Of a stretch of DNA of 64,000 nucleotides, positions 1 to 64,000 are shown one piece after another. The notes beneath the pieces were generated by a model. The model searched no databases, was not told the DNA's origin, and saw only the letters and a list, made by a program, of their open reading frames with translations. Each line of letters begins with the position of its first letter. Positions within the stretch are counted from its first letter, which is position 1. Location of the stretch: NCBI RefSeq assembly GCF_003030345.1, contig NZ_CP028158.1, forward strand, positions 5,146,001 to 5,210,000, read 5' to 3'. This DNA is from Plantactinospora sp. BC1. Its GTDB lineage: Bacteria; Actinomycetota; Actinomycetes; Mycobacteriales; Micromonosporaceae. The position numbers and the translations under genes were made by a program.

Positions 1-1064
1 CCGTCGGCCACGGCGTGGCAGGCGCCGTAGCCGTCGGCGCGGGCGACGATCCGGCCGGCTTCGACGCGTACCGCGCTCTCGGTGGCGTCGCTGCACGCCG
101 CCACGCCGGCCGCGGCGGCGAGCGCGCCCGTCTCGTCGTGCACGAGCTGGAGCCGGGACCGGGCCGCCGCCGGGACCGCCGCGCGGAGACAGCCGCGCAG
201 CTCGGTAACGGTGAGCCGGGCCAGCGGGCCCAGCTCGCCGGGGTTGCCGGTGACCAGCACGACGGTCACCTCGGCATCGGCCGGGGCGGCGCGGCGGGCC
301 TCCTCGACGGCGGTCAGCCGGTGCAGCCCGAGGACCGCCACCACGCCGTCCCCGGTCAGCCGGGCCGGCTCGTCGCGCAGCGCGTCGATCGCGGCCGGCG
401 GGTTCCACGGCTGGTCGACGGGACGGGCCGGGGAGACGTACGGCAGGTGCGGCGGCCCCCACTCGTCGTCGAGGTCCAGTTCGGCGAGCTGTTCGCAGGC
501 GCGGACGACGGTGAACGGTTCGCCGAAGCCGGGCGCGGCGGCGGCGAGCTGACCGGCGCCGTGCAGGGTGGTCAACGCGGTCTCCGCGACCCGGACCATC
601 CGGGCCGGAGCCCGCCCGGACCCGAGCCGCTCCAGGGCCAGGCCGAGCACGATCGCGCTCAGCCCGGTCAGTTGGGCGAACGGCAGGCTGGTCCGTTCGT
701 CGGCGAGGATCTCGGGGACGAGGTCGCGGCCGAGCCGGGACGCGCTGTGCCGGTCCTCGGTGGCCAGGGGGAGCCGGGCCAGCCAGGCCCGGGCGAAGTC
801 GGCCAGCGCCGCGCCGGCCGTCCGGGCCGTCGGCCGGTACTCCGGCTCGTCCGCCGCCTCGGCCGCCTCGGCCAGTACGGCGAAGTAGAGCGCCCGCTTG
901 CTGGGGAAGTTGGAGTAGACGGCGCCCCGGGTCAGGTCGGCCCGCTCGGCGATCTGATCGATCTTGGCGTCCCGGAAGCCGCGCTCGGTGAACTCGTCGC
1001 GCGCGGCGGCCAGCACCTTGGCGCGGTTGTGTTCCTGCATCTCGATCCTGTTGCGCCGGACCAT
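1..1064 (-). CDS. TetR/AcrR-family transcriptional regulator, cut by the left edge
   Basis: The first 60 residues form a TetR helix-turn-helix: an opening helix, then AERADLTRGAVYSNFPSK as turn and recognition helix. The chosen start is the ATG at 1062-1064 (MVRRNRIEM). At least 354 codons are read before the window edge with no stop, so the protein is much longer than the usual ~200-residue TetR. The last ~100 visible residues alternate strands and helices, include VTVVLVTGNPGELGPLARL and a terminal GYGACHAVADG, and resemble a thioredoxin or peroxiredoxin-like fold; that part is inference. The gene is divergent from the P450 gene with 122 bp between the two starts, so it probably controls the P450 and itself. 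The ligand cannot be read from the sequence. Confidence 0.85.
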   Translation of the reverse strand, partial: MVRRNRIEMQEHNRAKVLAAARDEFTERGFRDAKIDQIAERADLTRGAVYSNFPSKRALYFAVLAEAAEAADEPEYRPTARTAGAALADFARAWLARLPLATEDRHSASRLGRDLVPEILADERTSLPFAQLTGLSAIVLGLALERLGSGRAPARMVRVAETALTTLHGAGQLAAAAPGFGEPFTVVRACEQLAELDLDDEWGPPHLPYVSPARPVDQPWNPPAAIDALRDEPARLTGDGVVAVLGLHRLTAVEEARRAAPADAEVTVVLVTGNPGELGPLARLTVTELRGCLRAAVPAAARSRLQLVHDETGALAAAAGVAACSDATESAVRVEAGRIVARADGYGACHAVAD

Positions 1065-1148
1065 CGTCCCCTCGTCTGTGCCGCACGGTCGCTCCACGGC
1101 CGTTGCCCGTCGAGTGTCAGTAGGATACCGTCGCCATCCGAATGACGT

Positions 1149-1171
1149 GAACATCTGACAGGAACATCTGA
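1149..1171 (+). promoter_or_regulatory. Direct repeat in the TetR/P450 intergenic region
   Basis: GAACATCTGA occurs at 1149-1158 and again at 1162-1171, 13 bp apart, just upstream of the P450 ribosome binding site. A possible -10 hexamer TAGGAT lies at 1121-1126. The repeat may be a binding site for the divergent TetR protein, although TetR operators are normally inverted rather than direct repeats. Confidence 0.3.
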
Positions 1172-1186
1172 ATGGAGGAGCGTGGC

Positions 1187-2380
1187 ATGGCGGAGATCCC
1201 GGAGATCAAACTTGCCGACCCGGCGACCCTGGCCGACCCGTTCGGGGCGTACGCCCGAGCCCGCGAACTCGGCCCGCTCGCCCGGCTGGTCACGCCCGGG
1301 TTCGGCACCATCTGGGCGGTCACCCGGTACGCGGAGACGAAGGCGATGCTCACCGATCCCCGGTTCGAGCTGAACGCCTCCACCTACCAGCGACTCGACG
1401 TCCCGGAGCACTGCCGCAAATACCTGCGGACCATGCAGGAGATGGAGGGGGACGAGCACGCCCGGCTGCGCCGGCTGGTCTCACCCGCCTTCACCGCGCG
1501 CCGGGCCGCCGAGTTCCGGCCGAGGATCGTCGCGATCGTCGAGAAGCTCCTCGACGAACTGGCCGACCGGACCGACGACGGCGTCGTCGACCTGCTCGCC
1601 GGCTTCGCCGGGCCGCTGCCGATGGACGTGATCTGTGAACTGGTCGGCATCCCGGAGGCCGCCCGGCAGAGCTGGCGCGAGTACGGCGCCGCGATCGCCG
1701 CCGGGCACGGGCCGGCGTTCGTCGCCGCCGTACCGGCGATCATGCGGGACGCCGCGAACGCCGTCGTCGGGCGTACCGGCGGGTCCGGCGTCGACCTGCT
1801 CGCCGAGCTGGTCGGCGTGCACGCCGAGGACTCCGACCGGCTCAGCGAGACCGAGCTGGTCACCCTGGTCTGGCATCTCGTACTGGCCGGACAGACCCCG
1901 ACCAACGCGCTGGCCAACGCCGTCGAGGCGCTGTTCCGGCACCCCGACCAGCTCGCGGCGCTGCGCGCCGACGAGGGGCTGCTGCCCGGCGCGGTCGAGG
2001 AGCTGACCCGCTGGTGCGGCCCGCAGCTGCTGAGCCTGCCCCGCTACGCCCGGGAGGACGTCGAGATCGCCGGTGTGCCGATCGGCAAGGGCGAGCCGGT
2101 CAGCGCCGCACTGGCCGGCGCCAACCGGGATCCCCGGGTGTTCGCCGATCCGGACCGGCTCGACCTGCGCCGCCCCGTCGGCGGACCCGCACACCTCGGG
2201 TACGGGTACGGACCGCACTTCTGCCTGGGTGCGGCACTGGCCCGGGTGCAGCTCGAGGTCGCGCTCGGCGCCCTGCTCCGCCGGTTCCCGGAACTCGCAC
2301 CGGTCGAGGACGGGGCACGCCGGGTACCCGATCCCGGAACCTGGCGGCTGACCGAGCTGCGGGTGGCACTGCGCCCCTAG
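1187..2380 (+). CDS. Cytochrome P450, bacterial class I (CYP107-like)
   Basis: This 397-residue soluble P450 is of normal bacterial length. Landmarks in order are a C-helix EHARLRRLV, an I-helix oxygen-binding motif AGQTPT, a K-helix ExxR in EELTRW and the heme loop GYGPHFCLGAALA, with Cys346 as the predicted heme thiolate. It would hydroxylate or epoxidise a small hydrophobic substrate using electrons from a ferredoxin. No ferredoxin or reductase is encoded next to it, so partners must come from elsewhere. The start at 1187 is preferred over the ATG at 1172 because the earlier codon overlaps the GGAGGA ribosome binding site (1174-1179). It is divergent from the TetR gene. The substrate is unknown. 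Confidence 0.9.
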   Translation: MAEIPEIKLADPATLADPFGAYARARELGPLARLVTPGFGTIWAVTRYAETKAMLTDPRFELNASTYQRLDVPEHCRKYLRTMQEMEGDEHARLRRLVSPAFTARRAAEFRPRIVAIVEKLLDELADRTDDGVVDLLAGFAGPLPMDVICELVGIPEAARQSWREYGAAIAAGHGPAFVAAVPAIMRDAANAVVGRTGGSGVDLLAELVGVHAEDSDRLSETELVTLVWHLVLAGQTPTNALANAVEALFRHPDQLAALRADEGLLPGAVEELTRWCGPQLLSLPRYAREDVEIAGVPIGKGEPVSAALAGANRDPRVFADPDRLDLRRPVGGPAHLGYGYGPHFCLGAALARVQLEVALGALLRRFPELAPVEDGARRVPDPGTWRLTELRVALRP

Positions 2381-2475
2381 CCGATCCGTCCTCGCCCCCG
2401 TCCGGCCGGTGTGTCGGCGGTGCCGGCGGAGGCTGGCCGGATGTGGCCACCGCCAGCCATTGAGTCCGGGCGGGG

Positions 2476-2527
2476 CGGCTGGTCAGGATCGTCTCAGTGT
2501 CCGTCCACTGAGACGCGTCACCAGCCG
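2476..2527 (+). promoter_or_regulatory. Two-tier hairpin in the leader of the rhamnosidase gene
   Basis: An inner perfect 10-bp stem (CGTCTCAGTG at 2490-2499, CACTGAGACG at 2506-2515, 6-nt loop) sits inside an outer perfect 8-bp stem (CGGCTGGT at 2476-2483, ACCAGCCG at 2520-2527). A 6-by-4 internal loop separates them. The structure ends 21 bp before the GH78 start codon and no T-run follows, so a plain terminator of the P450 transcript is less likely than an operator or a structured leader. Confidence 0.55.
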
Positions 2528-2548
2528 TACGGAAGTGGGGAGTCGGCG

Positions 2549-5500
2549 ATGTTGCCCACCAGGTTGCCCCGGTCGGGACTTTCGGCGGCGCTGGCGCTGC
2601 TGCTGGCACTGCCGCTGGCGGCGGTCGCCGGGCCGGCACCCGCCGCCGCGAGGACCTCGGGCCCGGCGGTGACGGTGGCCGGGCTGACCACCGAGCGGGC
2701 GACGAACCCGATCGGGCTGGACACCGAACGCCCCCGGCTGGGCTGGACGATCGACTCCACCCGGCGAGGGGTGCTCCAGCACTCCTACCAGGTCCGGGTG
2801 GCGAGTAGCCCCAGCCGGCTCGACCGGCCGGACGTCTGGGACAGCGGCCGGGTCACCTCCCGGAACAGCACCCTCGTCCCGTACGCCGGCCCGGCGCCGA
2901 AGCCGCGCACCCGGTACGCCTGGCAGGTGCGGATCTGGGACGAGACCGGCCGCGTCTCCGGCTGGAGCGAGCCGGCGTACTGGGAGACCGGGGTCGGCGG
3001 GCCGGACGGCTGGCAGGGCGACTGGATCGGGCTGGCACCGCCGACCGAGTCCTGGGTGGACTACACGGTGCAGACCACCGTCCGGGTGGAACGGGACGCG
3101 GCCGGGATCTTCCTCCGGGCCAGCGGGGCGGGCAACGCCTACATGTGGCAGTTCTCCACCACCGACGGGAGCGCCACGTTGCGCCCGCACGTCCGGGTGA
3201 ACGGGGCGTGGACGGTGCTCAAGGAGGTGTCGCTGGCTGCGGTCGTACCCCCGGAGAAGCTGACCGCGCCGCACACGCTGCGGATCGCCGCGGCGGGTGA
3301 CACCTTCACCACCTGGGTCGACGGGGTCCAGGTCGACGTCACCCGGCACGCCGCGCACCGCTCCGGCTCGGTCGGGCTGCGCACCTCCACCCAGGAGTCG
3401 GCGGTCTTCGCCGACTTCTCGGTGACCGACGGCGACCGGACCCTCTACGCCGCACCGCTGACCGACGGCGAGAACCCGTTCGGCGCCGGTACCCCGACCG
3501 CCGACGGCCTGCGGGTCAGCGGCGACACCGAGACGATGCTCGCCGCCCTGGACGCGAACCCGCTGCTGCGGCGCGGCTTCCGGGTGGCCGGCGAGGTGGC
3601 CCGGGCCCGGGTCTACGCCAGCGGGCTCGGCGTCTACCAGCTCTCGCTCAACGGCGAACGGGTCGGCGACCACGAGCTGGCCCCCGGCTGGACCGACTAC
3701 GCCAAGCGGGTGCAATACCAGAGCTACGACGTGACCGGGCAGCTCCGGCCCGGCGACAACGCGTTCGGGGCGATGCTCGGCGACGGCTGGTACTCCGGCA
3801 GCATCGCCTGGTTCGGCACCGACAACTACGGTCCCCGGCCGCTGCTCAGCGCCGCCCTGGTGATCGACTACGCGGACGGCCGCACCGAGACGGTCCGCAC
3901 CGACGGCTCCTGGCGGGCCACCCCCGGACCGTTCCTGCTGACCGACCTGATCCACGGCGAGACCTACGACGCCCGGCGGCTGCCGGCCGGCTGGGACCGG
4001 CCCGGCTTCGACGACTCCGGCTGGTCGGCGGCGACGGTCGGCGGCGACGGCGGGGCGACCGCCCGGCTGGTGGCCCAGGTCGACCCGCCGGTCCGGGTGA
4101 CCCAGGAACTGAAGGCGACGGCGCTGACCCAGCCCACCCCGGGAACCTGGATCTTCGACCTCGGGCAGAACATGGTGGGCAAGGTCCGGCTGAAGGTGGC
4201 CGGCCCGGCGGGTACGACGGTACGGATCCGGCACGCCGAGGTGCTCAACCCGGACGGTACGGCGTACACCGCGAACCTGCGTACGGCCAGGGCCACCGAC
4301 CTCTACCGGCTGCGCGGCGGCGGCCCGGAGGTGTACGAGCCGACCTTCACCTTCCACGGCTTCCGCTACGTCGAGCTGACCGGCTTCCCCGGCACCCCCG
4401 ACCTGGGCACCGTCACCGGTCTGGTGATGCACACCGACGGCGAGCGAACCAGCACCTTCGCCACCTCGAACCCGATGGTGAACCAGTTGCACAGCAACAT
4501 CACCTGGGGACAGCGCGGCAACTTCCTCTCCATCCCGACCGACACCCCGGCCCGGGACGAGCGGCTCGGCTGGACCGGCGACATCAACGTCTTCGCCGAG
4601 ACCGCGACGTTCAACATGGAGAGCCTGACCTTCCTGACCAAGTGGCTGGCGGACCTGCGGGACGCGCAGTCGGGCAACGGCGCCTATCCGGACGTCGCGC
4701 CGAGGGCCTGCTGCGGCGACGGCGCCACCGGCTGGGCCGACGCCGGCATCACCGTCCCGCACGCGCTCTGGCAGCGCTACGGCGACACCCGGGTGATCGA
4801 GGAGCACTACGACTCGATGGTCCGCTACGCGGCCTGGCTGGAGAGCACCAGTTCGGGACACCGGCGGACCAACGCCGGCCCGTACCTGGACTGGCTGAAC
4901 CTGGACGACCCGACCCCGGCCGGGGTGATCGGCACCGCGTACTACGCGTACAGCATCCGGCTGCTCGGCGAGATGGCCGGCGCGATCGGCCGGACCGCCG
5001 ACGCGGAACGCTACGCCGCGCTCTCGGCCCGGATCGCCGAGGCGTTCACCACGGCGTACGTCGCCGCCGACGGCACCGTGCAGGGCGACAGCCAGACCGG
5101 GTACGTGCTGGCGATCGGGATGGACCTGCTCCCCGACGCGCTGCGCGGCAGGGCCGCCGACCGGCTGGTCGCCAACCTGGAACGGCACGACTGGCACCTG
5201 GCGACCGGCTTCCTCGGCACCCCGGACCTGTTGCCGGCGCTGGCCGACACCGGACACCTCGACGTGGCCTACCGGCTGCTGCTCAACGACACCTACCCGT
5301 CCTGGGGCTACGAGATCGGCAAGGGTGCCACCACGATCTGGGAACGGTGGAACTCGATCATGCCGGACGGCAGCTTCGGCGACGTCTCGATGAACTCCTT
5401 CAACCACTACGCCTACGGCGCGGTCGGGGACTGGATGTACCGCACCGTCGCCGGCATCCAGCCGGACCCGGCGCATCCGGGCTACGCACACCTGACCATC

Positions 5501-7243
5501 GCGCCGCGCCCCGGCGGGGACATCCGGTCGGCGAAGGCGTCGTACCGGTCGATCCGTGGAACCGTCGGCACCGACTGGCGACTGGACGACCGGGGACAGC
5601 TCCGGCTGGCGGTCACGGTGCCGGGCAACACCACCGCCACGGTACGCATCCCGGCGGCGAGCCGGCACGCGGTCACCGAGGGCGGCCGGCCGGCGGAGCG
5701 GGCCGAGGGGGTACGGTTCGTCCGGCTCGACGGCGGCGACGCGGTCTTCGAGGTCGGCTCCGGCAGATACGCCTTCGCCGTGGACCGGGTGCTCGGCGAC
5801 CTCGGCGAGGCGGCCGACGCGGTCACCGAGGCGGCAACCGTGGCCGACCAGGTCGCCGGTGAGCTGCACTGGCCGCCGGCGATCGGGTTGCGGGTCCGGC
5901 TCGCCCGGCTGACCGTCGACGCGGCGGCCGCCCGGCTGGCGTACCGGTACGGCGAGGGTGACGCCCGGGCCACCGGCGCCGCCGTGCACCGGGCGCTGGC
6001 CACCGGCTCCGATCTGGACCGCTGGCTGGAGACCCAGGTGCGGGCCGGGCGGATGCCGAGGGCGGTCGCGGACCGGTTCGCCGCCCCGCTGACCCGGCTC
6101 GACCAGCGGCTCTCCGCCGCCTCGTCGGCCCTGGTCGGCGCGGTGGCCCGACTCGACCTGCCGGTCGGCGAGGTGCTGCCCGGTGGCGTGCTCCGGGCGG
6201 CGGTGCTGGTGCAGAACGGCGGGACGGAAACCGTCACCGGACTGGTGTCCACGGTGGACGCGGGTGCCGGCGTGACGGTCCGCCCGGTGGGCAGCCGGCC
6301 GGGCAGCGTCGCGCCGGGCCGGACGGTGCGGCACGAGTACGAGCTGCGTATTCCGCCCGGCCAACCCGTCGGTACCCTGCCGCTGACCGCTTCGGCCGGC
6401 TACCGCTACCGGTCCGGCACCGCGACGCTGCCGCTGGCGGGTTCGCTGCCGGTGGCGCCGGCCGTCACCGTCGTCTCTACCACCGCCGAGCCGGCCTCGG
6501 TGGCGCCGGGCGGCACCGCCACCCTGCATACCGTGCTCCGCAACCGGTCCACGGTGCCGGTGCGGGGCGAGTTGACCGGCAGCGCACCGGACGGCTGGCG
6601 GATCGAGCCCGGCAGCCGGCCGTTCGCGCTGGCCCCGGGCGCCGAGGTCACCCTGGAGGGCACCGTCACCGCGCCGCTGGCGACGACCGAGGGCGCGGTC
6701 GGGATCACCGTCGCCACCGGGCCGACCGAGGCGGAACGCCGCAGGGTCGACCTGCCGGTCCGGTTCGACAACCCGCCGGGTACGGAGCTGGACCACGTCG
6801 ACCTCGGCGCGACCGCCTCCGAGCAGGCGCACCGGCTGCTCGCCTCGGAACACTCCGACAGCAGTGTGGAGGCCGGGCTGACCCGCCGCTACACCAACGT
6901 CACCCATCCGGGCGGCTGGTTCGAGTTCGACCTCGCCGTCCCGGCGGGCCGGCCGTTCCTGCTCCGGGTCGTCGAGACGTACGACAGCGCGCAGTCGAAG
7001 GACTACGACGTACTTGTCGACGGGGCGCGGGTGCACGCGCGGGCGTACCAGCGTACGGCCGGCGGGGCTGGCACGGTGAGCTACCAGTTCGTGGTGGACC
7101 GGCCGGAGTCGACGGCCGACGGGACGGTCCGGGTGCGCTTCCAGGACACCGGCGAGGGTTACGACCCGTCCATCGCCGACGTCTGGTCGGTGCCGCTGCC
7201 GGCCGCTCCGGCTCCACCGCCGGCCTCCCCGGCCGGCCGCTGA
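2549..7243 (+). CDS. Secreted multidomain alpha-L-rhamnosidase (GH78)
   Basis: This 1564-residue extracellular enzyme should release terminal L-rhamnose from plant polysaccharides or glycosides. A Sec signal peptide covers roughly residues 1-33 (positive start, long Leu/Ala core, AAA region). Beta-sandwich domains typical of GH78 follow, then an (alpha/alpha)6 catalytic barrel. The family motif DERLGWTGD starts at residue 670 and contains the probable general acid. TTIWERW carries the probable general base, Glu932. After the C-terminal sandwich come a helical spacer, a NEW3-type domain (about 1310-1400) and a terminal beta domain like those appended to actinobacterial glycosidases. The start is the ATG after GGAAGTGGGGAG. 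The product matches the import system encoded at 8.7-13.4 kb. Confidence 0.92.
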   Translation: MLPTRLPRSGLSAALALLLALPLAAVAGPAPAAARTSGPAVTVAGLTTERATNPIGLDTERPRLGWTIDSTRRGVLQHSYQVRVASSPSRLDRPDVWDSGRVTSRNSTLVPYAGPAPKPRTRYAWQVRIWDETGRVSGWSEPAYWETGVGGPDGWQGDWIGLAPPTESWVDYTVQTTVRVERDAAGIFLRASGAGNAYMWQFSTTDGSATLRPHVRVNGAWTVLKEVSLAAVVPPEKLTAPHTLRIAAAGDTFTTWVDGVQVDVTRHAAHRSGSVGLRTSTQESAVFADFSVTDGDRTLYAAPLTDGENPFGAGTPTADGLRVSGDTETMLAALDANPLLRRGFRVAGEVARARVYASGLGVYQLSLNGERVGDHELAPGWTDYAKRVQYQSYDVTGQLRPGDNAFGAMLGDGWYSGSIAWFGTDNYGPRPLLSAALVIDYADGRTETVRTDGSWRATPGPFLLTDLIHGETYDARRLPAGWDRPGFDDSGWSAATVGGDGGATARLVAQVDPPVRVTQELKATALTQPTPGTWIFDLGQNMVGKVRLKVAGPAGTTVRIRHAEVLNPDGTAYTANLRTARATDLYRLRGGGPEVYEPTFTFHGFRYVELTGFPGTPDLGTVTGLVMHTDGERTSTFATSNPMVNQLHSNITWGQRGNFLSIPTDTPARDERLGWTGDINVFAETATFNMESLTFLTKWLADLRDAQSGNGAYPDVAPRACCGDGATGWADAGITVPHALWQRYGDTRVIEEHYDSMVRYAAWLESTSSGHRRTNAGPYLDWLNLDDPTPAGVIGTAYYAYSIRLLGEMAGAIGRTADAERYAALSARIAEAFTTAYVAADGTVQGDSQTGYVLAIGMDLLPDALRGRAADRLVANLERHDWHLATGFLGTPDLLPALADTGHLDVAYRLLLNDTYPSWGYEIGKGATTIWERWNSIMPDGSFGDVSMNSFNHYAYGAVGDWMYRTVAGIQPDPAHPGYAHLTIAPRPGGDIRSAKASYRSIRGTVGTDWRLDDRGQLRLAVTVPGNTTATVRIPAASRHAVTEGGRPAERAEGVRFVRLDGGDAVFEVGSGRYAFAVDRVLGDLGEAADAVTEAATVADQVAGELHWPPAIGLRVRLARLTVDAAAARLAYRYGEGDARATGAAVHRALATGSDLDRWLETQVRAGRMPRAVADRFAAPLTRLDQRLSAASSALVGAVARLDLPVGEVLPGGVLRAAVLVQNGGTETVTGLVSTVDAGAGVTVRPVGSRPGSVAPGRTVRHEYELRIPPGQPVGTLPLTASAGYRYRSGTATLPLAGSLPVAPAVTVVSTTAEPASVAPGGTATLHTVLRNRSTVPVRGELTGSAPDGWRIEPGSRPFALAPGAEVTLEGTVTAPLATTEGAVGITVATGPTEAERRRVDLPVRFDNPPGTELDHVDLGATASEQAHRLLASEHSDSSVEAGLTRRYTNVTHPGGWFEFDLAVPAGRPFLLRVVETYDSAQSKDYDVLVDGARVHARAYQRTAGGAGTVSYQFVVDRPESTADGTVRVRFQDTGEGYDPSIADVWSVPLPAAPAPPPASPAGR

Positions 7244-7250
7244 CGCCTGG

Positions 7251-7296
7251 CCCGGTCGCTCCTGCGGGCCGGTTCTCGGCGACGGCGGCGACCGGG
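7251..7296. terminator. Bidirectional terminator between GH78 and lacI-type genes
   Basis: A perfect 9-bp inverted repeat CCCGGTCGC (7251-7259) and GCGACCGGG (7288-7296), with a 28-nt loop, lies in the 94-bp space between the two convergent genes. No T-run is present, which is common in high-GC actinobacteria. Confidence 0.45.
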
Positions 7297-7337
7297 ACGG
7301 CAAGGCGACGGAGAGGCCGGGTGCCCGCTCCGGCCGG

Positions 7338-8381
7338 CTACCCGGTGGGCTGGCCGGCGGGGCGGCGGCGGCTGGATTCCCGGACGACGAGTTCCGGCTC
7401 GAAGACGACCTGCTGGTGCCGGTGTCCGGCCGGCTCGTTGACCTCGCCGAGCAGCAGTTCGGCGGCGGTCTGGCCGAGCCGCTGCCGGGGCTGGCGCACC
7501 GAGGTGAGCGGCACGGCCGCCGCGGCCGCGAAGTCGATGTCGTCGTAGCCGACCAGGGCGACGTCCTCGGGTACCCGGATCCGCTGCCGGGTCAGCTCCT
7601 GGAGCACACCGAGCGCCACCAGGTCGTTGGCGCAGAAGACGGCGGTGGCCCGGCTCTCCCGGGGCGCGCCGAGCAGCCGGGCCGCGGCGTCCCGGCCGGC
7701 GGCCACGGTCATCGCCGGGGTGTCGAGCCGGGGCAGATCGCTCTCGCCCAGCCCGGCCCCGGCCATCGCCTGCACCGCGCCGGCATGCCGGTCGCGTACC
7801 TGTTCCAGCCGGGACGCGCCGACGAAGGCGATCCGCCGGTGCCCCGCCTCCAGCAGGTGACGTACCGCCAGTTCGCCGCCGAGCCGGTCGTCCACCGAGA
7901 CCGAGCAGAGGTCGGCGTGCCGGGAGCGCCGGTCGAGCAGTACGACGTGGATGCCCCGGTCGCGCAGCCGGAGCAGCCGGGCGCTGGCGTCGTCGACCGG
8001 GGTGATGAGTACGCCCTGCACCCGCTGCTCCTTGAGCAGGTCCAGATAGGCGTCCTCCCTGGCCTGGTCACCGTCGCTGTTGCAGAAGATCACCGCCATG
8101 CCGGCGGTGCCGGTGGTGTCCTCGACGCCCTTGGCGAGGTCGGTGAAGAACGGGTTGGCCACGTCCAGCACGACGAGGCCGAGGGTGCGGCTGCGGCCCC
8201 GCCGCAGTTGCCGGGCGGCGTGGTTCGGCACGAAGCCGAGTTCCTCGATCGCGGCGAGGACCCGGGCCCGGGTGGCGCTCGAAACCAGGTCGGGCTGGTT
8301 GAGCACGTTGGAGACGGTGCCCATCGAGACTCCCGCGTGACTGGCGACGTCGCGGATGCTCACCACGGAGGTCTCCCGCAC
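7338..8381 (-). CDS. LacI-family transcriptional repressor
   Basis: The N-terminus is a classic LacI helix-turn-helix and hinge (IRDVASHAGVSMGTVSNVLN). A periplasmic-binding-protein-like sensor core follows, with the usual TAVFCANDLVALGVL and VALVGYDD segments. The GTG at 8381 is preferred because GGAGGAGGAG lies just upstream; an in-frame TTG at 8408 has no such site. The product is about 347 residues, the family norm. The gene is divergent from the sugar ABC operon, whose leader carries a perfect TGAAACGTTTCA palindrome, the normal core of LacI-family operators. It very likely represses that operon and perhaps GH78, with rhamnose or a derivative as inducer; the effector is inferred from context only. 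Confidence 0.92.
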   Translation of the reverse strand: MRETSVVSIRDVASHAGVSMGTVSNVLNQPDLVSSATRARVLAAIEELGFVPNHAARQLRRGRSRTLGLVVLDVANPFFTDLAKGVEDTTGTAGMAVIFCNSDGDQAREDAYLDLLKEQRVQGVLITPVDDASARLLRLRDRGIHVVLLDRRSRHADLCSVSVDDRLGGELAVRHLLEAGHRRIAFVGASRLEQVRDRHAGAVQAMAGAGLGESDLPRLDTPAMTVAAGRDAAARLLGAPRESRATAVFCANDLVALGVLQELTRQRIRVPEDVALVGYDDIDFAAAAAVPLTSVRQPRQRLGQTAAELLLGEVNEPAGHRHQQVVFEPELVVRESSRRRPAGQPTG

Positions 8382-8605
8382 GCTCTCCTCCTCCGCGTCG
8401 GCCGGCAACTGAATCGTGTCAAGGATGCCTGGCGGCCCCGGCGGCGGGGGGTACCTGACCGGATGTGGCCAGCGCGGCGGCGGTTGTCGATGCCGAGGGG
8501 CCAGACGTTGGCGATGATCATGGCATCAGCCCTGCCCAGGGCGGGGATCGACGGCGAGGAAAGGGCTTACCTACGAGTAACGATTCGGTAACCGCCTCGA
8601 AATGC

Positions 8606-8635
8606 TTGACCGGCCGGGAAGGCGGCCTCTAGCGT
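8606..8635 (+). promoter_or_regulatory. Promoter of the rhamnose-type ABC operon
   Basis: A -35 box TTGACC (8606-8611) and a -10 box TAGCGT (8630-8635) are separated by 18 bp. The expected start of transcription is near 8642, immediately ahead of the LacI operator and 37 bp before the first gene. Confidence 0.6.
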
Positions 8636-8651
8636 CTTCATCACATTGGGC

Positions 8652-8663
8652 TGAAACGTTTCA
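8652..8663. promoter_or_regulatory. LacI-family operator
   Basis: TGAAACGTTTCA is a perfect 12-bp palindrome with the central CG pair typical of LacI/GalR-family sites. It lies about 10 bp downstream of the predicted transcription start and 15 bp before the ABC ATPase start, a position that would block transcription. The divergent LacI gene is the natural ligand. Confidence 0.75.
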
Positions 8664-8678
8664 TGGCTGGAGGGCCGG

Positions 8679-10196
8679 ATGCCCGAGCGTGCAGACCCGG
8701 GTGCGGCGCGGCTGGCCCTGTCCGGCGTACGGAAGTCGTTCGGCGCGGTGCACGCGCTCGCCGACGTACGCCTCGAACTGCGGGCCGGCGAGGTGCACGC
8801 GCTGGTCGGGGAGAACGGTGCCGGCAAGTCGACCCTGGTGAAGGTCCTGGCCGGGGTGCACGCCCCGGACGCCGGAGAGTTGACGATGGACGGCGCACCG
8901 CTGACCCTGACCGGTCCGGCCGACGCCCGGGCGGCCGGGATCGCGGTGATCTATCAGGAGCCGACGCTCTTCCCCGACCTCTCCGTGGCGGAGAACATCT
9001 TCATGGGCCGGCAACCGCTGCGCGGCCTGCGCCGGATCGACACCGCGACGATGCGTCGACGCGCGACGGAACTCTTCGCCCGACTCGGCGTACCGCTGGA
9101 TCCGGACCGGCCGGCGCGCGGGCTCTCCATTGCCGACCAACAGCTCGTGGAGATCGCCAAGGCACTCTCCTTCGAGGCCCGGGTGCTGGTGATGGACGAA
9201 CCGACGGCGGCGCTCTCCGGAGTCGAGGTGGAACGCCTCTTCGCGGTCGTCCGCTCGCTGCGCGAGGCCGGCGCGGCGATCCTGTTCATCTCGCACCGCT
9301 TCGACGAGGTCTTCGCGCTCAGCCAGCGGATCACCGTGATGCGGGACGGACGGTGGGTCTCCACCGACCCGGCCGAGGACCTCGACGTCGCGCAGGTGGT
9401 CCGCCGGATGGTCGGCCGGGAGGTCTCCCAGCTCTACCCGAAGGAGCAGACCGAAGCCGGCGAGGTCATCCTCCAGGTGCGCGGCCTGACCCGGCGCGGC
9501 GTCTTCGCCGACGTCGGCTTCGAGGTACGCCGGGGCGAGATCGTGGCGCTCGCCGGCCTGGTCGGAGCGGGCCGCAGCGAGGTGGTCCGGGCCGTCTTCG
9601 GCGTCGACCCGTACGACGCGGGCGAGGTGCTGGTCGACGGCGTACGGCTGCCCCGGAACCGGCCGGCGGCGGCGATGGCCGCCGGACTGGCGCTGGTGCC
9701 GGAGGACCGCCGGCAGCAGGGGCTGGTGATGGAGCTGTCGATCGAACGCAACGCCACGCTGACCCGGCGCTGGCCGCTGGCCCGGTTCGGCCTGCTCGGG
9801 CGGGGCGCGGAACGGGCCGCCGCGCAGACCTGGACCCAGCGGTTGCGGGTGAAGGCGGGACGCCTCGACGACCCGGTCTCCACGCTCTCCGGCGGCAACC
9901 AGCAGAAGGTGGTACTGGCGAAGTGGCTCTCCACCACCCCGAAGGTGCTGATCGTCGACGAGCCGACCCGGGGGATCGACGTCGGCACCAAGGCCGAGGT
10001 GCACCGGTTGATGTCGCAGCTCGCCGGTGAGGGGGTCGCGGTGCTGATGGTCTCCAGCGAACTGCCCGAGGTGCTGGGCATGGCCGACCGGGTGCTGGTG
10101 ATGCACGAGGGCCGGCTGGTCAGCGAGATAACCCGGGACGCGGCGAGCGAGGAGTCGGTGATGCTGGCCGCCACCGGGCAGGGAGGTAACGCGTGA
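8679..10196 (+). CDS. Sugar ABC transporter ATPase, double-domain RbsA/rhamnose type
   Basis: The 505-residue protein has two fused nucleotide-binding domains, as in RbsA, XylG and MglA. Domain 1 has a perfect Walker [10 protein letters not shown] (44-52), a signature-like [15 protein letters not shown] and Walker [11 protein letters not shown]. Domain 2 has a degenerate Walker A (GLVGAGRSE), a good signature ([15 protein letters not shown]) and Walker [12 protein letters not shown]. This asymmetry is normal for the carbohydrate-uptake class 2 family. It energises the two permeases encoded downstream. GGAGGG lies 6 nt before the ATG. The specificity call (rhamnose) rests on the binding protein and the neighbouring rhamnosidase. 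Confidence 0.93.
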
Positions 10197-10258
10197 CCGG
10201 GCAGCGACGGACGGCGGCCGGACGGCGAGCGGTGGCCGATCGGGGAGGTGACGCGTGA
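10193..10258 (+). CDS. Possible 21-codon coupled mini-ORF
   Basis: A GTG at 10193-10195 overlaps the stop of the ATPase gene as GTGA. It is preceded by GGGAGGTAAC and opens a 21-codon frame ([21 protein letters not shown]). Its TGA at 10256-10258 overlaps the GTG start of the permease, again as GTGA. The two start regions share a GGGAGGT(A/G)ACGCGTGAC direct repeat, at 10182-10198 and 10242-10258, so the frame may have arisen by duplication of the ribosome binding site. The peptide is basic with no known domain. It may simply relay ribosomes; expression is unproven. Confidence 0.35.
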
Positions 10259-11316
10259 CGACCACGACCCGACCGGAGCCGGCACCGGAGGCCGCGACGG
10301 CCCGGGCCCGCAACGGCGCGGCCGGCGTCCGGCTCGGCCAGCGGCTCTTCCTGGCCCGCGAGGTCGGCATCGGACTCGCGCTGGTCCTGCTGATCGCGGT
10401 GACCACGGCGGTGAACCCGAGGTTCCTCTCCGGACAGGGCCGGCGGGACCTGATGCTCGGCGCGACCATCCTGGTGGTACTCGCGGTCGGGCAGGCGATC
10501 GTCATCATCACCCGCAACGTCGACCTCTCGGTCGGCTCGGTGCTCGGCCTGGCCGCCTTCGCGACCGGAAAGCTGTTCCTGGCGATGCCGGACGCGCCGA
10601 TCGTGCTCGCCCTGCTGGTCGGGGTCGGGATCGGCGTGCTCTGCGGCGTGCTGAACGGTGCGCTGATCGCGGTGGCCCGGGTACCCGCCCTGGTGGTCAC
10701 CCTCGGCACCCTCTACGTCTTCCGGGGCATCGACTACTCGTGGGCGGCGGGACAGCAGATCAACGCCGCCGACATGCCGGCCGGGTTCAAGAGCATGGGT
10801 ACCGCCGACCTGCTCGGCATCCCCCTGCTCGCCCTCTTCGCGGTGGCGGTACTCGTGGTCGCCGGCTTCTACCTGAAGTCCTACCGGGGCGGACGGGAGC
10901 TGTACGCGATCGGCTCCGACCCGGCGGCGGCCCGGCTGCACGGCATCCCGGTCGGCCGGCGGGTGTTCGGGGCACTGGTCGTCAGTGGCGGCCTGGCCGG
11001 CCTGGCCGGGGTGCTCTACGCGGCCCGGTTCGGCACCCTCGACGCGGCGGCCGGCAGCGGGATCGAGTTGAACGTCGTCGCGGCGGTGGTGGTCGGCGGA
11101 GTGGCGATCTTCGGCGGCAGCGGCTCGGTGTACGGGGCCGCGCTCGGCGCCGTACTGCTGAGCACCATCGGCAGCGCCCTGCCGGTGCTGAAGGTGAACC
11201 CGTTCTGGCAGCAGGCGGTGGTCGGGGCACTGATCCTGGCCGCGATCGGATTGGACCGGGCGCTCGCCGCGCGGGTGGCCCACCGGCTTCGAGGAAGGAA
11301 GGCCCGTGGCGCCTGA
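10255..11316 (+). CDS. Sugar ABC transporter permease 1 (RbsC/RhaP family)
   Basis: The 353-residue integral membrane protein has about nine to ten hydrophobic segments and the BPD_transp_2 hallmarks: a central NVDLSVGSVLGLAAF segment, GVLCGVLNGALIA and a Gly-rich VVVGGVAIFGGSGSVYGA near the C-terminus. A hydrophilic N-terminal tail of about 30 residues precedes the first helix. The GTG start follows GGGGAGGTGA. The 3' end overlaps the second permease by 11 bp, so the two should be made together and pair as a heterodimer in the membrane with the double-domain ATPase. Confidence 0.93.
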   Translation: MTTTTRPEPAPEAATARARNGAAGVRLGQRLFLAREVGIGLALVLLIAVTTAVNPRFLSGQGRRDLMLGATILVVLAVGQAIVIITRNVDLSVGSVLGLAAFATGKLFLAMPDAPIVLALLVGVGIGVLCGVLNGALIAVARVPALVVTLGTLYVFRGIDYSWAAGQQINAADMPAGFKSMGTADLLGIPLLALFAVAVLVVAGFYLKSYRGGRELYAIGSDPAAARLHGIPVGRRVFGALVVSGGLAGLAGVLYAARFGTLDAAAGSGIELNVVAAVVVGGVAIFGGSGSVYGAALGAVLLSTIGSALPVLKVNPFWQQAVVGALILAAIGLDRALAARVAHRLRGRKARGA

Positions 11317-12334
11317 CAGGACGGGCCGGCCGGCCCGCTGGATATCCACCCTCGGCACCTGGGACGTGCTCGTCATCGTCGTCCTGGCCGTGGTGGTGGT
11401 CGGCGCGTCGGTACTGGTCGAGGGCTTTGCCACCGCCCGCTTCTGGGGCTTCCTGCTGCTGGACATCGTCCCGATCGCGCTGATCGCGTTGCCGATGACG
11501 CTGATCGTGATCACCGGTGAGATCGACCTCTCGGTGGCCAGCATGCTCGGACTGGCCAGCGCGGTACTCGGCCAGCTCTGGGTGACCGGCCTGCCGCTGA
11601 CCCTGGCCGTACCCCTGGTGGTGCTGCTCGGCGCGCTGCTGGGCGCCGTCAACGGGCTCTTCATCGCCGGGTTCGGCCTGCCCTCCCTGGCGGTGACGAT
11701 CGGCACCCTCGCGCTGTACCGGGGACTGGCGTACGTGGTGCTCGGCGACCGGGCCGTCGCGGACTTCCCGATCGGCTGGACCGGCAACTCGATCGAGGCG
11801 CTGCCCGGCACGACGGTGCCGTGGGTGGTGCTGCCGCTCGCCGTCCTCGCGATCGGCTTCGGGGTGCTGCTGCACGCCACCCCGATCGGTCGCGGCCTCT
11901 ACGCGATGGGCAACAACGACCAGGCCGCCACCTTCGCCGGCATCGCGGTGGTCCGGACCAAGTTCTGGCTCTACGTGGTCACCGGCGCGGTGGCCGCGCT
12001 CGCCGGAGTCTTCTGGACCATGCGGTACGCCAGCGCCCGCGCCGACAACGGGGCCGGGCTCGAACTGTCGGTGGTGGCGGCGGTACTGCTCGGCGGTGTC
12101 TCCATCTTCGGCGGCCGGGGCACCCTGCTCGGCGTGCTGGCCGGCGTACTGCTGCTGATGACCCTGCGCAACGCACTCCAACTCGCCGACGTGCCGGCCG
12201 ACACCCTGACCGTGGTCACCGGCACCCTGCTCATCATCTCCGTCGTCGGGCCGAACGCGGCCGGCATGCTCCGGGCGCGGATGCGACGGCGACGACCCGC
12301 CGCACCGCCGGTGGCCGGCGCCGAGAGCGCCTGA
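11306..12334 (+). CDS. Sugar ABC transporter permease 2 (RbsC/RhaQ family)
   Basis: The 342-residue membrane protein is related to the preceding permease and shares its motifs (GEIDLSVASMLGLASA, VLLGGVSIFGGRGTLLG), consistent with a heterodimeric channel. The GTG start follows GGAAGGAAGG and overlaps the end of permease 1. A basic Arg-rich tail ends the protein. Two different permeases in one operon is the arrangement of rhamnose and some other class 2 importers, rather than ribose, where one permease forms a homodimer. Confidence 0.93.
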   Translation: MAPDRTGRPARWISTLGTWDVLVIVVLAVVVVGASVLVEGFATARFWGFLLLDIVPIALIALPMTLIVITGEIDLSVASMLGLASAVLGQLWVTGLPLTLAVPLVVLLGALLGAVNGLFIAGFGLPSLAVTIGTLALYRGLAYVVLGDRAVADFPIGWTGNSIEALPGTTVPWVVLPLAVLAIGFGVLLHATPIGRGLYAMGNNDQAATFAGIAVVRTKFWLYVVTGAVAALAGVFWTMRYASARADNGAGLELSVVAAVLLGGVSIFGGRGTLLGVLAGVLLLMTLRNALQLADVPADTLTVVTGTLLIISVVGPNAAGMLRARMRRRRPAAPPVAGAESA

Positions 12335-12366
12335 CCACCGAACCTTTCATGTCAAGGAGGACCGGT

Positions 12367-13428
12367 ATGACCGTCATGCGATCCAGAGGCGTACGGCTCG
12401 GCGCCGCCGCCACGGCCCTGGCGGCGTTGCTGCTCAGCGCCGGCTGCGCGAGCGACGACGAGGGCACCCCGTCGGGCGGTTCCTCCGCCGGTGGCGGCGG
12501 CTCGATCAAGGAGGGGCTGAGCGTCGCCTTCCTGCCCAAGCAGGTGAACAACCCGTACTTCACCGTGTCGGACAACGGCGGCAAGGCGGCGGTGGAGGAG
12601 TTCAAGGGCGAGTACAAGGAGGTCGGTCCCTCCGAGGCGAGCGCCTCCTCGCAGGTCAGCTACCTCAACACGCTGACCCAGCAGGGCAGTGACGTGATCG
12701 TGGTCTCGGCCAACGACCCGAACGCGATCTGCGGGGCCGTCAACCAGGCCCGGCAGGGTGGCGCCAAGGTGGTGACCTTCGACTCCGACACCAACCCCGA
12801 CTGCCGGGACCTCTTCGTCAACCAGGTCACCGGGCAGGGGATCGCGGAGAACCAGGTGAAGCTGATCTCGGACGCGATCGGCGGTCAGGGCAAGATCGCG
12901 ATCCTGTCGGCGACCGCGAACGCGACCAACCAGAACGCCTGGATCGAGCTGATGAAGACCGAGCTGAAGAAGCCGGAGTACAGCGGGATCCAGCTCGTCA
13001 CCACGGTCTACGGCGACGACAAGGACGAGAAGTCGTTCCAGGAGACCCAGGGGCTGCTCTCCGCCCACCCCGACCTGAAGGGCATCATCTCGCCGACCAC
13101 CGTCGGCGTCGCGGCGGCCGCCCGCTACCTCTCCGGGTCGCAGTACAAGGGCAAGGTGGCGCTGACCGGACTGGGCACCCCGAACCAGATGCGCGAGTTC
13201 GTCAAGAACGGCACGGTGAAGAGCTTCGCGCTCTGGAACCCGGCGGACCTCGGCTACCTGGCCGCGTACGCCGGTGCCGCCCTCGCCTCCGGAATGATCA
13301 CCGGCAAGGAGGGGGACAAGTTCACCGCCGGCAAGCTGGGTGAGTACACCGTCGGCGCCCAGGGTGTCGTGGTGCTCGGCCCGCCGACCGTCTTCGACGC
13401 CGCCAACATCGACCAGTTCAACTTCTAG
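12367..13428 (+). CDS. Rhamnose-type sugar-binding lipoprotein of the ABC importer
   Basis: This 353-residue protein starts after AAGGAGG and has a lipoprotein signal ending in LLSAGC, so it is anchored outside the membrane. A Gly/Ser linker follows, then a type-I periplasmic binding protein fold beginning VAFLPKQVNNPYF. That opening, with NDPNAICGAVNQARQGG and TFDSDTNPDC further on, matches rhamnose-binding proteins (RhaS of ABC systems) better than ribose or xylose binders. It would deliver L-rhamnose released by the GH78 enzyme to the two permeases. Rhamnose isomerase, kinase and aldolase genes are not in this window. Specificity is inferred from sequence resemblance and context. Confidence 0.88.
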   Translation: MTVMRSRGVRLGAAATALAALLLSAGCASDDEGTPSGGSSAGGGGSIKEGLSVAFLPKQVNNPYFTVSDNGGKAAVEEFKGEYKEVGPSEASASSQVSYLNTLTQQGSDVIVVSANDPNAICGAVNQARQGGAKVVTFDSDTNPDCRDLFVNQVTGQGIAENQVKLISDAIGGQGKIAILSATANATNQNAWIELMKTELKKPEYSGIQLVTTVYGDDKDEKSFQETQGLLSAHPDLKGIISPTTVGVAAAARYLSGSQYKGKVALTGLGTPNQMREFVKNGTVKSFALWNPADLGYLAAYAGAALASGMITGKEGDKFTAGKLGEYTVGAQGVVVLGPPTVFDAANIDQFNF

Positions 13429-13438
13429 GCGCAGCCGA

Positions 13439-13500
13439 CCCGGCGCCGCCGTCGGCCACCGACGGGCCCACCGTCGCGCGGCTCCGACGGCGGTGCCGGG
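13439..13500 (+). terminator. Terminator of the rhamnose ABC operon
   Basis: Arms at 13439-13455 and 13484-13500 pair over 17 positions with a single G-U pair. The 28-nt loop holds a second hairpin, CGACGG (13460-13465) with CCGTCG (13471-13476). The structure starts 10 bp after the binding-protein stop. Confidence 0.6.
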
Positions 13501-13626
13501 CGTTCGACCCCGGGACCCGGGCGGGGATGCCGGGCGGCACGACGGCTCCGGCCGGAGCGGCGTCCGGCCGGAGCGTGGATTGGAGCAGGAACGAGCAACA
13601 CCGCGCGGTGAGGAGGGAGTGGCGCC

Positions 13627-13842
13627 GTGACCGTACCGATCGTGCAACGCCATCCACTGGACGACGAGGAACTGGCCCTGCTGCGACTGCTCGCCCAGGG
13701 ACTTCCGGTCGACGCGGTCGCCCGCCGGCTGGAGATGTCGGAGCGGACGGTCCGGCGACGTACCCGGGCCATCTGCGACCGTCTCGGCGTGCCGGCGCCG
13801 ATCTCCGCGGTGGTCTGGGCGGTCCGGCACGGACTGCTCTGA
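13627..13842 (+). CDS. Single-domain LuxR-type DNA-binding protein
   Basis: The 71-residue protein is almost entirely a LuxR/GerE helix-turn-helix: LDDEELALLRLLAQGLPVDA, then VARRLEMSERTVRRR as the turn and recognition helices, then a short C-terminal helix. There is no receiver, PAS or autoinducer domain. The GTG start follows GAGGAGGGAG. It stands alone between the rhamnose operon terminator and convergent proA. Stand-alone HTH proteins of this size occur widely in actinobacteria; target and signal are unknown. Confidence 0.75.
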   Translation: MTVPIVQRHPLDDEELALLRLLAQGLPVDAVARRLEMSERTVRRRTRAICDRLGVPAPISAVVWAVRHGLL

Positions 13843-13907
13843 CGGATCGGACTGCTCCGACGGGCCGGACTGCTCCGACGGACCGGCCCGATGCGTGCGT
13901 CGGCGGG

Positions 13908-15203
13908 TCAGCCGGGGAGGCCGGGGGCGTCCTCCGGGACGACCACGTACTGCCGCAGGTAGAGATCCTGGAAGGTGACCGGGCCGCGCGGGCCCGGCAC
14001 GTGGTCCACGTTGATCCCGGTCTCCGGCACCCCGTGCAGCTTGAAGCCGTCCAGCAGCCGGGTCGAGGCGTTCCAGAAGACCCCGGTGCCGATCGCGGTG
14101 GCGATGAACCGCTCGGCGGCGGCCGGATCCTCGGTCACGATCGTCGCGGCGAGCCCCGAGGTCTCGGTGTTGGCGATCGTCACCGCCTCGGCCAGATCGG
14201 CCACCTCGGCGATCGTCACCGTCGCCTCCCGGCCGCTGTCCAACGCCCACTCGTAGCCGACCGGGTGGTCGTAGGGCGGCAGCGAGACGCGTACGCCCAG
14301 CTCCGTCAGGGCCGCCTCGAAGCGGGGCAGCGCCGCCCCGGCGACGTCCCGGTGCACCAGCAGCAGGTTGACCCGGTTGCAGACGCCCAGCCGGTCCAGG
14401 CCGGCGACCAGCAGTCCGGTCGCCCGGTCCAGGTCGGCGGCCGCGTCGACGTAGAACACCCCGCCGCCGTCGGCGTGTGCCAGGGTACGGACGCCGTGCC
14501 GGGCCGCCTCGGCACCGAGCGAGCGGGTGGCGTCGCCACTGCCCCGGAGGATCACCAGCGGAATCAGGTCGGTCTGCCGGACCAGCGCGACCGCGCTCGC
14601 CCGGCTCGCGTCCGGCAGCAGCTGGATCGCGTCCGGATCGAGGCCGACGTCGCGCAGCCCGGGGGCGATGACCTGCTGGTGGAGCGCGTTCGCCGAGGTC
14701 AGCGCGGCGGACCCGGTGCGCAGCACGCCCGCGTTGCGGGACTTCACGAGCTGGGAGGCGACGTCGACGGTCACGTTGGGCCGGGCCTCGAAGTTCGCCC
14801 CGATCACCCCGACCGGCCGGCGGCGCTCGGAGAGCCGCAACCCGCCCGGCAGCGACCGCAGCGGCGTCTCCCGGGCCGGGAAGGGCGCCTCGGCGAGCAG
14901 CCGCAGCTGGTCGGCCATCCCCTTCAGCCGGGCCGTGTCGAGCCGGAGCCGGTCCTGTAGCGCCGGGCTCATCCCGGCGGCCCTGGCCGCCTCCACGTCC
15001 TGCTGGTTGGCGGCGAGGATCTCGCTCTCGGCGGAGACCAGCCGGTCGGCCATTGCCGTCAGCGCGGAGTCGATCACCGAATCCGGTGCCTCGGTCAACC
15101 CGGCCGCCCCGGCCCGGGCCCGCCGGCCGCACTCGGCGACCAGGGCGTGCACGCGGTCGTCCGCTCCGCCCGGGGCTCCGTCGGTCGCCTCGATCGAAAC
15201 CAT
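13908..15203 (-). CDS. proA: Gamma-glutamyl phosphate reductase
   Basis: ProA reduces gamma-glutamyl phosphate to glutamate-5-semialdehyde with NADPH, the second step of proline synthesis in the cytoplasm. The 431-residue product has the full aldehyde-dehydrogenase-like fold: RRPVGVIGANFEARPNV near the cofactor site, the catalytic cysteine in GVCNRVNLLLV and the C-terminal GPRGPVTFQDLYLRQYVV. The ATG at 15203 is chosen because GAAGGAGA lies 8 nt upstream and homologues begin near here; longer in-frame extensions up to 15278 lack a ribosome binding site. proB is not adjacent. Confidence 0.95.
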   Translation of the reverse strand: MVSIEATDGAPGGADDRVHALVAECGRRARAGAAGLTEAPDSVIDSALTAMADRLVSAESEILAANQQDVEAARAAGMSPALQDRLRLDTARLKGMADQLRLLAEAPFPARETPLRSLPGGLRLSERRRPVGVIGANFEARPNVTVDVASQLVKSRNAGVLRTGSAALTSANALHQQVIAPGLRDVGLDPDAIQLLPDASRASAVALVRQTDLIPLVILRGSGDATRSLGAEAARHGVRTLAHADGGGVFYVDAAADLDRATGLLVAGLDRLGVCNRVNLLLVHRDVAGAALPRFEAALTELGVRVSLPPYDHPVGYEWALDSGREATVTIAEVADLAEAVTIANTETSGLAATIVTEDPAAAERFIATAIGTGVFWNASTRLLDGFKLHGVPETGINVDHVPGPRGPVTFQDLYLRQYVVVPEDAPGLPG

Positions 15204-15401
15204 CTGCCGGTCTCCTTCGCCGTCCTCGTCCGCCGCCATGCTATGCCGCCCCCTGGTGGCAGCCACCGAGTCTGGCACGTTTGTTCAACGAGGGAGCAAT
15301 GGTGTCCGCTATTCAGGACCACCCGGCCCCGTACCCACCGCCGCGCCGCCACCGGCATCAGCCCGCCGAGGGCCTCCGGTCGCGCGTGATCGGGGTACGG
15401 A

Positions 15402-15407
15402 TAGGGT
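15402..15407 (+). promoter_or_regulatory. -10 element of a probable leaderless transcript
   Basis: TAGGGT ends 7 nt before the ATG at 15415 and there is no Shine-Dalgarno sequence. Transcription would begin at or beside the start codon. No convincing -35 box is seen. Confidence 0.4.
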
Positions 15408-15414
15408 CCCCGCC

Positions 15415-16254
15415 ATGTCGAAAAAGCTGGTGCGGGTCGCCTTTCTCGACGCCGACACCGGGGCGCAGATCGGTCGGAGCGAGCTGCCGCTCGGCCAACT
15501 GCCGGAGAGCTTCCAGCCGGCGACCACGCTGGAGCTGGCCGGCGCCGTCTGGTCGGTCGAACGCGCCGAACCGCCGACGGCGGCACAGTTCGGCACGACC
15601 GGCACCCTCACCCTGACCCTGCGCCGGATGGAGTCGGTCCCACCCGGCGACATCCTCTACTCACTGCCGACGCTCTGTGCCGCCGTGCCGGCGGTCGCCG
15701 CCGCACCCGCCGGTGCCGACCGCCTCGAACTGCACGAGGACGACTGGCGGCAGGTGGAGCTGGTTAGCGCCGATCTCGGCGACGAGGTGCAGGCCGAGCT
15801 GCGGGCGGTACGCCGCAGCTTCGAGCAGCACGCCCGCCGGGACGAGCAGGGGCGGGTCTACGGCTTCCAGGGCATCCACATCCGCAGCCAGCCCGTCCGG
15901 CCGCTCTCCGGACCGGTCTCCCGGAACCGCCTGCTGAACCTGCTGCCGCCCGACGCCCGGAACAGGGGCGGGATCGGCTTCCGCGCCCAGCCGGGAATCG
16001 TGCCCAGCTCGTTCGCGCTCTCCGTCGGGCGGGTACTGCTCTACGGGCTCGCCGACGGCGACTCGCTCGCCGTACTGGCCGTGCACACCGAGCCGGGACC
16101 GGCGGCGGAACCACAGCAGGAGTTCGCCGCCGCCCTGGAGCGGGTGATGCGCGAGGCGGACCTACTGCTCGTCGACTGGTGCCGGGTCGCCGTCGTCGCA
16201 CCGGCCTCGGTCGGCGACTACCTGACCGCCACCGGGGCGATCGGCCGAAGCTGA
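15415..16254 (+). CDS. Conserved-looking hypothetical protein
   Basis: I do not recognise this 279-residue protein. It is soluble, with no signal peptide or membrane segment. The first ~75 residues look like a small beta domain (VRVAFLDADTGAQIGRSELP). A more charged middle part follows, with KRE-poor but Asp/Glu-rich segments around LELHEDDWRQVELVSADLGDE. The last ~70 residues alternate strands and helices and end VADYLTATG-like. Codon use matches its neighbours. It is divergent from proA, 211 bp away, and probably leaderless. It lies 47 bp upstream of an ECF sigma gene in the same orientation, but there is no other hint of its role. Confidence 0.7.
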   Translation: MSKKLVRVAFLDADTGAQIGRSELPLGQLPESFQPATTLELAGAVWSVERAEPPTAAQFGTTGTLTLTLRRMESVPPGDILYSLPTLCAAVPAVAAAPAGADRLELHEDDWRQVELVSADLGDEVQAELRAVRRSFEQHARRDEQGRVYGFQGIHIRSQPVRPLSGPVSRNRLLNLLPPDARNRGGIGFRAQPGIVPSSFALSVGRVLLYGLADGDSLAVLAVHTEPGPAAEPQQEFAAALERVMREADLLLVDWCRVAVVAPASVGDYLTATGAIGRS

Positions 16255-16289
16255 CCGCGACGCACCGCTACCGGCTGGACACGGCTGCC

Positions 16290-16295
16290 TAGACT
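16290..16295 (+). promoter_or_regulatory. -10 element of a leaderless ECF sigma transcript
   Basis: TAGACT ends 6 nt before the GTG at 16302, which places the expected transcription start on the start codon. No ribosome binding site precedes the GTG. Confidence 0.5.
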
Positions 16296-16301
16296 CGGCC
16301 C

Positions 16302-16850
16302 GTGCCCTCCGGCGTTGTCGACCTCGAAGGGCTGGCCCGGGCCGCCGCGATCGGCGACCGGGACGCCCTGGACCGCCTCCTCGTCGCGGTGCGCCCCGAC
16401 GTGCTGCGGATGTCCGCGCGCTTCCTGCCCAACCGGGAGGACGCCGAGGAGGCATGCCAGGACACCCTGCTGGCGGTGGCCCGGGGAATCGCCGGGTTCG
16501 ACGGCCGGTCGGCGTTCCGGACCTGGCTGCACCGGGTCGCGGCGAACCGGGCCCGGTCGACGTACGCGGCACTGCGCCGACGGTTCGAGGCGGAGGCGTC
16601 CGGTGGGCCGATGCCGGAACCACCCGACCCGCGCCGTACCAGCGTGGTCGCCGGAACCCGGTTGGACCTGCTCGACGCGCTGGACGCGATCGGCCCCGAA
16701 CTCGCCGAACCGGTGGCGCTGCGGGACGTCCTCGGCCTGCCGTACCGGGAGATCTCCGGGCTGCTCGGGGTGCCGGAGGGCACGGTCAAGTCCCGGATCC
16801 ACCAGGGGCGGCGGCGGTTGCGGGACCTGCTCACCGACGCCGGGGTCTGA
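16302..16850 (+). CDS. ECF-type RNA polymerase sigma factor
   Basis: The 182-residue protein has sigma region 2 (RPDVLRMSARFLPNREDAEE, then FDGRSAFRTWLHRVAANRA for -10 recognition) and region 4 (LRDVLGLPYREISGLLGVPE, VKSRIHQGRRRLRDLL) joined by a short linker. It therefore directs RNA polymerase to an alternative promoter set. The GTG start lacks a ribosome binding site and is probably the first transcribed base. The gene following by 4 bp encodes a lipoprotein, not an obvious anti-sigma factor; no zinc-binding HxxxCxxC motif is seen. Target genes are not evident in the window. Confidence 0.9.
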   Translation: MPSGVVDLEGLARAAAIGDRDALDRLLVAVRPDVLRMSARFLPNREDAEEACQDTLLAVARGIAGFDGRSAFRTWLHRVAANRARSTYAALRRRFEAEASGGPMPEPPDPRRTSVVAGTRLDLLDALDAIGPELAEPVALRDVLGLPYREISGLLGVPEGTVKSRIHQGRRRLRDLLTDAGV

Positions 16851-16854
16851 TCCG

Positions 16855-17517
16855 GTGCGCCGCAGGCGGTCTCCGCCCGCCGCCCCCGCCGGGCGGTCCG
16901 GCTCGGTGGGCGCCGGAGCCCACCGGTCCGGCGGAGCAGGGCGGAACGCCCCGGGCGTAGCACGCCCCGTCCCGGCCGGTCACCGCCGCTGGCAGCTGGT
17001 CCTGGGAGTGCTCCTCGCCGCGGTACCGGTGGCCGGATGCGGCTCGGCGCCGGTCGCACCGCTGCCCGGACAGTGGCCCACCCCGGCACCGTCCGGCACC
17101 GCCACCGCAGGCGCGACCTCCGGCATACCGTCCCGACCGGCGGCCACCCCGCACACCCCGGCCACCCCGGCCGCCGTCTCCACCCCGGCCGGTACGCCCC
17201 GACGCACCCCTACCCGTACCCCGCCCAGGGTCTCGCCGACCGTCGACCTCTCCCCGGCCTGCCTCCCGGCGGTCATCTACACCGTGGACGGCTCGGATCC
17301 GGCGGCGATGCCCGAGGCGCTCTGCCTGACGGTGGCCGCGATCCTGCGGATCCAGAACGTCGGTCCGGGGACCGTCACGACGAACCCGGAGGAGCACGTC
17401 GCCCGGCACTGGGAGGGTGGCGTGGTGGACTGCCGGATGCTGCGCCCCGGCACCGTCACGGTCCAGATCGCGGCCGAGACCGGCAGCCACACCATCACCG
17501 TGCTGGTGGTCGAGTGA
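16855..17517 (+). CDS. Putative secreted lipoprotein cotranscribed with the ECF sigma factor
   Basis: The 220-residue protein begins at a GTG 4 bp after the sigma stop. About 40 Arg/Pro-rich residues precede a hydrophobic segment LVLGVLLAAVPVAGC, which fits a lipobox. A Thr/Pro-rich stalk of about 70 residues follows, then a compact beta-rich C-terminal domain with three cysteines (SPACLP, EALCLT, VDCRML). The C-terminal part resembles no family I can name. A sensor or cell-envelope role linked to the sigma factor is plausible because of coupling. A later start close to the hydrophobic segment is also possible. Confidence 0.6.
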   Translation: MRRRRSPPAAPAGRSGSVGAGAHRSGGAGRNAPGVARPVPAGHRRWQLVLGVLLAAVPVAGCGSAPVAPLPGQWPTPAPSGTATAGATSGIPSRPAATPHTPATPAAVSTPAGTPRRTPTRTPPRVSPTVDLSPACLPAVIYTVDGSDPAAMPEALCLTVAAILRIQNVGPGTVTTNPEEHVARHWEGGVVDCRMLRPGTVTVQIAAETGSHTITVLVVE

Positions 17518-17528
17518 CCGGCGAAGCC

Positions 17529-17612
17529 GGGCGAGGCGGAGTTCGGCTGAAGCGCAGTTCGGGGCGAGGTGGAGTTCGGGGCGAGGCGCATTTCGGCCGG
17601 GGCGGAGTTCCG
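17529..17612. repeat. Imperfect ~17-bp tandem repeat
   Basis: About five degenerate copies of a unit like GGCGAGGCGGAGTTCGG fill the space between the convergent lipoprotein and kinase genes. The repeat keeps no reading frame. It may arise by slippage and act as a poor spacer between the two 3' ends. Confidence 0.5.
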
Positions 17613-17640
17613 GGGCCGGCGAGTCGGCCGGTGTGGTGGA

Positions 17641-19095
17641 TCAGCGGCGTATGCGGATTCCGGCCAGCAGCGTGTCCACGAAGTCGGCCGAGGCGTCGGC
17701 CGGGGGCGCGATCTGTGCGTAGACCAGGCCGGTCTGCCGCGGGGCGAGCCCGGCCGCCTCGACGATGGCCGGCTTGCCGCTGCGGCAGGCGGTGAACGCG
17801 GCGACGTACCAGTCGACGTCGCCGCGCCGGACGGTGCGGGCCGGCGTCGCGACGCACTCGGCGTGCGGGTGCTCGGCGACGTACCCGGCCGGGTCGTGTC
17901 GCTGCGCGAGGCTGCGGGAGAGCCCGACGAACGCCCCCGGCACGGCCCGATCGGTCGGCCAGCGTTCCGGATCCGGTGACATCACCAGCGCCGGTTCCAG
18001 TTCGCCGTCCGGCCCGCGCTGGCCGATCCAGCCCGAACCCGTCGCCTGCCAGCCCTCCGGCAGGGCGACCGTGATCCGGCCGGTCGAGTCCGTACCGATC
18101 CGGTTGTCGCCGTCCGGCCAACCCGGGCCGAGCGTGCCGAACGCGGTCGCCGCCAGCGCGGCGGTGCCGAGCAGCGCGGCGGTCCGCCGCCGCCGGGACC
18201 GGGCCCGGGGTGGCCGTCTGGTCTCGGCGGTCGGTCCGGCGCCGACGGCCAGGTCGAGCGCGGTGCCGAAGGCGGCCGCGTCCGGATAGCGCTCGGCCGG
18301 CGTCCGTGCGGTCGCCCGGCGGAGCACGGCCGCCACCCCAGGGGGTACTCCGGCACGCAGCGCCGGGACCTCCGCCGGGTCGTCGTCGGGGCCGGAGGTG
18401 CCCAGCAGCGTCACGCCGAGGCGGCCGAGCCCGAAGACGTCGGCCCGGGCGTCGACCAGCGCCGACGGGGAGTCCTGCTCCGGAGCCATGTATCCGGGCG
18501 TGCCGGCCCGGGCGGTCAGCCCGGAGGCGACGGCGAGCGCCTTGGCGAGCCCGAGGTCGGCGATCAGCACCGAGTCGGCGGACCCGTCCCGATCCGGCCC
18601 GCCGTCCACTGTGGCACCGTTGGCGTTGGCGTCGGCGTCGGCGTTGGCGTCGGCGGCGGGAGGCTGTGGCTGGAACAGCACGTTGCCGGGGGTCAGGTCC
18701 CGGTGCACGATGTCGTGCGCGTGCAGGACGGCCACCCCGGCGGCGATCTCGCGCAGCACCCGCAGTGCCGACCCGACCGGCATCGGCCCGGCGGCGAGGC
18801 GGTCCCGCAGGCTGCCGCCCGCCGCCCAGGCCATCACCAGGTACGGCCGTCCGTCCGGCAACTCGCCGACCGAGTAGACCCGGACGAGCCGCTCGTGGTC
18901 CAGCCGCCACAGCAGGCGGGCCTCGTCCAGGAAGCGTTCCCGGACCCGCAGGTCGTGGCACCAGTTCTCGGCCAGTACCTTGATCGCCACCCGGGCGTCG
19001 AGAGCCGGGTCGTGGCCCAGCCAGACGGTGGCGAACGAACCGAAGCCCAACAACCGCTCGACGCGGTAGGGGCCGATCCGCCGAGGCGGGTTCAC
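17641..19095 (-). CDS. Transmembrane serine/threonine protein kinase
   Basis: The 484-residue protein has a cytoplasmic Hanks-type kinase domain (about 8-280): Gly loop LGFGSFATV, VAIK lysine, catalytic HRDLTPGN, a DLG in place of DFG, and activation segment GTPGYMAPEQ. A ~30-residue insert between HRDLTPGN and DLG contains Ala-Asp/Asn repeats. A basic stretch RSRRRR, one membrane helix (TAALLGTAALAATAF) and an extracellular domain of about 150 residues follow. The outer domain has VALPEGWQATGSGW, a form often seen in actinobacterial kinases, not PASTA repeats. The GTG start at 19095 opens directly on the kinase fold. It is convergent with the lipoprotein gene. Substrates are unknown. Confidence 0.9.
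   Translation of the reverse strand: MNPPRRIGPYRVERLLGFGSFATVWLGHDPALDARVAIKVLAENWCHDLRVRERFLDEARLLWRLDHERLVRVYSVGELPDGRPYLVMAWAAGGSLRDRLAAGPMPVGSALRVLREIAAGVAVLHAHDIVHRDLTPGNVLFQPQPPAADANADADANANGATVDGGPDRDGSADSVLIADLGLAKALAVASGLTARAGTPGYMAPEQDSPSALVDARADVFGLGRLGVTLLGTSGPDDDPAEVPALRAGVPPGVAAVLRRATARTPAERYPDAAAFGTALDLAVGAGPTAETRRPPRARSRRRRTAALLGTAALAATAFGTLGPGWPDGDNRIGTDSTGRITVALPEGWQATGSGWIGQRGPDGELEPALVMSPDPERWPTDRAVPGAFVGLSRSLAQRHDPAGYVAEHPHAECVATPARTVRRGDVDWYVAAFTACRSGKPAIVEAAGLAPRQTGLVYAQIAPPADASADFVDTLLAGIRIRR
18619..18654 (-). repeat. Hexanucleotide repeat inside the kinase gene
   Basis: Six units of GT(T/C)GGC (plus-strand reading) encode the alternating Ala-Asp/Ala-Asn run between the kinase catalytic loop and its DLG motif. 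Units change by whole codons pairs, so length changes would keep the frame. Confidence 0.8.
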
Positions 19096-19256
19096 GGGGG
19101 TGGCTGGAGACGCTCGCGGGTCGCCGGACCGTTCGTGCCACCGAGCGCCACCAGGCGAGAACCGCTGGTCACCCGGTCAGGATAACCTCCGGTGACCAGG
19201 CCGCCACCGGCTCGGAGGAGCGCCGGACCCGGCCTGCCGGGGCCGCCCCGCCGACC

Positions 19257-19328
19257 GGACCCGCCCCGCCGAGCGGACCCGCCCCGCCGAGCGGACCCGC
19301 CCCGCCGACCGGACCCGCCCGCCCGGCC
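19257..19328. repeat. 18-bp tandem repeat in a 328-bp intergenic region
   Basis: Three full 18-bp units (19257-19274, 19275-19292, 19293-19310) and a partial fourth share the core GGACCCGCCCCGCCGA. The region from 19096 to 19423 lies upstream of the kinase gene and downstream of the next minus-strand gene. It holds no convincing gene; a plus-strand frame across the repeat reads as Pro/Arg repeats and lacks any family resemblance. Confidence 0.75.
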
Positions 19329-19423
19329 CTGGTCGACCGGTGGCGGCGGCGGTGACCGCCGTACCGGGCGGGGCCGGGGCGAGCGGGTCCGCGGTCAGCG
19401 GGTCCGTGGTCAGCGGGTGGAGG

Positions 19424-20089
19424 TCAGCACTGGTCGTCTCCGCCGACGAAGGAGGCGAGCACCCGGTCGCGCTCGCCGCTGGCCAGCCGGTAGACGTACG
19501 GGGTGTAGGGGTCCTCGAAGAAGGCGAGAATCCGGTCGCCGCTCGGCACGACGTACGCCCGCAGCGTCCACTTGCCGTACTCGACCGCGCCGCGCGGGCC
19601 GTACCGCTGCTCCAGTTCGGCCAACGTCAGCCCGACCCGGCCACCGGCCCAGGTCCGGATCGTCGGATCGGTGGTGGAGATCAGGACCAGTCGTTCGCCC
19701 TGGAACCTGAAGAACAGCCGCCCGGCGTACCGCCCGGTGGCCTCGGCGGAGTAGAAGCCGTTGCAGATCTGCTCCTCCGCGACCCCGGTCAGCAGGCCGG
19801 CGGCGAGCAGTCCGCTCCGGGTGGAGACGCCGATCCGGTACGGGCCGATGCCGTCGGCGGTGAGGATGCCGCGGGTCGCCTGCCGTCCGGCGCGGACCAG
19901 GGCGGCGGCCCCGGAGCCGCCGGCTCCGTCCCGGGGAGCCGAGGCGACCGCCGGGGGCGCGGCGGCGGCCACGACCGGTCGGGCGGCCGGGGTGCCGGCC
20001 GCCGCCGGGGCGGCGCCGACGGGGACGACGAGGAGGCCGGCGAGCAGGATGCCGAGGCCGGCGACGTGGTGTCGTGCTGGTCTGTACAT
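19424..20089 (-). CDS. Secreted protein of unknown function
   Basis: The 221-residue protein has an N-terminal signal peptide (AGLGILLAGLLVVPVGAAPAAA), an Ala/Pro-rich linker and a globular C-terminal half. The latter contains GIGPYRIGVSTRSGLLAAG, EEQICNGFY, a TWAGGRVGLTLAELEQRYG segment and EYGKWTLRAYVV, ending GGDDQC. It resembles actinobacterial secreted proteins with repeated strand-turn-strand elements around a cysteine pair (EEQIC and the terminal Cys), which could form a disulfide. I cannot assign a function. The ATG start is followed at once by Arg and His, as in normal signal peptides. The gene is divergent from an ABC exporter. Confidence 0.75.
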   Translation of the reverse strand: MYRPARHHVAGLGILLAGLLVVPVGAAPAAAGTPAARPVVAAAAPPAVASAPRDGAGGSGAAALVRAGRQATRGILTADGIGPYRIGVSTRSGLLAAGLLTGVAEEQICNGFYSAEATGRYAGRLFFRFQGERLVLISTTDPTIRTWAGGRVGLTLAELEQRYGPRGAVEYGKWTLRAYVVPSGDRILAFFEDPYTPYVYRLASGERDRVLASFVGGDDQC

Positions 20090-20202
20090 GGTGGACCCTC
20101 CGGTCTGACTGGGTTGTCATCCGGTTAGTCCCGGCCCGGGGCTGATTTGTTCGGGCCACCACTGCCGGAAACCCGACACCGCCCGGGAGAGGGGCCGTCG
20201 GT

Positions 20203-20222
20203 TGTCCACCGGTCGGTGGACA
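20203..20222. promoter_or_regulatory. 20-bp operator-like palindrome upstream of the ABC-2 exporter
   Basis: TGTCCACCG and CGGTGGACA form perfect 9-bp arms around GT. The site lies 57 bp before the ATPase start in a 190-bp divergent intergenic region. Its compact symmetric form fits a dimeric repressor or activator site. Confidence 0.6.
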
Positions 20223-20279
20223 GCCGGATTCCGTCCTGTGGTCGTCCCCGGCCGGTTCGCCGGGCGGAAGCATCGAGGC

Positions 20280-21119
20280 ATGACAGTCATCAGTGCGTAC
20301 GGGCTGCGCAAGACGTACGGCGGCCGGGTGGCGGTGGACGGGATCGACCTGACCGTGGACCGTGGTGAGGTCTTCGCGCTGCTGGGGCCGAACGGTGCGG
20401 GCAAGACGTCCACGATCGAGATCCTGGAGGGGTACCGGCGCCGGGACGGCGGCACGGTCTCGGTGCTCGGCGAGGATCCCGGCACCGCCGGCCGACGCTG
20501 GCGGGCCCGGATCGGCATCGTGTTGCAGACCGCCACCGACGCCGCCGAGCTGACCGTCCGGGAGACCGTGCGACACCTCGCCGGGTACTACCCGGAGCCG
20601 CGCGACCCGGACGAGGTGATCGAGGTGTGTGGGCTGGCCGGAAAGGCCGGTGCCCGGATCCGTACCCTCTCCGGCGGCCAGCGGCGCCGCCTCGACGTGG
20701 CCCTCGGCATCGTCGGCCGGCCGGAGCTGCTCTTCCTGGACGAACCGACCACCGGTTTCGACCCGGAGGCCCGCCGGCAGTTCTGGACGCTGATCCGCCG
20801 CCTCGCCGACGAGGGCGGCACGATCCTGCTCACCACCCACTACCTGGACGAGGCCGAGGCGCTGGCCGGCCGGCTCGCGGTGCTCGCCGGTGGCCGGATC
20901 ATCGCCGAGGGCACCCCGGGGACCATCGGTGGCCGGGCGACCGCGACGGCGACCGTCACCTGGCGGGACGCCGACGGCGAACACCGCGAGCGGACCGCCG
21001 ACCCGGCCGCCCTGGTGGCCCGGCTGACCGCCCGGGCCGGCGGGACGTTGACGGACCTGCGGGTGCACCGGCCGAGCCTCGAAGACGTCTACCTCGACCT
21101 GATCGGAGAACGCCGATGA
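20280..21119 (+). CDS. ABC-2 type exporter, ATP-binding subunit
   Basis: The 279-residue ATPase has Walker A GPNGAGKTS, signature LSGGQRRRLD, Walker B LLFLDEPTTGFD and a switch histidine in LLTTHYLDEAEAL. Its C-terminal ~70 residues are typical of drug or antibiotic exporters of the DrrA/CcmA group. The ATG follows CGAGG. The stop overlaps the permease start in ATGA, so the two subunits are coupled. Together they would export an unknown hydrophobic compound across the membrane. The response regulator downstream and a palindromic site upstream suggest regulated expression. Confidence 0.93.
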   Translation: MTVISAYGLRKTYGGRVAVDGIDLTVDRGEVFALLGPNGAGKTSTIEILEGYRRRDGGTVSVLGEDPGTAGRRWRARIGIVLQTATDAAELTVRETVRHLAGYYPEPRDPDEVIEVCGLAGKAGARIRTLSGGQRRRLDVALGIVGRPELLFLDEPTTGFDPEARRQFWTLIRRLADEGGTILLTTHYLDEAEALAGRLAVLAGGRIIAEGTPGTIGGRATATATVTWRDADGEHRERTADPAALVARLTARAGGTLTDLRVHRPSLEDVYLDLIGERR

Positions 21120-21955
21120 CCGCCACCACCGGCACGTCGACCCCGGCGGTACGGCTGCCGTCCACCCTCCGGATCGGCCTGGCCCGGGGAGCCGTCGAGC
21201 TGAAGCAGTTCTTCCGGCAACGGGACGCCGTGGTCTTCACCTTCGCCTTCCCGGCCTTCATCGCGCTGATGCTCGGGCTGATCTTCGACGAACCGGCGTA
21301 CGGCGTGCCGGAGGTCGCCATCAGTCAGGTCTTCGTGGTCGGCATGATCGCGTACGGGATCGTCTCCACCGCCTTCATCAGCGTCGGGGTGGGGATCGCG
21401 CTCGACCGCGAGGACGGCACGCTGAAGCGGCTGCGCGGGACGCCGGCCAGCGCGGTCGCGTACTTCCTCGGCAAGATCTGCCTGGTCGCGGTCTCCACGG
21501 CCGGCGGGATCGCCCTGCTGCTGGCGGTCGGGGTCGTCCTGTTCGACCTGCGGCTGCCGACCGACCCCGGCCGGTGGCTCACCTTCGGCTGGTTGCTGGC
21601 GCTCTCCGTCGTCGCCTGCACCCTGCTCGGCATCGCGGCGAGTTCGCTGGCCCGCTCGGCGAAGAGCGCCCCGGCGGTGCTCAACCTGCCGGCCATCGCG
21701 CTCCAGTTCGTCTCCGGGATCTTCGTGCTGAACGACGCGCTGCCGGACGGGATGGTGCGGGTGGCATCGTTCTTTCCGGTGAAGTGGATGGGGCAGGGCT
21801 TCCGGTCGGTCTTCCTGCCGGACAGCATGATGGTGCAGGAGGCGGCGGGTTCGTGGGAGCACGGCAGGACGGCGCTGGTGCTCGGCGCCTGGTGCGTGGG
21901 CGGTCTGCTGCTCTGCCTGCTGACGTTCCGCTGGACCGGGCGGGAGAGCCGCTGA
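21116..21955 (+). CDS. ABC-2 type exporter, permease subunit
   Basis: The 279-residue membrane protein has six hydrophobic segments in the ABC-2 arrangement: FTFAFPAFIALMLGLIF first, then three central helices, AIALQFVSGIFVL and a last ALVLGAWCVGGLLLCLLTF. LDREDGTLKRLRGTP before the third helix is the usual cytoplasmic coupling segment. It starts in ATGA overlap with the ATPase gene. A response regulator gene follows after 40 bp in the same direction. Confidence 0.92.
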   Translation: MTATTGTSTPAVRLPSTLRIGLARGAVELKQFFRQRDAVVFTFAFPAFIALMLGLIFDEPAYGVPEVAISQVFVVGMIAYGIVSTAFISVGVGIALDREDGTLKRLRGTPASAVAYFLGKICLVAVSTAGGIALLLAVGVVLFDLRLPTDPGRWLTFGWLLALSVVACTLLGIAASSLARSAKSAPAVLNLPAIALQFVSGIFVLNDALPDGMVRVASFFPVKWMGQGFRSVFLPDSMMVQEAAGSWEHGRTALVLGAWCVGGLLLCLLTFRWTGRESR

Positions 21956-21995
21956 CCAGGCGGTCGGCGGGGCGGGCGACGTGGGAGGTCGACGG

Positions 21996-22628
21996 GTGAT
22001 CAGGGTGCTGCTGGTCGACGACCATCCGGTGGTCCGGGCCGGGTTGCGCGGCATGTTGCAGACCGAAGCCGACCTGGAGGTGGTCGGCGAGGCCGGATCC
22101 GGCCCGGAGGCCGTCGCGATGGCCCGCGCGCACCGGCCGGACGTGGTCCTGATGGACCTGCGGATGCCGGGCATGGACGGGGTGCACGCCACCGGGGCGA
22201 TCCTGCGCGAGTCGCGGACCAGCCGGGTGCTGGTGCTGACCACCTACGAGAGCGACGCCGACATCCTGCGCGCGGTGGAGGCCGGTGCCATCGGCTACCT
22301 GCTGAAGGACGCGACCAGGACGGAACTCACGGCCGCGATCCGGGCCGCGTCCCGGGGCGAGATGACACTCGCGCCGTCGGTCGCCGGCCGGCTGGTCCGG
22401 CAGGTACGGGGGCCGGCGACCCCGGCGCTCTCCGCCCGGGAGGTGCAGGTGCTCGGCCTGGTCGCCGAGGGGCGGACGAACGCCGAGATCGGCCGGGCCC
22501 TGCACATCAGCGAGGCGACGGTCAAGACGCACCTGCTGCGTACGTTCAGCAAGCTCGACGTCTCCGACCGGACCGCCGCGGTGACCACCGCGATGGCCCG
22601 GGGACTGCTCGGCACCTCGGCGGAGTAG
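21996..22628 (+). CDS. NarL-family response regulator without an adjacent kinase
   Basis: The 210-residue protein has a receiver domain (VLLVDDHPVVRAGL, phospho-acceptor Asp in DVVLMDLRMPG, conserved Thr in VLVLTTYES, Lys in YLLKDATR) and a C-terminal LuxR helix-turn-helix (LSAREVQVLGLVAEGRTNAE, SEATVKTHLLR). The GTG at 21996 is chosen because GGAGG lies 7 nt upstream; an earlier GTG at 21981 precedes that site. In related loci a histidine kinase gene sits between the permease and the regulator; here the space is only 40 bp. The cognate kinase must lie elsewhere or be lost. Confidence 0.92.
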   Translation: MIRVLLVDDHPVVRAGLRGMLQTEADLEVVGEAGSGPEAVAMARAHRPDVVLMDLRMPGMDGVHATGAILRESRTSRVLVLTTYESDADILRAVEAGAIGYLLKDATRTELTAAIRAASRGEMTLAPSVAGRLVRQVRGPATPALSAREVQVLGLVAEGRTNAEIGRALHISEATVKTHLLRTFSKLDVSDRTAAVTTAMARGLLGTSAE

Positions 22629-22638
22629 CGGTTCCCAA

Positions 22639-22687
22639 GATTCTTGGCGATCTGTGGTTCGCCCTGGACCATAGGTCGCCAAGAATC
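22639..22687. terminator. Strong bidirectional hairpin terminator
   Basis: A 12-bp perfect stem GATTCTTGGCGA (22639-22650) with TCGCCAAGAATC (22676-22687) continues inward for ten more pairs, including a few G-U, to a 5-nt loop at 22661-22665. It begins 10 bp after the response regulator stop and lies 19 bp before the convergent LLM gene end. Confidence 0.8.
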
Positions 22688-22706
22688 ATGCTGACCGTTC
22701 CGCCGG

Positions 22707-23747
22707 CTAGCTCTGCTCGGCGAGGAGTTGCCGGACCCGGGGGATCACCCCGGTGGCGTACCGCTCGATGGTCTCCATCATCCGCTCGTGCGGCAGCGTG
22801 CCGGCCGAGTACTTCAGGTCGAAACGCTGCACGCCGAGGACCCGTACCGTCCGGGCGATCTTGCGGGCCACGGTCTCGACCGAGCCGACGTGCCAGGCAC
22901 CGTTGGCGATGTCGGCGTCGAAGCGGCTCCGGGTCATCGGCGGCCAGCCGCGCTCGGCGCCGATCCGGTTGAACAGCACCCGGACGTGCGGCCAGAGCAG
23001 GTCGGCCGCCTCCTGGTCGGTCTCGCCGACGAAGCCGGGCGCGTGCACCGCCACCGGCAGCGGCTCCCTGCCGAACTCGGCGAGCGCCCGGTGGTAGAGC
23101 TGCACGTACGGGGCGAACCGGGCCGGCTCGCCGCCGATCACGGCCAGCACCAGCGGAAAGCCGTACCGGGCGGCGCGGACCACCGACTCCGGGCTGCCGC
23201 CGACACCGATCCTGGTGCGGATCCGACCCGACTCCGTCTTCGGATAGACGTGCTGCTTCGTCAGCGACGCCCGTACCGTTCCCTCCCAGGTGACCGCGTC
23301 CTCGGTGAGCAGCTGCGACATCAGCTCGGTCTTCTCCTCGAAGAGCCGGTCGTAGTCGGTCAGGTCGTAACCGAAGAGCGGGAACGACTCGATGAACGAG
23401 CCACGGCCCAGGGTGATCTCCGCCCGGCCCCGGGCCAGCGCGTCGAGGGTGGCGAAGCGCTCGTAGACGCGTACCGGGTCGTCGGAACTGAGCACGGTGA
23501 CCGCGGTGCCGAGCCGGATCCGCTCGGTCCGGGCGGCGATCGCCGCGAGCACGATCTCGGGCGCCGAGACCGCGTAGTCGTCCCGGTGGTGCTCGCCGAG
23601 TCCGAAGCCGTCGACGCCGAGCCGGTCGGCCAGCACGGCCTCCTCGACCACGTTCCGGATCACCTGGGCGTACGGCACCGGGTTGCCCTCGGCGTCGGCG
23701 GTCACGTCGCCGAAGCTGTCCAGACCGAATTCCACGGCCGTCGCCAT
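22707..23747 (-). CDS. LLM-class flavin/F420-dependent oxidoreductase
   Basis: The 346-residue protein is a luciferase-like TIM barrel: an N-terminal EFGLDSFGDV strand, GVDGFGLGEHHRDDYAVSAP, ARTERIRLGTAVTVLSS, RAEITLGRGSF, and GGSPESVVRAARYGFPLVLAVIGG near the flavin or F420 site. Such enzymes oxidise or reduce small organic molecules. F420 is common in actinomycetes, but FMN use cannot be excluded. The ATG at 23747 is preceded by GGAGG and matches the family start; an open frame reaching farther upstream is not coding. No pathway partner is adjacent. Confidence 0.9.
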   Translation of the reverse strand: MATAVEFGLDSFGDVTADAEGNPVPYAQVIRNVVEEAVLADRLGVDGFGLGEHHRDDYAVSAPEIVLAAIAARTERIRLGTAVTVLSSDDPVRVYERFATLDALARGRAEITLGRGSFIESFPLFGYDLTDYDRLFEEKTELMSQLLTEDAVTWEGTVRASLTKQHVYPKTESGRIRTRIGVGGSPESVVRAARYGFPLVLAVIGGEPARFAPYVQLYHRALAEFGREPLPVAVHAPGFVGETDQEAADLLWPHVRVLFNRIGAERGWPPMTRSRFDADIANGAWHVGSVETVARKIARTVRVLGVQRFDLKYSAGTLPHERMMETIERYATGVIPRVRQLLAEQS

Positions 23748-23967
23748 CTCGTCCTCCAACGCCTCACGCCGGTCGTACCCCTGGGCCCGGCTCTTCGGGC
23801 GGTGTAACGGCGCTGCCCAGGGCGGCATTCCCGCCCGGGCGGGTGCGAAACGCCGCCGGACGGCGGGTCGAATGCCCTCGTCACGCGCTGTACCCGATTG
23901 GTTGCTCGAACCTGTCGATGTCGCTAACGTACCCTGAGCGTTCTTCGCCTTTTCCCGAAGGAGAGCC

Positions 23968-24411
23968 ATGCAGCCGTGGCGCAGGTTCGTCGGTACCCTC
24001 CTGGCCGCGACTGGGACGGTCGCTCTCGCCTTCGCCGGTCCAGCCGCCGCGGCGCCGCGCGCGTCGGCCGATCTCGCCGCCATCGCCTGCCGCTCCGAAT
24101 ACCAGCTCAGCAACGTGTGGCAGGGCGGCTTCACCGGGTCGGTGAAGGTCACGAACACCGGCACCCAGCCGATCGAGGACTGGCGGCTCTCGTTCGACCT
24201 GGCGCCCACCACCGCCCGCATCACCCAGGCCTGGAACGGCCTGCTCATCTCGTTCTACGCTCCGGTCCGGATCAACGCCCCGCGTTGGGCCGAGGATCTG
24301 GCTCCCGGTCAGGCCCACGAGATCGGGTTCTCCGGAGAGTTCGTCGGAGAACAGTCCGCCGTCTGGATCTCCAACGTCAAACTGAACGACACCCCCTGTA
24401 GTTACACCTGA
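23968..24411 (+). CDS. Free-standing secreted CBM2-like cellulose-binding protein
   Basis: The 147-residue protein has a signal peptide (FVGTLLAATGTVALAFAGPAAAA) followed by one family-2 carbohydrate-binding module. Matching features are the Cys pair at both ends (IACRSEY near the start and TPCSYT at the end), surface aromatics NVWQGGF, VKVTNTGTQPIEDW and QAWNG, and the FSGEF / LNDTPC closing pattern. No catalytic domain is present. It may act as a cell-wall or cellulose-adhesion protein or as a truncated descendant of a larger cellulase. GAAGGAGAGCC precedes the ATG. It is divergent from the LLM gene. Confidence 0.85.
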   Translation: MQPWRRFVGTLLAATGTVALAFAGPAAAAPRASADLAAIACRSEYQLSNVWQGGFTGSVKVTNTGTQPIEDWRLSFDLAPTTARITQAWNGLLISFYAPVRINAPRWAEDLAPGQAHEIGFSGEFVGEQSAVWISNVKLNDTPCSYT

Positions 24412-24641
24412 ACCGGCGCCCGTCCCGGCCGACCGAGGCCCGTCCCCGGCCGACCGCGCCCGGGGCCGGCGGATCGCCGTCGGCGGGTAATGGTGTCGCC
24501 CACGCGTCGTCGATCCGGGTACGGTGACCCGGCCGGCCGCGGGACTCAGGTACGACTTCCGGAACCCGCCTCTGCAGCGATGATTCGCAGTTCGTGCCCT
24601 CATTCCCCGGCCGGCTTCCGCCACCCCCGACGGAGGTCGCC

Positions 24642-26114
24642 GTGCTGTCGCTGCCGGACCGGGTCGCGTGCGAGGACGTGGTCATGTTCGTCAACGCGGC
24701 GGTCACCTCGACCGGGCAGCACGAGTTCCGCTCCGGCGCCGCCGAGCAGCGGATGTCGCTGGCGTTCCTGCACGACTACGTGCTCGGCAACTACCGCGAC
24801 CTCTACGCCGCGACCCTGGCGCTGGACGTCAACGACTTCAACGCCGCGCTGGTGGTGACGAACCTGCTCCGCACCGCCCGGGACGCCGACCCGGCCCGGC
24901 GGGCCGTGGAGGGACGGCTGATCGCCGCCCGGCTGCGGCTGCTGCCGCCGCAGCGGGCGTACCGGGTCTTCCGGGAGCTGCGCCGGCTGGGCGTGAACAA
25001 CCGGCGTACCCGGGCCATCGTCCGGGACTGGCTGGCGGCCCGGCCCGATCCGGCGTTCGACGCCGTCAAGTACCGGCGTGGACTCGCCGTCGCCGCCCGG
25101 CACGCGCACCTGGCGCTGCCGGGGGAGCTGGGTACGGTGCTCTTCGACTGGCGCCGCCCGAAGCGGTACGACACGCCGCTGCTGGAGACCTGGCGCCGGG
25201 CGCACTACGAGCAGCGGGCCCTGTACGGGCTGCCCTACACCGCCGCCGAGGGGCTGGCCGCGCTGCACGGCATCGACCGGGCCCGGTTCCTGACCAACAT
25301 CGCCCCGAAGCTGACCGGTGCCGAGCGGCTCCGGTTGCAGTCCTCGGCCCGCCGGCTCGGCGTGGCGGCGGTCGGGATGGAGCTGTCCCGGGCCCCGCTG
25401 ACCCGGCTCGCCGGGTACGTCCTGTCGCTGCCCCTGGCCGAGCGGGTCGAGCGGCGCACCGAGCTGACCGACGCGCTGCGGGCCGCCGCCCGCCGGGCCG
25501 CGGGCCGGCAGGCCGGTAGCTGGGGCCGGGTGGTGGCGGTGCTGGACGACAGCTACTCGTCGTCCGGCTCGCGGGTCAAGCGCCGCCGTCCGCTGGCGGT
25601 GGCGCTGGCCACCCACTTCCTGCTCGGCGCGCTCGCCGCCGACTACACCGGGCTCTGGCTGCACCACCGGGACGACCCGCTGCTGGTCCGGGCGGTCGGG
25701 CCGACCGGGCTGGGGGAGCGGCTGCTGGACGGGTTGGCGCACCGGCCGGACCGGCTGGTGGTGGTCTCGGACGGCTGGGACAACGCGCCCCCCGGGCTGG
25801 CGGCGGAGGTGCTGCGGGTCTGGCGCATCCGGCTCGACCCGGAGCGGCGGACCTCCGTCGTGCACCTGAACCCGGTGTACGACAGCGACACCTTCGACGT
25901 GCGCCGGCTCGCGCCCGGGGTGGCGACCGTCGGGGTACGCGACGCCGAGGACGCCGCCGCGCTGGTCGAGCTCGCCCGCTTCGCCACCGGTACGGCGAGC
26001 TTCGCCGAGCTGCGCCGGCATCTCGACGACCGGGTCGACCGGTTCCTCGCCGGGTCGCCGCCGCACCCGGAGAGCCGCGACGACCACAGTGGACCGGAAG
26101 GGGGCGACGGATGA
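24642..26114 (+). CDS. Ro60/TROVE-like protein with C-terminal vWA domain
   Basis: The 490-residue soluble protein starts at a GTG with GGAGG 5 nt upstream. The N-terminal ~290 residues are all-helical. RAIVRDWLAARPDPAFDAVKY followed by a histidine-containing segment AARHAHLALP is strongly like the RNA-binding part of TROVE (Ro60) proteins. The C-terminal half is von Willebrand A-like: a strand RVVAVLDDSYSSSGS with a DxSxS metal site and RLVVVSDGWDN as a later strand. In bacteria Ro proteins bind Y RNAs and act in RNA quality control or stress. The stop overlaps the next start in ATGA, so the two products should be made together. Family assignment is my reading without a profile search. Confidence 0.6.
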   Translation: MLSLPDRVACEDVVMFVNAAVTSTGQHEFRSGAAEQRMSLAFLHDYVLGNYRDLYAATLALDVNDFNAALVVTNLLRTARDADPARRAVEGRLIAARLRLLPPQRAYRVFRELRRLGVNNRRTRAIVRDWLAARPDPAFDAVKYRRGLAVAARHAHLALPGELGTVLFDWRRPKRYDTPLLETWRRAHYEQRALYGLPYTAAEGLAALHGIDRARFLTNIAPKLTGAERLRLQSSARRLGVAAVGMELSRAPLTRLAGYVLSLPLAERVERRTELTDALRAAARRAAGRQAGSWGRVVAVLDDSYSSSGSRVKRRRPLAVALATHFLLGALAADYTGLWLHHRDDPLLVRAVGPTGLGERLLDGLAHRPDRLVVVSDGWDNAPPGLAAEVLRVWRIRLDPERRTSVVHLNPVYDSDTFDVRRLAPGVATVGVRDAEDAAALVELARFATGTASFAELRRHLDDRVDRFLAGSPPHPESRDDHSGPEGGDG

Positions 26115-27343
26115 GCCCGGCGCGGCACGCCGGTGGTGGTGCCGGGGTGGACCCGTCGGGTGCGCACGAGCTGCGGCTGACCGGCCTGTACGCCGGCCCG
26201 GACCAGGTCTGGGGTGCCGTCCGGCTGCAACCGCTGCTGCGTACCGAGCCCCTCACCGACCTGCGGCTGCACCCCCGGCTCTACGACCCGGACGAGTTGT
26301 CGGTCGTCGGCGTGGGCCCGCGCACCGGGTACGTCGCCTACATCCCGCACGCCTTCGTGGCGACCTGGACCGGGGACGGCAGCCCGGCCGCCGCGTACGG
26401 CACCCAGTTGGTCGACCCGGCGACCGGTGGTCCGCCCCGGGGCATCGGGTTGCACTTCCACCGCCGGATGGCCCGCCGGGAGGAGAAGCGCCGGCTGCGC
26501 TTCCTGCCGCTGCACCTGGCCCTGGAGGGCTTCCTCGGGTTGCAGTTCGGCGGGCCGCCGATCGCCTGGCAGGAGTGGACCCGTCGGGCCGTCAGCCGTG
26601 GTCTCTCGCCCCGGGCCGAGGCCGCGTACGCCGGCACCGAGATCCCCGGCCTCGCCGACGCGCTGCGGATCTTCGAGATCCACCCGGGCCAGTGCGGCAT
26701 GCTGCTGCACGTCGCGGACGCGCTCGCCGCCGCCCTGGTGGTGCCGCACCCCGAGGACTACCGCGCGCTGCACCCGACGCTGCTGGGCGACCTCTACGGC
26801 GAGCTGGTGCACCAGTACGCCCAGCTCTACCCGGCGGTACCCGAGTTCCCGGCCCGGATCGACGAGTCCCGGGTGTACGGCCTGGCCGACCTCCGCGCCG
26901 AGGTGGCGCGGGGCCGGGCCGGTTGGGCGGAACCGCAGCACCTGACGGTCGACGGGCTCTTCGGCGGGGAGCAGCGCACGGTCGAGTCGGTGTACCGGCT
27001 GGGTCGGTTCACGCTGTCCCGCTTCCTGCCGCCGTTCCACCCGGACCGGGAGAACCATGTCGGCGAGACCATCACCGACGCCGACGGGCGGCTGGCGTAC
27101 CTGAAGACCTTCCGGCTCTCCGCCGCGCAGGCCCGCCGGGGGCACCTGCTCGGCCGGCTCGCCGCGCACGACTGGGAGCTGGACGCCACCGCCGCCGCGC
27201 TCGGCACCGACCGGGCCGGCCTGACCCTCCGCCTCGACCGGGCCGGCTTCGGCCACCTGCTGCGTCCGGAGATCCTGGACGCCTGCCGTGCCCAGGCGCG
27301 GACCTCCGCCGGCCGCGCCGGCCGAACCCGGCCCCGGCCCTGA
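26111..27343 (+). CDS. Unknown protein with Fis-like HTH, paired with the TROVE-like gene
   Basis: The 410-residue soluble protein overlaps the TROVE-like gene by 4 bp (ATGA). Residues ~15-330 contain GLYAGPDQVWGAVRLQPLLR, a GYVAYIPHAFVATW strand, HFHRRMARREEKRRLRFLP and EIHPGQCGMLLHVADALAAAL, and I cannot place this in a named family with confidence. It may be one of the ARPP-type domains described in bacterial conflict-associated loci, but that is weak recall. The last ~60 residues form a Fis/NtrC-type helix-turn-helix (HDWELDATAAALGTDRAGLT). No AAA+ ATPase domain is present. It could be an adaptor or regulator for the TROVE partner. Confidence 0.6.
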   Translation: MSPARHAGGGAGVDPSGAHELRLTGLYAGPDQVWGAVRLQPLLRTEPLTDLRLHPRLYDPDELSVVGVGPRTGYVAYIPHAFVATWTGDGSPAAAYGTQLVDPATGGPPRGIGLHFHRRMARREEKRRLRFLPLHLALEGFLGLQFGGPPIAWQEWTRRAVSRGLSPRAEAAYAGTEIPGLADALRIFEIHPGQCGMLLHVADALAAALVVPHPEDYRALHPTLLGDLYGELVHQYAQLYPAVPEFPARIDESRVYGLADLRAEVARGRAGWAEPQHLTVDGLFGGEQRTVESVYRLGRFTLSRFLPPFHPDRENHVGETITDADGRLAYLKTFRLSAAQARRGHLLGRLAAHDWELDATAAALGTDRAGLTLRLDRAGFGHLLRPEILDACRAQARTSAGRAGRTRPRP

Positions 27344-27470
27344 CGACCACGCCGGACACGTCGCCCCGGCCCTGACGGCCGCGCCCGGCACGTCGCCCCG
27401 GCGCGGACGGTGGCCGCCGGAGACGTCGCCCGGGCGGTGACGGCCGGGATCGGTGCCATTCGTTGATTCC

Positions 27471-27513
27471 CGTCCGGGTGCGTGATCTGATGCCCGGACG
27501 CGAAGAAGCTTCG
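27471..27513 (+). promoter_or_regulatory. Tandem inverted repeats in the SGNH hydrolase leader
   Basis: An 8-bp perfect stem CGTCCGGG (27471-27478) with CCCGGACG (27493-27500) is followed at once by CGAAG-AAG-CTTCG (27501-27513), which contains the 8-bp palindrome GAAGCTTC. They lie 33 bp before the hydrolase start. Either a structured leader or operators are possible. The rest of the 202-bp space before it has short GTCGCCCCGGC repeats and no gene. Confidence 0.4.
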
Positions 27514-27545
27514 ATATTTCGATCAGACGTTCTTGGGGGTCGGAG

Positions 27546-28811
27546 ATGTTCGGGTTCCGTCGACCCGCTGCCGCCGCGGCGCTGGCGTTCACCCTCGCCG
27601 CCACCGGCACGCTGTCGGGCATCGTCACCGCACCGGGTACGGCCGGCGCGGCGCTGCCGACGGCCGCCGTCGCGATCGGGGACAGTTTCGTCAGCGGCGA
27701 GGGCGCCGGCGGCTACCAGCCGGTGGTGGACGCCAACGGCAGCCCGCAGGGCTTCCCCGGCTGGTCCGCGCCGAACAGCAACGCCTTCTTCTGCCACCGG
27801 TCGGCGAACGCCTCGCTGCACCAGGCGAACCTGCCCGGCATCTCGGCCCGGTTCAACCTCGCCTGCTCCGGCGGCCAGCCGTACGACATCGTCAACGCCT
27901 CCGCCGGGCGGGCCAAGGGGCGTACGGTGGCGGCCCAGCTCGACCAGCTCCGGGCGGTGGCGCAGACCCACGACATCGACCTGGTGCTGCTCGGGCTCGG
28001 CTCCAACAACAGCTCCTTCACCTTCGGCGACGTCGCCTCCGACTGCGCCAACCGGTTCATCGCGGACGCCTGGACCGGCTGGTGGGAGTTCTGGGCGTAC
28101 CTCGGCGGTCCGGTCGAGCAGGCGCCGTGTGCCGGCGAGGACCTCGGCACCCCGGCCGAGTTCGCGGCGGCGACCGCCGAGACCACCAACGCGGTCCGGC
28201 AACTGCTGGCCACCCTGGACCAGGTCGACGCCGACGGGCAGCACCGGATCGTCTTCCAGGACTACACCAACCCGCTGCCGTTCGAGCTGGAGTCGCGCTT
28301 CCACGAGGAGGACAACCGCGACGACACCCGGGACAAGTTCCGGGCGCTCGGCGCCGAGCGGTACGCGGCCGGCTGCCCGGTGCACCGGGCGAGTCTGGCC
28401 GCCGGGCACCTCTTCTCCACCGGCCTCGGCACGCTGGTCCAGTCGGTGCACGGCACCATGCGGGCCGAGTTCCCCGGCGACGACCTGGTCTACCTGAACG
28501 TGCAGCGGGCCTTCGACGGCGCCCGGCTCTGCGAGACCGGGTCCAGCCCGACCGGCGCGCTCGCCACCCCGATCCGGTTGCAGGACGGCCCGACCGGGAT
28601 CCCGGTGACCAGCCTCTCCGGCCACGACAAGATCGCCATCCAGCGGATCGCGAACGCCTGCGTCACGTACTTCCAGACCTGTCAGGAGTCCTGGCACCCG
28701 AACGCGGCCGGACACGCGGTGCTCGGGCAGTGCCTCGCCGGTGCGGCGGCCACCCCGAACCGGGCCGTCGCCTGCGTCCGCTCCGGCAGCGGTGCGATCA
28801 CCGTGAGCTGA
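27546..28811 (+). CDS. Secreted SGNH/GDSL hydrolase
   Basis: The 421-residue protein has a signal peptide (AAAAALAFTLAATGTLSGIV) and an SGNH esterase fold: block I AIGDSFVSGEGAG with the nucleophile serine, LACSGGQPYD, block III GLGSNN in place of GxND, and block V ESWHPNAAGHAV with the catalytic histidine. The block V residue three before His is not Asp, so the triad may be a dyad. Many cysteines (FFCHRS, LACSG, SDCAN, APCAG) suggest disulfides in the secreted form. Substrates of this family include lipids and acetylated polysaccharides. RBS is GGGGGTCGGAG. It is convergent with the GH27 gene. Confidence 0.88.
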   Translation: MFGFRRPAAAAALAFTLAATGTLSGIVTAPGTAGAALPTAAVAIGDSFVSGEGAGGYQPVVDANGSPQGFPGWSAPNSNAFFCHRSANASLHQANLPGISARFNLACSGGQPYDIVNASAGRAKGRTVAAQLDQLRAVAQTHDIDLVLLGLGSNNSSFTFGDVASDCANRFIADAWTGWWEFWAYLGGPVEQAPCAGEDLGTPAEFAAATAETTNAVRQLLATLDQVDADGQHRIVFQDYTNPLPFELESRFHEEDNRDDTRDKFRALGAERYAAGCPVHRASLAAGHLFSTGLGTLVQSVHGTMRAEFPGDDLVYLNVQRAFDGARLCETGSSPTGALATPIRLQDGPTGIPVTSLSGHDKIAIQRIANACVTYFQTCQESWHPNAAGHAVLGQCLAGAAATPNRAVACVRSGSGAITVS

Positions 28812-28833
28812 GGCGCCGGCCGCCCGTCCAGCG

Positions 28834-28877
28834 GGTCGAGTCCGCACCGGTGCCGGGACCCCGGTGCGGACTCGACC
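28834..28877. terminator. Bidirectional terminator between SGNH hydrolase and GH27 genes
   Basis: A perfect 17-bp stem (28834-28850 with 28861-28877, starting GGTCGAGTCCGCACCGG) with a 10-nt loop lies between the two convergent genes. Confidence 0.85.
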
Positions 28878-28886
28878 TCCGGACAA

Positions 28887-28920
28887 CTACTCCGGGTACT
28901 CCGCTACTCCGGGTACTCCG
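28887..28920. repeat. Perfect 17-bp tandem duplication over the GH27 stop codon
   Basis: CTACTCCGGGTACTCCG occurs at 28887-28903 and 28904-28920 with no gap. The second copy holds the last codons and stop of the alpha-galactosidase gene, so the first copy is a duplicated stop-codon region now in the 3' untranslated part. Confidence 0.9.
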
Positions 28921-31414
28921 CCCGGACGTTGTCCACGTGCACCTGACCGCCACCGTTGAGGAAGATCCAGACCGCCCGTACCTGGGAGAGGTCCAGGCTC
29001 GCCCCGGCCGGGCAGCTCAGGTCGTCGATCTCCTCGGTGATCGTCCGACTGGCGAACGGATTGGTCCAGCTCCACAGTCCACCCTGGCACCAGGCCCAGT
29101 CCGGGCCGACCTGTACGGCGAACTCGCCGACCGTCCCGACCTCGTCGGCCCGTACGTCGAAGCGCAGCCGCGCCGCCCCGGTCAGGTCCAGCGGCTCGGC
29201 GAAGGTACGCCCGAACCAGTTCCCGTCCTTCGGCGTCGCGACGGTCAGCCCGTGTTCGCCCTCGGTACGGAAGGTACGGGTCTGCGCGACGGTGCCCCCG
29301 GAGCCCGGGTTGGCGACGGTGAAGTCCTCGGTGCCGGACTCGAACGAGAAGATGGTCCGCTCGGTCGGCAGCACCGGGTCGTCCGGCCCGGCGGAGCCGC
29401 AGGTCAGGATCGGCGCGGCCCAGTCGGCGTGTGCCTGGCCGGTGGCGTCGCCGGTGGCGACCAGACGCAGCCCGGAGGCGCCGGTCAGGTCGGCGGTCAG
29501 GGTGACCGGGGCGGCCCCCGGACTGACCGGTCCACTGCTGGCCACCACCCGGTCGTCGGCGTGGACGGTGAAGGTGACCGGCGCGGTGGCGGGTGCCTCG
29601 TCGTCGATTCCGACGTCGGTGACCAGGTGGGTGCAACCGGCGACCAGATAGAAGAGTTCGCTGGGGGCGGTGGTGCCGATGCCCCGGTTGTAGACCCGTC
29701 CGCCGATGGTGATCAGGTTGCCGTCGCCGCCGGCACCTCCGCCGTTGCTCTGGTCGGCCTCGACCGGACCGAGGGCGTTGCCGGAGTGCAGCGGCGCGAT
29801 GGTGCTCAGGTGGCGCCGGCCGTCCCCGGGTGGGGTGAAGACCACCCCGATGATCTCGCTGGTGGTGCTGGCCGGCCGCTGCCGTGCGCCCCACCGGTAC
29901 GTGGTGGTGACGGTGATCGGATATCGCCCCGCGGGCGTCTCCTCGGGGATCTGGAGTGCCCAGGTGGTCTCGAAGGAGGCGTCGGTGCCCAGTCGCCGTC
30001 GTGCGGGGTCGCTCATCTCGGCGGCCCGCCAGCCCTCGGGGGTGGAGACCGTGACGCGCACGTCGCGCAGCGCGCCCACGCCCCGGTTGGTGACCGTACT
30101 GACCAGGAGGTTCTCGCCGAGCGCGCCGGGGAGCAGGTTGTCGACCGTCGCCCCGAGGGCGACCTGGGGCGGGACCGCCGCCGGGTCGGCCAGCGGTCGG
30201 ACCCGGTAGACCACGGTGCCGTGCGCCGGTACGCCGGCCGAGATGGTGGACCTCGCCTGGCTGACCCGGCCGGTCCAGACGTCCTGCAACCGGTACGCGC
30301 CCGCCCGGCGCAGCCCGGTCTCCCGGACCGGCACGCTCACCGTGGCCAGCGAGTCCGTCGAGTTGTAGAGCGCGATCGCCCGGTCGCCGTTCGCCAGCGG
30401 CTTGTCCAGGACCATCAGCCCGTCCCGGTCGGAGACGACGGCGCCCTGCACCCCGAGCCGGTCCTGGTCGATCGCGATGATCTCCCGGTTGCCGAGGATC
30501 GCCAGCGTCTCCGGGGTGGCCTTGCGCAGGTCGGTGCCGATCAGCAGCGGTGCGGCCATCATCGCCCACATGCTCATGTGGGTGCGGTACTCGGTGCCGG
30601 TCATCCCGCCGTTGCCGATCTCCAGCATGTCCGGGTCGTTCCAGTTGCCCGGCCCGGCGTACGGCGCCAGTGGCGCGTTCTGCGCGATGATCGAGCGGAC
30701 GCTGGACCAGTTGTCGCTGATGTCCCCGGTGGTCCGCCACAGGTCGCCGACCTCGGCCGCCCAGGTCCACGGCTGGGACTGGCCCCATTCGCAGATCGCG
30801 TAGACGATCGGACGGCCGGTGGCGTCCAGCGCGTCGCGCATCGCGGTGTACCGCCGGACGAAGTCCTGCTGCGACCCGTCGGACTGGTTGTTGCAGTTGT
30901 CGTACTTCAGGTAGTCGACGCCCCAGTCGGCCCAGGTCCGGGCGTCGATCTCCTCGTGCCCGAGGCTGCCCGGGTAGCCGGCGCAGGTGGCGGTGCCGGC
31001 GTCGCCGTAGATGCCCAGTTTGAGGCCCTTGCCGTGCACGTAGTCGGCGACTCCGGAGATCCCGCTCGGGAACTTGACCGGGTCCGGCACCAGCCGGCCG
31101 TCCGGGCCACGTTCGCGCAGCGACCAGCAGTCGTCGATGTTGACGTACTCGTAGCCGGCGGCGGCGAGCCCGGAGGAGACGAGTACGTCCGCGGTCTCCT
31201 TGATCAGGGTCTCGCTGACGTCGCAGCCGAAGGCGTTCCAGTTGTTGAAGCCCATCGGCGGGGTGGGGGCGAGCGTCTCCGGCTGGGGGGCCGGGGCGGC
31301 GACCGGGCGTTCCGGTGCCGGCGCGGCGGGTGCGGCCACGGCCGGCGTCGCGCTGAGCAGGGACGGGATCAGGACCAGGACGGCCAGGGTCCGGGACTTG
31401 GCTGTGTGCGTCAC
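28904..31414 (-). CDS. Secreted multidomain alpha-galactosidase (GH27)
   Basis: The 836-residue enzyme has a signal peptide (LAVLVLIPSLLSATPAVAAP), then a GH27 TIM barrel opening PPMGFNNWNAFGCDVSE. The nucleophile is Asp172 in DYLKYDNC and the acid/base is Asp234 in GDISDNW. A C-terminal beta domain, a NEW3-type domain, an NPCBM-like domain (around 520-670) and a final beta-sandwich module (FSFESGTEDFTVAN ... DNVRAEYPE) like a carbohydrate-binding module follow. It should remove alpha-galactosyl side chains from plant galactomannans or oligosaccharides outside the cell. The GTG at 31414 follows GAAGGAGG. An operator-like palindrome sits inside its promoter. Confidence 0.93.
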   Translation of the reverse strand: MTHTAKSRTLAVLVLIPSLLSATPAVAAPAAPAPERPVAAPAPQPETLAPTPPMGFNNWNAFGCDVSETLIKETADVLVSSGLAAAGYEYVNIDDCWSLRERGPDGRLVPDPVKFPSGISGVADYVHGKGLKLGIYGDAGTATCAGYPGSLGHEEIDARTWADWGVDYLKYDNCNNQSDGSQQDFVRRYTAMRDALDATGRPIVYAICEWGQSQPWTWAAEVGDLWRTTGDISDNWSSVRSIIAQNAPLAPYAGPGNWNDPDMLEIGNGGMTGTEYRTHMSMWAMMAAPLLIGTDLRKATPETLAILGNREIIAIDQDRLGVQGAVVSDRDGLMVLDKPLANGDRAIALYNSTDSLATVSVPVRETGLRRAGAYRLQDVWTGRVSQARSTISAGVPAHGTVVYRVRPLADPAAVPPQVALGATVDNLLPGALGENLLVSTVTNRGVGALRDVRVTVSTPEGWRAAEMSDPARRRLGTDASFETTWALQIPEETPAGRYPITVTTTYRWGARQRPASTTSEIIGVVFTPPGDGRRHLSTIAPLHSGNALGPVEADQSNGGGAGGDGNLITIGGRVYNRGIGTTAPSELFYLVAGCTHLVTDVGIDDEAPATAPVTFTVHADDRVVASSGPVSPGAAPVTLTADLTGASGLRLVATGDATGQAHADWAAPILTCGSAGPDDPVLPTERTIFSFESGTEDFTVANPGSGGTVAQTRTFRTEGEHGLTVATPKDGNWFGRTFAEPLDLTGAARLRFDVRADEVGTVGEFAVQVGPDWAWCQGGLWSWTNPFASRTITEEIDDLSCPAGASLDLSQVRAVWIFLNGGGQVHVDNVRAEYPE

Positions 31415-31573
31415 CGACACCTCCTTCGGCGGCGACCGCGGTCGTCCGCGATCGGGTCGGCACAGTGGTGTGGACTCCACGGCTCGCCCGGCGGCGGTGT
31501 CGACCGGGCCGACGGCCGTCGGTACGCGCGACTCATCGGGGCCACGCACCGTGATGGATCCACAACGCGGCAA

Positions 31574-31603
31574 ACGGTAAGCGCTTTCCTTGACATCCGT
31601 CAA
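31574..31603 (-). promoter_or_regulatory. GH27 promoter with an embedded LacI-type operator
   Basis: On the minus strand a -35 TTGACG (31603-31598) and -10 TACCGT (31579-31574) are 18 bp apart. Within that spacer GGAAAGCGCTTACC (31589-31576) centres on the palindrome AGCGCT, the core of many LacI/CebR-type sites. TTGAC-GGAT-GTCAA overlaps the -35. Binding here would block RNA polymerase. The 230-bp region from 31415 to 31644 contains no gene. Confidence 0.6.
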
Positions 31604-31644
31604 TATCTGGCCGAGCGGCCCGGTGGATGCCCGAGGCGCCGGCG

Positions 31645-32769
31645 TCAGGAGCAGTCGCAGCAACTACAGCAGTCGCAGTCGCAGTGCCGGGTGCACCAGC
31701 AGCGGTCGTCCCACGATTTGCGCCGGCGCTTGCCCCAGCGCGGCTGCCACAGCCCGCAGGTGCAGGTGGTCAGGATGCAGGCGCCGCCGACCACCAGCGG
31801 GGCGCCGCAGCCGTCCGGTCGCGGCTGCGCGGCCCCGTCCGGATGGCCCGCCGGCTGACCGGACCGGCCGTGCCCGGCGAGCGGCACCGCCGGACCGTCG
31901 TCCGCCGCACCGGCCAGCGCGAACGTCCGGTCGATCGCGTCGGAGACCTCGCGGTCGAGCAGCGCCCGGACCAGCCTCGGGTCCCGCAGCTCCAGGTCGG
32001 CCAGGGCCAGCCGCAGGCCGTGGTGCGCGTCCTCGCAGAGCCGGCGAGCCTGGGCCAGGTCGGTGCCGCTGGCCCGCAACGGGTTGAACGCGCCCCGGAC
32101 GGCGTCGTCGGCGTGGTCCTCGACGGCGTCCAGCAGGTGGGCGATCCGGCCGAAGTACCGGCCGATCTCGGCCAGCCCGGCGGCGTTGCCCGGCCGGCCG
32201 GCCAGCGTCGCCGTGTGCGCGAAGGCGGCCGCCACGGCGGTCTCCGTCGGCTCGGTGGCGACCAGCACCGACATGCCCGGGACGACCGTCGACTCCAACT
32301 CGGACTGCCGGGCCACCGCGGCGAGCAGCACGCCGGTGTCGAAGCCGACCGCGTCGCCGGTCCGGGCGCCGGCCTCGGCCCACCGGTCGGCCAGCCGGCC
32401 GGCGACCCCGGCGAGGGCGGGGACCCGCAGCGCGCCGTCCCGGTCGGCGACGTGGTCCCGGGTCTTGCCGGCGGCGAGGACCAGCGAGACGGCGGCGGCC
32501 AGCCGGGCGCCGGGGTCGGTCGAGGGGAGCACCTGGGCGGGCTGGAAGCCGCGCAGTGCGCAGGGCGCCGCCGGACGGTACCGGGCCGGGGCGGCGCGCT
32601 GTGCCTCCAGGAGTACGGAGATCAGCAGGCCGTCGTAGTTCGTGGCCAGCCGGGCCCGGTGTCCGTGCTCGTCCCGGAGGGTCAGGCAGAGCCCGCAGAG
32701 GTGGCCGAGCCAGGCGGCGTGCAGCTTCCCGCACATCCGGTGCCGGCACGGCCGTACGATCCCGAACAC
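31645..32769 (-). CDS. DUF5685-family protein with a cysteine-rich tail
   Basis: The 374-residue protein starts at a GTG after GGGAGG and opens FGIVRPCRHRMCGKL, followed by GHLCGLCLTLRDEHG, so a CxxC-type metal or redox site is likely. The long middle is helical and contains YDGLLISVLLEAQ and YFGRIAHLLDAVEDHADD. The last 18 residues hold nine cysteines in CxC/CC pattern (RCWCTRHCDCDCCSCCDCS). The N-terminal part matches actinobacterial DUF5685 proteins as I recall them; function is unknown. A lone prenyltransferase-like helical fold or metal storage are guesses. The downstream LtrA gene is in the same orientation but upstream in transcription. Confidence 0.75.
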   Translation of the reverse strand: MFGIVRPCRHRMCGKLHAAWLGHLCGLCLTLRDEHGHRARLATNYDGLLISVLLEAQRAAPARYRPAAPCALRGFQPAQVLPSTDPGARLAAAVSLVLAAGKTRDHVADRDGALRVPALAGVAGRLADRWAEAGARTGDAVGFDTGVLLAAVARQSELESTVVPGMSVLVATEPTETAVAAAFAHTATLAGRPGNAAGLAEIGRYFGRIAHLLDAVEDHADDAVRGAFNPLRASGTDLAQARRLCEDAHHGLRLALADLELRDPRLVRALLDREVSDAIDRTFALAGAADDGPAVPLAGHGRSGQPAGHPDGAAQPRPDGCGAPLVVGGACILTTCTCGLWQPRWGKRRRKSWDDRCWCTRHCDCDCCSCCDCS

Positions 32770-32831
32770 GGCGCCTCCCACGATCGTTCGACTGCTGCGG
32801 CAGCGTAGCGACCCGGCGCACCCCCGCCGGC

Positions 32832-34010
32832 TCAGGACCGGGTGCGGCGGCGACCCGGCCAGTGCCAGTCGGTCGACCGGGCGGCGTCGGAGAGGGCCAC
32901 CCCGAGCAGGACCGTGCCGGTGAAGGCGGCCACCGCGACCGGGGTCAGCGGCAGGAACGCCGGTGCCGTGCCGACCAGCACCACCAGCCAGACCAGCCGG
33001 GACCAGGAGAACTTGCCGAACAGCTCGTACTCGAAGACGGTGCGGCCGATCAGGAAGAGGGCGGGTCCGCCGACGATGACGCCGACCAGGCCGAGCCCGG
33101 CCCGGGTGCGGGACTGGCTGACGAGCTGTTCGAAGCCGGCTGCGGTGCAGACGATGCCGGCCACCATCAGCAGGTGGGTGTACGGCGCCCACCGGGTGGC
33201 CCGGCGCGGCCCACTGTCGATCGCCGTCTGCAGGAGCGCTCCGGCCCGGTGGACGTAGATCTGCCAGAGCAGCAGCATGGTGACGAACGCCAGCAGCAGC
33301 ATCCCCATCCGTTGCGGGTTGAGCCCGTGCTGGCCACTGATCAGCAGCGGCACCAGGATGATGTCGCCGAGCGTCAGGATGACGAACTGCTGGTACCGCT
33401 CGCCGAGGTGCTCGCTCGCCTTGTCGTACTGGGACAGCGGGACCCGGCCCAGCCACGGTGTCGGGTACCGCAGCGCGGCGCTGACGTAGTCGATCACCAG
33501 GGCGATGCCCCAGAGCAGCAGGCGGGTCGAGGCGGGTAGGAAGGCGCCGGCCAGCCAGAGCGCACCGGAGAGCACGAACCAGCAGAGGAACCGGGCCGCC
33601 CGGATCTGGGCCTGGTGGCCGCGGAGCACGGCTATCAGCACGAATCCGCGTACCACGTGGATGGCGACGTACATCCCGGCGAAGAGCCAGCCGAGCCCCG
33701 CGAACGCCTGCGGGAGGCTCGCCGTCATCACGATGCTGCCCAGCATCGCCCAGGCGACGATGACCTGGATCTTGGGCTCGTCCGGGTTGTAGAAGTCGGT
33801 GAGCAGCGCGGTGATCGACCAGACCCACCAGACCGCCATCAGCAGTACCAGTACCTGTGCGGCGGCGAGCCAGGTCACCTCCTCGGCCAACCGCATCGAG
33901 AGCAGGGCGAGCGCCGCGACGTAGACCACGTCGAGCAGCAGTTCCAGCAGGGTCGCCCGCTTCGGTGCCGCGGGGTGGCGCAGCAGCCTGCGCGTCTCGT
34001 CGCTCGCCAT
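32832..34010 (-). CDS. LtrA-family (low-temperature-requirement A) membrane protein
   Basis: The 392-residue protein has about ten membrane helices. It shows the two family marks: an N-terminal ATLLELLLDVVYVAALALLS and the central HLGERYQQFVILTLGDIIL, where the family consensus is HLxERxxxxxIxxLGE (Asp here replaces the usual Glu). LtrA proteins are named from a Listeria gene; the biochemical activity is not established. The gene is separated from DUF5685 by 62 bp on the same strand and could be cotranscribed with it. Confidence 0.85.
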   Translation of the reverse strand: MASDETRRLLRHPAAPKRATLLELLLDVVYVAALALLSMRLAEEVTWLAAAQVLVLLMAVWWVWSITALLTDFYNPDEPKIQVIVAWAMLGSIVMTASLPQAFAGLGWLFAGMYVAIHVVRGFVLIAVLRGHQAQIRAARFLCWFVLSGALWLAGAFLPASTRLLLWGIALVIDYVSAALRYPTPWLGRVPLSQYDKASEHLGERYQQFVILTLGDIILVPLLISGQHGLNPQRMGMLLLAFVTMLLLWQIYVHRAGALLQTAIDSGPRRATRWAPYTHLLMVAGIVCTAAGFEQLVSQSRTRAGLGLVGVIVGGPALFLIGRTVFEYELFGKFSWSRLVWLVVLVGTAPAFLPLTPVAVAAFTGTVLLGVALSDAARSTDWHWPGRRRTRS

Positions 34011-34164
34011 TGAGCCGCCGTCCCACTCCCTGCCGTCCTCGACCGCCGCCTTCTCCTGTCACTAGGCGAACGATCGAGGGGCGGGTAGGACGTAACCCGG
34101 CCGGCGCGGGAAGCGGTCACCCGGCCGGCCGGTCACGGCGGACCGGGCGCGGTGTCCCGGTTGC

Positions 34165-34752
34165 TCAGCGGCCCGGCTGGGCGGCCCGGCGACGGGGCAG
34201 GTCGAGACCCTCGACCGCGGCCTCGACCAGCTCCTGCGGGGTCGCGGCGACGTCGAGGGTGAGGATCCGCTCGTCCGGCCCGGGGCGTTCCAGCGTGGCG
34301 ATCTGCGAGTCGAGCAGGCTGGCCGGCATGTAGTGCCCGGCCCGCCGCGATATCCGCTCCCGGATCACCTCCGCCGACCCGTCGAGGAAGACGAAGTCGA
34401 CGCTCGGCGGCCCCTGCCGGAGTACGTCCCGGTAGGAGCGTCGCAGCGCCGAGCAGGCCAGCACCGTGGAGACCCCCTCGGCGGCGCGTTCGGCCATCCA
34501 GCCGGCGAGCTCGCGCAGCCAGGGCCAGCGGTGCGCGTCGGCGAGCGGCACCCCGGCGCGCATCAGCTCCACGTTGGACTCCGGATGGAACTCGTCCGCC
34601 TCGGCGAAGGTCAGCCCGGTGACCGTGCTGATTCCCACGGCCACGGTGGTCTTGCCCGACCCGGAGACCCCCATCACCACCACGTGCCGGGTGGTGGACC
34701 GGTCCGGCCCGTCGCCGCCGAGCGACGGGCCGGGGCGGCCGTCACCAGTCAT
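34165..34752 (-). CDS. gntK: Gluconokinase
   Basis: The 195-residue kinase has a P-loop GVSGSGKTT, then [38 protein letters not shown] and [15 protein letters not shown], all GntK hallmarks. It phosphorylates D-gluconate to 6-phosphogluconate with ATP in the cytoplasm. Its start overlaps the end of the mannonate dehydratase gene by 11 bp, so it is the last gene of the sugar-acid operon. An Asp/Gly-rich N-terminal extension of about 20 residues precedes the P-loop strand. Confidence 0.95.
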
Positions 34753-35971
34753 GGACGGTGCCGTCCTTGAGCCGGTTGAACGGCAGGTACGCCGGCTGGT
34801 ACGGGAAGCGGGCCGCCGCCTCCTCGTCGAGTTCCACCCCCAGGCCGGGCTGCTCGCCGGGGTGCAGGTAGCCGTCGGTGAAGGTGAACGACTGCCGGAA
34901 CACCTCGTCGGTCAGCGGGCCGTGCCGCATGTACTCCTGGATCCCGAAGTTGTGGATCGCCAGGTCCAGGTGGAGCGCGGCGGCCATCCCGACCGGGGAG
35001 ATGTCGGTCGGCCCGTGGATCCCGGACTTGATCTGGTACTGCGCGGCGAAGTCGAGCAGCTTGCGCATCGCGGTGATCCCGCCGGTGTGCGTGACGGCGG
35101 AGCGGACGTAGTCGATGAGCTGCTCGCGGATCAGCGTCTGGTAGTCCCAGACCGTGTTGAAGACCTCGCCGATCGCCAGCGGGGTGGTGGTGTGCTGCCG
35201 GACCAGCCGCAGCGCCTCCTGGTTCTCCGCCGGGGTGCAGTCCTCCAGCCAGAACAGGTCGTACGGCTCCAGCGCCTTGCCCAGCTTGGCGGCCTGGATC
35301 GGGGTCATCCGGTGGTGGCCGTCGTGCAGCAGCGGCAGCTCCGGGCCGAACTCGGCCCGGACCGCCTCGAAGACCGTCGGCAGGTGCCGCAGGTAGGCCC
35401 GGGTGTCCCAGTCCTCCTCGACCGGCAGCGCGGTGCGCTGCGCCGGCTCGTAGTCGTAGCGCTTGCCGTCCACACTGGTCTGGGCGGCGACGCCGTAGAC
35501 CGCCTCGATGCCGGGGACCGAGGTCTGCACCCGGATCGACCGGAAGCCGAGTTCCAGGTGGTGCCGGATCGAGTCGAACAGCTCCGGGATGTCCCGCCCG
35601 GAGGCGTGCCCGTACGCCATGATCCCGGTCCGGGACGCCCCGCCGAGGAGCTGGTAGAGCGGCATCCCGGCGGCCTTCGCCTTGATGTCCCAGAGCGCCA
35701 CGTCGACGGCGGCGATCGCGGCCATCGTCACCGGCCCGCGCCGCCAGTACGCCGACCGGTAGAGGAACTGCCAGGTGTCCTCGATCCGGTGCGGGTCCCG
35801 CCCGATCAGCAGCGGTACGACGTGGTCGGCCAGGTAGGAGGCGACGGAGAGTTCCCGGCCGTTGAGGGTGCCGTCGCCGAGCCCGGTGATCCCCTCGTCA
35901 GTGGTGATCTTGAGTGTGACGAAGTTGCGGTCCGGGCTGGAGACGATCACGTCCGCGGCGACGATCTTCAC
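34742..35971 (-). CDS. manD: D-mannonate dehydratase, enolase superfamily (ManD/RspA type)
   Basis: The 409-residue enzyme belongs to the mandelate-racemase/enolase superfamily. It starts [18 protein letters not shown], has metal ligands in LHDGHH (Asp), FWLEDC (Glu) and AIGEVF (Glu), and carries the ManD-type loop with [17 protein letters not shown] and NFGIQEYM. It removes water from D-mannonate to give 2-keto-3-deoxy-D-gluconate. Family members differ greatly in efficiency and some act on gluconate, so the substrate is provisional. The GTG at 35971 follows AAAGG; the reading frame farther upstream lacks support. It lies between dgoD and gntK. Confidence 0.88.
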
Positions 35972-36026
35972 GACATGCCTTTCTGCGCTGGGGTGGTGGG
36001 GCGGAGCGGCGCGCCGAGGGGTCGGC

Positions 36027-37175
36027 TCACCACTCCGCGAAGGAGCCGTCGGGATGCCGCCAGACGGGACCGCGCCAGCTGTGCCCGCGCTGGTCCGCCC
36101 GGCGTACCGCATTCTCGTCGATCTGGATGCCGAGGCCGGGACCGGTCAGCCGGGCGATGTACCCGTCGGCGAAGCCGAACGGCGCCCGGTCCACCAGGTA
36201 GTCGAGCACCTCGGCGTCGGCGTTGTAGTGGATCCCGATGCTCTGCTCCTGGATCAGGTAGTTCGGGGTCGCGAAGCCGACCTGGAGGCAGGCGGCCAGC
36301 GCGATCGGTCCGAGCGGGCAGTGCGGCGCGAGCTGTACGTCGTACACCTCGGCCAGTGCCGCGATCTTACGGACCTCGGTGATCCCGCCCGCGTGCGACA
36401 GGTCCGGCTGGGCGACCGCGATGCCGGCCTGGAGCGCCGGCAGGAACTCCTGCCGGCTGTAGAGCCGCTCACCGGTGGAGACCGGCGTACTGGTCGACCG
36501 GACGAACTCGCCGAGCAGGTGCGAGTTCTCCGGTACGACCGGCTCCTCCAGGAAGAACGGCCGGAACGGCTCCAGCAGCGGGGCGACCCGACGGGCGTTG
36601 GCCAGGGTGAACCGGCCGTGGAAGTCGACGGCGACGTCCCGGTGCTCGCCGAGCACCTCCCGGGCGGCGGCGACCCGCCGGACCACCCCGTCGAGTTCGG
36701 CCACCGAGGCGACCGGGCTCATCCGACCGGAGGCGTTCATCTTCACCGCGGTCAGCCCCGCCGCCACCTGCGCGGCGATGTGCTCGGCGACCTCGCCGGG
36801 GTCGTCGCCGCCGACCCAGCCGTACACCCGGATCTTTTCCCGGACCGGGCCGCCGAGCAACTGGTGCACCGGGGCGTCGAAGTGCTTGCCGGCGATGTCC
36901 CAGAGCGCCTGGTCGAGCCCGGAGACGGCGCTGGCCAGGATCGGCCCGCCCCGGTAGAACGACCCCTTCGTCATCACCTGCCAGTGGTCCTCGATCCGCA
37001 GCGCGTCCTGGCCGACGAGCAGCTCGCTGAGCTGCGCAACGGCGGTGCGTACCGTCTCGGACCGGCCCTCGCAGGTCGCCTCGCCCCAGCCGACGGTGCC
37101 GTCCGAGGTCTCGATCCGGACGAACAGCCACCGGGGTGGGACGAGGAAGCTCTCCACCCGTTCGATCTTTGTCAC
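36027..37175 (-). CDS. dgoD: D-galactonate dehydratase
   Basis: The 382-residue protein is closely similar along its length to E. coli Dgo[95 protein letters not shown] and [10 protein letters not shown] are all in order. Metal-binding Asp/Glu/Glu and the catalytic His pair are kept. It dehydrates D-galactonate to 2-keto-3-deoxy-D-galactonate. The GTG start follows GGAGACC. It is 11 bp downstream of the ABC permease gene and 55 bp upstream of manD. The kinase and aldolase of the De Ley-Doudoroff route are not in this window. Confidence 0.94.
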
Positions 37176-37186
37176 GGTCTCCGCCC

Positions 37187-38011
37187 TCAGCCCTTGGTGG
37201 CCCCGGCGGTGAGGCCGGAGACGACGTACTTCTGCACGAAGAGCGCGATCAGCATGATCGGCAGGGTGACCACCGTGGACGCGGCCATCAGGCCGCCCCA
37301 GTCGATGCTCGCGTAGCCGACGAAGTCGAAGATCGCCACCGGCAGGGTCTTGGTGTCGGCGCCGGAGAGCACCAGGGCGAACATGAAGTTGTTCCAGGAG
37401 AAGATGAAGGACAGGATGCCGGCGGTCGCGATGCCCGGCGCGGAGAGCGGCAGGGTGATCCGCCGGAACGCACCGATCGGGGTGAGTCCGTCCACCTGCG
37501 CCGACTCCTCCAACTCCAGCGGCAGGCCGTCGAAGAAGCCCATCAGGATGTAGACGACCAGCGGCAGCGACACGAACATGTGGCTGAGGATCAGCACGGT
37601 GAAGCCGCCGACCAGCTTCAGGTTGGAGAAGACGTAATACCAGGGCACCAGCAGCGAGACGCCGGGGATCACCCGGGCCATCAGCACCACCAGCGCCGAC
37701 TTCTTCATGTTGAACCGGCTCATCGAATAGGCCGCCGGCACGCCGAGGATCAGCGACAGCACGGTGGCGGCGAAGGCCACCCAGAGGCTGTTGCCGATGA
37801 ACTGGAGGTAGTTCGCCTGGTCGAGGACCTTGGTGTAGTTGTCCAGCACCGGCGTGAACGCGAACGCCTTGCCGGAGTCGTAGATGTCGACGTTGGTCTT
37901 GAACGAGGCGGCGACCATCCAGAGCAGCGGGGCGATCAGCGAGACCACCACCACGGCCAGGGCGACCGCCCGGAAGACCTGGTACGGGGTACGACGCTTG
38001 CGGCGGGCCAT
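37187..38011 (-). CDS. Sugar ABC transporter permease (MalG family)
   Basis: The 274-residue membrane protein has six hydrophobic segments and the cytoplasmic EAA loop EESAQVDGLTPIGAFRRITL that contacts the ATPase. Its start overlaps the stop of the first permease (TGATG). No ATPase gene lies in the cluster, as is normal for actinobacterial class 1 sugar importers that share a single MsiK-type ATPase. The following dgoD gene begins 11 bp on. Confidence 0.95.
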   Translation of the reverse strand: MARRKRRTPYQVFRAVALAVVVVSLIAPLLWMVAASFKTNVDIYDSGKAFAFTPVLDNYTKVLDQANYLQFIGNSLWVAFAATVLSLILGVPAAYSMSRFNMKKSALVVLMARVIPGVSLLVPWYYVFSNLKLVGGFTVLILSHMFVSLPLVVYILMGFFDGLPLELEESAQVDGLTPIGAFRRITLPLSAPGIATAGILSFIFSWNNFMFALVLSGADTKTLPVAIFDFVGYASIDWGGLMAASTVVTLPIMLIALFVQKYVVSGLTAGATKG

Positions 38012-38937
38012 CACTGTGCGCCCTTCTTGCGGCGGGACGTCAACGCCCACATCGAACCGATGATGATCAGGAAGAAGATGATGAGTACGGTCGACGAGAT
38101 GCCGTACTCGTTGTAGTCGAAGCTCAGCCCGTACGCGTACACGTTCAGCGTCTCGACCTCGTGGAACGAGCCGCCGCCGCGCCCCTTGGTGGCGTACAGG
38201 ATGTCGAAGGTCTTCAGCGCGTCGATGCCGCGCAGCAGGATCGCCACGATCACCGTCGGCATCAGCAGCGGCAGCGTGACGTGCCGGAACCGCTGCCAGG
38301 CGCTCGCCCCGTCCACCCGGGCGGCCTCGTCCGGCTCGTTCGACAGCGAGGTGAGCCCGGCCAGCAGGATCAGCACCACCATCGGGGTCCACTGCCAGAT
38401 GTCGATGAAGATGGTCGTCGGCAGCGCGCTGTGCTGGCCGGCCAGCCAGGGTTGCGGGCCGATCCCGACCCAGCCGAGGATCTGGTTGGCCATCCCGATG
38501 TTCGGGTCGAAGATGAGCCGCCACATCATGCCGACCGCGACCGGGGTGGCGACCAGCGGCAGCAGGATCGCGACCCGGACCCACCGCTCGCCCCGGAACG
38601 GCCGCCACAACAGCAGCGCGACCGCCATGCCGAGGACGATCTCGAAGAGCAGCGCCACCCCGGTGAAGCCGACCGTACGCAGCACGGCGGGCCAGAACCG
38701 GTCGGTGTCGGAGAGCACCTCGAGGTAGTTCGCGAAGCCGATGAACTCGGACTCGGCCCGGACCGAGCCCTCGGCGTCGGTCAGGCTGAGATAGATCGTC
38801 CAGGCCAGCGGAAAGATGATCAACGCACCGACGAACGTCATGGCCGGTGCCGCGAAGAGCCACTTGCGGTTGTTGTTCGCCCAGCGGGTCCAGCCGGTCA
38901 GTTCGCCGGACGGCTGGGGGGATGCCAGAGATGCCAT
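38011..38937 (-). CDS. Sugar ABC transporter permease (MalF family)
   Basis: The 308-residue protein has six membrane segments, a polar N-terminus of about 30 residues and the EAA loop DEAARVDGASAWQRFRHVTL. The ATG at 38937 with GGAAAG upstream is preferred to the codon at 38994, which lacks a ribosome binding site and would put the N-terminus in the promoter-proximal spacer. It works with the MalG-type partner and the binding lipoprotein encoded before it. Confidence 0.94.
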   Translation of the reverse strand: MASLASPQPSGELTGWTRWANNNRKWLFAAPAMTFVGALIIFPLAWTIYLSLTDAEGSVRAESEFIGFANYLEVLSDTDRFWPAVLRTVGFTGVALLFEIVLGMAVALLLWRPFRGERWVRVAILLPLVATPVAVGMMWRLIFDPNIGMANQILGWVGIGPQPWLAGQHSALPTTIFIDIWQWTPMVVLILLAGLTSLSNEPDEAARVDGASAWQRFRHVTLPLLMPTVIVAILLRGIDALKTFDILYATKGRGGGSFHEVETLNVYAYGLSFDYNEYGISSTVLIIFFLIIIGSMWALTSRRKKGAQ

Positions 38938-39007
38938 GGGGTGGTCTTTCCGGGTCGGCGGATCCAGCGGCGGGGTGACGGATCGCTCCGTCACCCCGCG
39001 CGATGGC

Positions 39008-40300
39008 CTACTTCTCGTCGTCGAGGAGCTTCTGGAACGCCTCGTTCGCCGTCGCGGCCGAGCCGGCCACGTCCTTGCCGGTGATCGCGTCGACGATCGG
39101 CTGGCCGACGATCTCGCGGGACTCGGCGACCTTCACGACCAGCGGGCGGTCGTGGCCGACGCCGTTCTCGGTGCTGACCTTGATGGCCTCGGCGAGGTCC
39201 TGCGGGTAGGTGGCGATGCCCTCCGGGTTGGCCCAGACCGAGGTACGGGCCCCGGGCACGCCGCCCTTCTGCTGCGCCAGCGTCTGGTCCTTGCCGGCCG
39301 CCCACTGGATGAACTTCCAGGCGTTGGCCTGGTTCTCCGAGCCCTCGTTGACGCCGAGCGCCCAGGACGGGATGTTGTACGGCTTCGAGCCGGCCGGGCC
39401 GGCCGGGAACGGCGCGAACCCGACGCTGTCGGAGACCTTGGACTTGGCCGGGTCGGTGGCGTTCTTGTAGAGCGAGTTCGCCTCGGTGTAGAAGGCCGCC
39501 TTGCCCTGGGTGAAGATCGCCATCGCCTCGGACCAGCTCATGTCGGTGCTGATGTTCTCCGGGCCGTGCTCACGGAGCAGCCCGCCGTAGTACGCGTACG
39601 CCTGCTTGGCCTGCTCGGTGTTGACGCTGGCCTTGCCGCTGCCGTCGACGAAGTCGCCGCCGAAGCTGAACAGGAAGCTGGAGAACTGGGTGACCGCGGC
39701 GGCCTTGCCGGTCCGGGCCACGAAGCCGGCGGTGCCGGGGTTGTCGGCCTCGACCTTGGCGGCCATGGTCTTCAGCTCGTCGAGGGTCTTCGGCGGTGCG
39801 CTGAAGCCCGACTTCTGGAGCAGGTCCTTGCGGTAGTAGAGGACCTCCTGCTCGGTGATGATCGGGATGCCGACCAGCTTCTCCTCGTAGGTGGTGGCCT
39901 GCACCGGCGGGCCCTGGAAGTCGGCGAAGTCGAACGCCGAGTCCTCCTTGGCCCGGTCGGTCAGGTCGGTCAGGTAGCCGTTCTTGGCGAAGAGCTTCCC
40001 CTCCTGGAGGGGCCGGTACATCATCACGTCGATGTCGCTGGAGCCGGCGTTCAACTTGACGTTGTACTGGTCGGAGAGCTGGTCCTCGCCGAGCTGCGTG
40101 ACCTCGACCTTCAGGCCGCTCTGCTGCTCGAACTCCGGCAGTGCCTTCTTTATGTTTTCTGTCCAGACGTGGTTCACCAGGGTGACGCGCAGCGTGTCCG
40201 ACCCGCCGCTGTCATCGCCGCCGCCTCCGCAGGCGGACAGGCCGAGGGCAGCCACCACGGCCAGAGATGTTCCGATTACCGAGCGACGTAACACGTCCAT
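39008..40300 (-). CDS. Extracellular sugar- or sugar-acid-binding lipoprotein
   Basis: The 430-residue protein has a lipoprotein signal ending ALGLSAC, then a Gly/Asp/Ser linker and a type-II periplasmic binding protein fold of the SBP_bac_1 class: TLRVTLVNHVWTENIKKALPEFEQQSGLKVEV, DIDVMMYRP, LTDLTDRAKED, VLYYRKDLL and PYNIPSWALGV. It captures substrate for the MalF/MalG pair. Because dehydratases for sugar acids follow, the ligand may be a galactonate- or uronate-containing oligosaccharide, but binding-protein sequence alone does not show it. First gene of a six-gene operon running to gntK. Confidence 0.93.
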   Translation of the reverse strand: MDVLRRSVIGTSLAVVAALGLSACGGGGDDSGGSDTLRVTLVNHVWTENIKKALPEFEQQSGLKVEVTQLGEDQLSDQYNVKLNAGSSDIDVMMYRPLQEGKLFAKNGYLTDLTDRAKEDSAFDFADFQGPPVQATTYEEKLVGIPIITEQEVLYYRKDLLQKSGFSAPPKTLDELKTMAAKVEADNPGTAGFVARTGKAAAVTQFSSFLFSFGGDFVDGSGKASVNTEQAKQAYAYYGGLLREHGPENISTDMSWSEAMAIFTQGKAAFYTEANSLYKNATDPAKSKVSDSVGFAPFPAGPAGSKPYNIPSWALGVNEGSENQANAWKFIQWAAGKDQTLAQQKGGVPGARTSVWANPEGIATYPQDLAEAIKVSTENGVGHDRPLVVKVAESREIVGQPIVDAITGKDVAGSAATANEAFQKLLDDEK

Positions 40301-40369
40301 CTCCCCTTCCCTCGCGACGCCCCGCCGTTGGGACGCCGCCCGCGGACTCCTACGTCCGCCTAATGCCGG

Positions 40370-40407
40370 ATGCTAGGCCGATAAACCTGACTTAAGCAAG
40401 ACCAGGT
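40370..40407 (-). promoter_or_regulatory. Promoter and operator of the sugar-acid operon
   Basis: On the minus strand TTGCTT (40399-40394) and TAGCAT (40375-40370) are 18 bp apart and drive the binding-protein gene. An inverted repeat ACCTG (40385-40389) with CAGGT (40403-40407), 13 bp apart, overlaps the -35 box, and GACC-A-GGTC (40400-40408) lies in its right part. This is a likely site for the divergent FadR-type repressor. Confidence 0.5.
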
Positions 40408-40417
40408 CACTCACTGA

Positions 40418-40423
40418 TAGGCT
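40418..40423 (+). promoter_or_regulatory. -10 element of a probable leaderless gntR transcript
   Basis: TAGGCT ends 6 nt before the ATG at 40430. No Shine-Dalgarno sequence is present, so the mRNA probably begins at the start codon. Confidence 0.45.
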
Positions 40424-40429
40424 TTATTT

Positions 40430-41191
40430 ATGGCCATGCCGTCACCTGAGGTCGCGTCTGTCCGGCTCGACCCCGGCGAATCCGGGCTGCACGCCCGGCT
40501 GCTCGACCAGTTGGGCACGGCCGTCTGCGCCGGCCAGCTCCCGCCGGGCTCCGTGCTCTACATCGACGACCTCGTCGAGCAGTACGCCGTCTCCCGCTCG
40601 GTGGTCCGGGAGGTGCTGCGGGTGCTCTCCTCGATGGGGCTGGTCGAGTCCCGCCGCCGGGTCGGCACCCTGATCCGGGCCGCCGGCGACTGGAACGTCT
40701 TCGACCCCCAGGTGATCCGCTGGCGACTCGCCTCCACCGGCCGGATCGCCCAGCTCCGCTCGATCACCGAGCTGCGTACCGCCGTCGAGCCGCAGGCCGC
40801 CTCGCTCGCCGCGCTGCGGGCCACCCCGCAGGAGGCGAGCGAGCTGGTCGGGCTCGCCGCGAAGATGTGGGCGGCGGGCAAGGCCGGCGACGAGGCGGAG
40901 TTCCTCCGGCTCGACATCGAGTTCCACCGGCAGGTGCTGGTCGACTCCGGCAACGAGATGTTCGTCAAGCTGCACGAGCTGGTCGCCGAGGTGCTGGCCG
41001 GCCGCCACCACTACGACCTGATGCCGCACTATCCGCACGAGGAGGCGCTGCAACTGCACGCCGACGTCGCCCAGGCGATCCAGCGGCACGACGGCGAGCG
41101 GGCCAAGACCGCGATGGTGCGGATCATGGAGCAGGCCATGAAGGAGATGAGCGCCATCTGGGCGCAGACCGGTCCCGAACCGGCCTCCTGA
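40430..41191 (+). CDS. FadR-subfamily GntR transcriptional regulator
   Basis: The 253-residue protein has an N-terminal winged helix-turn-helix (PPGSVLYIDDLVEQYAVSRS, VVREVLRVLSSMGLVESRRR) and a helical FCD ligand domain containing ITELRTAVEPQAASLAAL and the metal-site pattern with DIEFHRQVL and LHADVAQAI. FCD regulators usually respond to sugar acids or other carboxylates, which fits the divergent dgoD/manD/gntK operon. Operator-like repeats lie between the two genes. A DgoR- or UxuR-like role is inferred. Confidence 0.93.
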   Translation: MAMPSPEVASVRLDPGESGLHARLLDQLGTAVCAGQLPPGSVLYIDDLVEQYAVSRSVVREVLRVLSSMGLVESRRRVGTLIRAAGDWNVFDPQVIRWRLASTGRIAQLRSITELRTAVEPQAASLAALRATPQEASELVGLAAKMWAAGKAGDEAEFLRLDIEFHRQVLVDSGNEMFVKLHELVAEVLAGRHHYDLMPHYPHEEALQLHADVAQAIQRHDGERAKTAMVRIMEQAMKEMSAIWAQTGPEPAS

Positions 41192-41210
41192 CGTCGTTTC
41201 CGGCCGGCGG

Positions 41211-41237
41211 AGAGACCCGGCCGGCGGTACGGTCTCT
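41211..41237 (+). terminator. Possible terminator of the gntR-type gene
   Basis: AGAGACC (41211-41217) and GGTCTCT (41231-41237) form a 7-bp stem with a GC-rich 13-nt loop, 20 bp after the stop codon. Confidence 0.45.
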
Positions 41238-41350
41238 AGATCATCAATGCCGGCGCGGCGGACTATGGTTGGCCGGATCGCGCCGTCGCGGTACGTGGCG
41301 CCGGCGTGTGCCGACCGAGCGCCCGCGTACCAGGAACAGAGGGGACCACC

Positions 41351-42475
41351 ATGGACACACCATCCCGCCCGCCGTTCCGCGCCGACCACGTCGGCAGCCT
41401 GCTGCGACCCGCGCGGCTGCTGACCGCCCGGGCCGACCGGGCCGCCGGGCGGATCTCCGCCGAGGAGCTGCGCGCCGTCGAGGACGACGCGATCCGCGAG
41501 GTGGTACGCCTACAGGAGAGCATCGGGCTGCGTACCGCCACCGACGGCGAATTCCGGCGTACCTCCTGGCACATGGACTTCATCTACCAGCTCGGCGGGA
41601 TCGACCCGGCCGACGAGAAACTGACCGTCGAGTTCTTCAACGCCGCCGGAAAGCTGGAGTTCCAGTCGGCGGCGCTGCGGGTGCACGACCGGGTGAAGCT
41701 GACCGACACCATCTTCGGCGACGCCTTCACCTTCCTCAAGCAGCAGGTCACGACGGGTACGCCGAAGCTGACCATCCCGTCGCCGAGCATGGTGCACTAC
41801 CGGGGTGGCCGGGCCGCCATCGACACCGCCGTCTATCCCGACCTGGACCAGTTCTGGGCCGACCTCAGCGCCGCCTACGCCGAGCAGGTGCGCCGGCTCG
41901 CCGACCTCGGCTGCAGCTACCTCCAGTTCGACGACACCAGCCTGGCCTACCTGAACGACCCCCGGCAGCGGGAGATGGTGGCCGCGCAGGGCGGCGACCC
42001 GGAGCACCAGCACGAGCGCTACATCCGGCAGATCAACGCCTCGCTGGCCGGCCGGCCGGCGGGCCTCTCGGTCACCACCCACATGTGCCGGGGCAACTTC
42101 CGGTCCTCCTGGGCCGCCGAGGGCGGCTACGACTTCGTCGCCGAGGCGCTCTTCAGCCAGCTCGACGTCGACGGCTTCTTCCTGGAGTACGACGACGAGC
42201 GCTCCGGCGACTTCGCGCCGCTGCGGTTCGTCCCGCCGGGCAAGAAGGTGGTGCTCGGCCTGGTCACCACCAAGCGGGGTGAGCTGGAGAGCAAGGACGC
42301 GCTCAAGCGCCGGATCGACGAGGCGGCCCGCTATGTGCCGCTGGAGCAGCTCTGCCTCTCGCCGCAGTGCGGCTTCTCCTCCACTGTGGAGGGGAACGCG
42401 CTGACCCAGGAGGAGCAGGTGGCGAAGCTGCGGCTGATCGTGGAGACCGCCCAGGAGGTCTGGGGCGACAACTGA
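41351..42475 (+). CDS. MetE C-terminal-like cobalamin-independent methyltransferase
   Basis: The 374-residue protein matches only the catalytic C-terminal barrel of MetE (like Bacillus YxjG/YxjH): RADHVGSLLRPARL at the start, EFRRTSWHMDF, then the zinc ligands in TTHMCRGN (His, Cys) and SPQCGFSS (Cys) plus LEYDDERSGDF. Such short forms transfer methyl groups to homocysteine from donors other than methyl-tetrahydrofolate triglutamate, but the donor is unresolved. The ATG at 41351 lies after GAGGGGACC; a longer start at 41306 is unlikely. It follows the gntR-type gene and is convergent with a VOC gene. Confidence 0.88.
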   Translation: MDTPSRPPFRADHVGSLLRPARLLTARADRAAGRISAEELRAVEDDAIREVVRLQESIGLRTATDGEFRRTSWHMDFIYQLGGIDPADEKLTVEFFNAAGKLEFQSAALRVHDRVKLTDTIFGDAFTFLKQQVTTGTPKLTIPSPSMVHYRGGRAAIDTAVYPDLDQFWADLSAAYAEQVRRLADLGCSYLQFDDTSLAYLNDPRQREMVAAQGGDPEHQHERYIRQINASLAGRPAGLSVTTHMCRGNFRSSWAAEGGYDFVAEALFSQLDVDGFFLEYDDERSGDFAPLRFVPPGKKVVLGLVTTKRGELESKDALKRRIDEAARYVPLEQLCLSPQCGFSSTVEGNALTQEEQVAKLRLIVETAQEVWGDN

Positions 42476-42509
42476 GCCCCGGCTCAGCACCGCCCGGCCG
42501 GGCCGCTGG

Positions 42510-43022
42510 TCAGTCCGGCCGGGCGAACCCGCCCCTCGGGGCGATGATCTCCAGGTTGGTGCCGTCCGGGTCGTTGAAGTACGCCACCTCGGTGCCGGCC
42601 GCGTCGGGCGGCGACACCTCCTCGGTGGTGAACGTGTAGGCCGGGCCGAGGAAGTCGAGCCCGGCCGCCCGCATCCGGTCGTAGACCGCCGGCAGGTCGT
42701 CCACCTCGAAACAGAGGTGCATCGAGCCGGGGCGGTTCGCCGCCACCTCGGCCGGTACGCCCGCCGGCTCCTCGAACTGGATCAGGTCGATGCCGAGGTT
42801 GCGCAGCCGGAAGGTGGCGTACCGCAGTCTGGTCCGGAGCAGTCCCTGGGAGCGGGCGAACCCGGCGCCGTGCATGCCCTCGTCCCGGACCACCGGATCG
42901 AGCCCGGTGAGCGCCCGGTAGAACGCGACCGAGCGGTCCAGGTCGGAGACGGATATCCCGACGTGCGCGGCGGTGTCGAGCCCGATCGACACGGCCGACG
43001 GATCGGGTACGGCGTTGGCCAT
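42510..43022 (-). CDS. VOC-superfamily (glyoxalase-like) protein
   Basis: The 170-residue protein has two beta-alpha-beta-beta-beta repeats of the VOC fold: AAHVGISVSDLDRSVAFYRA and GSMHLCFEVDDLPAVYDRM, ending YFNDPDGTNLEIIAP. Metal ligand positions His (AAHVG), His (MHLCF) and Glu (NLEII) are present, which fits a metal-dependent lyase, dioxygenase or epimerase. The ATG follows GGAGGAGG. Many members resemble methylmalonyl-CoA epimerase or dioxygenases; substrate unknown. Confidence 0.88.
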   Translation of the reverse strand: MANAVPDPSAVSIGLDTAAHVGISVSDLDRSVAFYRALTGLDPVVRDEGMHGAGFARSQGLLRTRLRYATFRLRNLGIDLIQFEEPAGVPAEVAANRPGSMHLCFEVDDLPAVYDRMRAAGLDFLGPAYTFTTEEVSPPDAAGTEVAYFNDPDGTNLEIIAPRGGFARPD

Positions 43023-43242
43023 CGTGCCTCCTCCCGACGTACCGGTGGGCCGGGCTAGCTCTTCCCGGCCCTCGCAGACACAAACCGGGCCGGGCTCGGG
43101 GGGCCCGGCCGGTACGCCGAGCGCCCGCGCACGCCGGCCGGCGCCCACCTGAGCAGTTCCGACCCCCGGTGACATCCCGCACAAACGGGGCTGCCGGCGC
43201 TCTAGATCGTTATCCTTGGGGTGACGCCGCACCGCGGCGATC

Positions 43243-43288
43243 CCGGACGAGTTGCGCGTCGTACCCGGCCTGCCAAGACGACCGCCAT
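43243..43288 (+). promoter_or_regulatory. Guanidine-III riboswitch (ykkC-III)
   Basis: CCGGACGAG (43243-43251) starts a short P1 stem CCGG (43243-43246) with CCGG (43265-43268). The loop strand GCGCGTCGT (43254-43262) pairs with ACGACCGC (43278-43285) to form the characteristic pseudoknot, with one bulged C. The layout and the sequence closely follow the Thermobifida fusca guanidine-III riboswitch as I recall it. The pseudoknot ends 5 nt before GAGGTGA, so guanidine binding would control access to the ribosome binding site. The downstream gene is a guanidinium exporter. Confidence 0.88.
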
Positions 43289-43303
43289 CGAGGTGAGTTC
43301 GTC

Positions 43304-43618
43304 TTGGCCTGGATCGTGTTGATCATCTCTGGAATGCTGGAAACGGTCTGGGCGATCGCGCTGGAGCGCAGCGCCGGCTTCAGCCGTCCGCTCCCCACCG
43401 GCATCTTCGCCGCCGCCCTCGTGCTGAGCATGGTCGGCCTCGGCTACGCGCTGCGCAGCATTCCGGTCGGCACCGGCTACGTGGTCTGGGTGGGCATCGG
43501 CGCCGTCGGCACCGCGCTGGTCGGCATGATCGCGCTCGGCGAGTCGGCGAGCCTGCCCCGGCTGCTCTGCCTACTGCTCGTCGTGGCCGGCGTGGTGGGG
43601 CTGAAGGTCTTCCACTGA
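43304..43618 (+). CDS. gdx: Guanidinium exporter Gdx (SugE-type SMR protein)
   Basis: The 104-residue protein is a four-helix small multidrug resistance transporter with the Gdx/SugE pattern: AWIVLIISGMLETVWAIALE carrying the essential Glu, SMVGLGYALRSIPVGTGYVVW and GMIALGESASLPRL. It would export guanidinium in exchange for protons as a dual-topology dimer. The start is the TTG at 43304, 7 nt after GAGGTGA, because family proteins begin MAWIVL and no ATG or GTG fits. Expression is predicted to be switched on by guanidine through the riboswitch upstream. Confidence 0.93.
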   Translation: MAWIVLIISGMLETVWAIALERSAGFSRPLPTGIFAAALVLSMVGLGYALRSIPVGTGYVVWVGIGAVGTALVGMIALGESASLPRLLCLLLVVAGVVGLKVFH

Positions 43619-43733
43619 GCCGGCGGGCCGGTTGACCCACGACGGCACCGGCCGGGGGAGACCCGGGACCGGCCGGGTGGTCGGCGGGTGGTTCGATGCA
43701 CCCCAGCGACCGCGCGGGAAGGGGCATCCGGGG

Positions 43734-44864
43734 ATGACGGGGTACGAACGGGATGCGGCCTCGGCCGGTACCCGGACCAGGTGGGTGGCGCCGGTCCGCC
43801 GGGCGATCGCCCGGATGCTCAACCCCGAGGGCCTCTCCTCCGGGTACGTCCCCGCGCAGCGCGGCCCGGAGACCGACCGGATCGTGGACTGCGCGGCGTA
43901 CCTCGACGGTCGCCGGCTGCCGGGCCCGCCCGACTACCGCGCGGCCCTGGCGGCGGCGCGCAAGGGGCGCGGGTTCGTCTGGCTGGGGCTGCACGATCCG
44001 GACGAGGCGGACTTCGCGCCGATCGCCCGGACGTTCGGCCTCGACGACCTGGTCGCCGGGCACGCGCTCAACCGGGAGCACCGGCCGGCGGTGGAGCGCT
44101 ACGACCAGGTGACGGTGATCGTGCTGCGCACCAGCCGGTACGTCGAGCACACCGAACTGACCGAGACCTCCGAGGTGGTCGAGACCGGCGCGGTGACCGT
44201 GTTCGTCGGCCCCCGCTTCGTGCTCACCGTCCGGCACGGCGCACCCGGGGCGCTCCGCCCGGTCCGGGCCGACCTGGAGGCCCGGCCCACCCTGCTGGCC
44301 CTCGGCCCCTGGGCGGTCGCGTACGCGGTCTGCGACCATCTCGTCGACTCGTACGTCCAGGTGGCCACCGCCGTGGAGGCCGACATCGACGCGGTGGAGG
44401 AGCAGGTCTTCGCCTCCCGCACCGCCCGGGACCGGATCGCGCACATCTACCAGCTCAAGCGGGAGCTGATGGAGTTCAAGCGGGCGGTGGCGCCGTTGCA
44501 GCGACCGTTCGCCGCGCTGCTCGACGACCGGGAGCTGCCCCGGCCCGTGGTGCGCTACTTCCGGGACGTGCACGGCGTGCTGTCCCGGACGGTGGAGCGG
44601 GTGACCGCCTACGACGACCTGCTGAACTCGATCCTCCAGGCCCGGCTGGCCCAGGTCTCGGTGGACCAGAACAACGACATGCGCAAGATCGCCGCGTGGG
44701 CGGCGATCTTCGCGGTGCAGACCTTCATCGCCGGCATCTACGGGATGAACTTCGAGTTCATCCCCGGGGTGAAGGCGGCGCAGGGCTTCTGGGTGGTGCT
44801 GCTGGTGATGCTGGTCCTGGCGGTGTTGATGCACCGCGGCTTCCGGCGCAACAACTGGCTCTGA
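43734..44864 (+). CDS. corA: CorA-family Mg2+/Co2+ transporter, copy 1
   Basis: The 376-residue protein has a large cytoplasmic funnel domain and two C-terminal helices with the signature YGMNF at the outer mouth. The KAAWAAIFAVQTFIAGIYGMN helix and the second LLVMLVLAVLMHRGFRRNNWL fit the family. The ATG at 43734 follows GGGG rather than a strong ribosome binding site. It is convergent with a second CorA gene, from which it differs by a longer N-terminus with RRAIARMLNPEG. Mg2+ uptake is the default role; Co2+/Ni2+ transport is possible. Confidence 0.92.
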   Translation: MTGYERDAASAGTRTRWVAPVRRAIARMLNPEGLSSGYVPAQRGPETDRIVDCAAYLDGRRLPGPPDYRAALAAARKGRGFVWLGLHDPDEADFAPIARTFGLDDLVAGHALNREHRPAVERYDQVTVIVLRTSRYVEHTELTETSEVVETGAVTVFVGPRFVLTVRHGAPGALRPVRADLEARPTLLALGPWAVAYAVCDHLVDSYVQVATAVEADIDAVEEQVFASRTARDRIAHIYQLKRELMEFKRAVAPLQRPFAALLDDRELPRPVVRYFRDVHGVLSRTVERVTAYDDLLNSILQARLAQVSVDQNNDMRKIAAWAAIFAVQTFIAGIYGMNFEFIPGVKAAQGFWVVLLVMLVLAVLMHRGFRRNNWL

Positions 44865-44875
44865 GCGCGGGACCG

Positions 44876-44898
44876 GGGCGGCCGGTGGCGGGCCGCCC
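44876..44898. terminator. Possible shared terminator of the convergent CorA genes
   Basis: GGGCGGCC (44876-44883) and GGCCGCCC (44891-44898) form an 8-bp stem with a 7-nt loop in the 52-bp gap. Confidence 0.5.
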
Positions 44899-44916
44899 GG
44901 GGACGGTCGCGGCGGG

Positions 44917-46077
44917 TCAGAGCCAGTCGCGGCGCTTGAAGATCACGTAGAGCGTGCTGCAGACCACCAGCATCAGGAAGATCGCGAACGGGTAGCCGAA
45001 GACCCAGTGCAGCTCGGGCATGTAGTCGAAGTTCATCCCGTACACCGTGCCGATCAGGGTCGGCGCGAAGAGGATCGCGGCCCAGGCGGAGATCTTCTTG
45101 ATCTCCTCGTTCTGCGTGTAGCTGGCCACGGTCAGGTTCTTGACCTCCTCGTTCTGCGACTGCGACACCAGGGTGGCGTTCAGCGCCAGGATGTCCGCCA
45201 GGATCTGCCGGAACTCGTTCACCCGCTCCGAGGCGGTGGTGGCGTGGTCGGCGACGTCACCCAGAAGGCGCCGCAGCTCCTCGTCGGTGCCGTACTTCTC
45301 GAAGCCGGCGGTGAGCCCCTGGAGGATGTCCAGCAGCGGCCGGGTGGCCCGCTGGAACTCGATCACCTCACGGGAGAGTTCGTAGATCCGCCGGCTCACC
45401 CGGGGATCGCCCCGGAAGACCTCGGTCTCGATCTCGTCGATGTCGTTCTGCAAGCCGCCGACCACCGGGGCGTACCCGTCGACGACGCTGTCCAGGATCG
45501 CGTACAGCACCGCCTCCGGGCCGCGCCGCAGCAGGTCGGGGTCGTCCTCCATCCGGCGACGTACGGCGTTCAGGTCGGGTGCCTGGCCGTGCCGTACGGT
45601 CAGCACGAAGTTGGCCCCGACGAAGACGTGCACCTCGCCGAAGTCGACCTCCTCGACCTCGTCGAGATAGCGGGCGGCCCGGAGCACCACGAAGAGCGTG
45701 TCGCCGTACCGTTCGAGCTTGGGCCGCTGGTGCGCGACGATGGCGTCCTCGACGGCCAGCTCGTGCAGCCCGAACTCCTCCGCCACGGTGAGCAGTTGCC
45801 CCTCGGTCGGCCGGTACAGGCCGATCCACGCCATCGTCCCGGGATGTTCCCGCAGCCGCCGGCAGGTCTCGGCGAGGTTGGGCGGACCCTCGATCCGCTG
45901 ACCGTCCCGGTAGATCGCGGAGGTGACCACACTCTCCTCCGCCGGAGGCGCCTCGTTGCCCTCCTCGGCCGCCCGCGGATCCATCGACAGCTCCGGTGGC
46001 GACTGCGGATACCGGTCCTGCGAGCGGCGCAGGGCCCGCTTCGCGGGTCGGAGGGCGCGCGAACGCCAGTCGGACAT
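44917..46077 (-). CDS. corA: CorA-family Mg2+/Co2+ transporter, copy 2
   Basis: The 386-residue protein has the same architecture as copy 1, with YGMNFDY in the pore motif and a C-terminal FKRRDWL. A Pro/Glu-rich N-terminal extension of about 50 residues precedes GMAWIGL-like funnel strands. The two copies share only moderate similarity, so they are old paralogues rather than a recent duplication. The ATG at 46077 follows GGAGGCTGCCC. The 296-bp stretch from 46078 to 46373 upstream holds no gene I can support; it includes a short GGAAACGTTGACC palindrome-like site near 46225. Confidence 0.92.
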   Translation of the reverse strand: MSDWRSRALRPAKRALRRSQDRYPQSPPELSMDPRAAEEGNEAPPAEESVVTSAIYRDGQRIEGPPNLAETCRRLREHPGTMAWIGLYRPTEGQLLTVAEEFGLHELAVEDAIVAHQRPKLERYGDTLFVVLRAARYLDEVEEVDFGEVHVFVGANFVLTVRHGQAPDLNAVRRRMEDDPDLLRRGPEAVLYAILDSVVDGYAPVVGGLQNDIDEIETEVFRGDPRVSRRIYELSREVIEFQRATRPLLDILQGLTAGFEKYGTDEELRRLLGDVADHATTASERVNEFRQILADILALNATLVSQSQNEEVKNLTVASYTQNEEIKKISAWAAILFAPTLIGTVYGMNFDYMPELHWVFGYPFAIFLMLVVCSTLYVIFKRRDWL

Positions 46078-46373
46078 GGGCAGCCTCCAGAACGAAGACG
46101 TCGAGCGACACGTGCGGGGACCCCGCGAGCAGTGGATCGCACAACCGGTCGACGGCCCGCCCCGGGCCGCCGTCCCATCCCACGCCTGCCCCCGGCCGAG
46201 GACGACAAATCGCCGGCCAACAGCACGGAAACGTTGACCAACCCCCACGGTAGGCGGCGCCGCGACCCTTCGCACCCCGAGTCGCGGACAACGCCGGCCG
46301 GGCCCGGGACGGCCGCCGGCCGCGAGGCGTCTCCTGAGTTGCCCGGCCGCAGGGCGTCTGCGGCGCTGCCGGG

Positions 46374-46649
46374 TCAGCCTCCGGCGACGGAGGGGATGAC
46401 CCGGATCTCCGCGTCGTCGGGTACCGCCGTGTCGAGGCCACCGGTCTGCCGGCAGTCCTCGCCGTCGACGTAGACGTTGACGTATCGACGCAACTGGCCC
46501 TGCTCGTCCCGGATCCGCCGGATCAGCCGGGGCCACTGCGCGGCCACCTCGTCGAGCACGGCTCGGAGGGTGCCCGCCGTGGCGACGTCGAGCCGGCCGG
46601 CGCCGGCCGTCTCGCCGCGCAGGGCGGCGGGCACGATGACGGTGACCAT
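46374..46649 (-). CDS. MoaD/ThiS-family ubiquitin-like protein
   Basis: The 91-residue protein has the beta-grasp fold of MoaD: a VTVIVPAALRG first strand, LRAVLDEVAAQWP, YVNVYVDGED, and it ends AEIRVIPSVAGG with the free diglycine used for thiocarboxylation or conjugation. No E1-like (MoeB/ThiF) or molybdopterin gene lies near. It starts 5 bp after the stop of the Asp-box propeller gene and must be cotranscribed with it, so it probably serves a sulfur-transfer or modification task linked to that partner. Confidence 0.87.
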   Translation of the reverse strand: MVTVIVPAALRGETAGAGRLDVATAGTLRAVLDEVAAQWPRLIRRIRDEQGQLRRYVNVYVDGEDCRQTGGLDTAVPDDAEIRVIPSVAGG

Positions 46650-46654
46650 CCGGC

Positions 46655-47740
46655 TCACACCTCCGCGGCCCGGACGCAGAGCACGTCGGGCAGGTGCGCG
46701 GCGACCAGCGACCACGAGTCCCCCTCGTCGCGGCTGGCGTAGACCTCGCCGGAGCGGGTGCCGAAATAGACGCCGGCCGGGTCGGCGTCGTCGACACACA
46801 TCGCGTCGCGCAGCACGGCCGGATAGAAGGGGCCGGTCGGCAGCCCGTCGGTCAGCGGCTGCCAGGTGTCACCGGCGTCGGTGGAGCGGAAGACCCGGCA
46901 GCGCCGGTCGACCGGGAAACGCTCCCGGTCCGCGACCAGCGGGAAGGTGTAGATGGTGCCGCCCCGGCGCGGATGGGCGACGATCGGGAACCCGAAGTCG
47001 CCGGGCAGCCCGTCGGCGATCGACTGCCAGCTCAGCCCACCGTCGGTGGAGCGGTAGACGCCGTGGTGGTTCTGCGCGTAGAGCCGCTCGGGGTCGGCCG
47101 CGTCCCGGGCGACCTTGTGCACGCACTGCCCGAACTCGGGCCACTCGTCCGGCATGAAGTAGGCCCGGATGCCGGTGTTCTGCGGACGCCAGCTCGCACC
47201 CGCGTCGGCGGTGCGGTAGACGCCGCCGGTCGACATGGCGACCAGGATCTGCGCCGGGTCGGCCGGGTGCGGCAGCACCGTGTGGATCGCCTGACCCCCG
47301 AACCCGGCATCCCACTGGGTGCGGTGCGGGTGGTCCCAGAGCGGGCGCACCAGCTCGTAGGAGATGCCGCCGTCGACCGACCGGAACAGCGCCGAGGGCT
47401 GGGTGCCGGCGTAGACCACGCCCGGCTCGTCGGCCGCACCGGGGGTGAGCTGCCAGACCCGCTCCAGGCTGGACCCGGTGCCGTCCGGGAAGGCGACGGG
47501 TGGCTCCGCCGGCTCCTGCCAGGACGCGCCCAGGTCGTCGCTGGTCGCGACGCTCGGGCCGAAGTGCGAACTCGTCACCCCGGCGAGCAGCCGGGGGGTG
47601 GGCCGCCGTTTGTCGACCGCGACCGAGTAGACCCCGGTCATCGGGAAGTGCGCCCCGCTGACCTGCCAACTCCTGCGGCCGTCGTCGCTGGTGGCCAGGA
47701 AGAGGCCCTTGGCGGTGCCGATTGCCAGCAAGGTTGTCAT
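46655..47740 (-). CDS. Asp-box beta-propeller protein (sialidase/BNR-like fold)
   Basis: The 361-residue protein carries five Asp-box repeats (S/T-x-D-x-G-x-x-W): TSDDGRRSW, TSDDLGASW, TADAGASW, STDGGLSW and STDAGDTW, plus a final SRDEGDSW. The repeats are placed at blade spacing, consistent with a six- or seven-bladed propeller. There is no signal peptide, so it is cytoplasmic despite the sialidase-like fold, and no sialidase Arg triad is obvious. It is coupled to a MoaD-like gene. Function is unknown. Confidence 0.85.
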   Translation of the reverse strand: MTTLLAIGTAKGLFLATSDDGRRSWQVSGAHFPMTGVYSVAVDKRRPTPRLLAGVTSSHFGPSVATSDDLGASWQEPAEPPVAFPDGTGSSLERVWQLTPGAADEPGVVYAGTQPSALFRSVDGGISYELVRPLWDHPHRTQWDAGFGGQAIHTVLPHPADPAQILVAMSTGGVYRTADAGASWRPQNTGIRAYFMPDEWPEFGQCVHKVARDAADPERLYAQNHHGVYRSTDGGLSWQSIADGLPGDFGFPIVAHPRRGGTIYTFPLVADRERFPVDRRCRVFRSTDAGDTWQPLTDGLPTGPFYPAVLRDAMCVDDADPAGVYFGTRSGEVYASRDEGDSWSLVAAHLPDVLCVRAAEV

Positions 47741-47846
47741 GGTCAGCTCTCCGATCGGACGTACGCCGTTGGGGTCCGCACGGGAGTATGCCGAGCAGCA
47801 CCGACAGAACAGCAGTCCAGACGGCGTGGCGCGGGTCGGCGGGCGG

Positions 47847-48674
47847 CTACGGCATCAGCCTGTTCACCTCGGAGTAGCTGAGCACCTCCGTGCCGAAGTC
47901 GAAGCTGCCGACCGCACGGATCTCGCGGGCTGCCGCCACGAGGGCGGTCATCGCCACCCGGGCCAGGGTCGAGCCGACGCTGACCCGGCGTACGCCGCAG
48001 TCGGCGAGCATCGCGACCGTCACCCCGGACGACCCGGCCAGCGCGTTGACCGGCTTCTCCACCGCCGTGCAGACCGACCGGACGGCGTCCAGATCCGGCA
48101 GCCCCGGTGCGTAGAGCACGTCCGCGCCGGCAGCGGCGTAGGCCCGGAGCCGGCGGACGGTGTCGGGCAGGTCGGCCCGGCCGTAGAGGAAGTTCTCCGC
48201 CCGGGCGGTCAGGGTGAACGGGAACGGCAGGCTCCGGGCCGCCGCCACCGCCGCCTCGACCCGACGGACCGCCTCGTCCAGCGGGCGGATCGGCTCGGCG
48301 GGGTCGCCGGTGGCGTCCTCGATCGACCCGCCGACCGCGCCCGCCTCGGCGGCGAGCCGGATCGTCTCGGCCACCTCGGCCGGACTGTCGCCGAATCCGC
48401 TCTCCAGATCCGCCGCCACCGGCAGCGCAGTGGCCGCCGCGATCACCCGGACGTTCTGCAACGTCTCCGCCCGGCTGACCAGGTTGGCGCCGTCGGGCCG
48501 GCCGAGCGCGAAGGCCAGCCCGGCGCTGGTGGTGGCGAGCGCGGGGAAACCGAGCTGGGCGAGTACCCGGGCACTGCCCGCGTCCCACGGATTGGGGAGT
48601 ACGAAGGTCGGCCCCTCGTGCAGCCGGCGGAAGGTGACCGCCCGGCGGTGCTGGTCGGCGACGTCCAGAGTCAT
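47847..48674 (-). CDS. Isocitrate lyase/PEP mutase-family protein
   Basis: The 275-residue TIM barrel has the family's LPNPWDAGSARVLAQLGFPA start, ALATTSAGLAFALGRPDG, the catalytic-loop region with VAADLESGFGDSP and IEDATGD, FTLTARAENFLYG and GADVLYAPGLPDL. It lacks the KKCGH loop of true isocitrate lyase. Family members cleave or rearrange C-C or C-P bonds in 2-methylisocitrate, oxaloacetate or phosphonates; the substrate here is not clear. It is divergent from the GT87 gene and 106 bp upstream of the propeller gene on the same strand. Confidence 0.87.
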   Translation of the reverse strand: MTLDVADQHRRAVTFRRLHEGPTFVLPNPWDAGSARVLAQLGFPALATTSAGLAFALGRPDGANLVSRAETLQNVRVIAAATALPVAADLESGFGDSPAEVAETIRLAAEAGAVGGSIEDATGDPAEPIRPLDEAVRRVEAAVAAARSLPFPFTLTARAENFLYGRADLPDTVRRLRAYAAAGADVLYAPGLPDLDAVRSVCTAVEKPVNALAGSSGVTVAMLADCGVRRVSVGSTLARVAMTALVAAAREIRAVGSFDFGTEVLSYSEVNRLMP

Positions 48675-48795
48675 CCGATCATCCTCCCCGGCGGCAGCCC
48701 ACGTACGCCACCGCCGCCGCCCGACTGCCGTACCGGCTCGGTCACCGCAAGGTCTCCGTACGGCATCGGTCGATCTCCCGCCGGCCCCGGCTGTC

Positions 48796-48801
48796 TAGAC
48801 T
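48796..48801 (+). promoter_or_regulatory. -10 element of a probable leaderless GT87 transcript
   Basis: TAGACT ends 6 nt before the ATG at 48808, the same arrangement as upstream of the ECF sigma gene, and no ribosome binding site is seen. Confidence 0.45.
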
Positions 48802-48807
48802 CCTGCA

Positions 48808-50400
48808 ATGGGCAGTCGCCGGGGGACGATCACGCTCTGGGGAGTCTTCGCCGTCATCGCGGCGGTCTCGTCGGTCCTGGTGCTCCGCCGACCCGAGTGG
48901 GAACGCCTCTCGGACCTGCACATCTACTACGGCGCCATCCGGCACCTGCACGCCGGCCAGCCGCTCTACGAATTCGTCGCCGCCAACGGCGGACCGTTCA
49001 CGTACCCGCCCTTCGCCGCCCTGGTCCTCTCGCCGATCGGCGTGCTGCCCGAGGGTGTCCTGCAACTGTCCTGGCTGGTCCTGACCTGCGCCGCGATCGC
49101 CGCCATCGCGATCGCGGCGGGTGGCGCCGTCGCCTCGGAACGGCAGCGGCGCCCGCTGGTGGTCGCGGCCGTCGCCTGCGCGCTGATGCTCTCCGCCCCG
49201 GCCCAGAGCAACCTGCGGTTCGGCCAGGTCAGTGTCTTCATCGTGCTGCTGGCCCTGGTCGACGGGATGGGGCTGACCCCGGCCCGGTACCGGGGCGTAC
49301 TCGTCGGGATCGCCGCCGCCGTCAAGCTGACCCCGCTGCTGTTCGTGGTCTTCTTCCTGGTCTCCCGCCGCTGGCGCGACGCCGGCCGGGCGGTCGTCGC
49401 CTTCCTGGCCTGCGGCCTGGTCGGCGCGGTCGTGCTGCCGGCCGACAGCTGGACCTTCTGGACCGGCACCTTCCTCAACACCTCCCGGGTCGGCAACCTC
49501 GCCTCGCTCGGCAACCAGTCCGTGCACGGCATGCTGCTGCGGGTCGGCGTCGAGGGCGGGACCTTTCCGCTGCTCTGGGCCGGCCTGGTCCTGGTGGTCT
49601 GCGGCACGGCGCTGCTGCGGGCGCGCCAGCTCGAACTCTCCGGCCGGTCGGCACACGCGGCCGTACTGGTCGGCTGCGCCACCGTGGCGGCCTCGCCGGT
49701 CTCCTGGACCCACCACCAGATCTGGCCGGTGCTGGCCGCGATGTTCCTGGTCGGGACGTACGGGGTGGCCCGCCGGGTGGCCGGGGTCGCGGTGCTGGGC
49801 GTGATGGTGCTGTCGCTGGGCGCGCTGCTCAGTCCGGTCTCGATGACCCCGGGACTCCAGTTCCTCCTGGAGAACTCCCGATCCCTGGCCACCGTCACGC
49901 TCTGCCTGGCCGGGTTCGGCGGGGTCACGGTCGCCGCCGTCGCCGCCGGTCGGCGTACCGGCACGGCGCGCGGCTGGTTGCGGGTGGGCACCGCCGCGGT
50001 GGCCACGGTCGCCTTCTTCGCCGTACAGCCGCTGCCGGCGGGGGCCGATCCGACGTTCAAGGCGTACTCGATGTCGGACGTGCACAACCCGCGGTACTTC
50101 TTCGTCTGCCGCAGCGCCGCCGAGTGCGCCGCGTTCGGTGCGGGTGTGCCGATCACCTTCGGGGTCACCGCCGAGAAGACCAAGGTACGCGTCAACGGGG
50201 TCGTCGACGCCACCGTGGCCCGGCTGGAATACCAGTCCGCGCCCGGCGGTGCTCCCCGGACGATTCCGCTGCTGGAGGTCTATCCGGGGCAGCGGCTCTT
50301 CTCGTTCCGTTCGGCCAACCTCTCGCACGGCCGGTTGACCGCCTATGGCGCGGACGGCAGCCCGATCGCCGCGTACAGCGAGGAACTCGCCGTCGGGTGA
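48808..50400 (+). CDS. GT87-type polyprenol-phosphate-mannose-dependent mannosyltransferase
   Basis: The 530-residue protein has about ten membrane helices and the family's first extracellular loop: LSDLHIYYGAIRHLHAGQPLYEF with the catalytic Asp and GGPFTYPPFAALVLSP. It resembles DUF2029/PimE-like alpha-1,2-mannosyltransferases that act outside the membrane on lipids or glycans. A C-terminal periplasmic domain of about 120 residues (QPLPAGADPTFKAYSMSDVH ... YSEELAVG) is unusual for the family. The sulfatase-like gene downstream may belong to the same envelope pathway. Confidence 0.85.
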   Translation: MGSRRGTITLWGVFAVIAAVSSVLVLRRPEWERLSDLHIYYGAIRHLHAGQPLYEFVAANGGPFTYPPFAALVLSPIGVLPEGVLQLSWLVLTCAAIAAIAIAAGGAVASERQRRPLVVAAVACALMLSAPAQSNLRFGQVSVFIVLLALVDGMGLTPARYRGVLVGIAAAVKLTPLLFVVFFLVSRRWRDAGRAVVAFLACGLVGAVVLPADSWTFWTGTFLNTSRVGNLASLGNQSVHGMLLRVGVEGGTFPLLWAGLVLVVCGTALLRARQLELSGRSAHAAVLVGCATVAASPVSWTHHQIWPVLAAMFLVGTYGVARRVAGVAVLGVMVLSLGALLSPVSMTPGLQFLLENSRSLATVTLCLAGFGGVTVAAVAAGRRTGTARGWLRVGTAAVATVAFFAVQPLPAGADPTFKAYSMSDVHNPRYFFVCRSAAECAAFGAGVPITFGVTAEKTKVRVNGVVDATVARLEYQSAPGGAPRTIPLLEVYPGQRLFSFRSANLSHGRLTAYGADGSPIAAYSEELAVG

Positions 50401-50644
50401 CCGCACGGTCCCGGCCGGTGAGTGCGGCACCGACCCGACAACCGGCGGCCGGGCCGGGGTAGCCCGGGATGTTAACGTGGCGCCCGGATCACGACGGCGG
50501 CACGGGGACCTGGCCGGTCACCGCCTCGACCGTCGCCGGCCGGCCAGACGGTGCCGGCGCCACCGACCACGTGCGGGTGCGCGCGGATCGGTTACCCCAG
50601 TGGCGGGCGGGCGTCACCAGGCTTCACGGGAAAGGGCCTCTGGA

Positions 50645-52420
50645 TTGTCGGTCTTCACGCGCCGTCGTCGAACCCCGACCGACGCACCGCCGGAACCGCC
50701 GGACGGTGCCGCCTCGAACGGTGCGACCCCGGACGGTGACGCCGTCGGCACGGACGGCGGGACCGACGTGCCGGACACCTCCGACGGCGGGACCGACGCC
50801 GGCACACCCGCCCGGAAGCGTGGCTGGCCGCGGACCGTGGCGGCTCGGCTGGCCAGCATCCTGGCCCTGCTGCTGGTCGTCTTCGCCATGCTCGCGCCGA
50901 ACCAGCTCACCCTCTACACGCCGGGGGCGTTCCTGCGGCTGCCGCTGGAAGCCCTGGTGGTGGTGGCGCTGGTGCTGCTCCTGCCGGGCTGGGGACGCCG
51001 GATCGTGGCGGTACCGGTCGGGATCGCCCTCGGGCTGCTGGCCATCGTGAAGGTCATCGACATGGGTTTCTTCGCGGTGCTGGCCCGGCCGTTCAACCCG
51101 GTCTTCGACTGGATCTCGTTCGAGGCCGGCACGGACTACGTCGAGGAGTCGTACGGCCGGACCGGCGCCGTCGTCGCGGTGGTCGCCGCCGGGTTGCTCG
51201 CGGTCGGCCTGCTCGTGCTGATGACGCTGTCGGTGCTCCGGCTGACCCGGCTGGCGGTCCGGCACCGCCGCGCGACGACGCACATCGTCGCGGCCCTGGG
51301 GGCCACCTGTGTCGTCGGTGCGGTGCTCGGCGTGCAGATCGTCCCGGAGGTACCGGTCAGCACGCTCAGCTACGACCGGGCACTCCAGGTACGGGCGGCC
51401 CTGCGCGACCAGGAGGTCTTCGCGGCCGAGGCCCGGGTCGACGCGTTCGGTGACACCCCCGGTGACCAGCTGCTGACCGGGTTGCGGGGCAAGGACGTGG
51501 TCGTCGCCTTCGTCGAGAGCTACGGTCGCTCGGCGGTCGAGGATCCGGCCTTCGCCCCGGAGATCGGTGCCACCCTCGACACCGGCTACACCCGACTGCG
51601 GACCGCCGGGTACGCGGCGCGCAGCGGCTGGCTCACCTCGCCGACCGCCGGCGGCGGAAGCTGGCTGGCCCACGCCACGCTGCTCTCCGGGCTCTGGATC
51701 GACAACCAGCAGCGCTACACCCATCTCGTCGCCACCGACCGGATGACCCTGAACCGGGCCTTCCAGCGGGCCGACTGGCGGACCGTCGGAGTGATGCCGG
51801 GGATCACCCAGACCTGGCCGGAGGGAACGTTCTTCGGCTACGACGAGGTGCACGCCTCGAAGGAACTCGGCTACCGGGGCCCGCAGTTCAGTTGGGCCCA
51901 GATGCCGGACCAGTACACGCTCTCCGTTTTCGAGCAGCGCGAACACTCCACGCCGGACCATCCGCCGGTGATGGCGACGATCCCGCTGGTGTCCAGCCAC
52001 GCGCCGTGGGCACCGATCCCGGAACTGATCGGCTGGGACCAGCTCGGCGACGGATCGATCTTCGGGCCGATGGCGGAGGCGGGCGAGTCGCCGGACGACG
52101 TCTGGCGGGACACCGGCAAGGTACGCACCCAGTACCGCCGGGCCGTCGAGTACTCGCTGAACACCGTCGTCTCCTACCTGGAGCGGTACGGCGACGAGGA
52201 CCTGGTCTTCGTCTTCCTCGGCGACCACCAGCCGACCCCGCTGGTGACCGGCGAGAACGCCAGTCACGACGTTCCGATCACCATCGTCGCCAAGGACCCG
52301 GCGACGTTGGAGAGGATCGCCGGCTGGAACTGGCAGGAGGGGCTGAAGCCCGGTCCGGAGACTCCGGTCTGGCGGATGAGCGACTTCCGGGACCGGTTCC
52401 TCGCCGCGTTCGGGTCGTAG
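50645..52420 (+). CDS. Membrane-anchored sulfatase-fold (LTA-synthase-like) protein
   Basis: The 591-residue protein has a Pro/Gly-rich N-terminus of about 60 residues, four or five membrane helices, then an extracellular alkaline-phosphatase-fold domain. Conserved elements are DVVVAFVESYGRSAV (metal site), a probable catalytic Ser/Thr in GGGSWLAHATLLSGLW, and the late metal motif VFVFLGDHQPTPL. It should transfer or hydrolyse a phospho- or sulfo-group at the cell surface. The start is taken as the TTG at 50645 after AAAGGG; other starts are possible because the N-terminus is low-complexity. The 244-bp gap to GT87 has no other gene. Confidence 0.85.
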   Translation: MSVFTRRRRTPTDAPPEPPDGAASNGATPDGDAVGTDGGTDVPDTSDGGTDAGTPARKRGWPRTVAARLASILALLLVVFAMLAPNQLTLYTPGAFLRLPLEALVVVALVLLLPGWGRRIVAVPVGIALGLLAIVKVIDMGFFAVLARPFNPVFDWISFEAGTDYVEESYGRTGAVVAVVAAGLLAVGLLVLMTLSVLRLTRLAVRHRRATTHIVAALGATCVVGAVLGVQIVPEVPVSTLSYDRALQVRAALRDQEVFAAEARVDAFGDTPGDQLLTGLRGKDVVVAFVESYGRSAVEDPAFAPEIGATLDTGYTRLRTAGYAARSGWLTSPTAGGGSWLAHATLLSGLWIDNQQRYTHLVATDRMTLNRAFQRADWRTVGVMPGITQTWPEGTFFGYDEVHASKELGYRGPQFSWAQMPDQYTLSVFEQREHSTPDHPPVMATIPLVSSHAPWAPIPELIGWDQLGDGSIFGPMAEAGESPDDVWRDTGKVRTQYRRAVEYSLNTVVSYLERYGDEDLVFVFLGDHQPTPLVTGENASHDVPITIVAKDPATLERIAGWNWQEGLKPGPETPVWRMSDFRDRFLAAFGS

Positions 52421-52477
52421 TCCCGGCAGCGCGGCAGCGACCCCAAGACCCTGACCAACGTTCGGAGGTTCCACACC

Positions 52478-52852
52478 ATGATCGAGGGCACCGGTCTGAC
52501 CGTGACCACCGTCAACCTGAGCGCACCGGATCCGAGGGCTCTGGCCCGTTTCTACCAGCGCCTCCTCGGCTGGGAGATCACCGAGGAGGCGCCGGACTGG
52601 GTGCTGATGCGTGACCCGGCCGGGGGAGTGGGGCTGGCCTTCCAGACCGAGGCGGCGTACCGCCGGCCGAGCTGGCCGGCCCGTCCCGGCGACCAGCAGA
52701 TGATGATGCACCTGGAGATCCGGGTCGACGACCTGGAACGCGCCGCCGCACACGCCGTGGCCTGTGGCGCCACCCGGGCCGACTTCCAGCCCCAGGAGGA
52801 CGTCCTCGTGCACCTCGACCCGGCCGGCCACCCCTTCTGCCTCTACCTCTGA
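52478..52852 (+). CDS. Small VOC-superfamily (glyoxalase/bleomycin-resistance-like) protein
   Basis: The 124-residue protein is a two-module VOC protein: TTVNLSAPDPRALARFYQRLLG, then MMMHLEIRVDDLERAAAHA and a final HLDPAGHPFCLYL. The ATG follows CGGAGG. Function may be small-molecule sequestration or a metal-dependent reaction. Its stop is 3 bp from the large inverted repeat beside the truncated rRNA gene. Confidence 0.88.
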   Translation: MIEGTGLTVTTVNLSAPDPRALARFYQRLLGWEITEEAPDWVLMRDPAGGVGLAFQTEAAYRRPSWPARPGDQQMMMHLEIRVDDLERAAAHAVACGATRADFQPQEDVLVHLDPAGHPFCLYL

Positions 52853-52854
52853 CA

Positions 52855-52965
52855 GTGAGGATGTAGGAGCGGGTCACCCGGCCGGTCTGACTCAGCCTCT
52901 GACTGACCTTGGGTGTCTTCTAGGGGATTCGTCGGTCTGCCCGGGTGACCCGTTCCTGCACTCAC
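52855..52965. repeat. Large imperfect inverted repeat beside the 16S fragment
   Basis: The left arm (52855-52881) and the right arm (52941-52965) match over 23 of 25 aligned positions with one 2-nt gap. Both mismatches become G-U pairs in RNA read on one strand. Each arm includes CGGGTCACCCGG. The loop of about 60 nt contains a weaker hairpin. It is probably a transcription terminator shared by the VOC gene and the rRNA unit, or the scar of a larger deletion. Confidence 0.65.
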
Positions 52966-52975
52966 CGACCGGGCG

Positions 52976-53066
52976 CGAGTACCCCGAAGGGCCTTTCCGC
53001 TCGACTTGCATGTGTTAAGCACGCCGCCAGCGTTCGTCCTGAGCCAGGATCAAACTCTCCAACAAA
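52976..53066 (-). rRNA. 16S rRNA 5' fragment (truncated gene)
   Basis: Read on the minus strand, the sequence is the conserved 16S start, AGAGTTTGATCCTGGCTCAG, followed by GCTTAACACATGCAAGTCGA and GAAAGGCCCTTCGGGGTACT as in Micromonosporaceae. Similarity ends at 52976 after about 90 nt, where unrelated sequence leads into an inverted repeat. The rest of 16S, 23S and 5S are absent. The exact mature 5' end is estimated. Confidence 0.9.
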
Positions 53067-53147
53067 AACCATCGAAAAATTTGCAACCCGGCAACAATAA
53101 AAACACTTGCTGCCAAACAAACAAACCATTTGGCACTGGCTTATCAA

Positions 53148-53172
53148 GCACCCTGTTGAGTTCTCAAAGAAC
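53148..53172 (-). promoter_or_regulatory. rRNA leader boxA-like antitermination element
   Basis: On the minus strand TTCTTTGAGAACTCAACAGG is the conserved leader block seen before actinobacterial 16S genes. The AT-rich leader between it and the 16S start (53067-53147) looks normal for an rRNA operon. Confidence 0.75.
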
Positions 53173-53253
53173 AACCACACACCAGACAACCAGCCACAAA
53201 GACCAGCCACCCGGGGCTATCCGCACCCGCCGTTTCCGCCAGGCACTCGTAAT

Positions 53254-53282
53254 ACGTTAGCTGACCGCTTTCGCACCGTCAA
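53254..53282 (-). promoter_or_regulatory. rRNA promoter, proximal
   Basis: TTGACG (53282-53277) and TAACGT (53259-53254) are 17 bp apart on the minus strand, near the sigma-70 optimum. Confidence 0.75.
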
Positions 53283-53435
53283 ACCGAATGAATTCGGTTC
53301 GACAACCGCTTCATGTCGATCTAGCTGTCCCTCGATCAGGGCACGAACCTCTCGGCTGTGCTGATCGAGGAGTCCGGCAGTCCGGCCGCTCGCGGAGTCA
53401 CCCACACGCTCGCCCGGCTCACTGCCCGATCGTTC

Positions 53436-53464
53436 ACTCTACCCGGTCAGGTCCGCAACTCCAA
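53436..53464 (-). promoter_or_regulatory. rRNA promoter, middle
   Basis: TTGGAG (53464-53459) and TAGAGT (53441-53436) are 17 bp apart on the minus strand. Tandem promoters are usual for rRNA operons. Confidence 0.5.
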
Positions 53465-53500
53465 ATCGCCCGTTCCGGCGCATCGGTGTCGCCCCGCCCG

Positions 53501-53537
53501 CCAGGTCGTCGGGGTGGTGAACCACCCGCTGACCTGG
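53501..53537 (-). terminator. tyrS terminator or leader hairpin
   Basis: CCAGGTC (53501-53507) pairs with GACCTGG (53531-53537), and inside it GGGTGG pairs with CCACCC around a TGAA tetraloop. It is downstream of tyrS and between two rRNA promoters. Confidence 0.5.
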
Positions 53538-53608
53538 TCTCACACCCCCCGGGTCCGGCCTGCTGCGCGTTTCGCGCCGTTCGTCCGTTCCCCCGGTGGG
53601 CAGAGAGA

Positions 53609-53638
53609 AAATTACGCGTCTGGAGGGTGCAACGTCAA
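53609..53638 (-). promoter_or_regulatory. rRNA promoter, distal
   Basis: TTGACG (53638-53633) and TAATTT (53614-53609) are 18 bp apart on the minus strand, 27 bp after the tyrS stop. Confidence 0.65.
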
Positions 53639-53664
53639 ATCCGCGGAGGGCATTCCCGGTCACA

Positions 53665-54966
53665 TCATCGACCGGACACCAACTCCACCCCGGCGAAGGT
53701 CCGCTTGCCCCGGCGCAGCACCAGGAAGCGGCCGTGCAGCAGCGCCTCCGCCGGCACCGTGGCCTCGACGTCGGTCACCCGCTCGTTGTTGACGTAGGCG
53801 CCGCCCTCGGTGATCGCCCGCCGGGCCTCGTTGAGGCTGCCCACCAGTCCCGTCTCGCGGAGCAGCACCGCCACCGACGGCAGACTCTGCACCGCTACCA
53901 GGCCGGTCTCGGCCAGCGCCGCCCGGAGGGTCTCGGCGGAAAGCTCGTCAAGGGTACCCCGGCCGAAGAGCGCCTGGCTGGCCGCGACCGCCTGCCGGGC
54001 CTCCTCGGCCCCGTGCACCAACGCGGTCAGCTCCTCGGCGAGCGCCCGCTGGGCGACCCGGGCCGCCGGCCGCTCCGCCGTCGCCTTCTCCAACTCCTCG
54101 ATCTCGGAATGCGAGCGGAAGCTGAAGTACCGGAGGTACTGCGCCACGTCCCGGTCGTCGGTGTTGACCCAGAACTGGTAGAAGGCGTACGGGCTGGTCA
54201 TCGTCGGGTCGAGCCAGATCGCCCCGCCCTCGGTCTTGCCGAACTTCGTACCGTCGGCCTTGGTGACCAGCGGGGTGACGAAGGCGTGCACCGGCCCGGC
54301 ACCACGGCGCCGCACGTAGTCGACACCCGCGGTGATGTTGCCCCACTGGTCGGAACCGCCGAACTGCAACGTGCAGCCGTACCGCCGGTGCAGCTCGAAG
54401 AAGTCGTTGGCCTGGAGGAGCTGGTAGCTGAACTCGGTGTAGCTGATCCCGCTCTCCAGCCGGGCCTTGACCACCTCGCGGGCCAGCATCCGGTTGATCG
54501 GGAAGTGCTTGCCGACGTCACGGAGGAACTCCGCCACCGACATCTCGCCGGTCCAGTCCAGGTTGTTGACCGGATGGGCGGCGTTGTCGCCCACGTACGA
54601 CATGAAGGGCGCGAGCTGCCTGCGGATCCGCTCCACCCAGCTCGCCACCACCTCCGGGCTGTTCAGCGTCCGCTCGCCCCGCTCGTTGGGGTCGCCGATC
54701 AGGCCGGTCGCCCCGCCGACCAGCAGCAGCGGGCGGTGCCCGGCGAGTTGCAGCCGGCGGGCCGTCAGCACCTGCAACAGGTTGCCGATGTGCAGGCTCG
54801 GCGCCGTGGGGTCGAACCCGACATAGAACGTCACCGGAGCGGAGCCGAAGTGCTCCGCCAGCTCGGCGGGATCGGTCGAGTCGAAGAGGAGTCCCCGCCA
54901 CCGCAGGTCGTCGAGCGGAGACTCCCAGCCGGCAGGCGCGGCGGGGGGAAGGCTGCTATCGGTCAC
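53665..54966 (-). CDS. tyrS: Tyrosyl-tRNA synthetase
   Basis: The 433-residue class I synthetase charges tRNA-Tyr. It has the HIGH-like motif PSLHIGN with His59, the tyrosine/ATP pocket segment QFGGSDQWGNI, the KMSKS-like GTKFGKTEGG and a C-terminal S4 RNA-binding domain (LVGSLNEARRAITEGGAYVN). The GTG at 54966 fits family length; a weak -10-like GACAAT lies 7 nt upstream and no ribosome binding site is seen, so the mRNA may be leaderless. A tyrS gene directly upstream of an rRNA operon is the ancestral order in related actinobacteria, as I recall it. Confidence 0.97.
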   Translation of the reverse strand: MTDSSLPPAAPAGWESPLDDLRWRGLLFDSTDPAELAEHFGSAPVTFYVGFDPTAPSLHIGNLLQVLTARRLQLAGHRPLLLVGGATGLIGDPNERGERTLNSPEVVASWVERIRRQLAPFMSYVGDNAAHPVNNLDWTGEMSVAEFLRDVGKHFPINRMLAREVVKARLESGISYTEFSYQLLQANDFFELHRRYGCTLQFGGSDQWGNITAGVDYVRRRGAGPVHAFVTPLVTKADGTKFGKTEGGAIWLDPTMTSPYAFYQFWVNTDDRDVAQYLRYFSFRSHSEIEELEKATAERPAARVAQRALAEELTALVHGAEEARQAVAASQALFGRGTLDELSAETLRAALAETGLVAVQSLPSVAVLLRETGLVGSLNEARRAITEGGAYVNNERVTDVEATVPAEALLHGRFLVLRRGKRTFAGVELVSGR

Positions 54967-55128
54967 GGTGCAGATTGTCCACCATGCCGGCCGCCGGCCC
55001 GTACCCGGTTTGCGGTCCGGCGGCGGCGCCCGGCGGGACGGGAGGCCGTTGACGGGACGGGACGGCCGAAGGGACGCTACCCGGGCCAGGGCGTGACAAA
55101 TCCTTCGATCCCGCGGAGGCGTACCCCC

Positions 55129-57333
55129 GTGACCGTGCCGAGTCAGACCCGCCAGCCGGCGTCGAGCCCCGCCACCGACGGCCGCCTGGTGCACCTGCGC
55201 CGGGCCGGAGTCAGCCTGCTGCTGGACGCCACCGACCCGGGGGTGCCGGCGGTGCTGCACTGGGGCGCCGACCTCGGGCCGCTCACCGAGCCGGAACTCG
55301 CCGGCCTCGGCACCGCGCTCCGCCGGCCGGCCCGGCCCGGGACCCCGGAGGGCCGGCCGGTGGGCATCCTGCCCGAGCACACGTACGCCTGGTTCGGGCT
55401 GCCCGGGCTCTCCGGGCACCGCGCCGGCCGCGACTGGTCGCCACGGTTCCGCCGCACCGACCTGCGGGTGCGCGACGAGCCGGGCGGAACCGGCGGAGAG
55501 CCGGCCGGGACGACCGCGGCGATCGTGGTGAGCGCCACCGACGACGCCGCGCGCCTCGACCTGGTCATCGAGGTCGAACTCGACCCGGCCGGACTGCTCC
55601 GGCTCCGCGCCGAGCTGACGAACCCGGCCGACGCCGACACCTACCAGCTGGCCGGGCTGCTGCTCGGACTGCCGGTGCCGCCGCAGGCGGACGAGCTGCT
55701 CGACCTGACCGGGCGGTGGTGCCGGGAACGCAGCCCGCAGCGGAGCCCGTTCACCGTCGGCACCCGGTCCCGGGAGAGCCGCCGGGGCAAGCCGGGCCTG
55801 GACGCCTCGCTGCTGATGGTGGCCGGTACGGCCGGCTTCGGCTTCCGGACCGGCGAGGTCTGGGGGGTACACCTCGGCTGGAGCGGCAACCACCGGCTGC
55901 ACGCCGAACGGACCCCGGACGGCGAGGCGCTGCTCGCCGCCGGTGAGCTGCTGCTGCCCGGCGAGATCGCGCTGGCGCCGGGCGAGCGCTACCGGACGCC
56001 CTGGCTCTACGCCTCGTACGGGCGAGGGCTGGACGAGATGTCCGCCCGGTACCACGCACACCTGCGCCGAACGGGCCGGGCGGGGCGGCGACCGCGCCCC
56101 GTGGTGGTGAACACCTGGGAGGCGGTCTACTTCGACCACGACCTCGACCGGCTCACCGCGCTGGCCGACGCCGCCGCCGAGGTCGGCGCGGAGCGGTTCG
56201 TCCTGGACGACGGCTGGTTCCTGGGCCGGCGCGACGACCGGGCCGGGCTCGGCGACTGGTACGTCGACCCGGCCGTCTGGCCCGACGGCCTGCATCCGCT
56301 GGTCGCACACGTACGCGGGCTGGGGCTGGAGTTCGGGCTCTGGGTCGAGCCGGAGATGGTCAACCCCGACTCGGAACTGGCCCGGGCCCACCCCGAGTGG
56401 ATCCTCGGCACCGGCGGGCGGCTGCCCCGGTCGGCCCGCTGGCAGCAGGTGCTCGACCTGACCCACCCGGAGGCGTACGAGTACCTGCTCGGGCGGCTCG
56501 ACGCGCTGGTCCGGGAGTACGACATCGACTATCTGAAATGGGACCACAACCGGGACCTGCTCGACGCCGGCCACCAGCCGTCGGGGCGGCCCGGGGTGCA
56601 CGGGCAGACCCTGGCGACCTACCGGCTCCTCGACACGCTGCGGGAACGGCATCGCCGGCTGGAGATCGAGTCGTGTTCCTCCGGCGGCGGCCGGGTCGAC
56701 CTGGGCATCCTGGAACGGACCGACCGGATCTGGGGCAGCGACTGCATCGACGCCCTGGAACGGCAGTCGATCCAGCGCTGGACCCAGCTCCTGCTGCCGC
56801 CGGAACTGATCGGCTCGCACGTCGGCTCCGGCCGGGCGCACACCACCGGCCGTACCCACGATCTCGGCTTCCGGGCCGGTACCGCCTTCTTCGGCAGCTT
56901 CGGCATCGAGTGGGACCTGACCGCCGCCACCGGCGAGCAGCGGCAGGAACTGGCCTGGTGGGTGACGCTCTACAAGCGGCACCGCGCGCTGGTGCACGGC
57001 GGGGCGGTGGTCCGGGTCGACCATCCCGACCCGGCGCTCTGGGTGCACGGGGTGGTGGCACCGGACCGGTTCGAGGCGATCATGGCGATCGTCGCCGTGG
57101 CGACCGGGACCACGGTGAATCCCGGACCGGTACGCCTGCCCGGCCTCGATCCGGACCGCCGCTACCTGGTCCGGGCCGTCGCGCCGCCCGAGGCCGCGCG
57201 GAGCCTGCCGGCGCCGCCGGCCTGGACCACCGACGGGGTACGGCTGACCGGGCGCAGCCTCGGCAACGCCGGCCTACAGGCTCCGCCGCTGCACCCGGAG
57301 CAGCTCCTGCTGCTGCACCTGGACGGCCGGTGA
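55129..57333 (+). CDS. Cytoplasmic alpha-galactosidase (GH36)
   Basis: The 734-residue enzyme has an N-terminal beta-sandwich, a TIM barrel and a C-terminal beta domain, as in bacterial GH36. Barrel motifs are RFVLDDGWFLGRRDD, GLEFGLWVEPEMVNPDS, the nucleophile Asp472 in YLKWDHNRD, ESCSSGGGRVD and the acid/base Asp538 in WGSDCID. No signal peptide is present, so it probably acts inside the cell on imported raffinose-type oligosaccharides. The GTG at 55129 lies 9 nt after GGAGG. It complements the secreted GH27 enzyme. Confidence 0.94.
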   Translation: MTVPSQTRQPASSPATDGRLVHLRRAGVSLLLDATDPGVPAVLHWGADLGPLTEPELAGLGTALRRPARPGTPEGRPVGILPEHTYAWFGLPGLSGHRAGRDWSPRFRRTDLRVRDEPGGTGGEPAGTTAAIVVSATDDAARLDLVIEVELDPAGLLRLRAELTNPADADTYQLAGLLLGLPVPPQADELLDLTGRWCRERSPQRSPFTVGTRSRESRRGKPGLDASLLMVAGTAGFGFRTGEVWGVHLGWSGNHRLHAERTPDGEALLAAGELLLPGEIALAPGERYRTPWLYASYGRGLDEMSARYHAHLRRTGRAGRRPRPVVVNTWEAVYFDHDLDRLTALADAAAEVGAERFVLDDGWFLGRRDDRAGLGDWYVDPAVWPDGLHPLVAHVRGLGLEFGLWVEPEMVNPDSELARAHPEWILGTGGRLPRSARWQQVLDLTHPEAYEYLLGRLDALVREYDIDYLKWDHNRDLLDAGHQPSGRPGVHGQTLATYRLLDTLRERHRRLEIESCSSGGGRVDLGILERTDRIWGSDCIDALERQSIQRWTQLLLPPELIGSHVGSGRAHTTGRTHDLGFRAGTAFFGSFGIEWDLTAATGEQRQELAWWVTLYKRHRALVHGGAVVRVDHPDPALWVHGVVAPDRFEAIMAIVAVATGTTVNPGPVRLPGLDPDRRYLVRAVAPPEAARSLPAPPAWTTDGVRLTGRSLGNAGLQAPPLHPEQLLLLHLDGR

Positions 57334-57381
57334 CCCGCTTCGCCCGACGGCCGGCTGCGGTGCAGGGGCGGCCCGGGGCGG

Positions 57382-58059
57382 TCAGCGATCGGGGACCGTG
57401 ACCAGGCCCGTCTGGTAGGCGACGATGACGAGTTGGGCGCGGTCCCGGGCGTGCAGCTTGCCGAGCAGCCGGCCGACGTGCGTCTTCACCGTGGCCGGAC
57501 TGAGCCGCAGATGACCCGCGATCTCCGGATTGGACAGGCCGCGTCCGATCAGGGTCAACACCTCCCGCTCCCGGTCGGTCACCCCGGTCAGCTCCCGGGC
57601 CACCGGCCGGTCCGGTTCGGGCAACCGGGCGAACTCGGCGATCAGTCGACGGGTCACGCTCGGGGCGAGCAGCCCCTCACCGGCGGCGACCACCCGGATC
57701 GCCGTCAGCAGGTCCTCCGGCGGGGCGTCCTTGAGCAGGAAGCCGCTCGCGCCGGCCCGGATCGCCGCGTAGACGTACTCGTCGAGGTCGAAGGTGGTGA
57801 GGATCAGCACCCGGACCTGACCGGCGGCGGGTGAGGCACTGATCCGCCGGGTCGCCTCGATGCCGTCCAGCTCCGGCATCCGGACGTCCATCAGCACCAC
57901 GTCCGGGCGCTCCCGCTCGGCCAGCTCGACCGCGGCGGCGCCGGTGCCGGCCTCGCCGACCACGGTCAGCCCCGGCGTCGTCTCGATCAGCACCCGGAAG
58001 CTGCCCCGGAGCAGCGCCTGGTCGTCGGCGATCAGCACCCGGATCGGCTCGCCGGTCAC
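57382..58059 (-). CDS. NarL-family response regulator
   Basis: The 225-residue protein has a receiver domain (VLIADDQALLRGSF, phospho-Asp in DVVLMDVRMPELDG, VLILTTFDLDEYV, FLLKDAPPEDL) and a LuxR helix-turn-helix (LTDREREVLTLIGRGLSNPE, SPATVKTHVGRLL). Its GTG start overlaps the kinase stop in GTGA. It is convergent with GH36 and forms a two-component system with the next gene, facing an ABC exporter operon. Confidence 0.95.
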   Translation of the reverse strand: MTGEPIRVLIADDQALLRGSFRVLIETTPGLTVVGEAGTGAAAVELAERERPDVVLMDVRMPELDGIEATRRISASPAAGQVRVLILTTFDLDEYVYAAIRAGASGFLLKDAPPEDLLTAIRVVAAGEGLLAPSVTRRLIAEFARLPEPDRPVARELTGVTDREREVLTLIGRGLSNPEIAGHLRLSPATVKTHVGRLLGKLHARDRAQLVIVAYQTGLVTVPDR

Positions 58060-59348
58060 CGCTCCCCTCCGGCCGACCCACCCACCGGACCCGCCTCGAC
58101 CGCCGCGGGCGGCGCGTCGGCCAGCGGGGGCACGTCGGCCGGCGGGGTCGGGCGCTCGGCGGGTCGGTACGGCAGCCGCGCCGAAACCCGGAAACCGCCC
58201 TCGGCGGTCGGCCCGGCCTCGAAGGTACCGACGTAGAGGTGGACCCGCTCACGCATGCCGATCAGACCCTGCCCCTTCGGATCCGCCGCCCGGACCGGTC
58301 GACCCGGCTCGTTGGTCACGTCGACCCGCAACTCGCCGTCGGCACCGGTCACCTCGATCCGGCACCGTACCGGCCCCGCGTGCTTGACCACGTTGGTCAG
58401 CGCCTCCTGCACGATCCGGTATCCCGAGCGGCCGACGTCCTCCGGCGGCTCCGCCCCGGCGGGCAGCTCCAGCACCAGCTCCGCGACGATCCCGGCCGCC
58501 GTCGCCCGGTCCAGCAGGCCCGGCAGGTCGGCCAGGCCCGGCGCGGGAGCGAACTCGACCGCGGCACCCGGTGCGCCGCTGCGCAGCACGCCGAGGGTAC
58601 GGCGCAGCTCCGCCAGCGCACTGCGGCTGGTCGCCTCGATGTCCCGCAGCGCGTCCCGAACCTCCTGCGGCCGGGACTCCGCCACATGGTTGGCGATCGC
58701 CGCCTTCACCGTGATCACGCTCATGCTGTGCGCCACGATGTCGTGCAGCTCGCGGCTGATCCGCAGCCGCTCGTCGACCGTCGCCTGCCGGGCCAGCTCC
58801 GCCGCCGACCGGGAGGTGTACGCGCGCCGCTCGCGTACCGCCCGGCCGAGGATCCAGGTCGCGATCAGGAGCAGCGCCATGAAGCCGAGCCCGGTGATCG
58901 CCTCGTCCCAGTCCGAGGTCTTCGGAAGGACCGCGATCACGGCACCGGCCAGCACCAGCAGCAGGGCCGGCACCGAGCGGCGCAGCTCGGTGACCAGCGC
59001 CACCTGGTAGAGCGCGAAGGCGACCGCGATGACGACGGAGATCGAGGCGTAGATCGGCACCACCTCGACCAGTACCGCACTGAACGCGCTGATCGTCACC
59101 ACCGCCAGCACCGGTACGGGCCAGCGGCGGCGTACCGCGATCGGCGCCGTGATGACGACCATGAAGAGCAGGGAGAGCCAGACCGGCTCCCGGACCAGCG
59201 GATCGGGGTACCCGGTCGCCGCGGGCGGGTCGGCGGCGGCGTACCCGCAGATCACCGCCAGGCCGAGCGCCGCCAGCACGTCCAGGGCGATCAGGTCGAC
59301 CCGGCGCAACCGGCGGGTCAGCAGCGGACGCGGCTGGACGGCACTCAT
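58056..59348 (-). CDS. Sensor histidine kinase (HisKA_3 class)
   Basis: The 430-residue protein has about six N-terminal membrane helices with short loops and no large sensor domain. A HisKA_3 dimerisation helix carries the phospho-His in RISRELHDIVAHSMS, and the ATP lid includes EALTNVVKHAG, with GQGLIGMRERV as the G-box. A Pro/Ala-rich tail of about 40 residues ends it. The loop-poor sensor is typical of kinases that detect membrane-active compounds, often with a nearby transporter, as here. Confidence 0.94.
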   Translation of the reverse strand: MSAVQPRPLLTRRLRRVDLIALDVLAALGLAVICGYAAADPPAATGYPDPLVREPVWLSLLFMVVITAPIAVRRRWPVPVLAVVTISAFSAVLVEVVPIYASISVVIAVAFALYQVALVTELRRSVPALLLVLAGAVIAVLPKTSDWDEAITGLGFMALLLIATWILGRAVRERRAYTSRSAAELARQATVDERLRISRELHDIVAHSMSVITVKAAIANHVAESRPQEVRDALRDIEATSRSALAELRRTLGVLRSGAPGAAVEFAPAPGLADLPGLLDRATAAGIVAELVLELPAGAEPPEDVGRSGYRIVQEALTNVVKHAGPVRCRIEVTGADGELRVDVTNEPGRPVRAADPKGQGLIGMRERVHLYVGTFEAGPTAEGGFRVSARLPYRPAERPTPPADVPPLADAPPAAVEAGPVGGSAGGER

Positions 59349-59393
59349 CCGTCGACGGTAGCGGCCCGGCCACCCGGCCGCGTCCACCCGGAG

Positions 59394-59417
59394 CGGGTCA
59401 TCCTCCGGGCTGACCCG
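59394..59417. promoter_or_regulatory. Inverted repeat between the two-component and ABC genes
   Basis: CGGGTCA (59394-59400) and TGACCCG (59411-59417) are perfect 7-bp arms 10 bp apart in the 167-bp divergent region, a plausible site for the response regulator. Confidence 0.5.
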
Positions 59418-59515
59418 ACCGGCGTCGCCCCGGCCGGGATAGCCCGCAGGGCCGGGCCGGAAGTGACGGCTCCGCTCCGATGTGCCGGGGCCGCCGATGG
59501 CCGATCTTCGAGGGC

Positions 59516-60277
59516 ATGACGCGACGACAGGAAACACCGGAGCTGACCGCCGCCGTACGGCTGCGGGAGGTCGTCCGGGCGTACGGCAGCGGAGTCCGGC
59601 GGGTGGCCGCGCTGGACGGGGTGACGGTCGACTTCGACCGGGGCACCTTCACCGCCGTGATGGGTCCGTCCGGCTCCGGCAAGTCGACCCTGCTGCACTG
59701 CGCCGCCGGGCTCGACCGGCCGACCGGCGGCACGGTCACCATCGACGGCACCGACCTCGGCACCCTCGGCGAGACCGCGCTGACCCTGCTGCGCCGGGCC
59801 CGGGTCGGGTTCGTCTTCCAGTCGTACAACCTGGTGCCGGCGCTGACCGCGGCGCAGAACGTGGCGCTGCCGCTGCGACTGGCCGGCCGCCGGCCCGACC
59901 CGGCCGAACTGGACGCGACGCTGGCCGAGGTCGGCCTGGCCGGACGGGGCCGGCACACCCCGGACGAACTCTCCGGCGGCGAGCAGCAGCGGGTGGCGAT
60001 CGCCCGGGCCCTGATCAGCCGGCCGGCGGTGCTCTTCGCCGACGAGCCGACCGGGGCGCTGGACACCCGGACCTCCCGGGACATCCTGCGGCTGCTGCGC
60101 GGCCTCGTCGACCAGCACCGGCAGACGGTGGTGATGGTGACGCACGACCCGGTGGCCGCCGCCTACGCCGACCGGGTCGTGCTGCTCGCCGACGGCCGGG
60201 TGGTGGACGAACTCGGCGGCGACCTGGCGGCGGAGACCATCGCGGCCCGGATGACCAGGTTGGAGCCGGCATGCTGA
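59516..60277 (+). CDS. MacB/LolD-type ABC exporter ATPase
   Basis: The 253-residue ATPase has Walker [11 protein letters not shown]-loop [18 protein letters not shown], signature [15 protein letters not shown] and Walker [12 protein letters not shown], with the LolD-group motif FQSYNLVP. Its stop overlaps the permease start by 7 bp. It pairs with an FtsX-fold permease, a combination used for peptide or antibiotic efflux and sensing, probably under control of the divergent two-component system. Confidence 0.96.
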
Positions 60278-62754
60278 GCTTCGCCGCGCTGCGCGCCCGG
60301 TGGACCGGGCTGCTCGGCCCGTTCGTCGCACTCTGCCTCGGCGTGGCGCTGATGTCGGCGACCGCGCTGATCCTGGTCTCCGCGCAACCCCGGGTGCCCG
60401 ACCGGTACGCCGGGGCGGAGGTGCTGGTCGCGGCGCCTCCCGTCGAGGCGGTGTCGGGCACCTTTCCGGAGCGCCGCCCGTGGTCGCCGGAGCGGACCGC
60501 CGAACTGACCGGGCGGCTCGCCGCGCTGCACGGGGTCACGGCGGCGGTACCGGACCGGTCGTTCTACGCCCAGGCGGTGCTCGACGGCCGGCCGGTCGGT
60601 GAGCCCGCGCTCGGCGACCCGCAGGGGCACGGCTGGTCGAGTGCCGCGCTGGCGCCGTACCGGCTGGTGGCGGGGAGCCCGCCCGGCCGGCCGGACGAGG
60701 TGGTGCTGGACCGCGCGCTCGGGCTCGCCCCGGGCAGCCCGGTCACCCTGCTGACCGCGACCGGGCCGGCCGGGTACACCGTCGCGGGCACCGTGGACGG
60801 GCCCGGCTTCTACCTCGCCGACCCGGTCGCCGCACCGCTGTCCCGGGGCGTCCGGCTGATCGGCCTGGTACTCGCGGACGACGCCGACCCGGCGGCGATA
60901 CGGGCGGCGGCCGAGGCGGTCGTCGGCCGGGACGGCACCGTGCTGACCGGCGCCGACCGGGCGCAGGTCGAACCGCCCCGGGACGCGCGGACCCGCTGGA
61001 TCGGCATGCAGGTGCTGACCGCGATGACGGCGCTGGCCGGATTCGTCTCGATCTTCGTCGTCGCCTCCACCTTCGCCTTCGGGGTCGCCCAGCGGCGTCG
61101 GGAGTTCGGGCTGCTGCGTACCGTCGGCGCCACCCCGGGGCAGCTCCGCCGGCTGATGTACGCCGAGGCGCTGGCGGTCGGTGCCGTCGGGGCGGCCGTG
61201 GGGGCGGTGCTGGGTACCGCCTGCGCGCCGGCCTTCGGCGCCCTGCTGGTCGACGCCGGTTTCCAGCCCGCCGGGTTCCGGGTGCGGATCGAGCCCTGGC
61301 CGCCGGCCGCCGCCTACCTGGTGGGGCTGGTCGTCGCCCTGCTCGGGGTCTGGTCGGCGTCCCGCCGGGCCGGTCGGGTACGGCCGCTGGAGGCGCTGCG
61401 GGAGGCGGTGGTGGACCGGCGACCGATGTCCCGGTCCCGGTGGATCGGCGGGATCGTCGTCACCGCGCTGGGGCTGCTGCTGACCGTACTGCTGGCCGGG
61501 GCGGGCCCGGACGAGATCGTGAACTACGCCCTGTACGCCTCGATGGCGCTGACCGGTGGGCTGACCCTGCTCGCCCCGGTACTGGTGCCGCCGCTGACGT
61601 ACGCGCTCACCTGGCCGCTGGGACGGCTGCGGGGTGCGACCGGGATGCTGGTGCGGCGCAACGCGCTGACGGCGGTGCGGCGTACCGCGTCGACGTCGGC
61701 GCCGATGCTGCTCACGGTCGGGTTCACGGTGCTGATCGCCGGTTCGGTGGCGACCTCGACCGGCGCGTACGCCAGCCGGGACGCGGGGGCGATCCGGGCC
61801 GGTTCGGTGCTCGTCCCGGACGGCACGCCCGGACTGTCGGACGCGGCGGTGGCCACCGTTGCCGGCACGGCGCTGCTGCCCAGCACCGTCTACGCCGACC
61901 CGCCCGGCGGTACGGCGACCGGTGCCGGTGAGCCGTTGGCCGCCGCCGGGGTGGACCCGGTCGGGTTCGCCCGGGTGAACGGGCGGCTCAGCGTCGTCTC
62001 CGGGGACTTCGCGGCCTTCCGGGGGCCGGAGACCGCGGTGGTGACCGCCGGGCTCGCCGAGCGGTTCGGCTGGTCGGCGGGGGGCGGCGCGACGCTCGGC
62101 TATCCGGACGGCAGCAGCGGGCCGGTCCGGGTGGCGGCGGTGGTCGCCGACGGCTCCATTCCGGCGCAGTTGCTGCTGGCCCGGGAGGTGGTCCGGGCGC
62201 ACGATCCGTCGGCGCTCACCGAGGCGGTCTTCACCACGGCGGCGACCGGCCCCGACGACGGCGGAGCGGACCGTCGGGCCGTACTCGGGGCCCGGCTGGT
62301 CGGTGTCGCGGAGTACGCGGCGGAGCGGGACGCGGCCGAGGACCGGCTGGTCTGGCTGGCCACGCTGATCCTGATCGGGGTCTCGGCCGGCTACACCGCG
62401 ATCGCGCTGGCGAACACGCTGCTGATGGCGACCGCGCACCGGGCCCGGGAGCTGCTGCTGTTGCTCCGGGCCGGCGCCACCGTCCGGCAGGTGCTCGGCA
62501 CGGTGGCCGCCGAGTCGGGGTTGGTGCTGGCGATCGGCACCGCGCTCGGCCTGCTGGTGCCGGCGGTCGCGTTGCTGGCGATCCGCTCGGCGCTGAGCGA
62601 GCAGCTCGGGGTACCGGTCGGACTGGTCGTGCCCGGGTGGACGATCGGGTCGGTGGTGGCCGGGTGTGTGGTGCTGGCGCTGGCCGCCAGCGTGCTGCCG
62701 GCCCGGCTGATCCTGCGGGCCGGTCCGGGCGGCGCCGGGCCCCGGGTGGAGTGA
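60271..62754 (+). CDS. FtsX-like ABC exporter permease, two-unit form
   Basis: The 827-residue membrane protein has the two-module layout of large FtsX permeases: one N-terminal helix, an extracellular region of about 200 residues, three helices (MTALAGFVSIFVVASTFAFG and two more), then a second helix, a second outer region and three final helices. QRRREFGLLRTVGATPGQLRRLMYAEAL and the matching late segment HRARELLLLLRAGATVRQVL are the cytoplasmic coupling motifs. This size and layout fit bacitracin- or lantibiotic-resistance-like exporters. Substrate unknown. Confidence 0.93.
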   Translation: MLSFAALRARWTGLLGPFVALCLGVALMSATALILVSAQPRVPDRYAGAEVLVAAPPVEAVSGTFPERRPWSPERTAELTGRLAALHGVTAAVPDRSFYAQAVLDGRPVGEPALGDPQGHGWSSAALAPYRLVAGSPPGRPDEVVLDRALGLAPGSPVTLLTATGPAGYTVAGTVDGPGFYLADPVAAPLSRGVRLIGLVLADDADPAAIRAAAEAVVGRDGTVLTGADRAQVEPPRDARTRWIGMQVLTAMTALAGFVSIFVVASTFAFGVAQRRREFGLLRTVGATPGQLRRLMYAEALAVGAVGAAVGAVLGTACAPAFGALLVDAGFQPAGFRVRIEPWPPAAAYLVGLVVALLGVWSASRRAGRVRPLEALREAVVDRRPMSRSRWIGGIVVTALGLLLTVLLAGAGPDEIVNYALYASMALTGGLTLLAPVLVPPLTYALTWPLGRLRGATGMLVRRNALTAVRRTASTSAPMLLTVGFTVLIAGSVATSTGAYASRDAGAIRAGSVLVPDGTPGLSDAAVATVAGTALLPSTVYADPPGGTATGAGEPLAAAGVDPVGFARVNGRLSVVSGDFAAFRGPETAVVTAGLAERFGWSAGGGATLGYPDGSSGPVRVAAVVADGSIPAQLLLAREVVRAHDPSALTEAVFTTAATGPDDGGADRRAVLGARLVGVAEYAAERDAAEDRLVWLATLILIGVSAGYTAIALANTLLMATAHRARELLLLLRAGATVRQVLGTVAAESGLVLAIGTALGLLVPAVALLAIRSALSEQLGVPVGLVVPGWTIGSVVAGCVVLALAASVLPARLILRAGPGGAGPRVE

Positions 62755-62766
62755 CTGGGGGAACCG

Positions 62767-62814
62767 GTCGGACGACCGTGGCCGCGCCGCTCGGTGCCGC
62801 CACGGTCGTCCGGC
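62767..62814 (+). terminator. Strong terminator of the ABC exporter operon
   Basis: A perfect 13-bp stem GGACGACCGTGGC (62770-62782) with GCCACGGTCGTCC (62799-62811) extends by about three more pairs including one G-U pair, 13 bp after the stop codon. Confidence 0.75.
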
Positions 62815-62858
62815 ACGGCGAAGGTCGGGCTGGAGTGCGAGCCGAGCCGGGTATCGGG

Positions 62859-62885
62859 GTTGACTAGCCGGACCACCGGGTCAAC
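62859..62885. promoter_or_regulatory. Inverted repeat upstream of the TauE/SafE gene
   Basis: GTTGAC (62859-62864) pairs with GTCAAC (62880-62885), and CCGG pairs with CCGG inside. Either a second hairpin of the upstream terminator region or an operator is possible. The stretch 62755-63059 (305 bp) has no gene. Confidence 0.4.
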
Positions 62886-63059
62886 AATCCCTATGGGTTA
62901 GATGGGGAATAAGCGCAACGCCGCGTGGTCCGCCCCAGCCCGTACCCGCTCCTGGTACGGACCCGTCGTCCGAACTGTCGGCGCTGGCTCCGGCCGGAAC
63001 GCCCCGGCCGTCAGCTCGGTCAGGCATCCCCTCGACCACCTTTCCGGGAAGGAACGCCC

Positions 63060-64000
63060 GTGCGAAAACTTCTGCTCCTCGCCCTGGTAGGGCTCGGTGC
63101 GCAGCTCGTCGACGGCAGTCTCGGCATGGCGTACGGCGTCACCTCCACCACCCTGCTGCTGGCGATCGGCACCAACCCGGCGGCCGCGTCCGCCACCGTG
63201 CACCTGGCCGAGATCGGCACCACCCTCGCCTCCGGCGCCGCGCACTGGCGGTTCGGCAACGTCGACTGGAAGGTGGTCGCCAAGATCGGCATACCGGGTG
63301 CGGTCGGCGCCTTCGCCGGCGCCACCTTCCTGTCCAGCCTCTCCACCGAGGTCGCCGCGCCGATCATGGCGCTGCTGCTGCTCACCCTCGGGATCTACAT
63401 CCTGGTCCGGTTCACCGCGGCCGGCATCCCCCGGGACCGCCTCGGCCAGCCGCTGCGCAAGCGGTTCCTCGCCCCGCTCGGCCTGCTCGCCGGCTTCGTC
63501 GACTCGACCGGTGGCGGCGGCTGGGGACCGGTCGGCACCCCGGCGATCCTGGCCAGCGGCCGGATGGCGCCCCGCAAGGTGATCGGCTCGATCGACACCA
63601 GCGAGTTCCTGGTCGCGGTCGCCGCGAGCCTCGGTTTCCTGGTCGGCCTGGGCAGCGAGAACGTCAACTTCGCCTGGGTCCTCGCGCTGCTGCTCGGCGG
63701 CGTGGTCGCCGCGCCGATCGCCGCCTGGCTGGTCCGGCACATCCCGCCCCGGATCCTCGGCTCGGCGGTGGGTGGCGTGATCATCGTGACCAATGCCCGG
63801 ACCCTGCTGCGCAGCGACTGGATCGACGCGCCGGACGGCGTGCGGTACTCCGTCTACGCGGCGATCTACCTGATCTGGGCGCTCGCGCTGGCGTACTCGA
63901 TCCGGCAGTACCGGGCGCACCGGGACGAGGAGACCGTCGAGGCGATCGACACCGTGGCGCCGGCCGCCGAGGCCGAGCCCAGCGAGAAGAGTTCCACGCC
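63060..64000 (+). CDS. TauE/SafE-family membrane permease, cut by the right edge
   Basis: At least 313 residues are visible with no stop. About eight membrane helices are present in the TauE/SafE pattern: LGAQLVDGSLGMAYGVTSTTLL, then ATVHLAEIGTTLASG and a second repeat unit with GFVDSTGGGGWGPVGTP and SIDTSEFLVA. These Gly/Ser-rich repeats line the transport path. The family exports sulfite, sulfonates or related anions, but actinobacterial members are mostly uncharacterised. The GTG at 63060 follows GGGAAGGAAC. A charged C-terminal tail (EETVEAID ... EPSEKSS) begins before the window ends. Confidence 0.9.
   Translation, partial: MRKLLLLALVGLGAQLVDGSLGMAYGVTSTTLLLAIGTNPAAASATVHLAEIGTTLASGAAHWRFGNVDWKVVAKIGIPGAVGAFAGATFLSSLSTEVAAPIMALLLLTLGIYILVRFTAAGIPRDRLGQPLRKRFLAPLGLLAGFVDSTGGGGWGPVGTPAILASGRMAPRKVIGSIDTSEFLVAVAASLGFLVGLGSENVNFAWVLALLLGGVVAAPIAAWLVRHIPPRILGSAVGGVIIVTNARTLLRSDWIDAPDGVRYSVYAAIYLIWALALAYSIRQYRAHRDEETVEAIDTVAPAAEAEPSEKSST

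Follow-up and report, generated by a model that had tools for sequence, protein, structure and literature searches.

The tyrS locus and the 16S piece

Lying on the minus strand of the window, the 64,000-nucleotide stretch of Plantactinospora sp. BC1 DNA that was analysed as a whole, is tyrS (53665–54927), which encodes tyrosyl-tRNA synthetase; its reading frame ends at 53665, and the upper coordinate, 54927, simply marks where the query sequence used for the tyrS search begins. Downstream of the gene is what looks like the true upstream region of an rRNA operon (53103–53660, minus strand). Motif searches on this strand identified three promoter-like hexamer pairs, TTGACG-18-TAATTT (53638–53609), TTTGGA-18-TAGAGT (53465–53436) and TTGACG-17-TAACGT (53282–53254); the combination TTGCGG/TAGAGT, tried first at the site of the second pair, gave no match at spacings of 15–19. 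The pairs are followed by the rRNA leader motif GTTCTTTGAGAACTCAACAG (53172–53153, minus) and by the 16S start motif GAGAGTTTGATCCTGGCTCAG (53059–53039, minus). The last base in common with other 16S copies is 52976, leaving a 16S piece of about 90 nt. A first-pass annotation of the locus had described tyrS, the three promoter pairs, the leader and a 16S of about 90 nt that ends at 52976 with no 23S or 5S behind it, and all of this is confirmed in the letters.

At the Rfam gathering thresholds no rRNA was detected in the window, and none was detected between 52000 and 54500 at E ≤ 1, where the 90-nt 16S piece itself received no score. Weak Rfam matches to mir-341 and snoU82P near the site score well short of the respective gathering cut-offs and were disregarded. 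Elsewhere in the window, Rfam reports a Guanidine-III riboswitch (43220–43288, plus strand; 48.4 bits), located at the beginning of a reading frame (43169–43618, plus strand) for a putative membrane protein of the small multidrug-resistance type; such a pairing is known.

The record containing the window (G000) was compared with six other genomes of the same genus (G001–G006). In an alignment read by eye, promoter blocks 2 and 3 are present in all five aligned relatives and block 1 in four, being absent from G005; the leader motif is reached in this alignment only in G001 and G004, as the contigs of G002, G003 and G005 end earlier. The counterpart of the region in G004 leads into an intact operon. 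The promoter blocks are conserved at the aligned same-genus tyrS loci, and promoters and leader are most likely ordinary components of an ordinary operon.

The joint at 52975|52976

Abutting the 16S piece is the left end of an IS110-family element (52849–52975, plus strand), which is neither spacer nor 16S. It follows a glyoxalase-like (VOC) gene (52478–52852, plus strand; Pfam Glyoxalase_6, E = 1.3e-23), the final gene of the left contig. The last codons of this gene have been replaced by the IS110-family end, and its stop is supplied by the CTGACAG of the element; in all four relatives examined (L132, L134, L136 and L140) the gene has one extra residue before TGA. In the window the element end falls on the final codon of the gene.

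Both sides of the joint are exact repeats of sequence elsewhere in the record. The 127 bp to the left are identical to G000:8284846–8284972, one end of a collapsed IS contig, and the 127 bp to the right (52976–53102, minus strand), which comprise the end of the leader and the first ~90 nt of 16S, are identical to G000:8281729–8281855, where a collapsed 16S contig starts. In an exact-repeat comparison the two 127-bp overlaps stand back to back, with no Ns between them. Homology to G004 jumps at the same point, from about 4.61 Mb (plus) on one side to 5.276 Mb (minus) on the other; the G004 orthologue of the glyoxalase-like gene (4613438–4613800) is about 660 kb from tyrS. For about 50.8–52.4 kb of the window, left of the joint, G004 matches best in a third region, at 7593 kb, which shows that the two species differ in gene order irrespective of the joint. 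Judged on sequence only, with the joint lying between contig-end overlaps and its sides drawn from different places in G004, the truncated 16S structure was not borne out as a real genomic feature. What stops at 52976 is, as we read this artificial joint, a contig of the record and not a 16S gene.

Overlaps of constant length

De Bruijn contigs can leave a constant overlap equal to k at repeats. SPAdes is among the assemblers that can do so, and its top k is 127.

Repeats were counted in 179,841 bases from 15 sequences (the window, L013, L014 and L017–L028), which were chosen for carrying such repeats. Left aside were the poly-C and simple-repeat tail of the record (865 bases), L001–L012, L015 and L016 (largely repeating stretches already included), L029–L036, and the tyrS loci L037–L116 and relatives' loci L117–L142, mostly from other genomes. 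The sample is thus non-random, and its repeat pairs depend on one another, many of them arising from the ten IS ends. It contains 179 maximal exact repeat pairs with a length of 40 bp or more. Of these, 89 exceed 56 bp and 86 reach 127 bp or more, with 81 of the 86 falling within 127–134 bp and 42 measuring exactly 127. A list of repeat runs made without the last 865 bases contains 50 runs, 41 of them of 127–135 bp, 127 being the floor by construction; when those bases were included in the overlap comparison, most pairs came from them. Abutting overlaps recur at further joints of the record, for example at 4211919|4211920, 6895569|6895570, 8251631|8251632, 8260260|8260261 and 8268054|8268055. 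For comparison, the exact repeats common to the three G004 operons, which served as a control, measure 5308–5356 bp, not 127. A constant overlap, matching a presumed k of 127, is what the ends of repeat contigs carry in this record.

The IS110-family element

The collapsed IS contig continues past the first 127 bp into a transposase (DEDD_Tnp_IS110, PF01548, E = 3.5e-25; Transposase_20, PF02371, E = 3.1e-17), and the DEDD transposase in the full element places it in the IS110 family. The element spans G000 8284846–8286160. Its end is present in ten copies in the record, the tenth being the collapsed IS contig itself; the other nine have unique flanks, and the bases directly before CTGACAG are CCT in seven of these nine and CCC in two. 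Target choice by the element looks specific. By eye, the end folds back upon itself; a guide RNA is known for IS110. At two further places in the record, 5757088|5757089 and 6498221|6498222, both ends of the element meet with the body missing, so that the order of contigs there may be correct, the element alone having been lost.

Ten identical copies beside broken repeats could suggest a natural, dispersed 127-bp hairpin element that disrupts rRNA genes and other repeats. We give this almost no weight: the 127 bp are the terminus of a longer IS110-family contig, whose continuation past them refutes the idea, and the unrelated rRNA overlap is also 127 bp long; a 47-base piece of the sequence, moreover, has no exact match in genome_contigs, where near records may be missing. 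An artificial linker was also considered for the ten-copy sequence beside the 16S piece, and was rejected given that the rRNA overlap is likewise exactly 127 bp and that the sequence is an IS110-family end.

rRNA genes across the record

The record is a single contig of 8,333,965 bases, rated 100% complete. It has one near-full 16S (8281766–8283267, plus strand) and two 3′ fragments, one 23S (8276735–8279845, minus strand) and four 5S genes. The near-full 16S is chimeric: 16S sequence stops at 8283188 and other sequence follows, and it is the two fragments that have the normal 3′ end. It scores 1458 bits; the nine full-length 16S genes listed for the genus's other genomes reach 1547–1582 bits. 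As the near-full copy is chimeric and the other copies are fragments, the record read literally has no intact 16S gene.

Besides the entry in the window there are two sibling operon entries, matching at 8251321–8251631 and 6895570–6895777, which end at the very 16S base where the window entry ends. Both run into one identical other sequence, putatively transposase-like, again with a 127-bp overlap to a leftover contig. Counting the rrn operons, a check that the first-pass annotation had put forward, thus gives three entries and no intact operon in the record.

Another reading is that a real IS110-linked deletion took away the bulk of the rRNA operon, leaving behind a strong promoter from which a short RNA with the 16S 5′ end is made. 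A genuine IS110-family end does adjoin the 16S piece, the promoter blocks upstream are conserved, and an IS-linked loss with its end point within 16S is conceivable. We nevertheless reject the deletion, and hold it to be very improbable, because all three operons share one cut point in 16S, yet what follows it is not the same sequence throughout. It is further opposed by the exact 127-bp overlap on each side of the joint, by the occurrence of the same IS end beside a 5S end and beside the interiors of other repeats elsewhere in the record, and by the literal lack of an intact 16S, which a living cell cannot do without.

The separated pieces can be chained by their ends. In operon order, the 16S contig overlaps two internal transcribed spacer (ITS) contigs by 128 bp each, these overlap the 23S contig by 127 bp each, and the 5S end overlaps three exits, at about 7266.6, 8146.6 and 8268.1 kb. 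With three entries and as many exits, the record is consistent with three operons, the number in G004. These multi-copy operons have collapsed to a single set, which consists of one 16S contig, two ITS contigs and one 23S–5S contig and is reached by the three entries and left by three further 5S exits. The 16S and the 23S lie apart and on opposite strands, with no operon in the record, which could be taken to mean that 16S and 23S are genuinely unlinked in the organism and that the tyrS operon is a relic. With 16S, ITS and 23S pieces overlapping by 127–128 bp in operon order, and with the operon linked in G004 of the same genus, the probability of this seems to us vanishingly small.

Comparison with relatives

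Orthologues of tyrS, 87–95% identical, were found in five of the six other genomes of the genus, G006 giving no match at the cut-off; the closest named match is from Plantactinospora alkalitolerans (89%). G004, a single contig, has three 16S genes. Its tyrS (5274230–5275486) is followed, after about 600 bp, by an intact 16S–23S–5S operon, and it is alone among the six in having the whole tyrS–rRNA operon arrangement. In G001, G002, G003 and G005 the tyrS contig stops before or at the 16S start; G002 had no 16S match at the cut-off. Among the first 21 of 80 tyrS loci, 19 end 241–847 bp past tyrS and five have the 16S start motif, and the two from Glycomyces run on for 10 kb without that motif.

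The three entries of G000 match the upstream flanks of the three G004 operons one to one. The window entry corresponds to the flank of the tyrS operon (84% over 2085 bp), that in L017 to the flank of the second operon (81% over 416 bp) and that in L018 to the flank of the first (79% over 1376 bp). At the other end, the G004 flank past the 5S of the tyrS operon matches G000:8268186–8271213, behind a 5S at 8268060–8268176, so that the likely true continuation of the operon is present in the record, far from the window. The exit at 7266 kb (L013) has no G004 partner, in a comparison that ran without the post-5S flank of the first G004 operon.

The end of the record

The last ~80 kb of the record (G000:C1:8251505–8333965) has the appearance of leftover contigs, comprising collapsed IS and rRNA sequences, adapter-like pieces and a poly-C end. 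An approximate query for the Nextera mosaic end gave 15 matches with up to three mismatches, compared with none for the reversed control; 14 of the 15 lie at 8279966–8329595, in the last 55 kb, and the other at 6010661. Poly-C runs and short simple-repeat pieces make up the very end. Library debris has thus been retained in the record, and findings in its last ~80 kb, as at its other joints, are to be distrusted.

Probable origin of the 16S cut

On the sequence evidence it is virtually certain that the 16S cut at 52976 is an assembly artefact, produced where short-read contigs were concatenated within a collapsed rRNA operon; the organism most likely has no truncated rRNA gene. The overlaps point to short reads assembled by the de Bruijn method with a final k of 127. 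The three rRNA operons would then have collapsed into common contigs, one for 16S, two for the ITS variants and one for 23S–5S, and each unique flanking contig would have extended about 127 bp into the common sequence before stopping. It is this run of a flanking contig into collapsed sequence that would account for the "~90 nt of 16S". The contigs would finally have been ordered and joined without Ns into one pseudo-molecule of 8.33 Mb, with the tyrS contig butted against one that ends in an IS110-family left end. Most likely, tyrS in the organism leads into a normal 16S–23S–5S operon and then into the sequence from about G000:8268177 onward, a path suggested by the comparison with G004.

The first-pass annotation had offered two alternatives. 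Its assembly collapse is strongly supported by the 127-bp overlaps, the three cuts at the same base, the debris and the intact operon of G004; its deletion with a live short RNA is not supported. We also regard as very improbable the related idea that the junction is real in part of the population at least, with an IS110-linked rearrangement placing a functional rRNA promoter so that it might make a short RNA carrying the 16S 5′ domain.

A one-contig record rated 100% complete can therefore be a concatenation of short-read contigs. At the joints of such records, gene order, truncated genes and 'solo' rRNA promoters are not to be interpreted, and back-to-back exact repeats of one constant length provide a simple test for them. 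PMC5968735 gives the records of Plantactinospora sp. BB1 and BC1, of the same genus, as CP028158/CP028159.

Relation to known systems

The left contig finishes in the end of an element of the IS110 family; only 127 bp of it are present at this site in the record, the remainder having been collapsed elsewhere. The artefact, as we interpret it, is of a known sort and leaves nothing biologically unusual to explain. That rDNA collapses in short-read assemblies is a familiar problem, which riboSeed addresses; its authors suspect that such repeats have been collapsed in several reference genomes (PMC6009695). The present case resembles the problem as set out there, with multi-copy rDNA collapsed and contigs stopping within or next to it (PMC6009695). 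It differs from that description in that contig ends have also been joined here without Ns, giving a record that resembles a finished chromosome.
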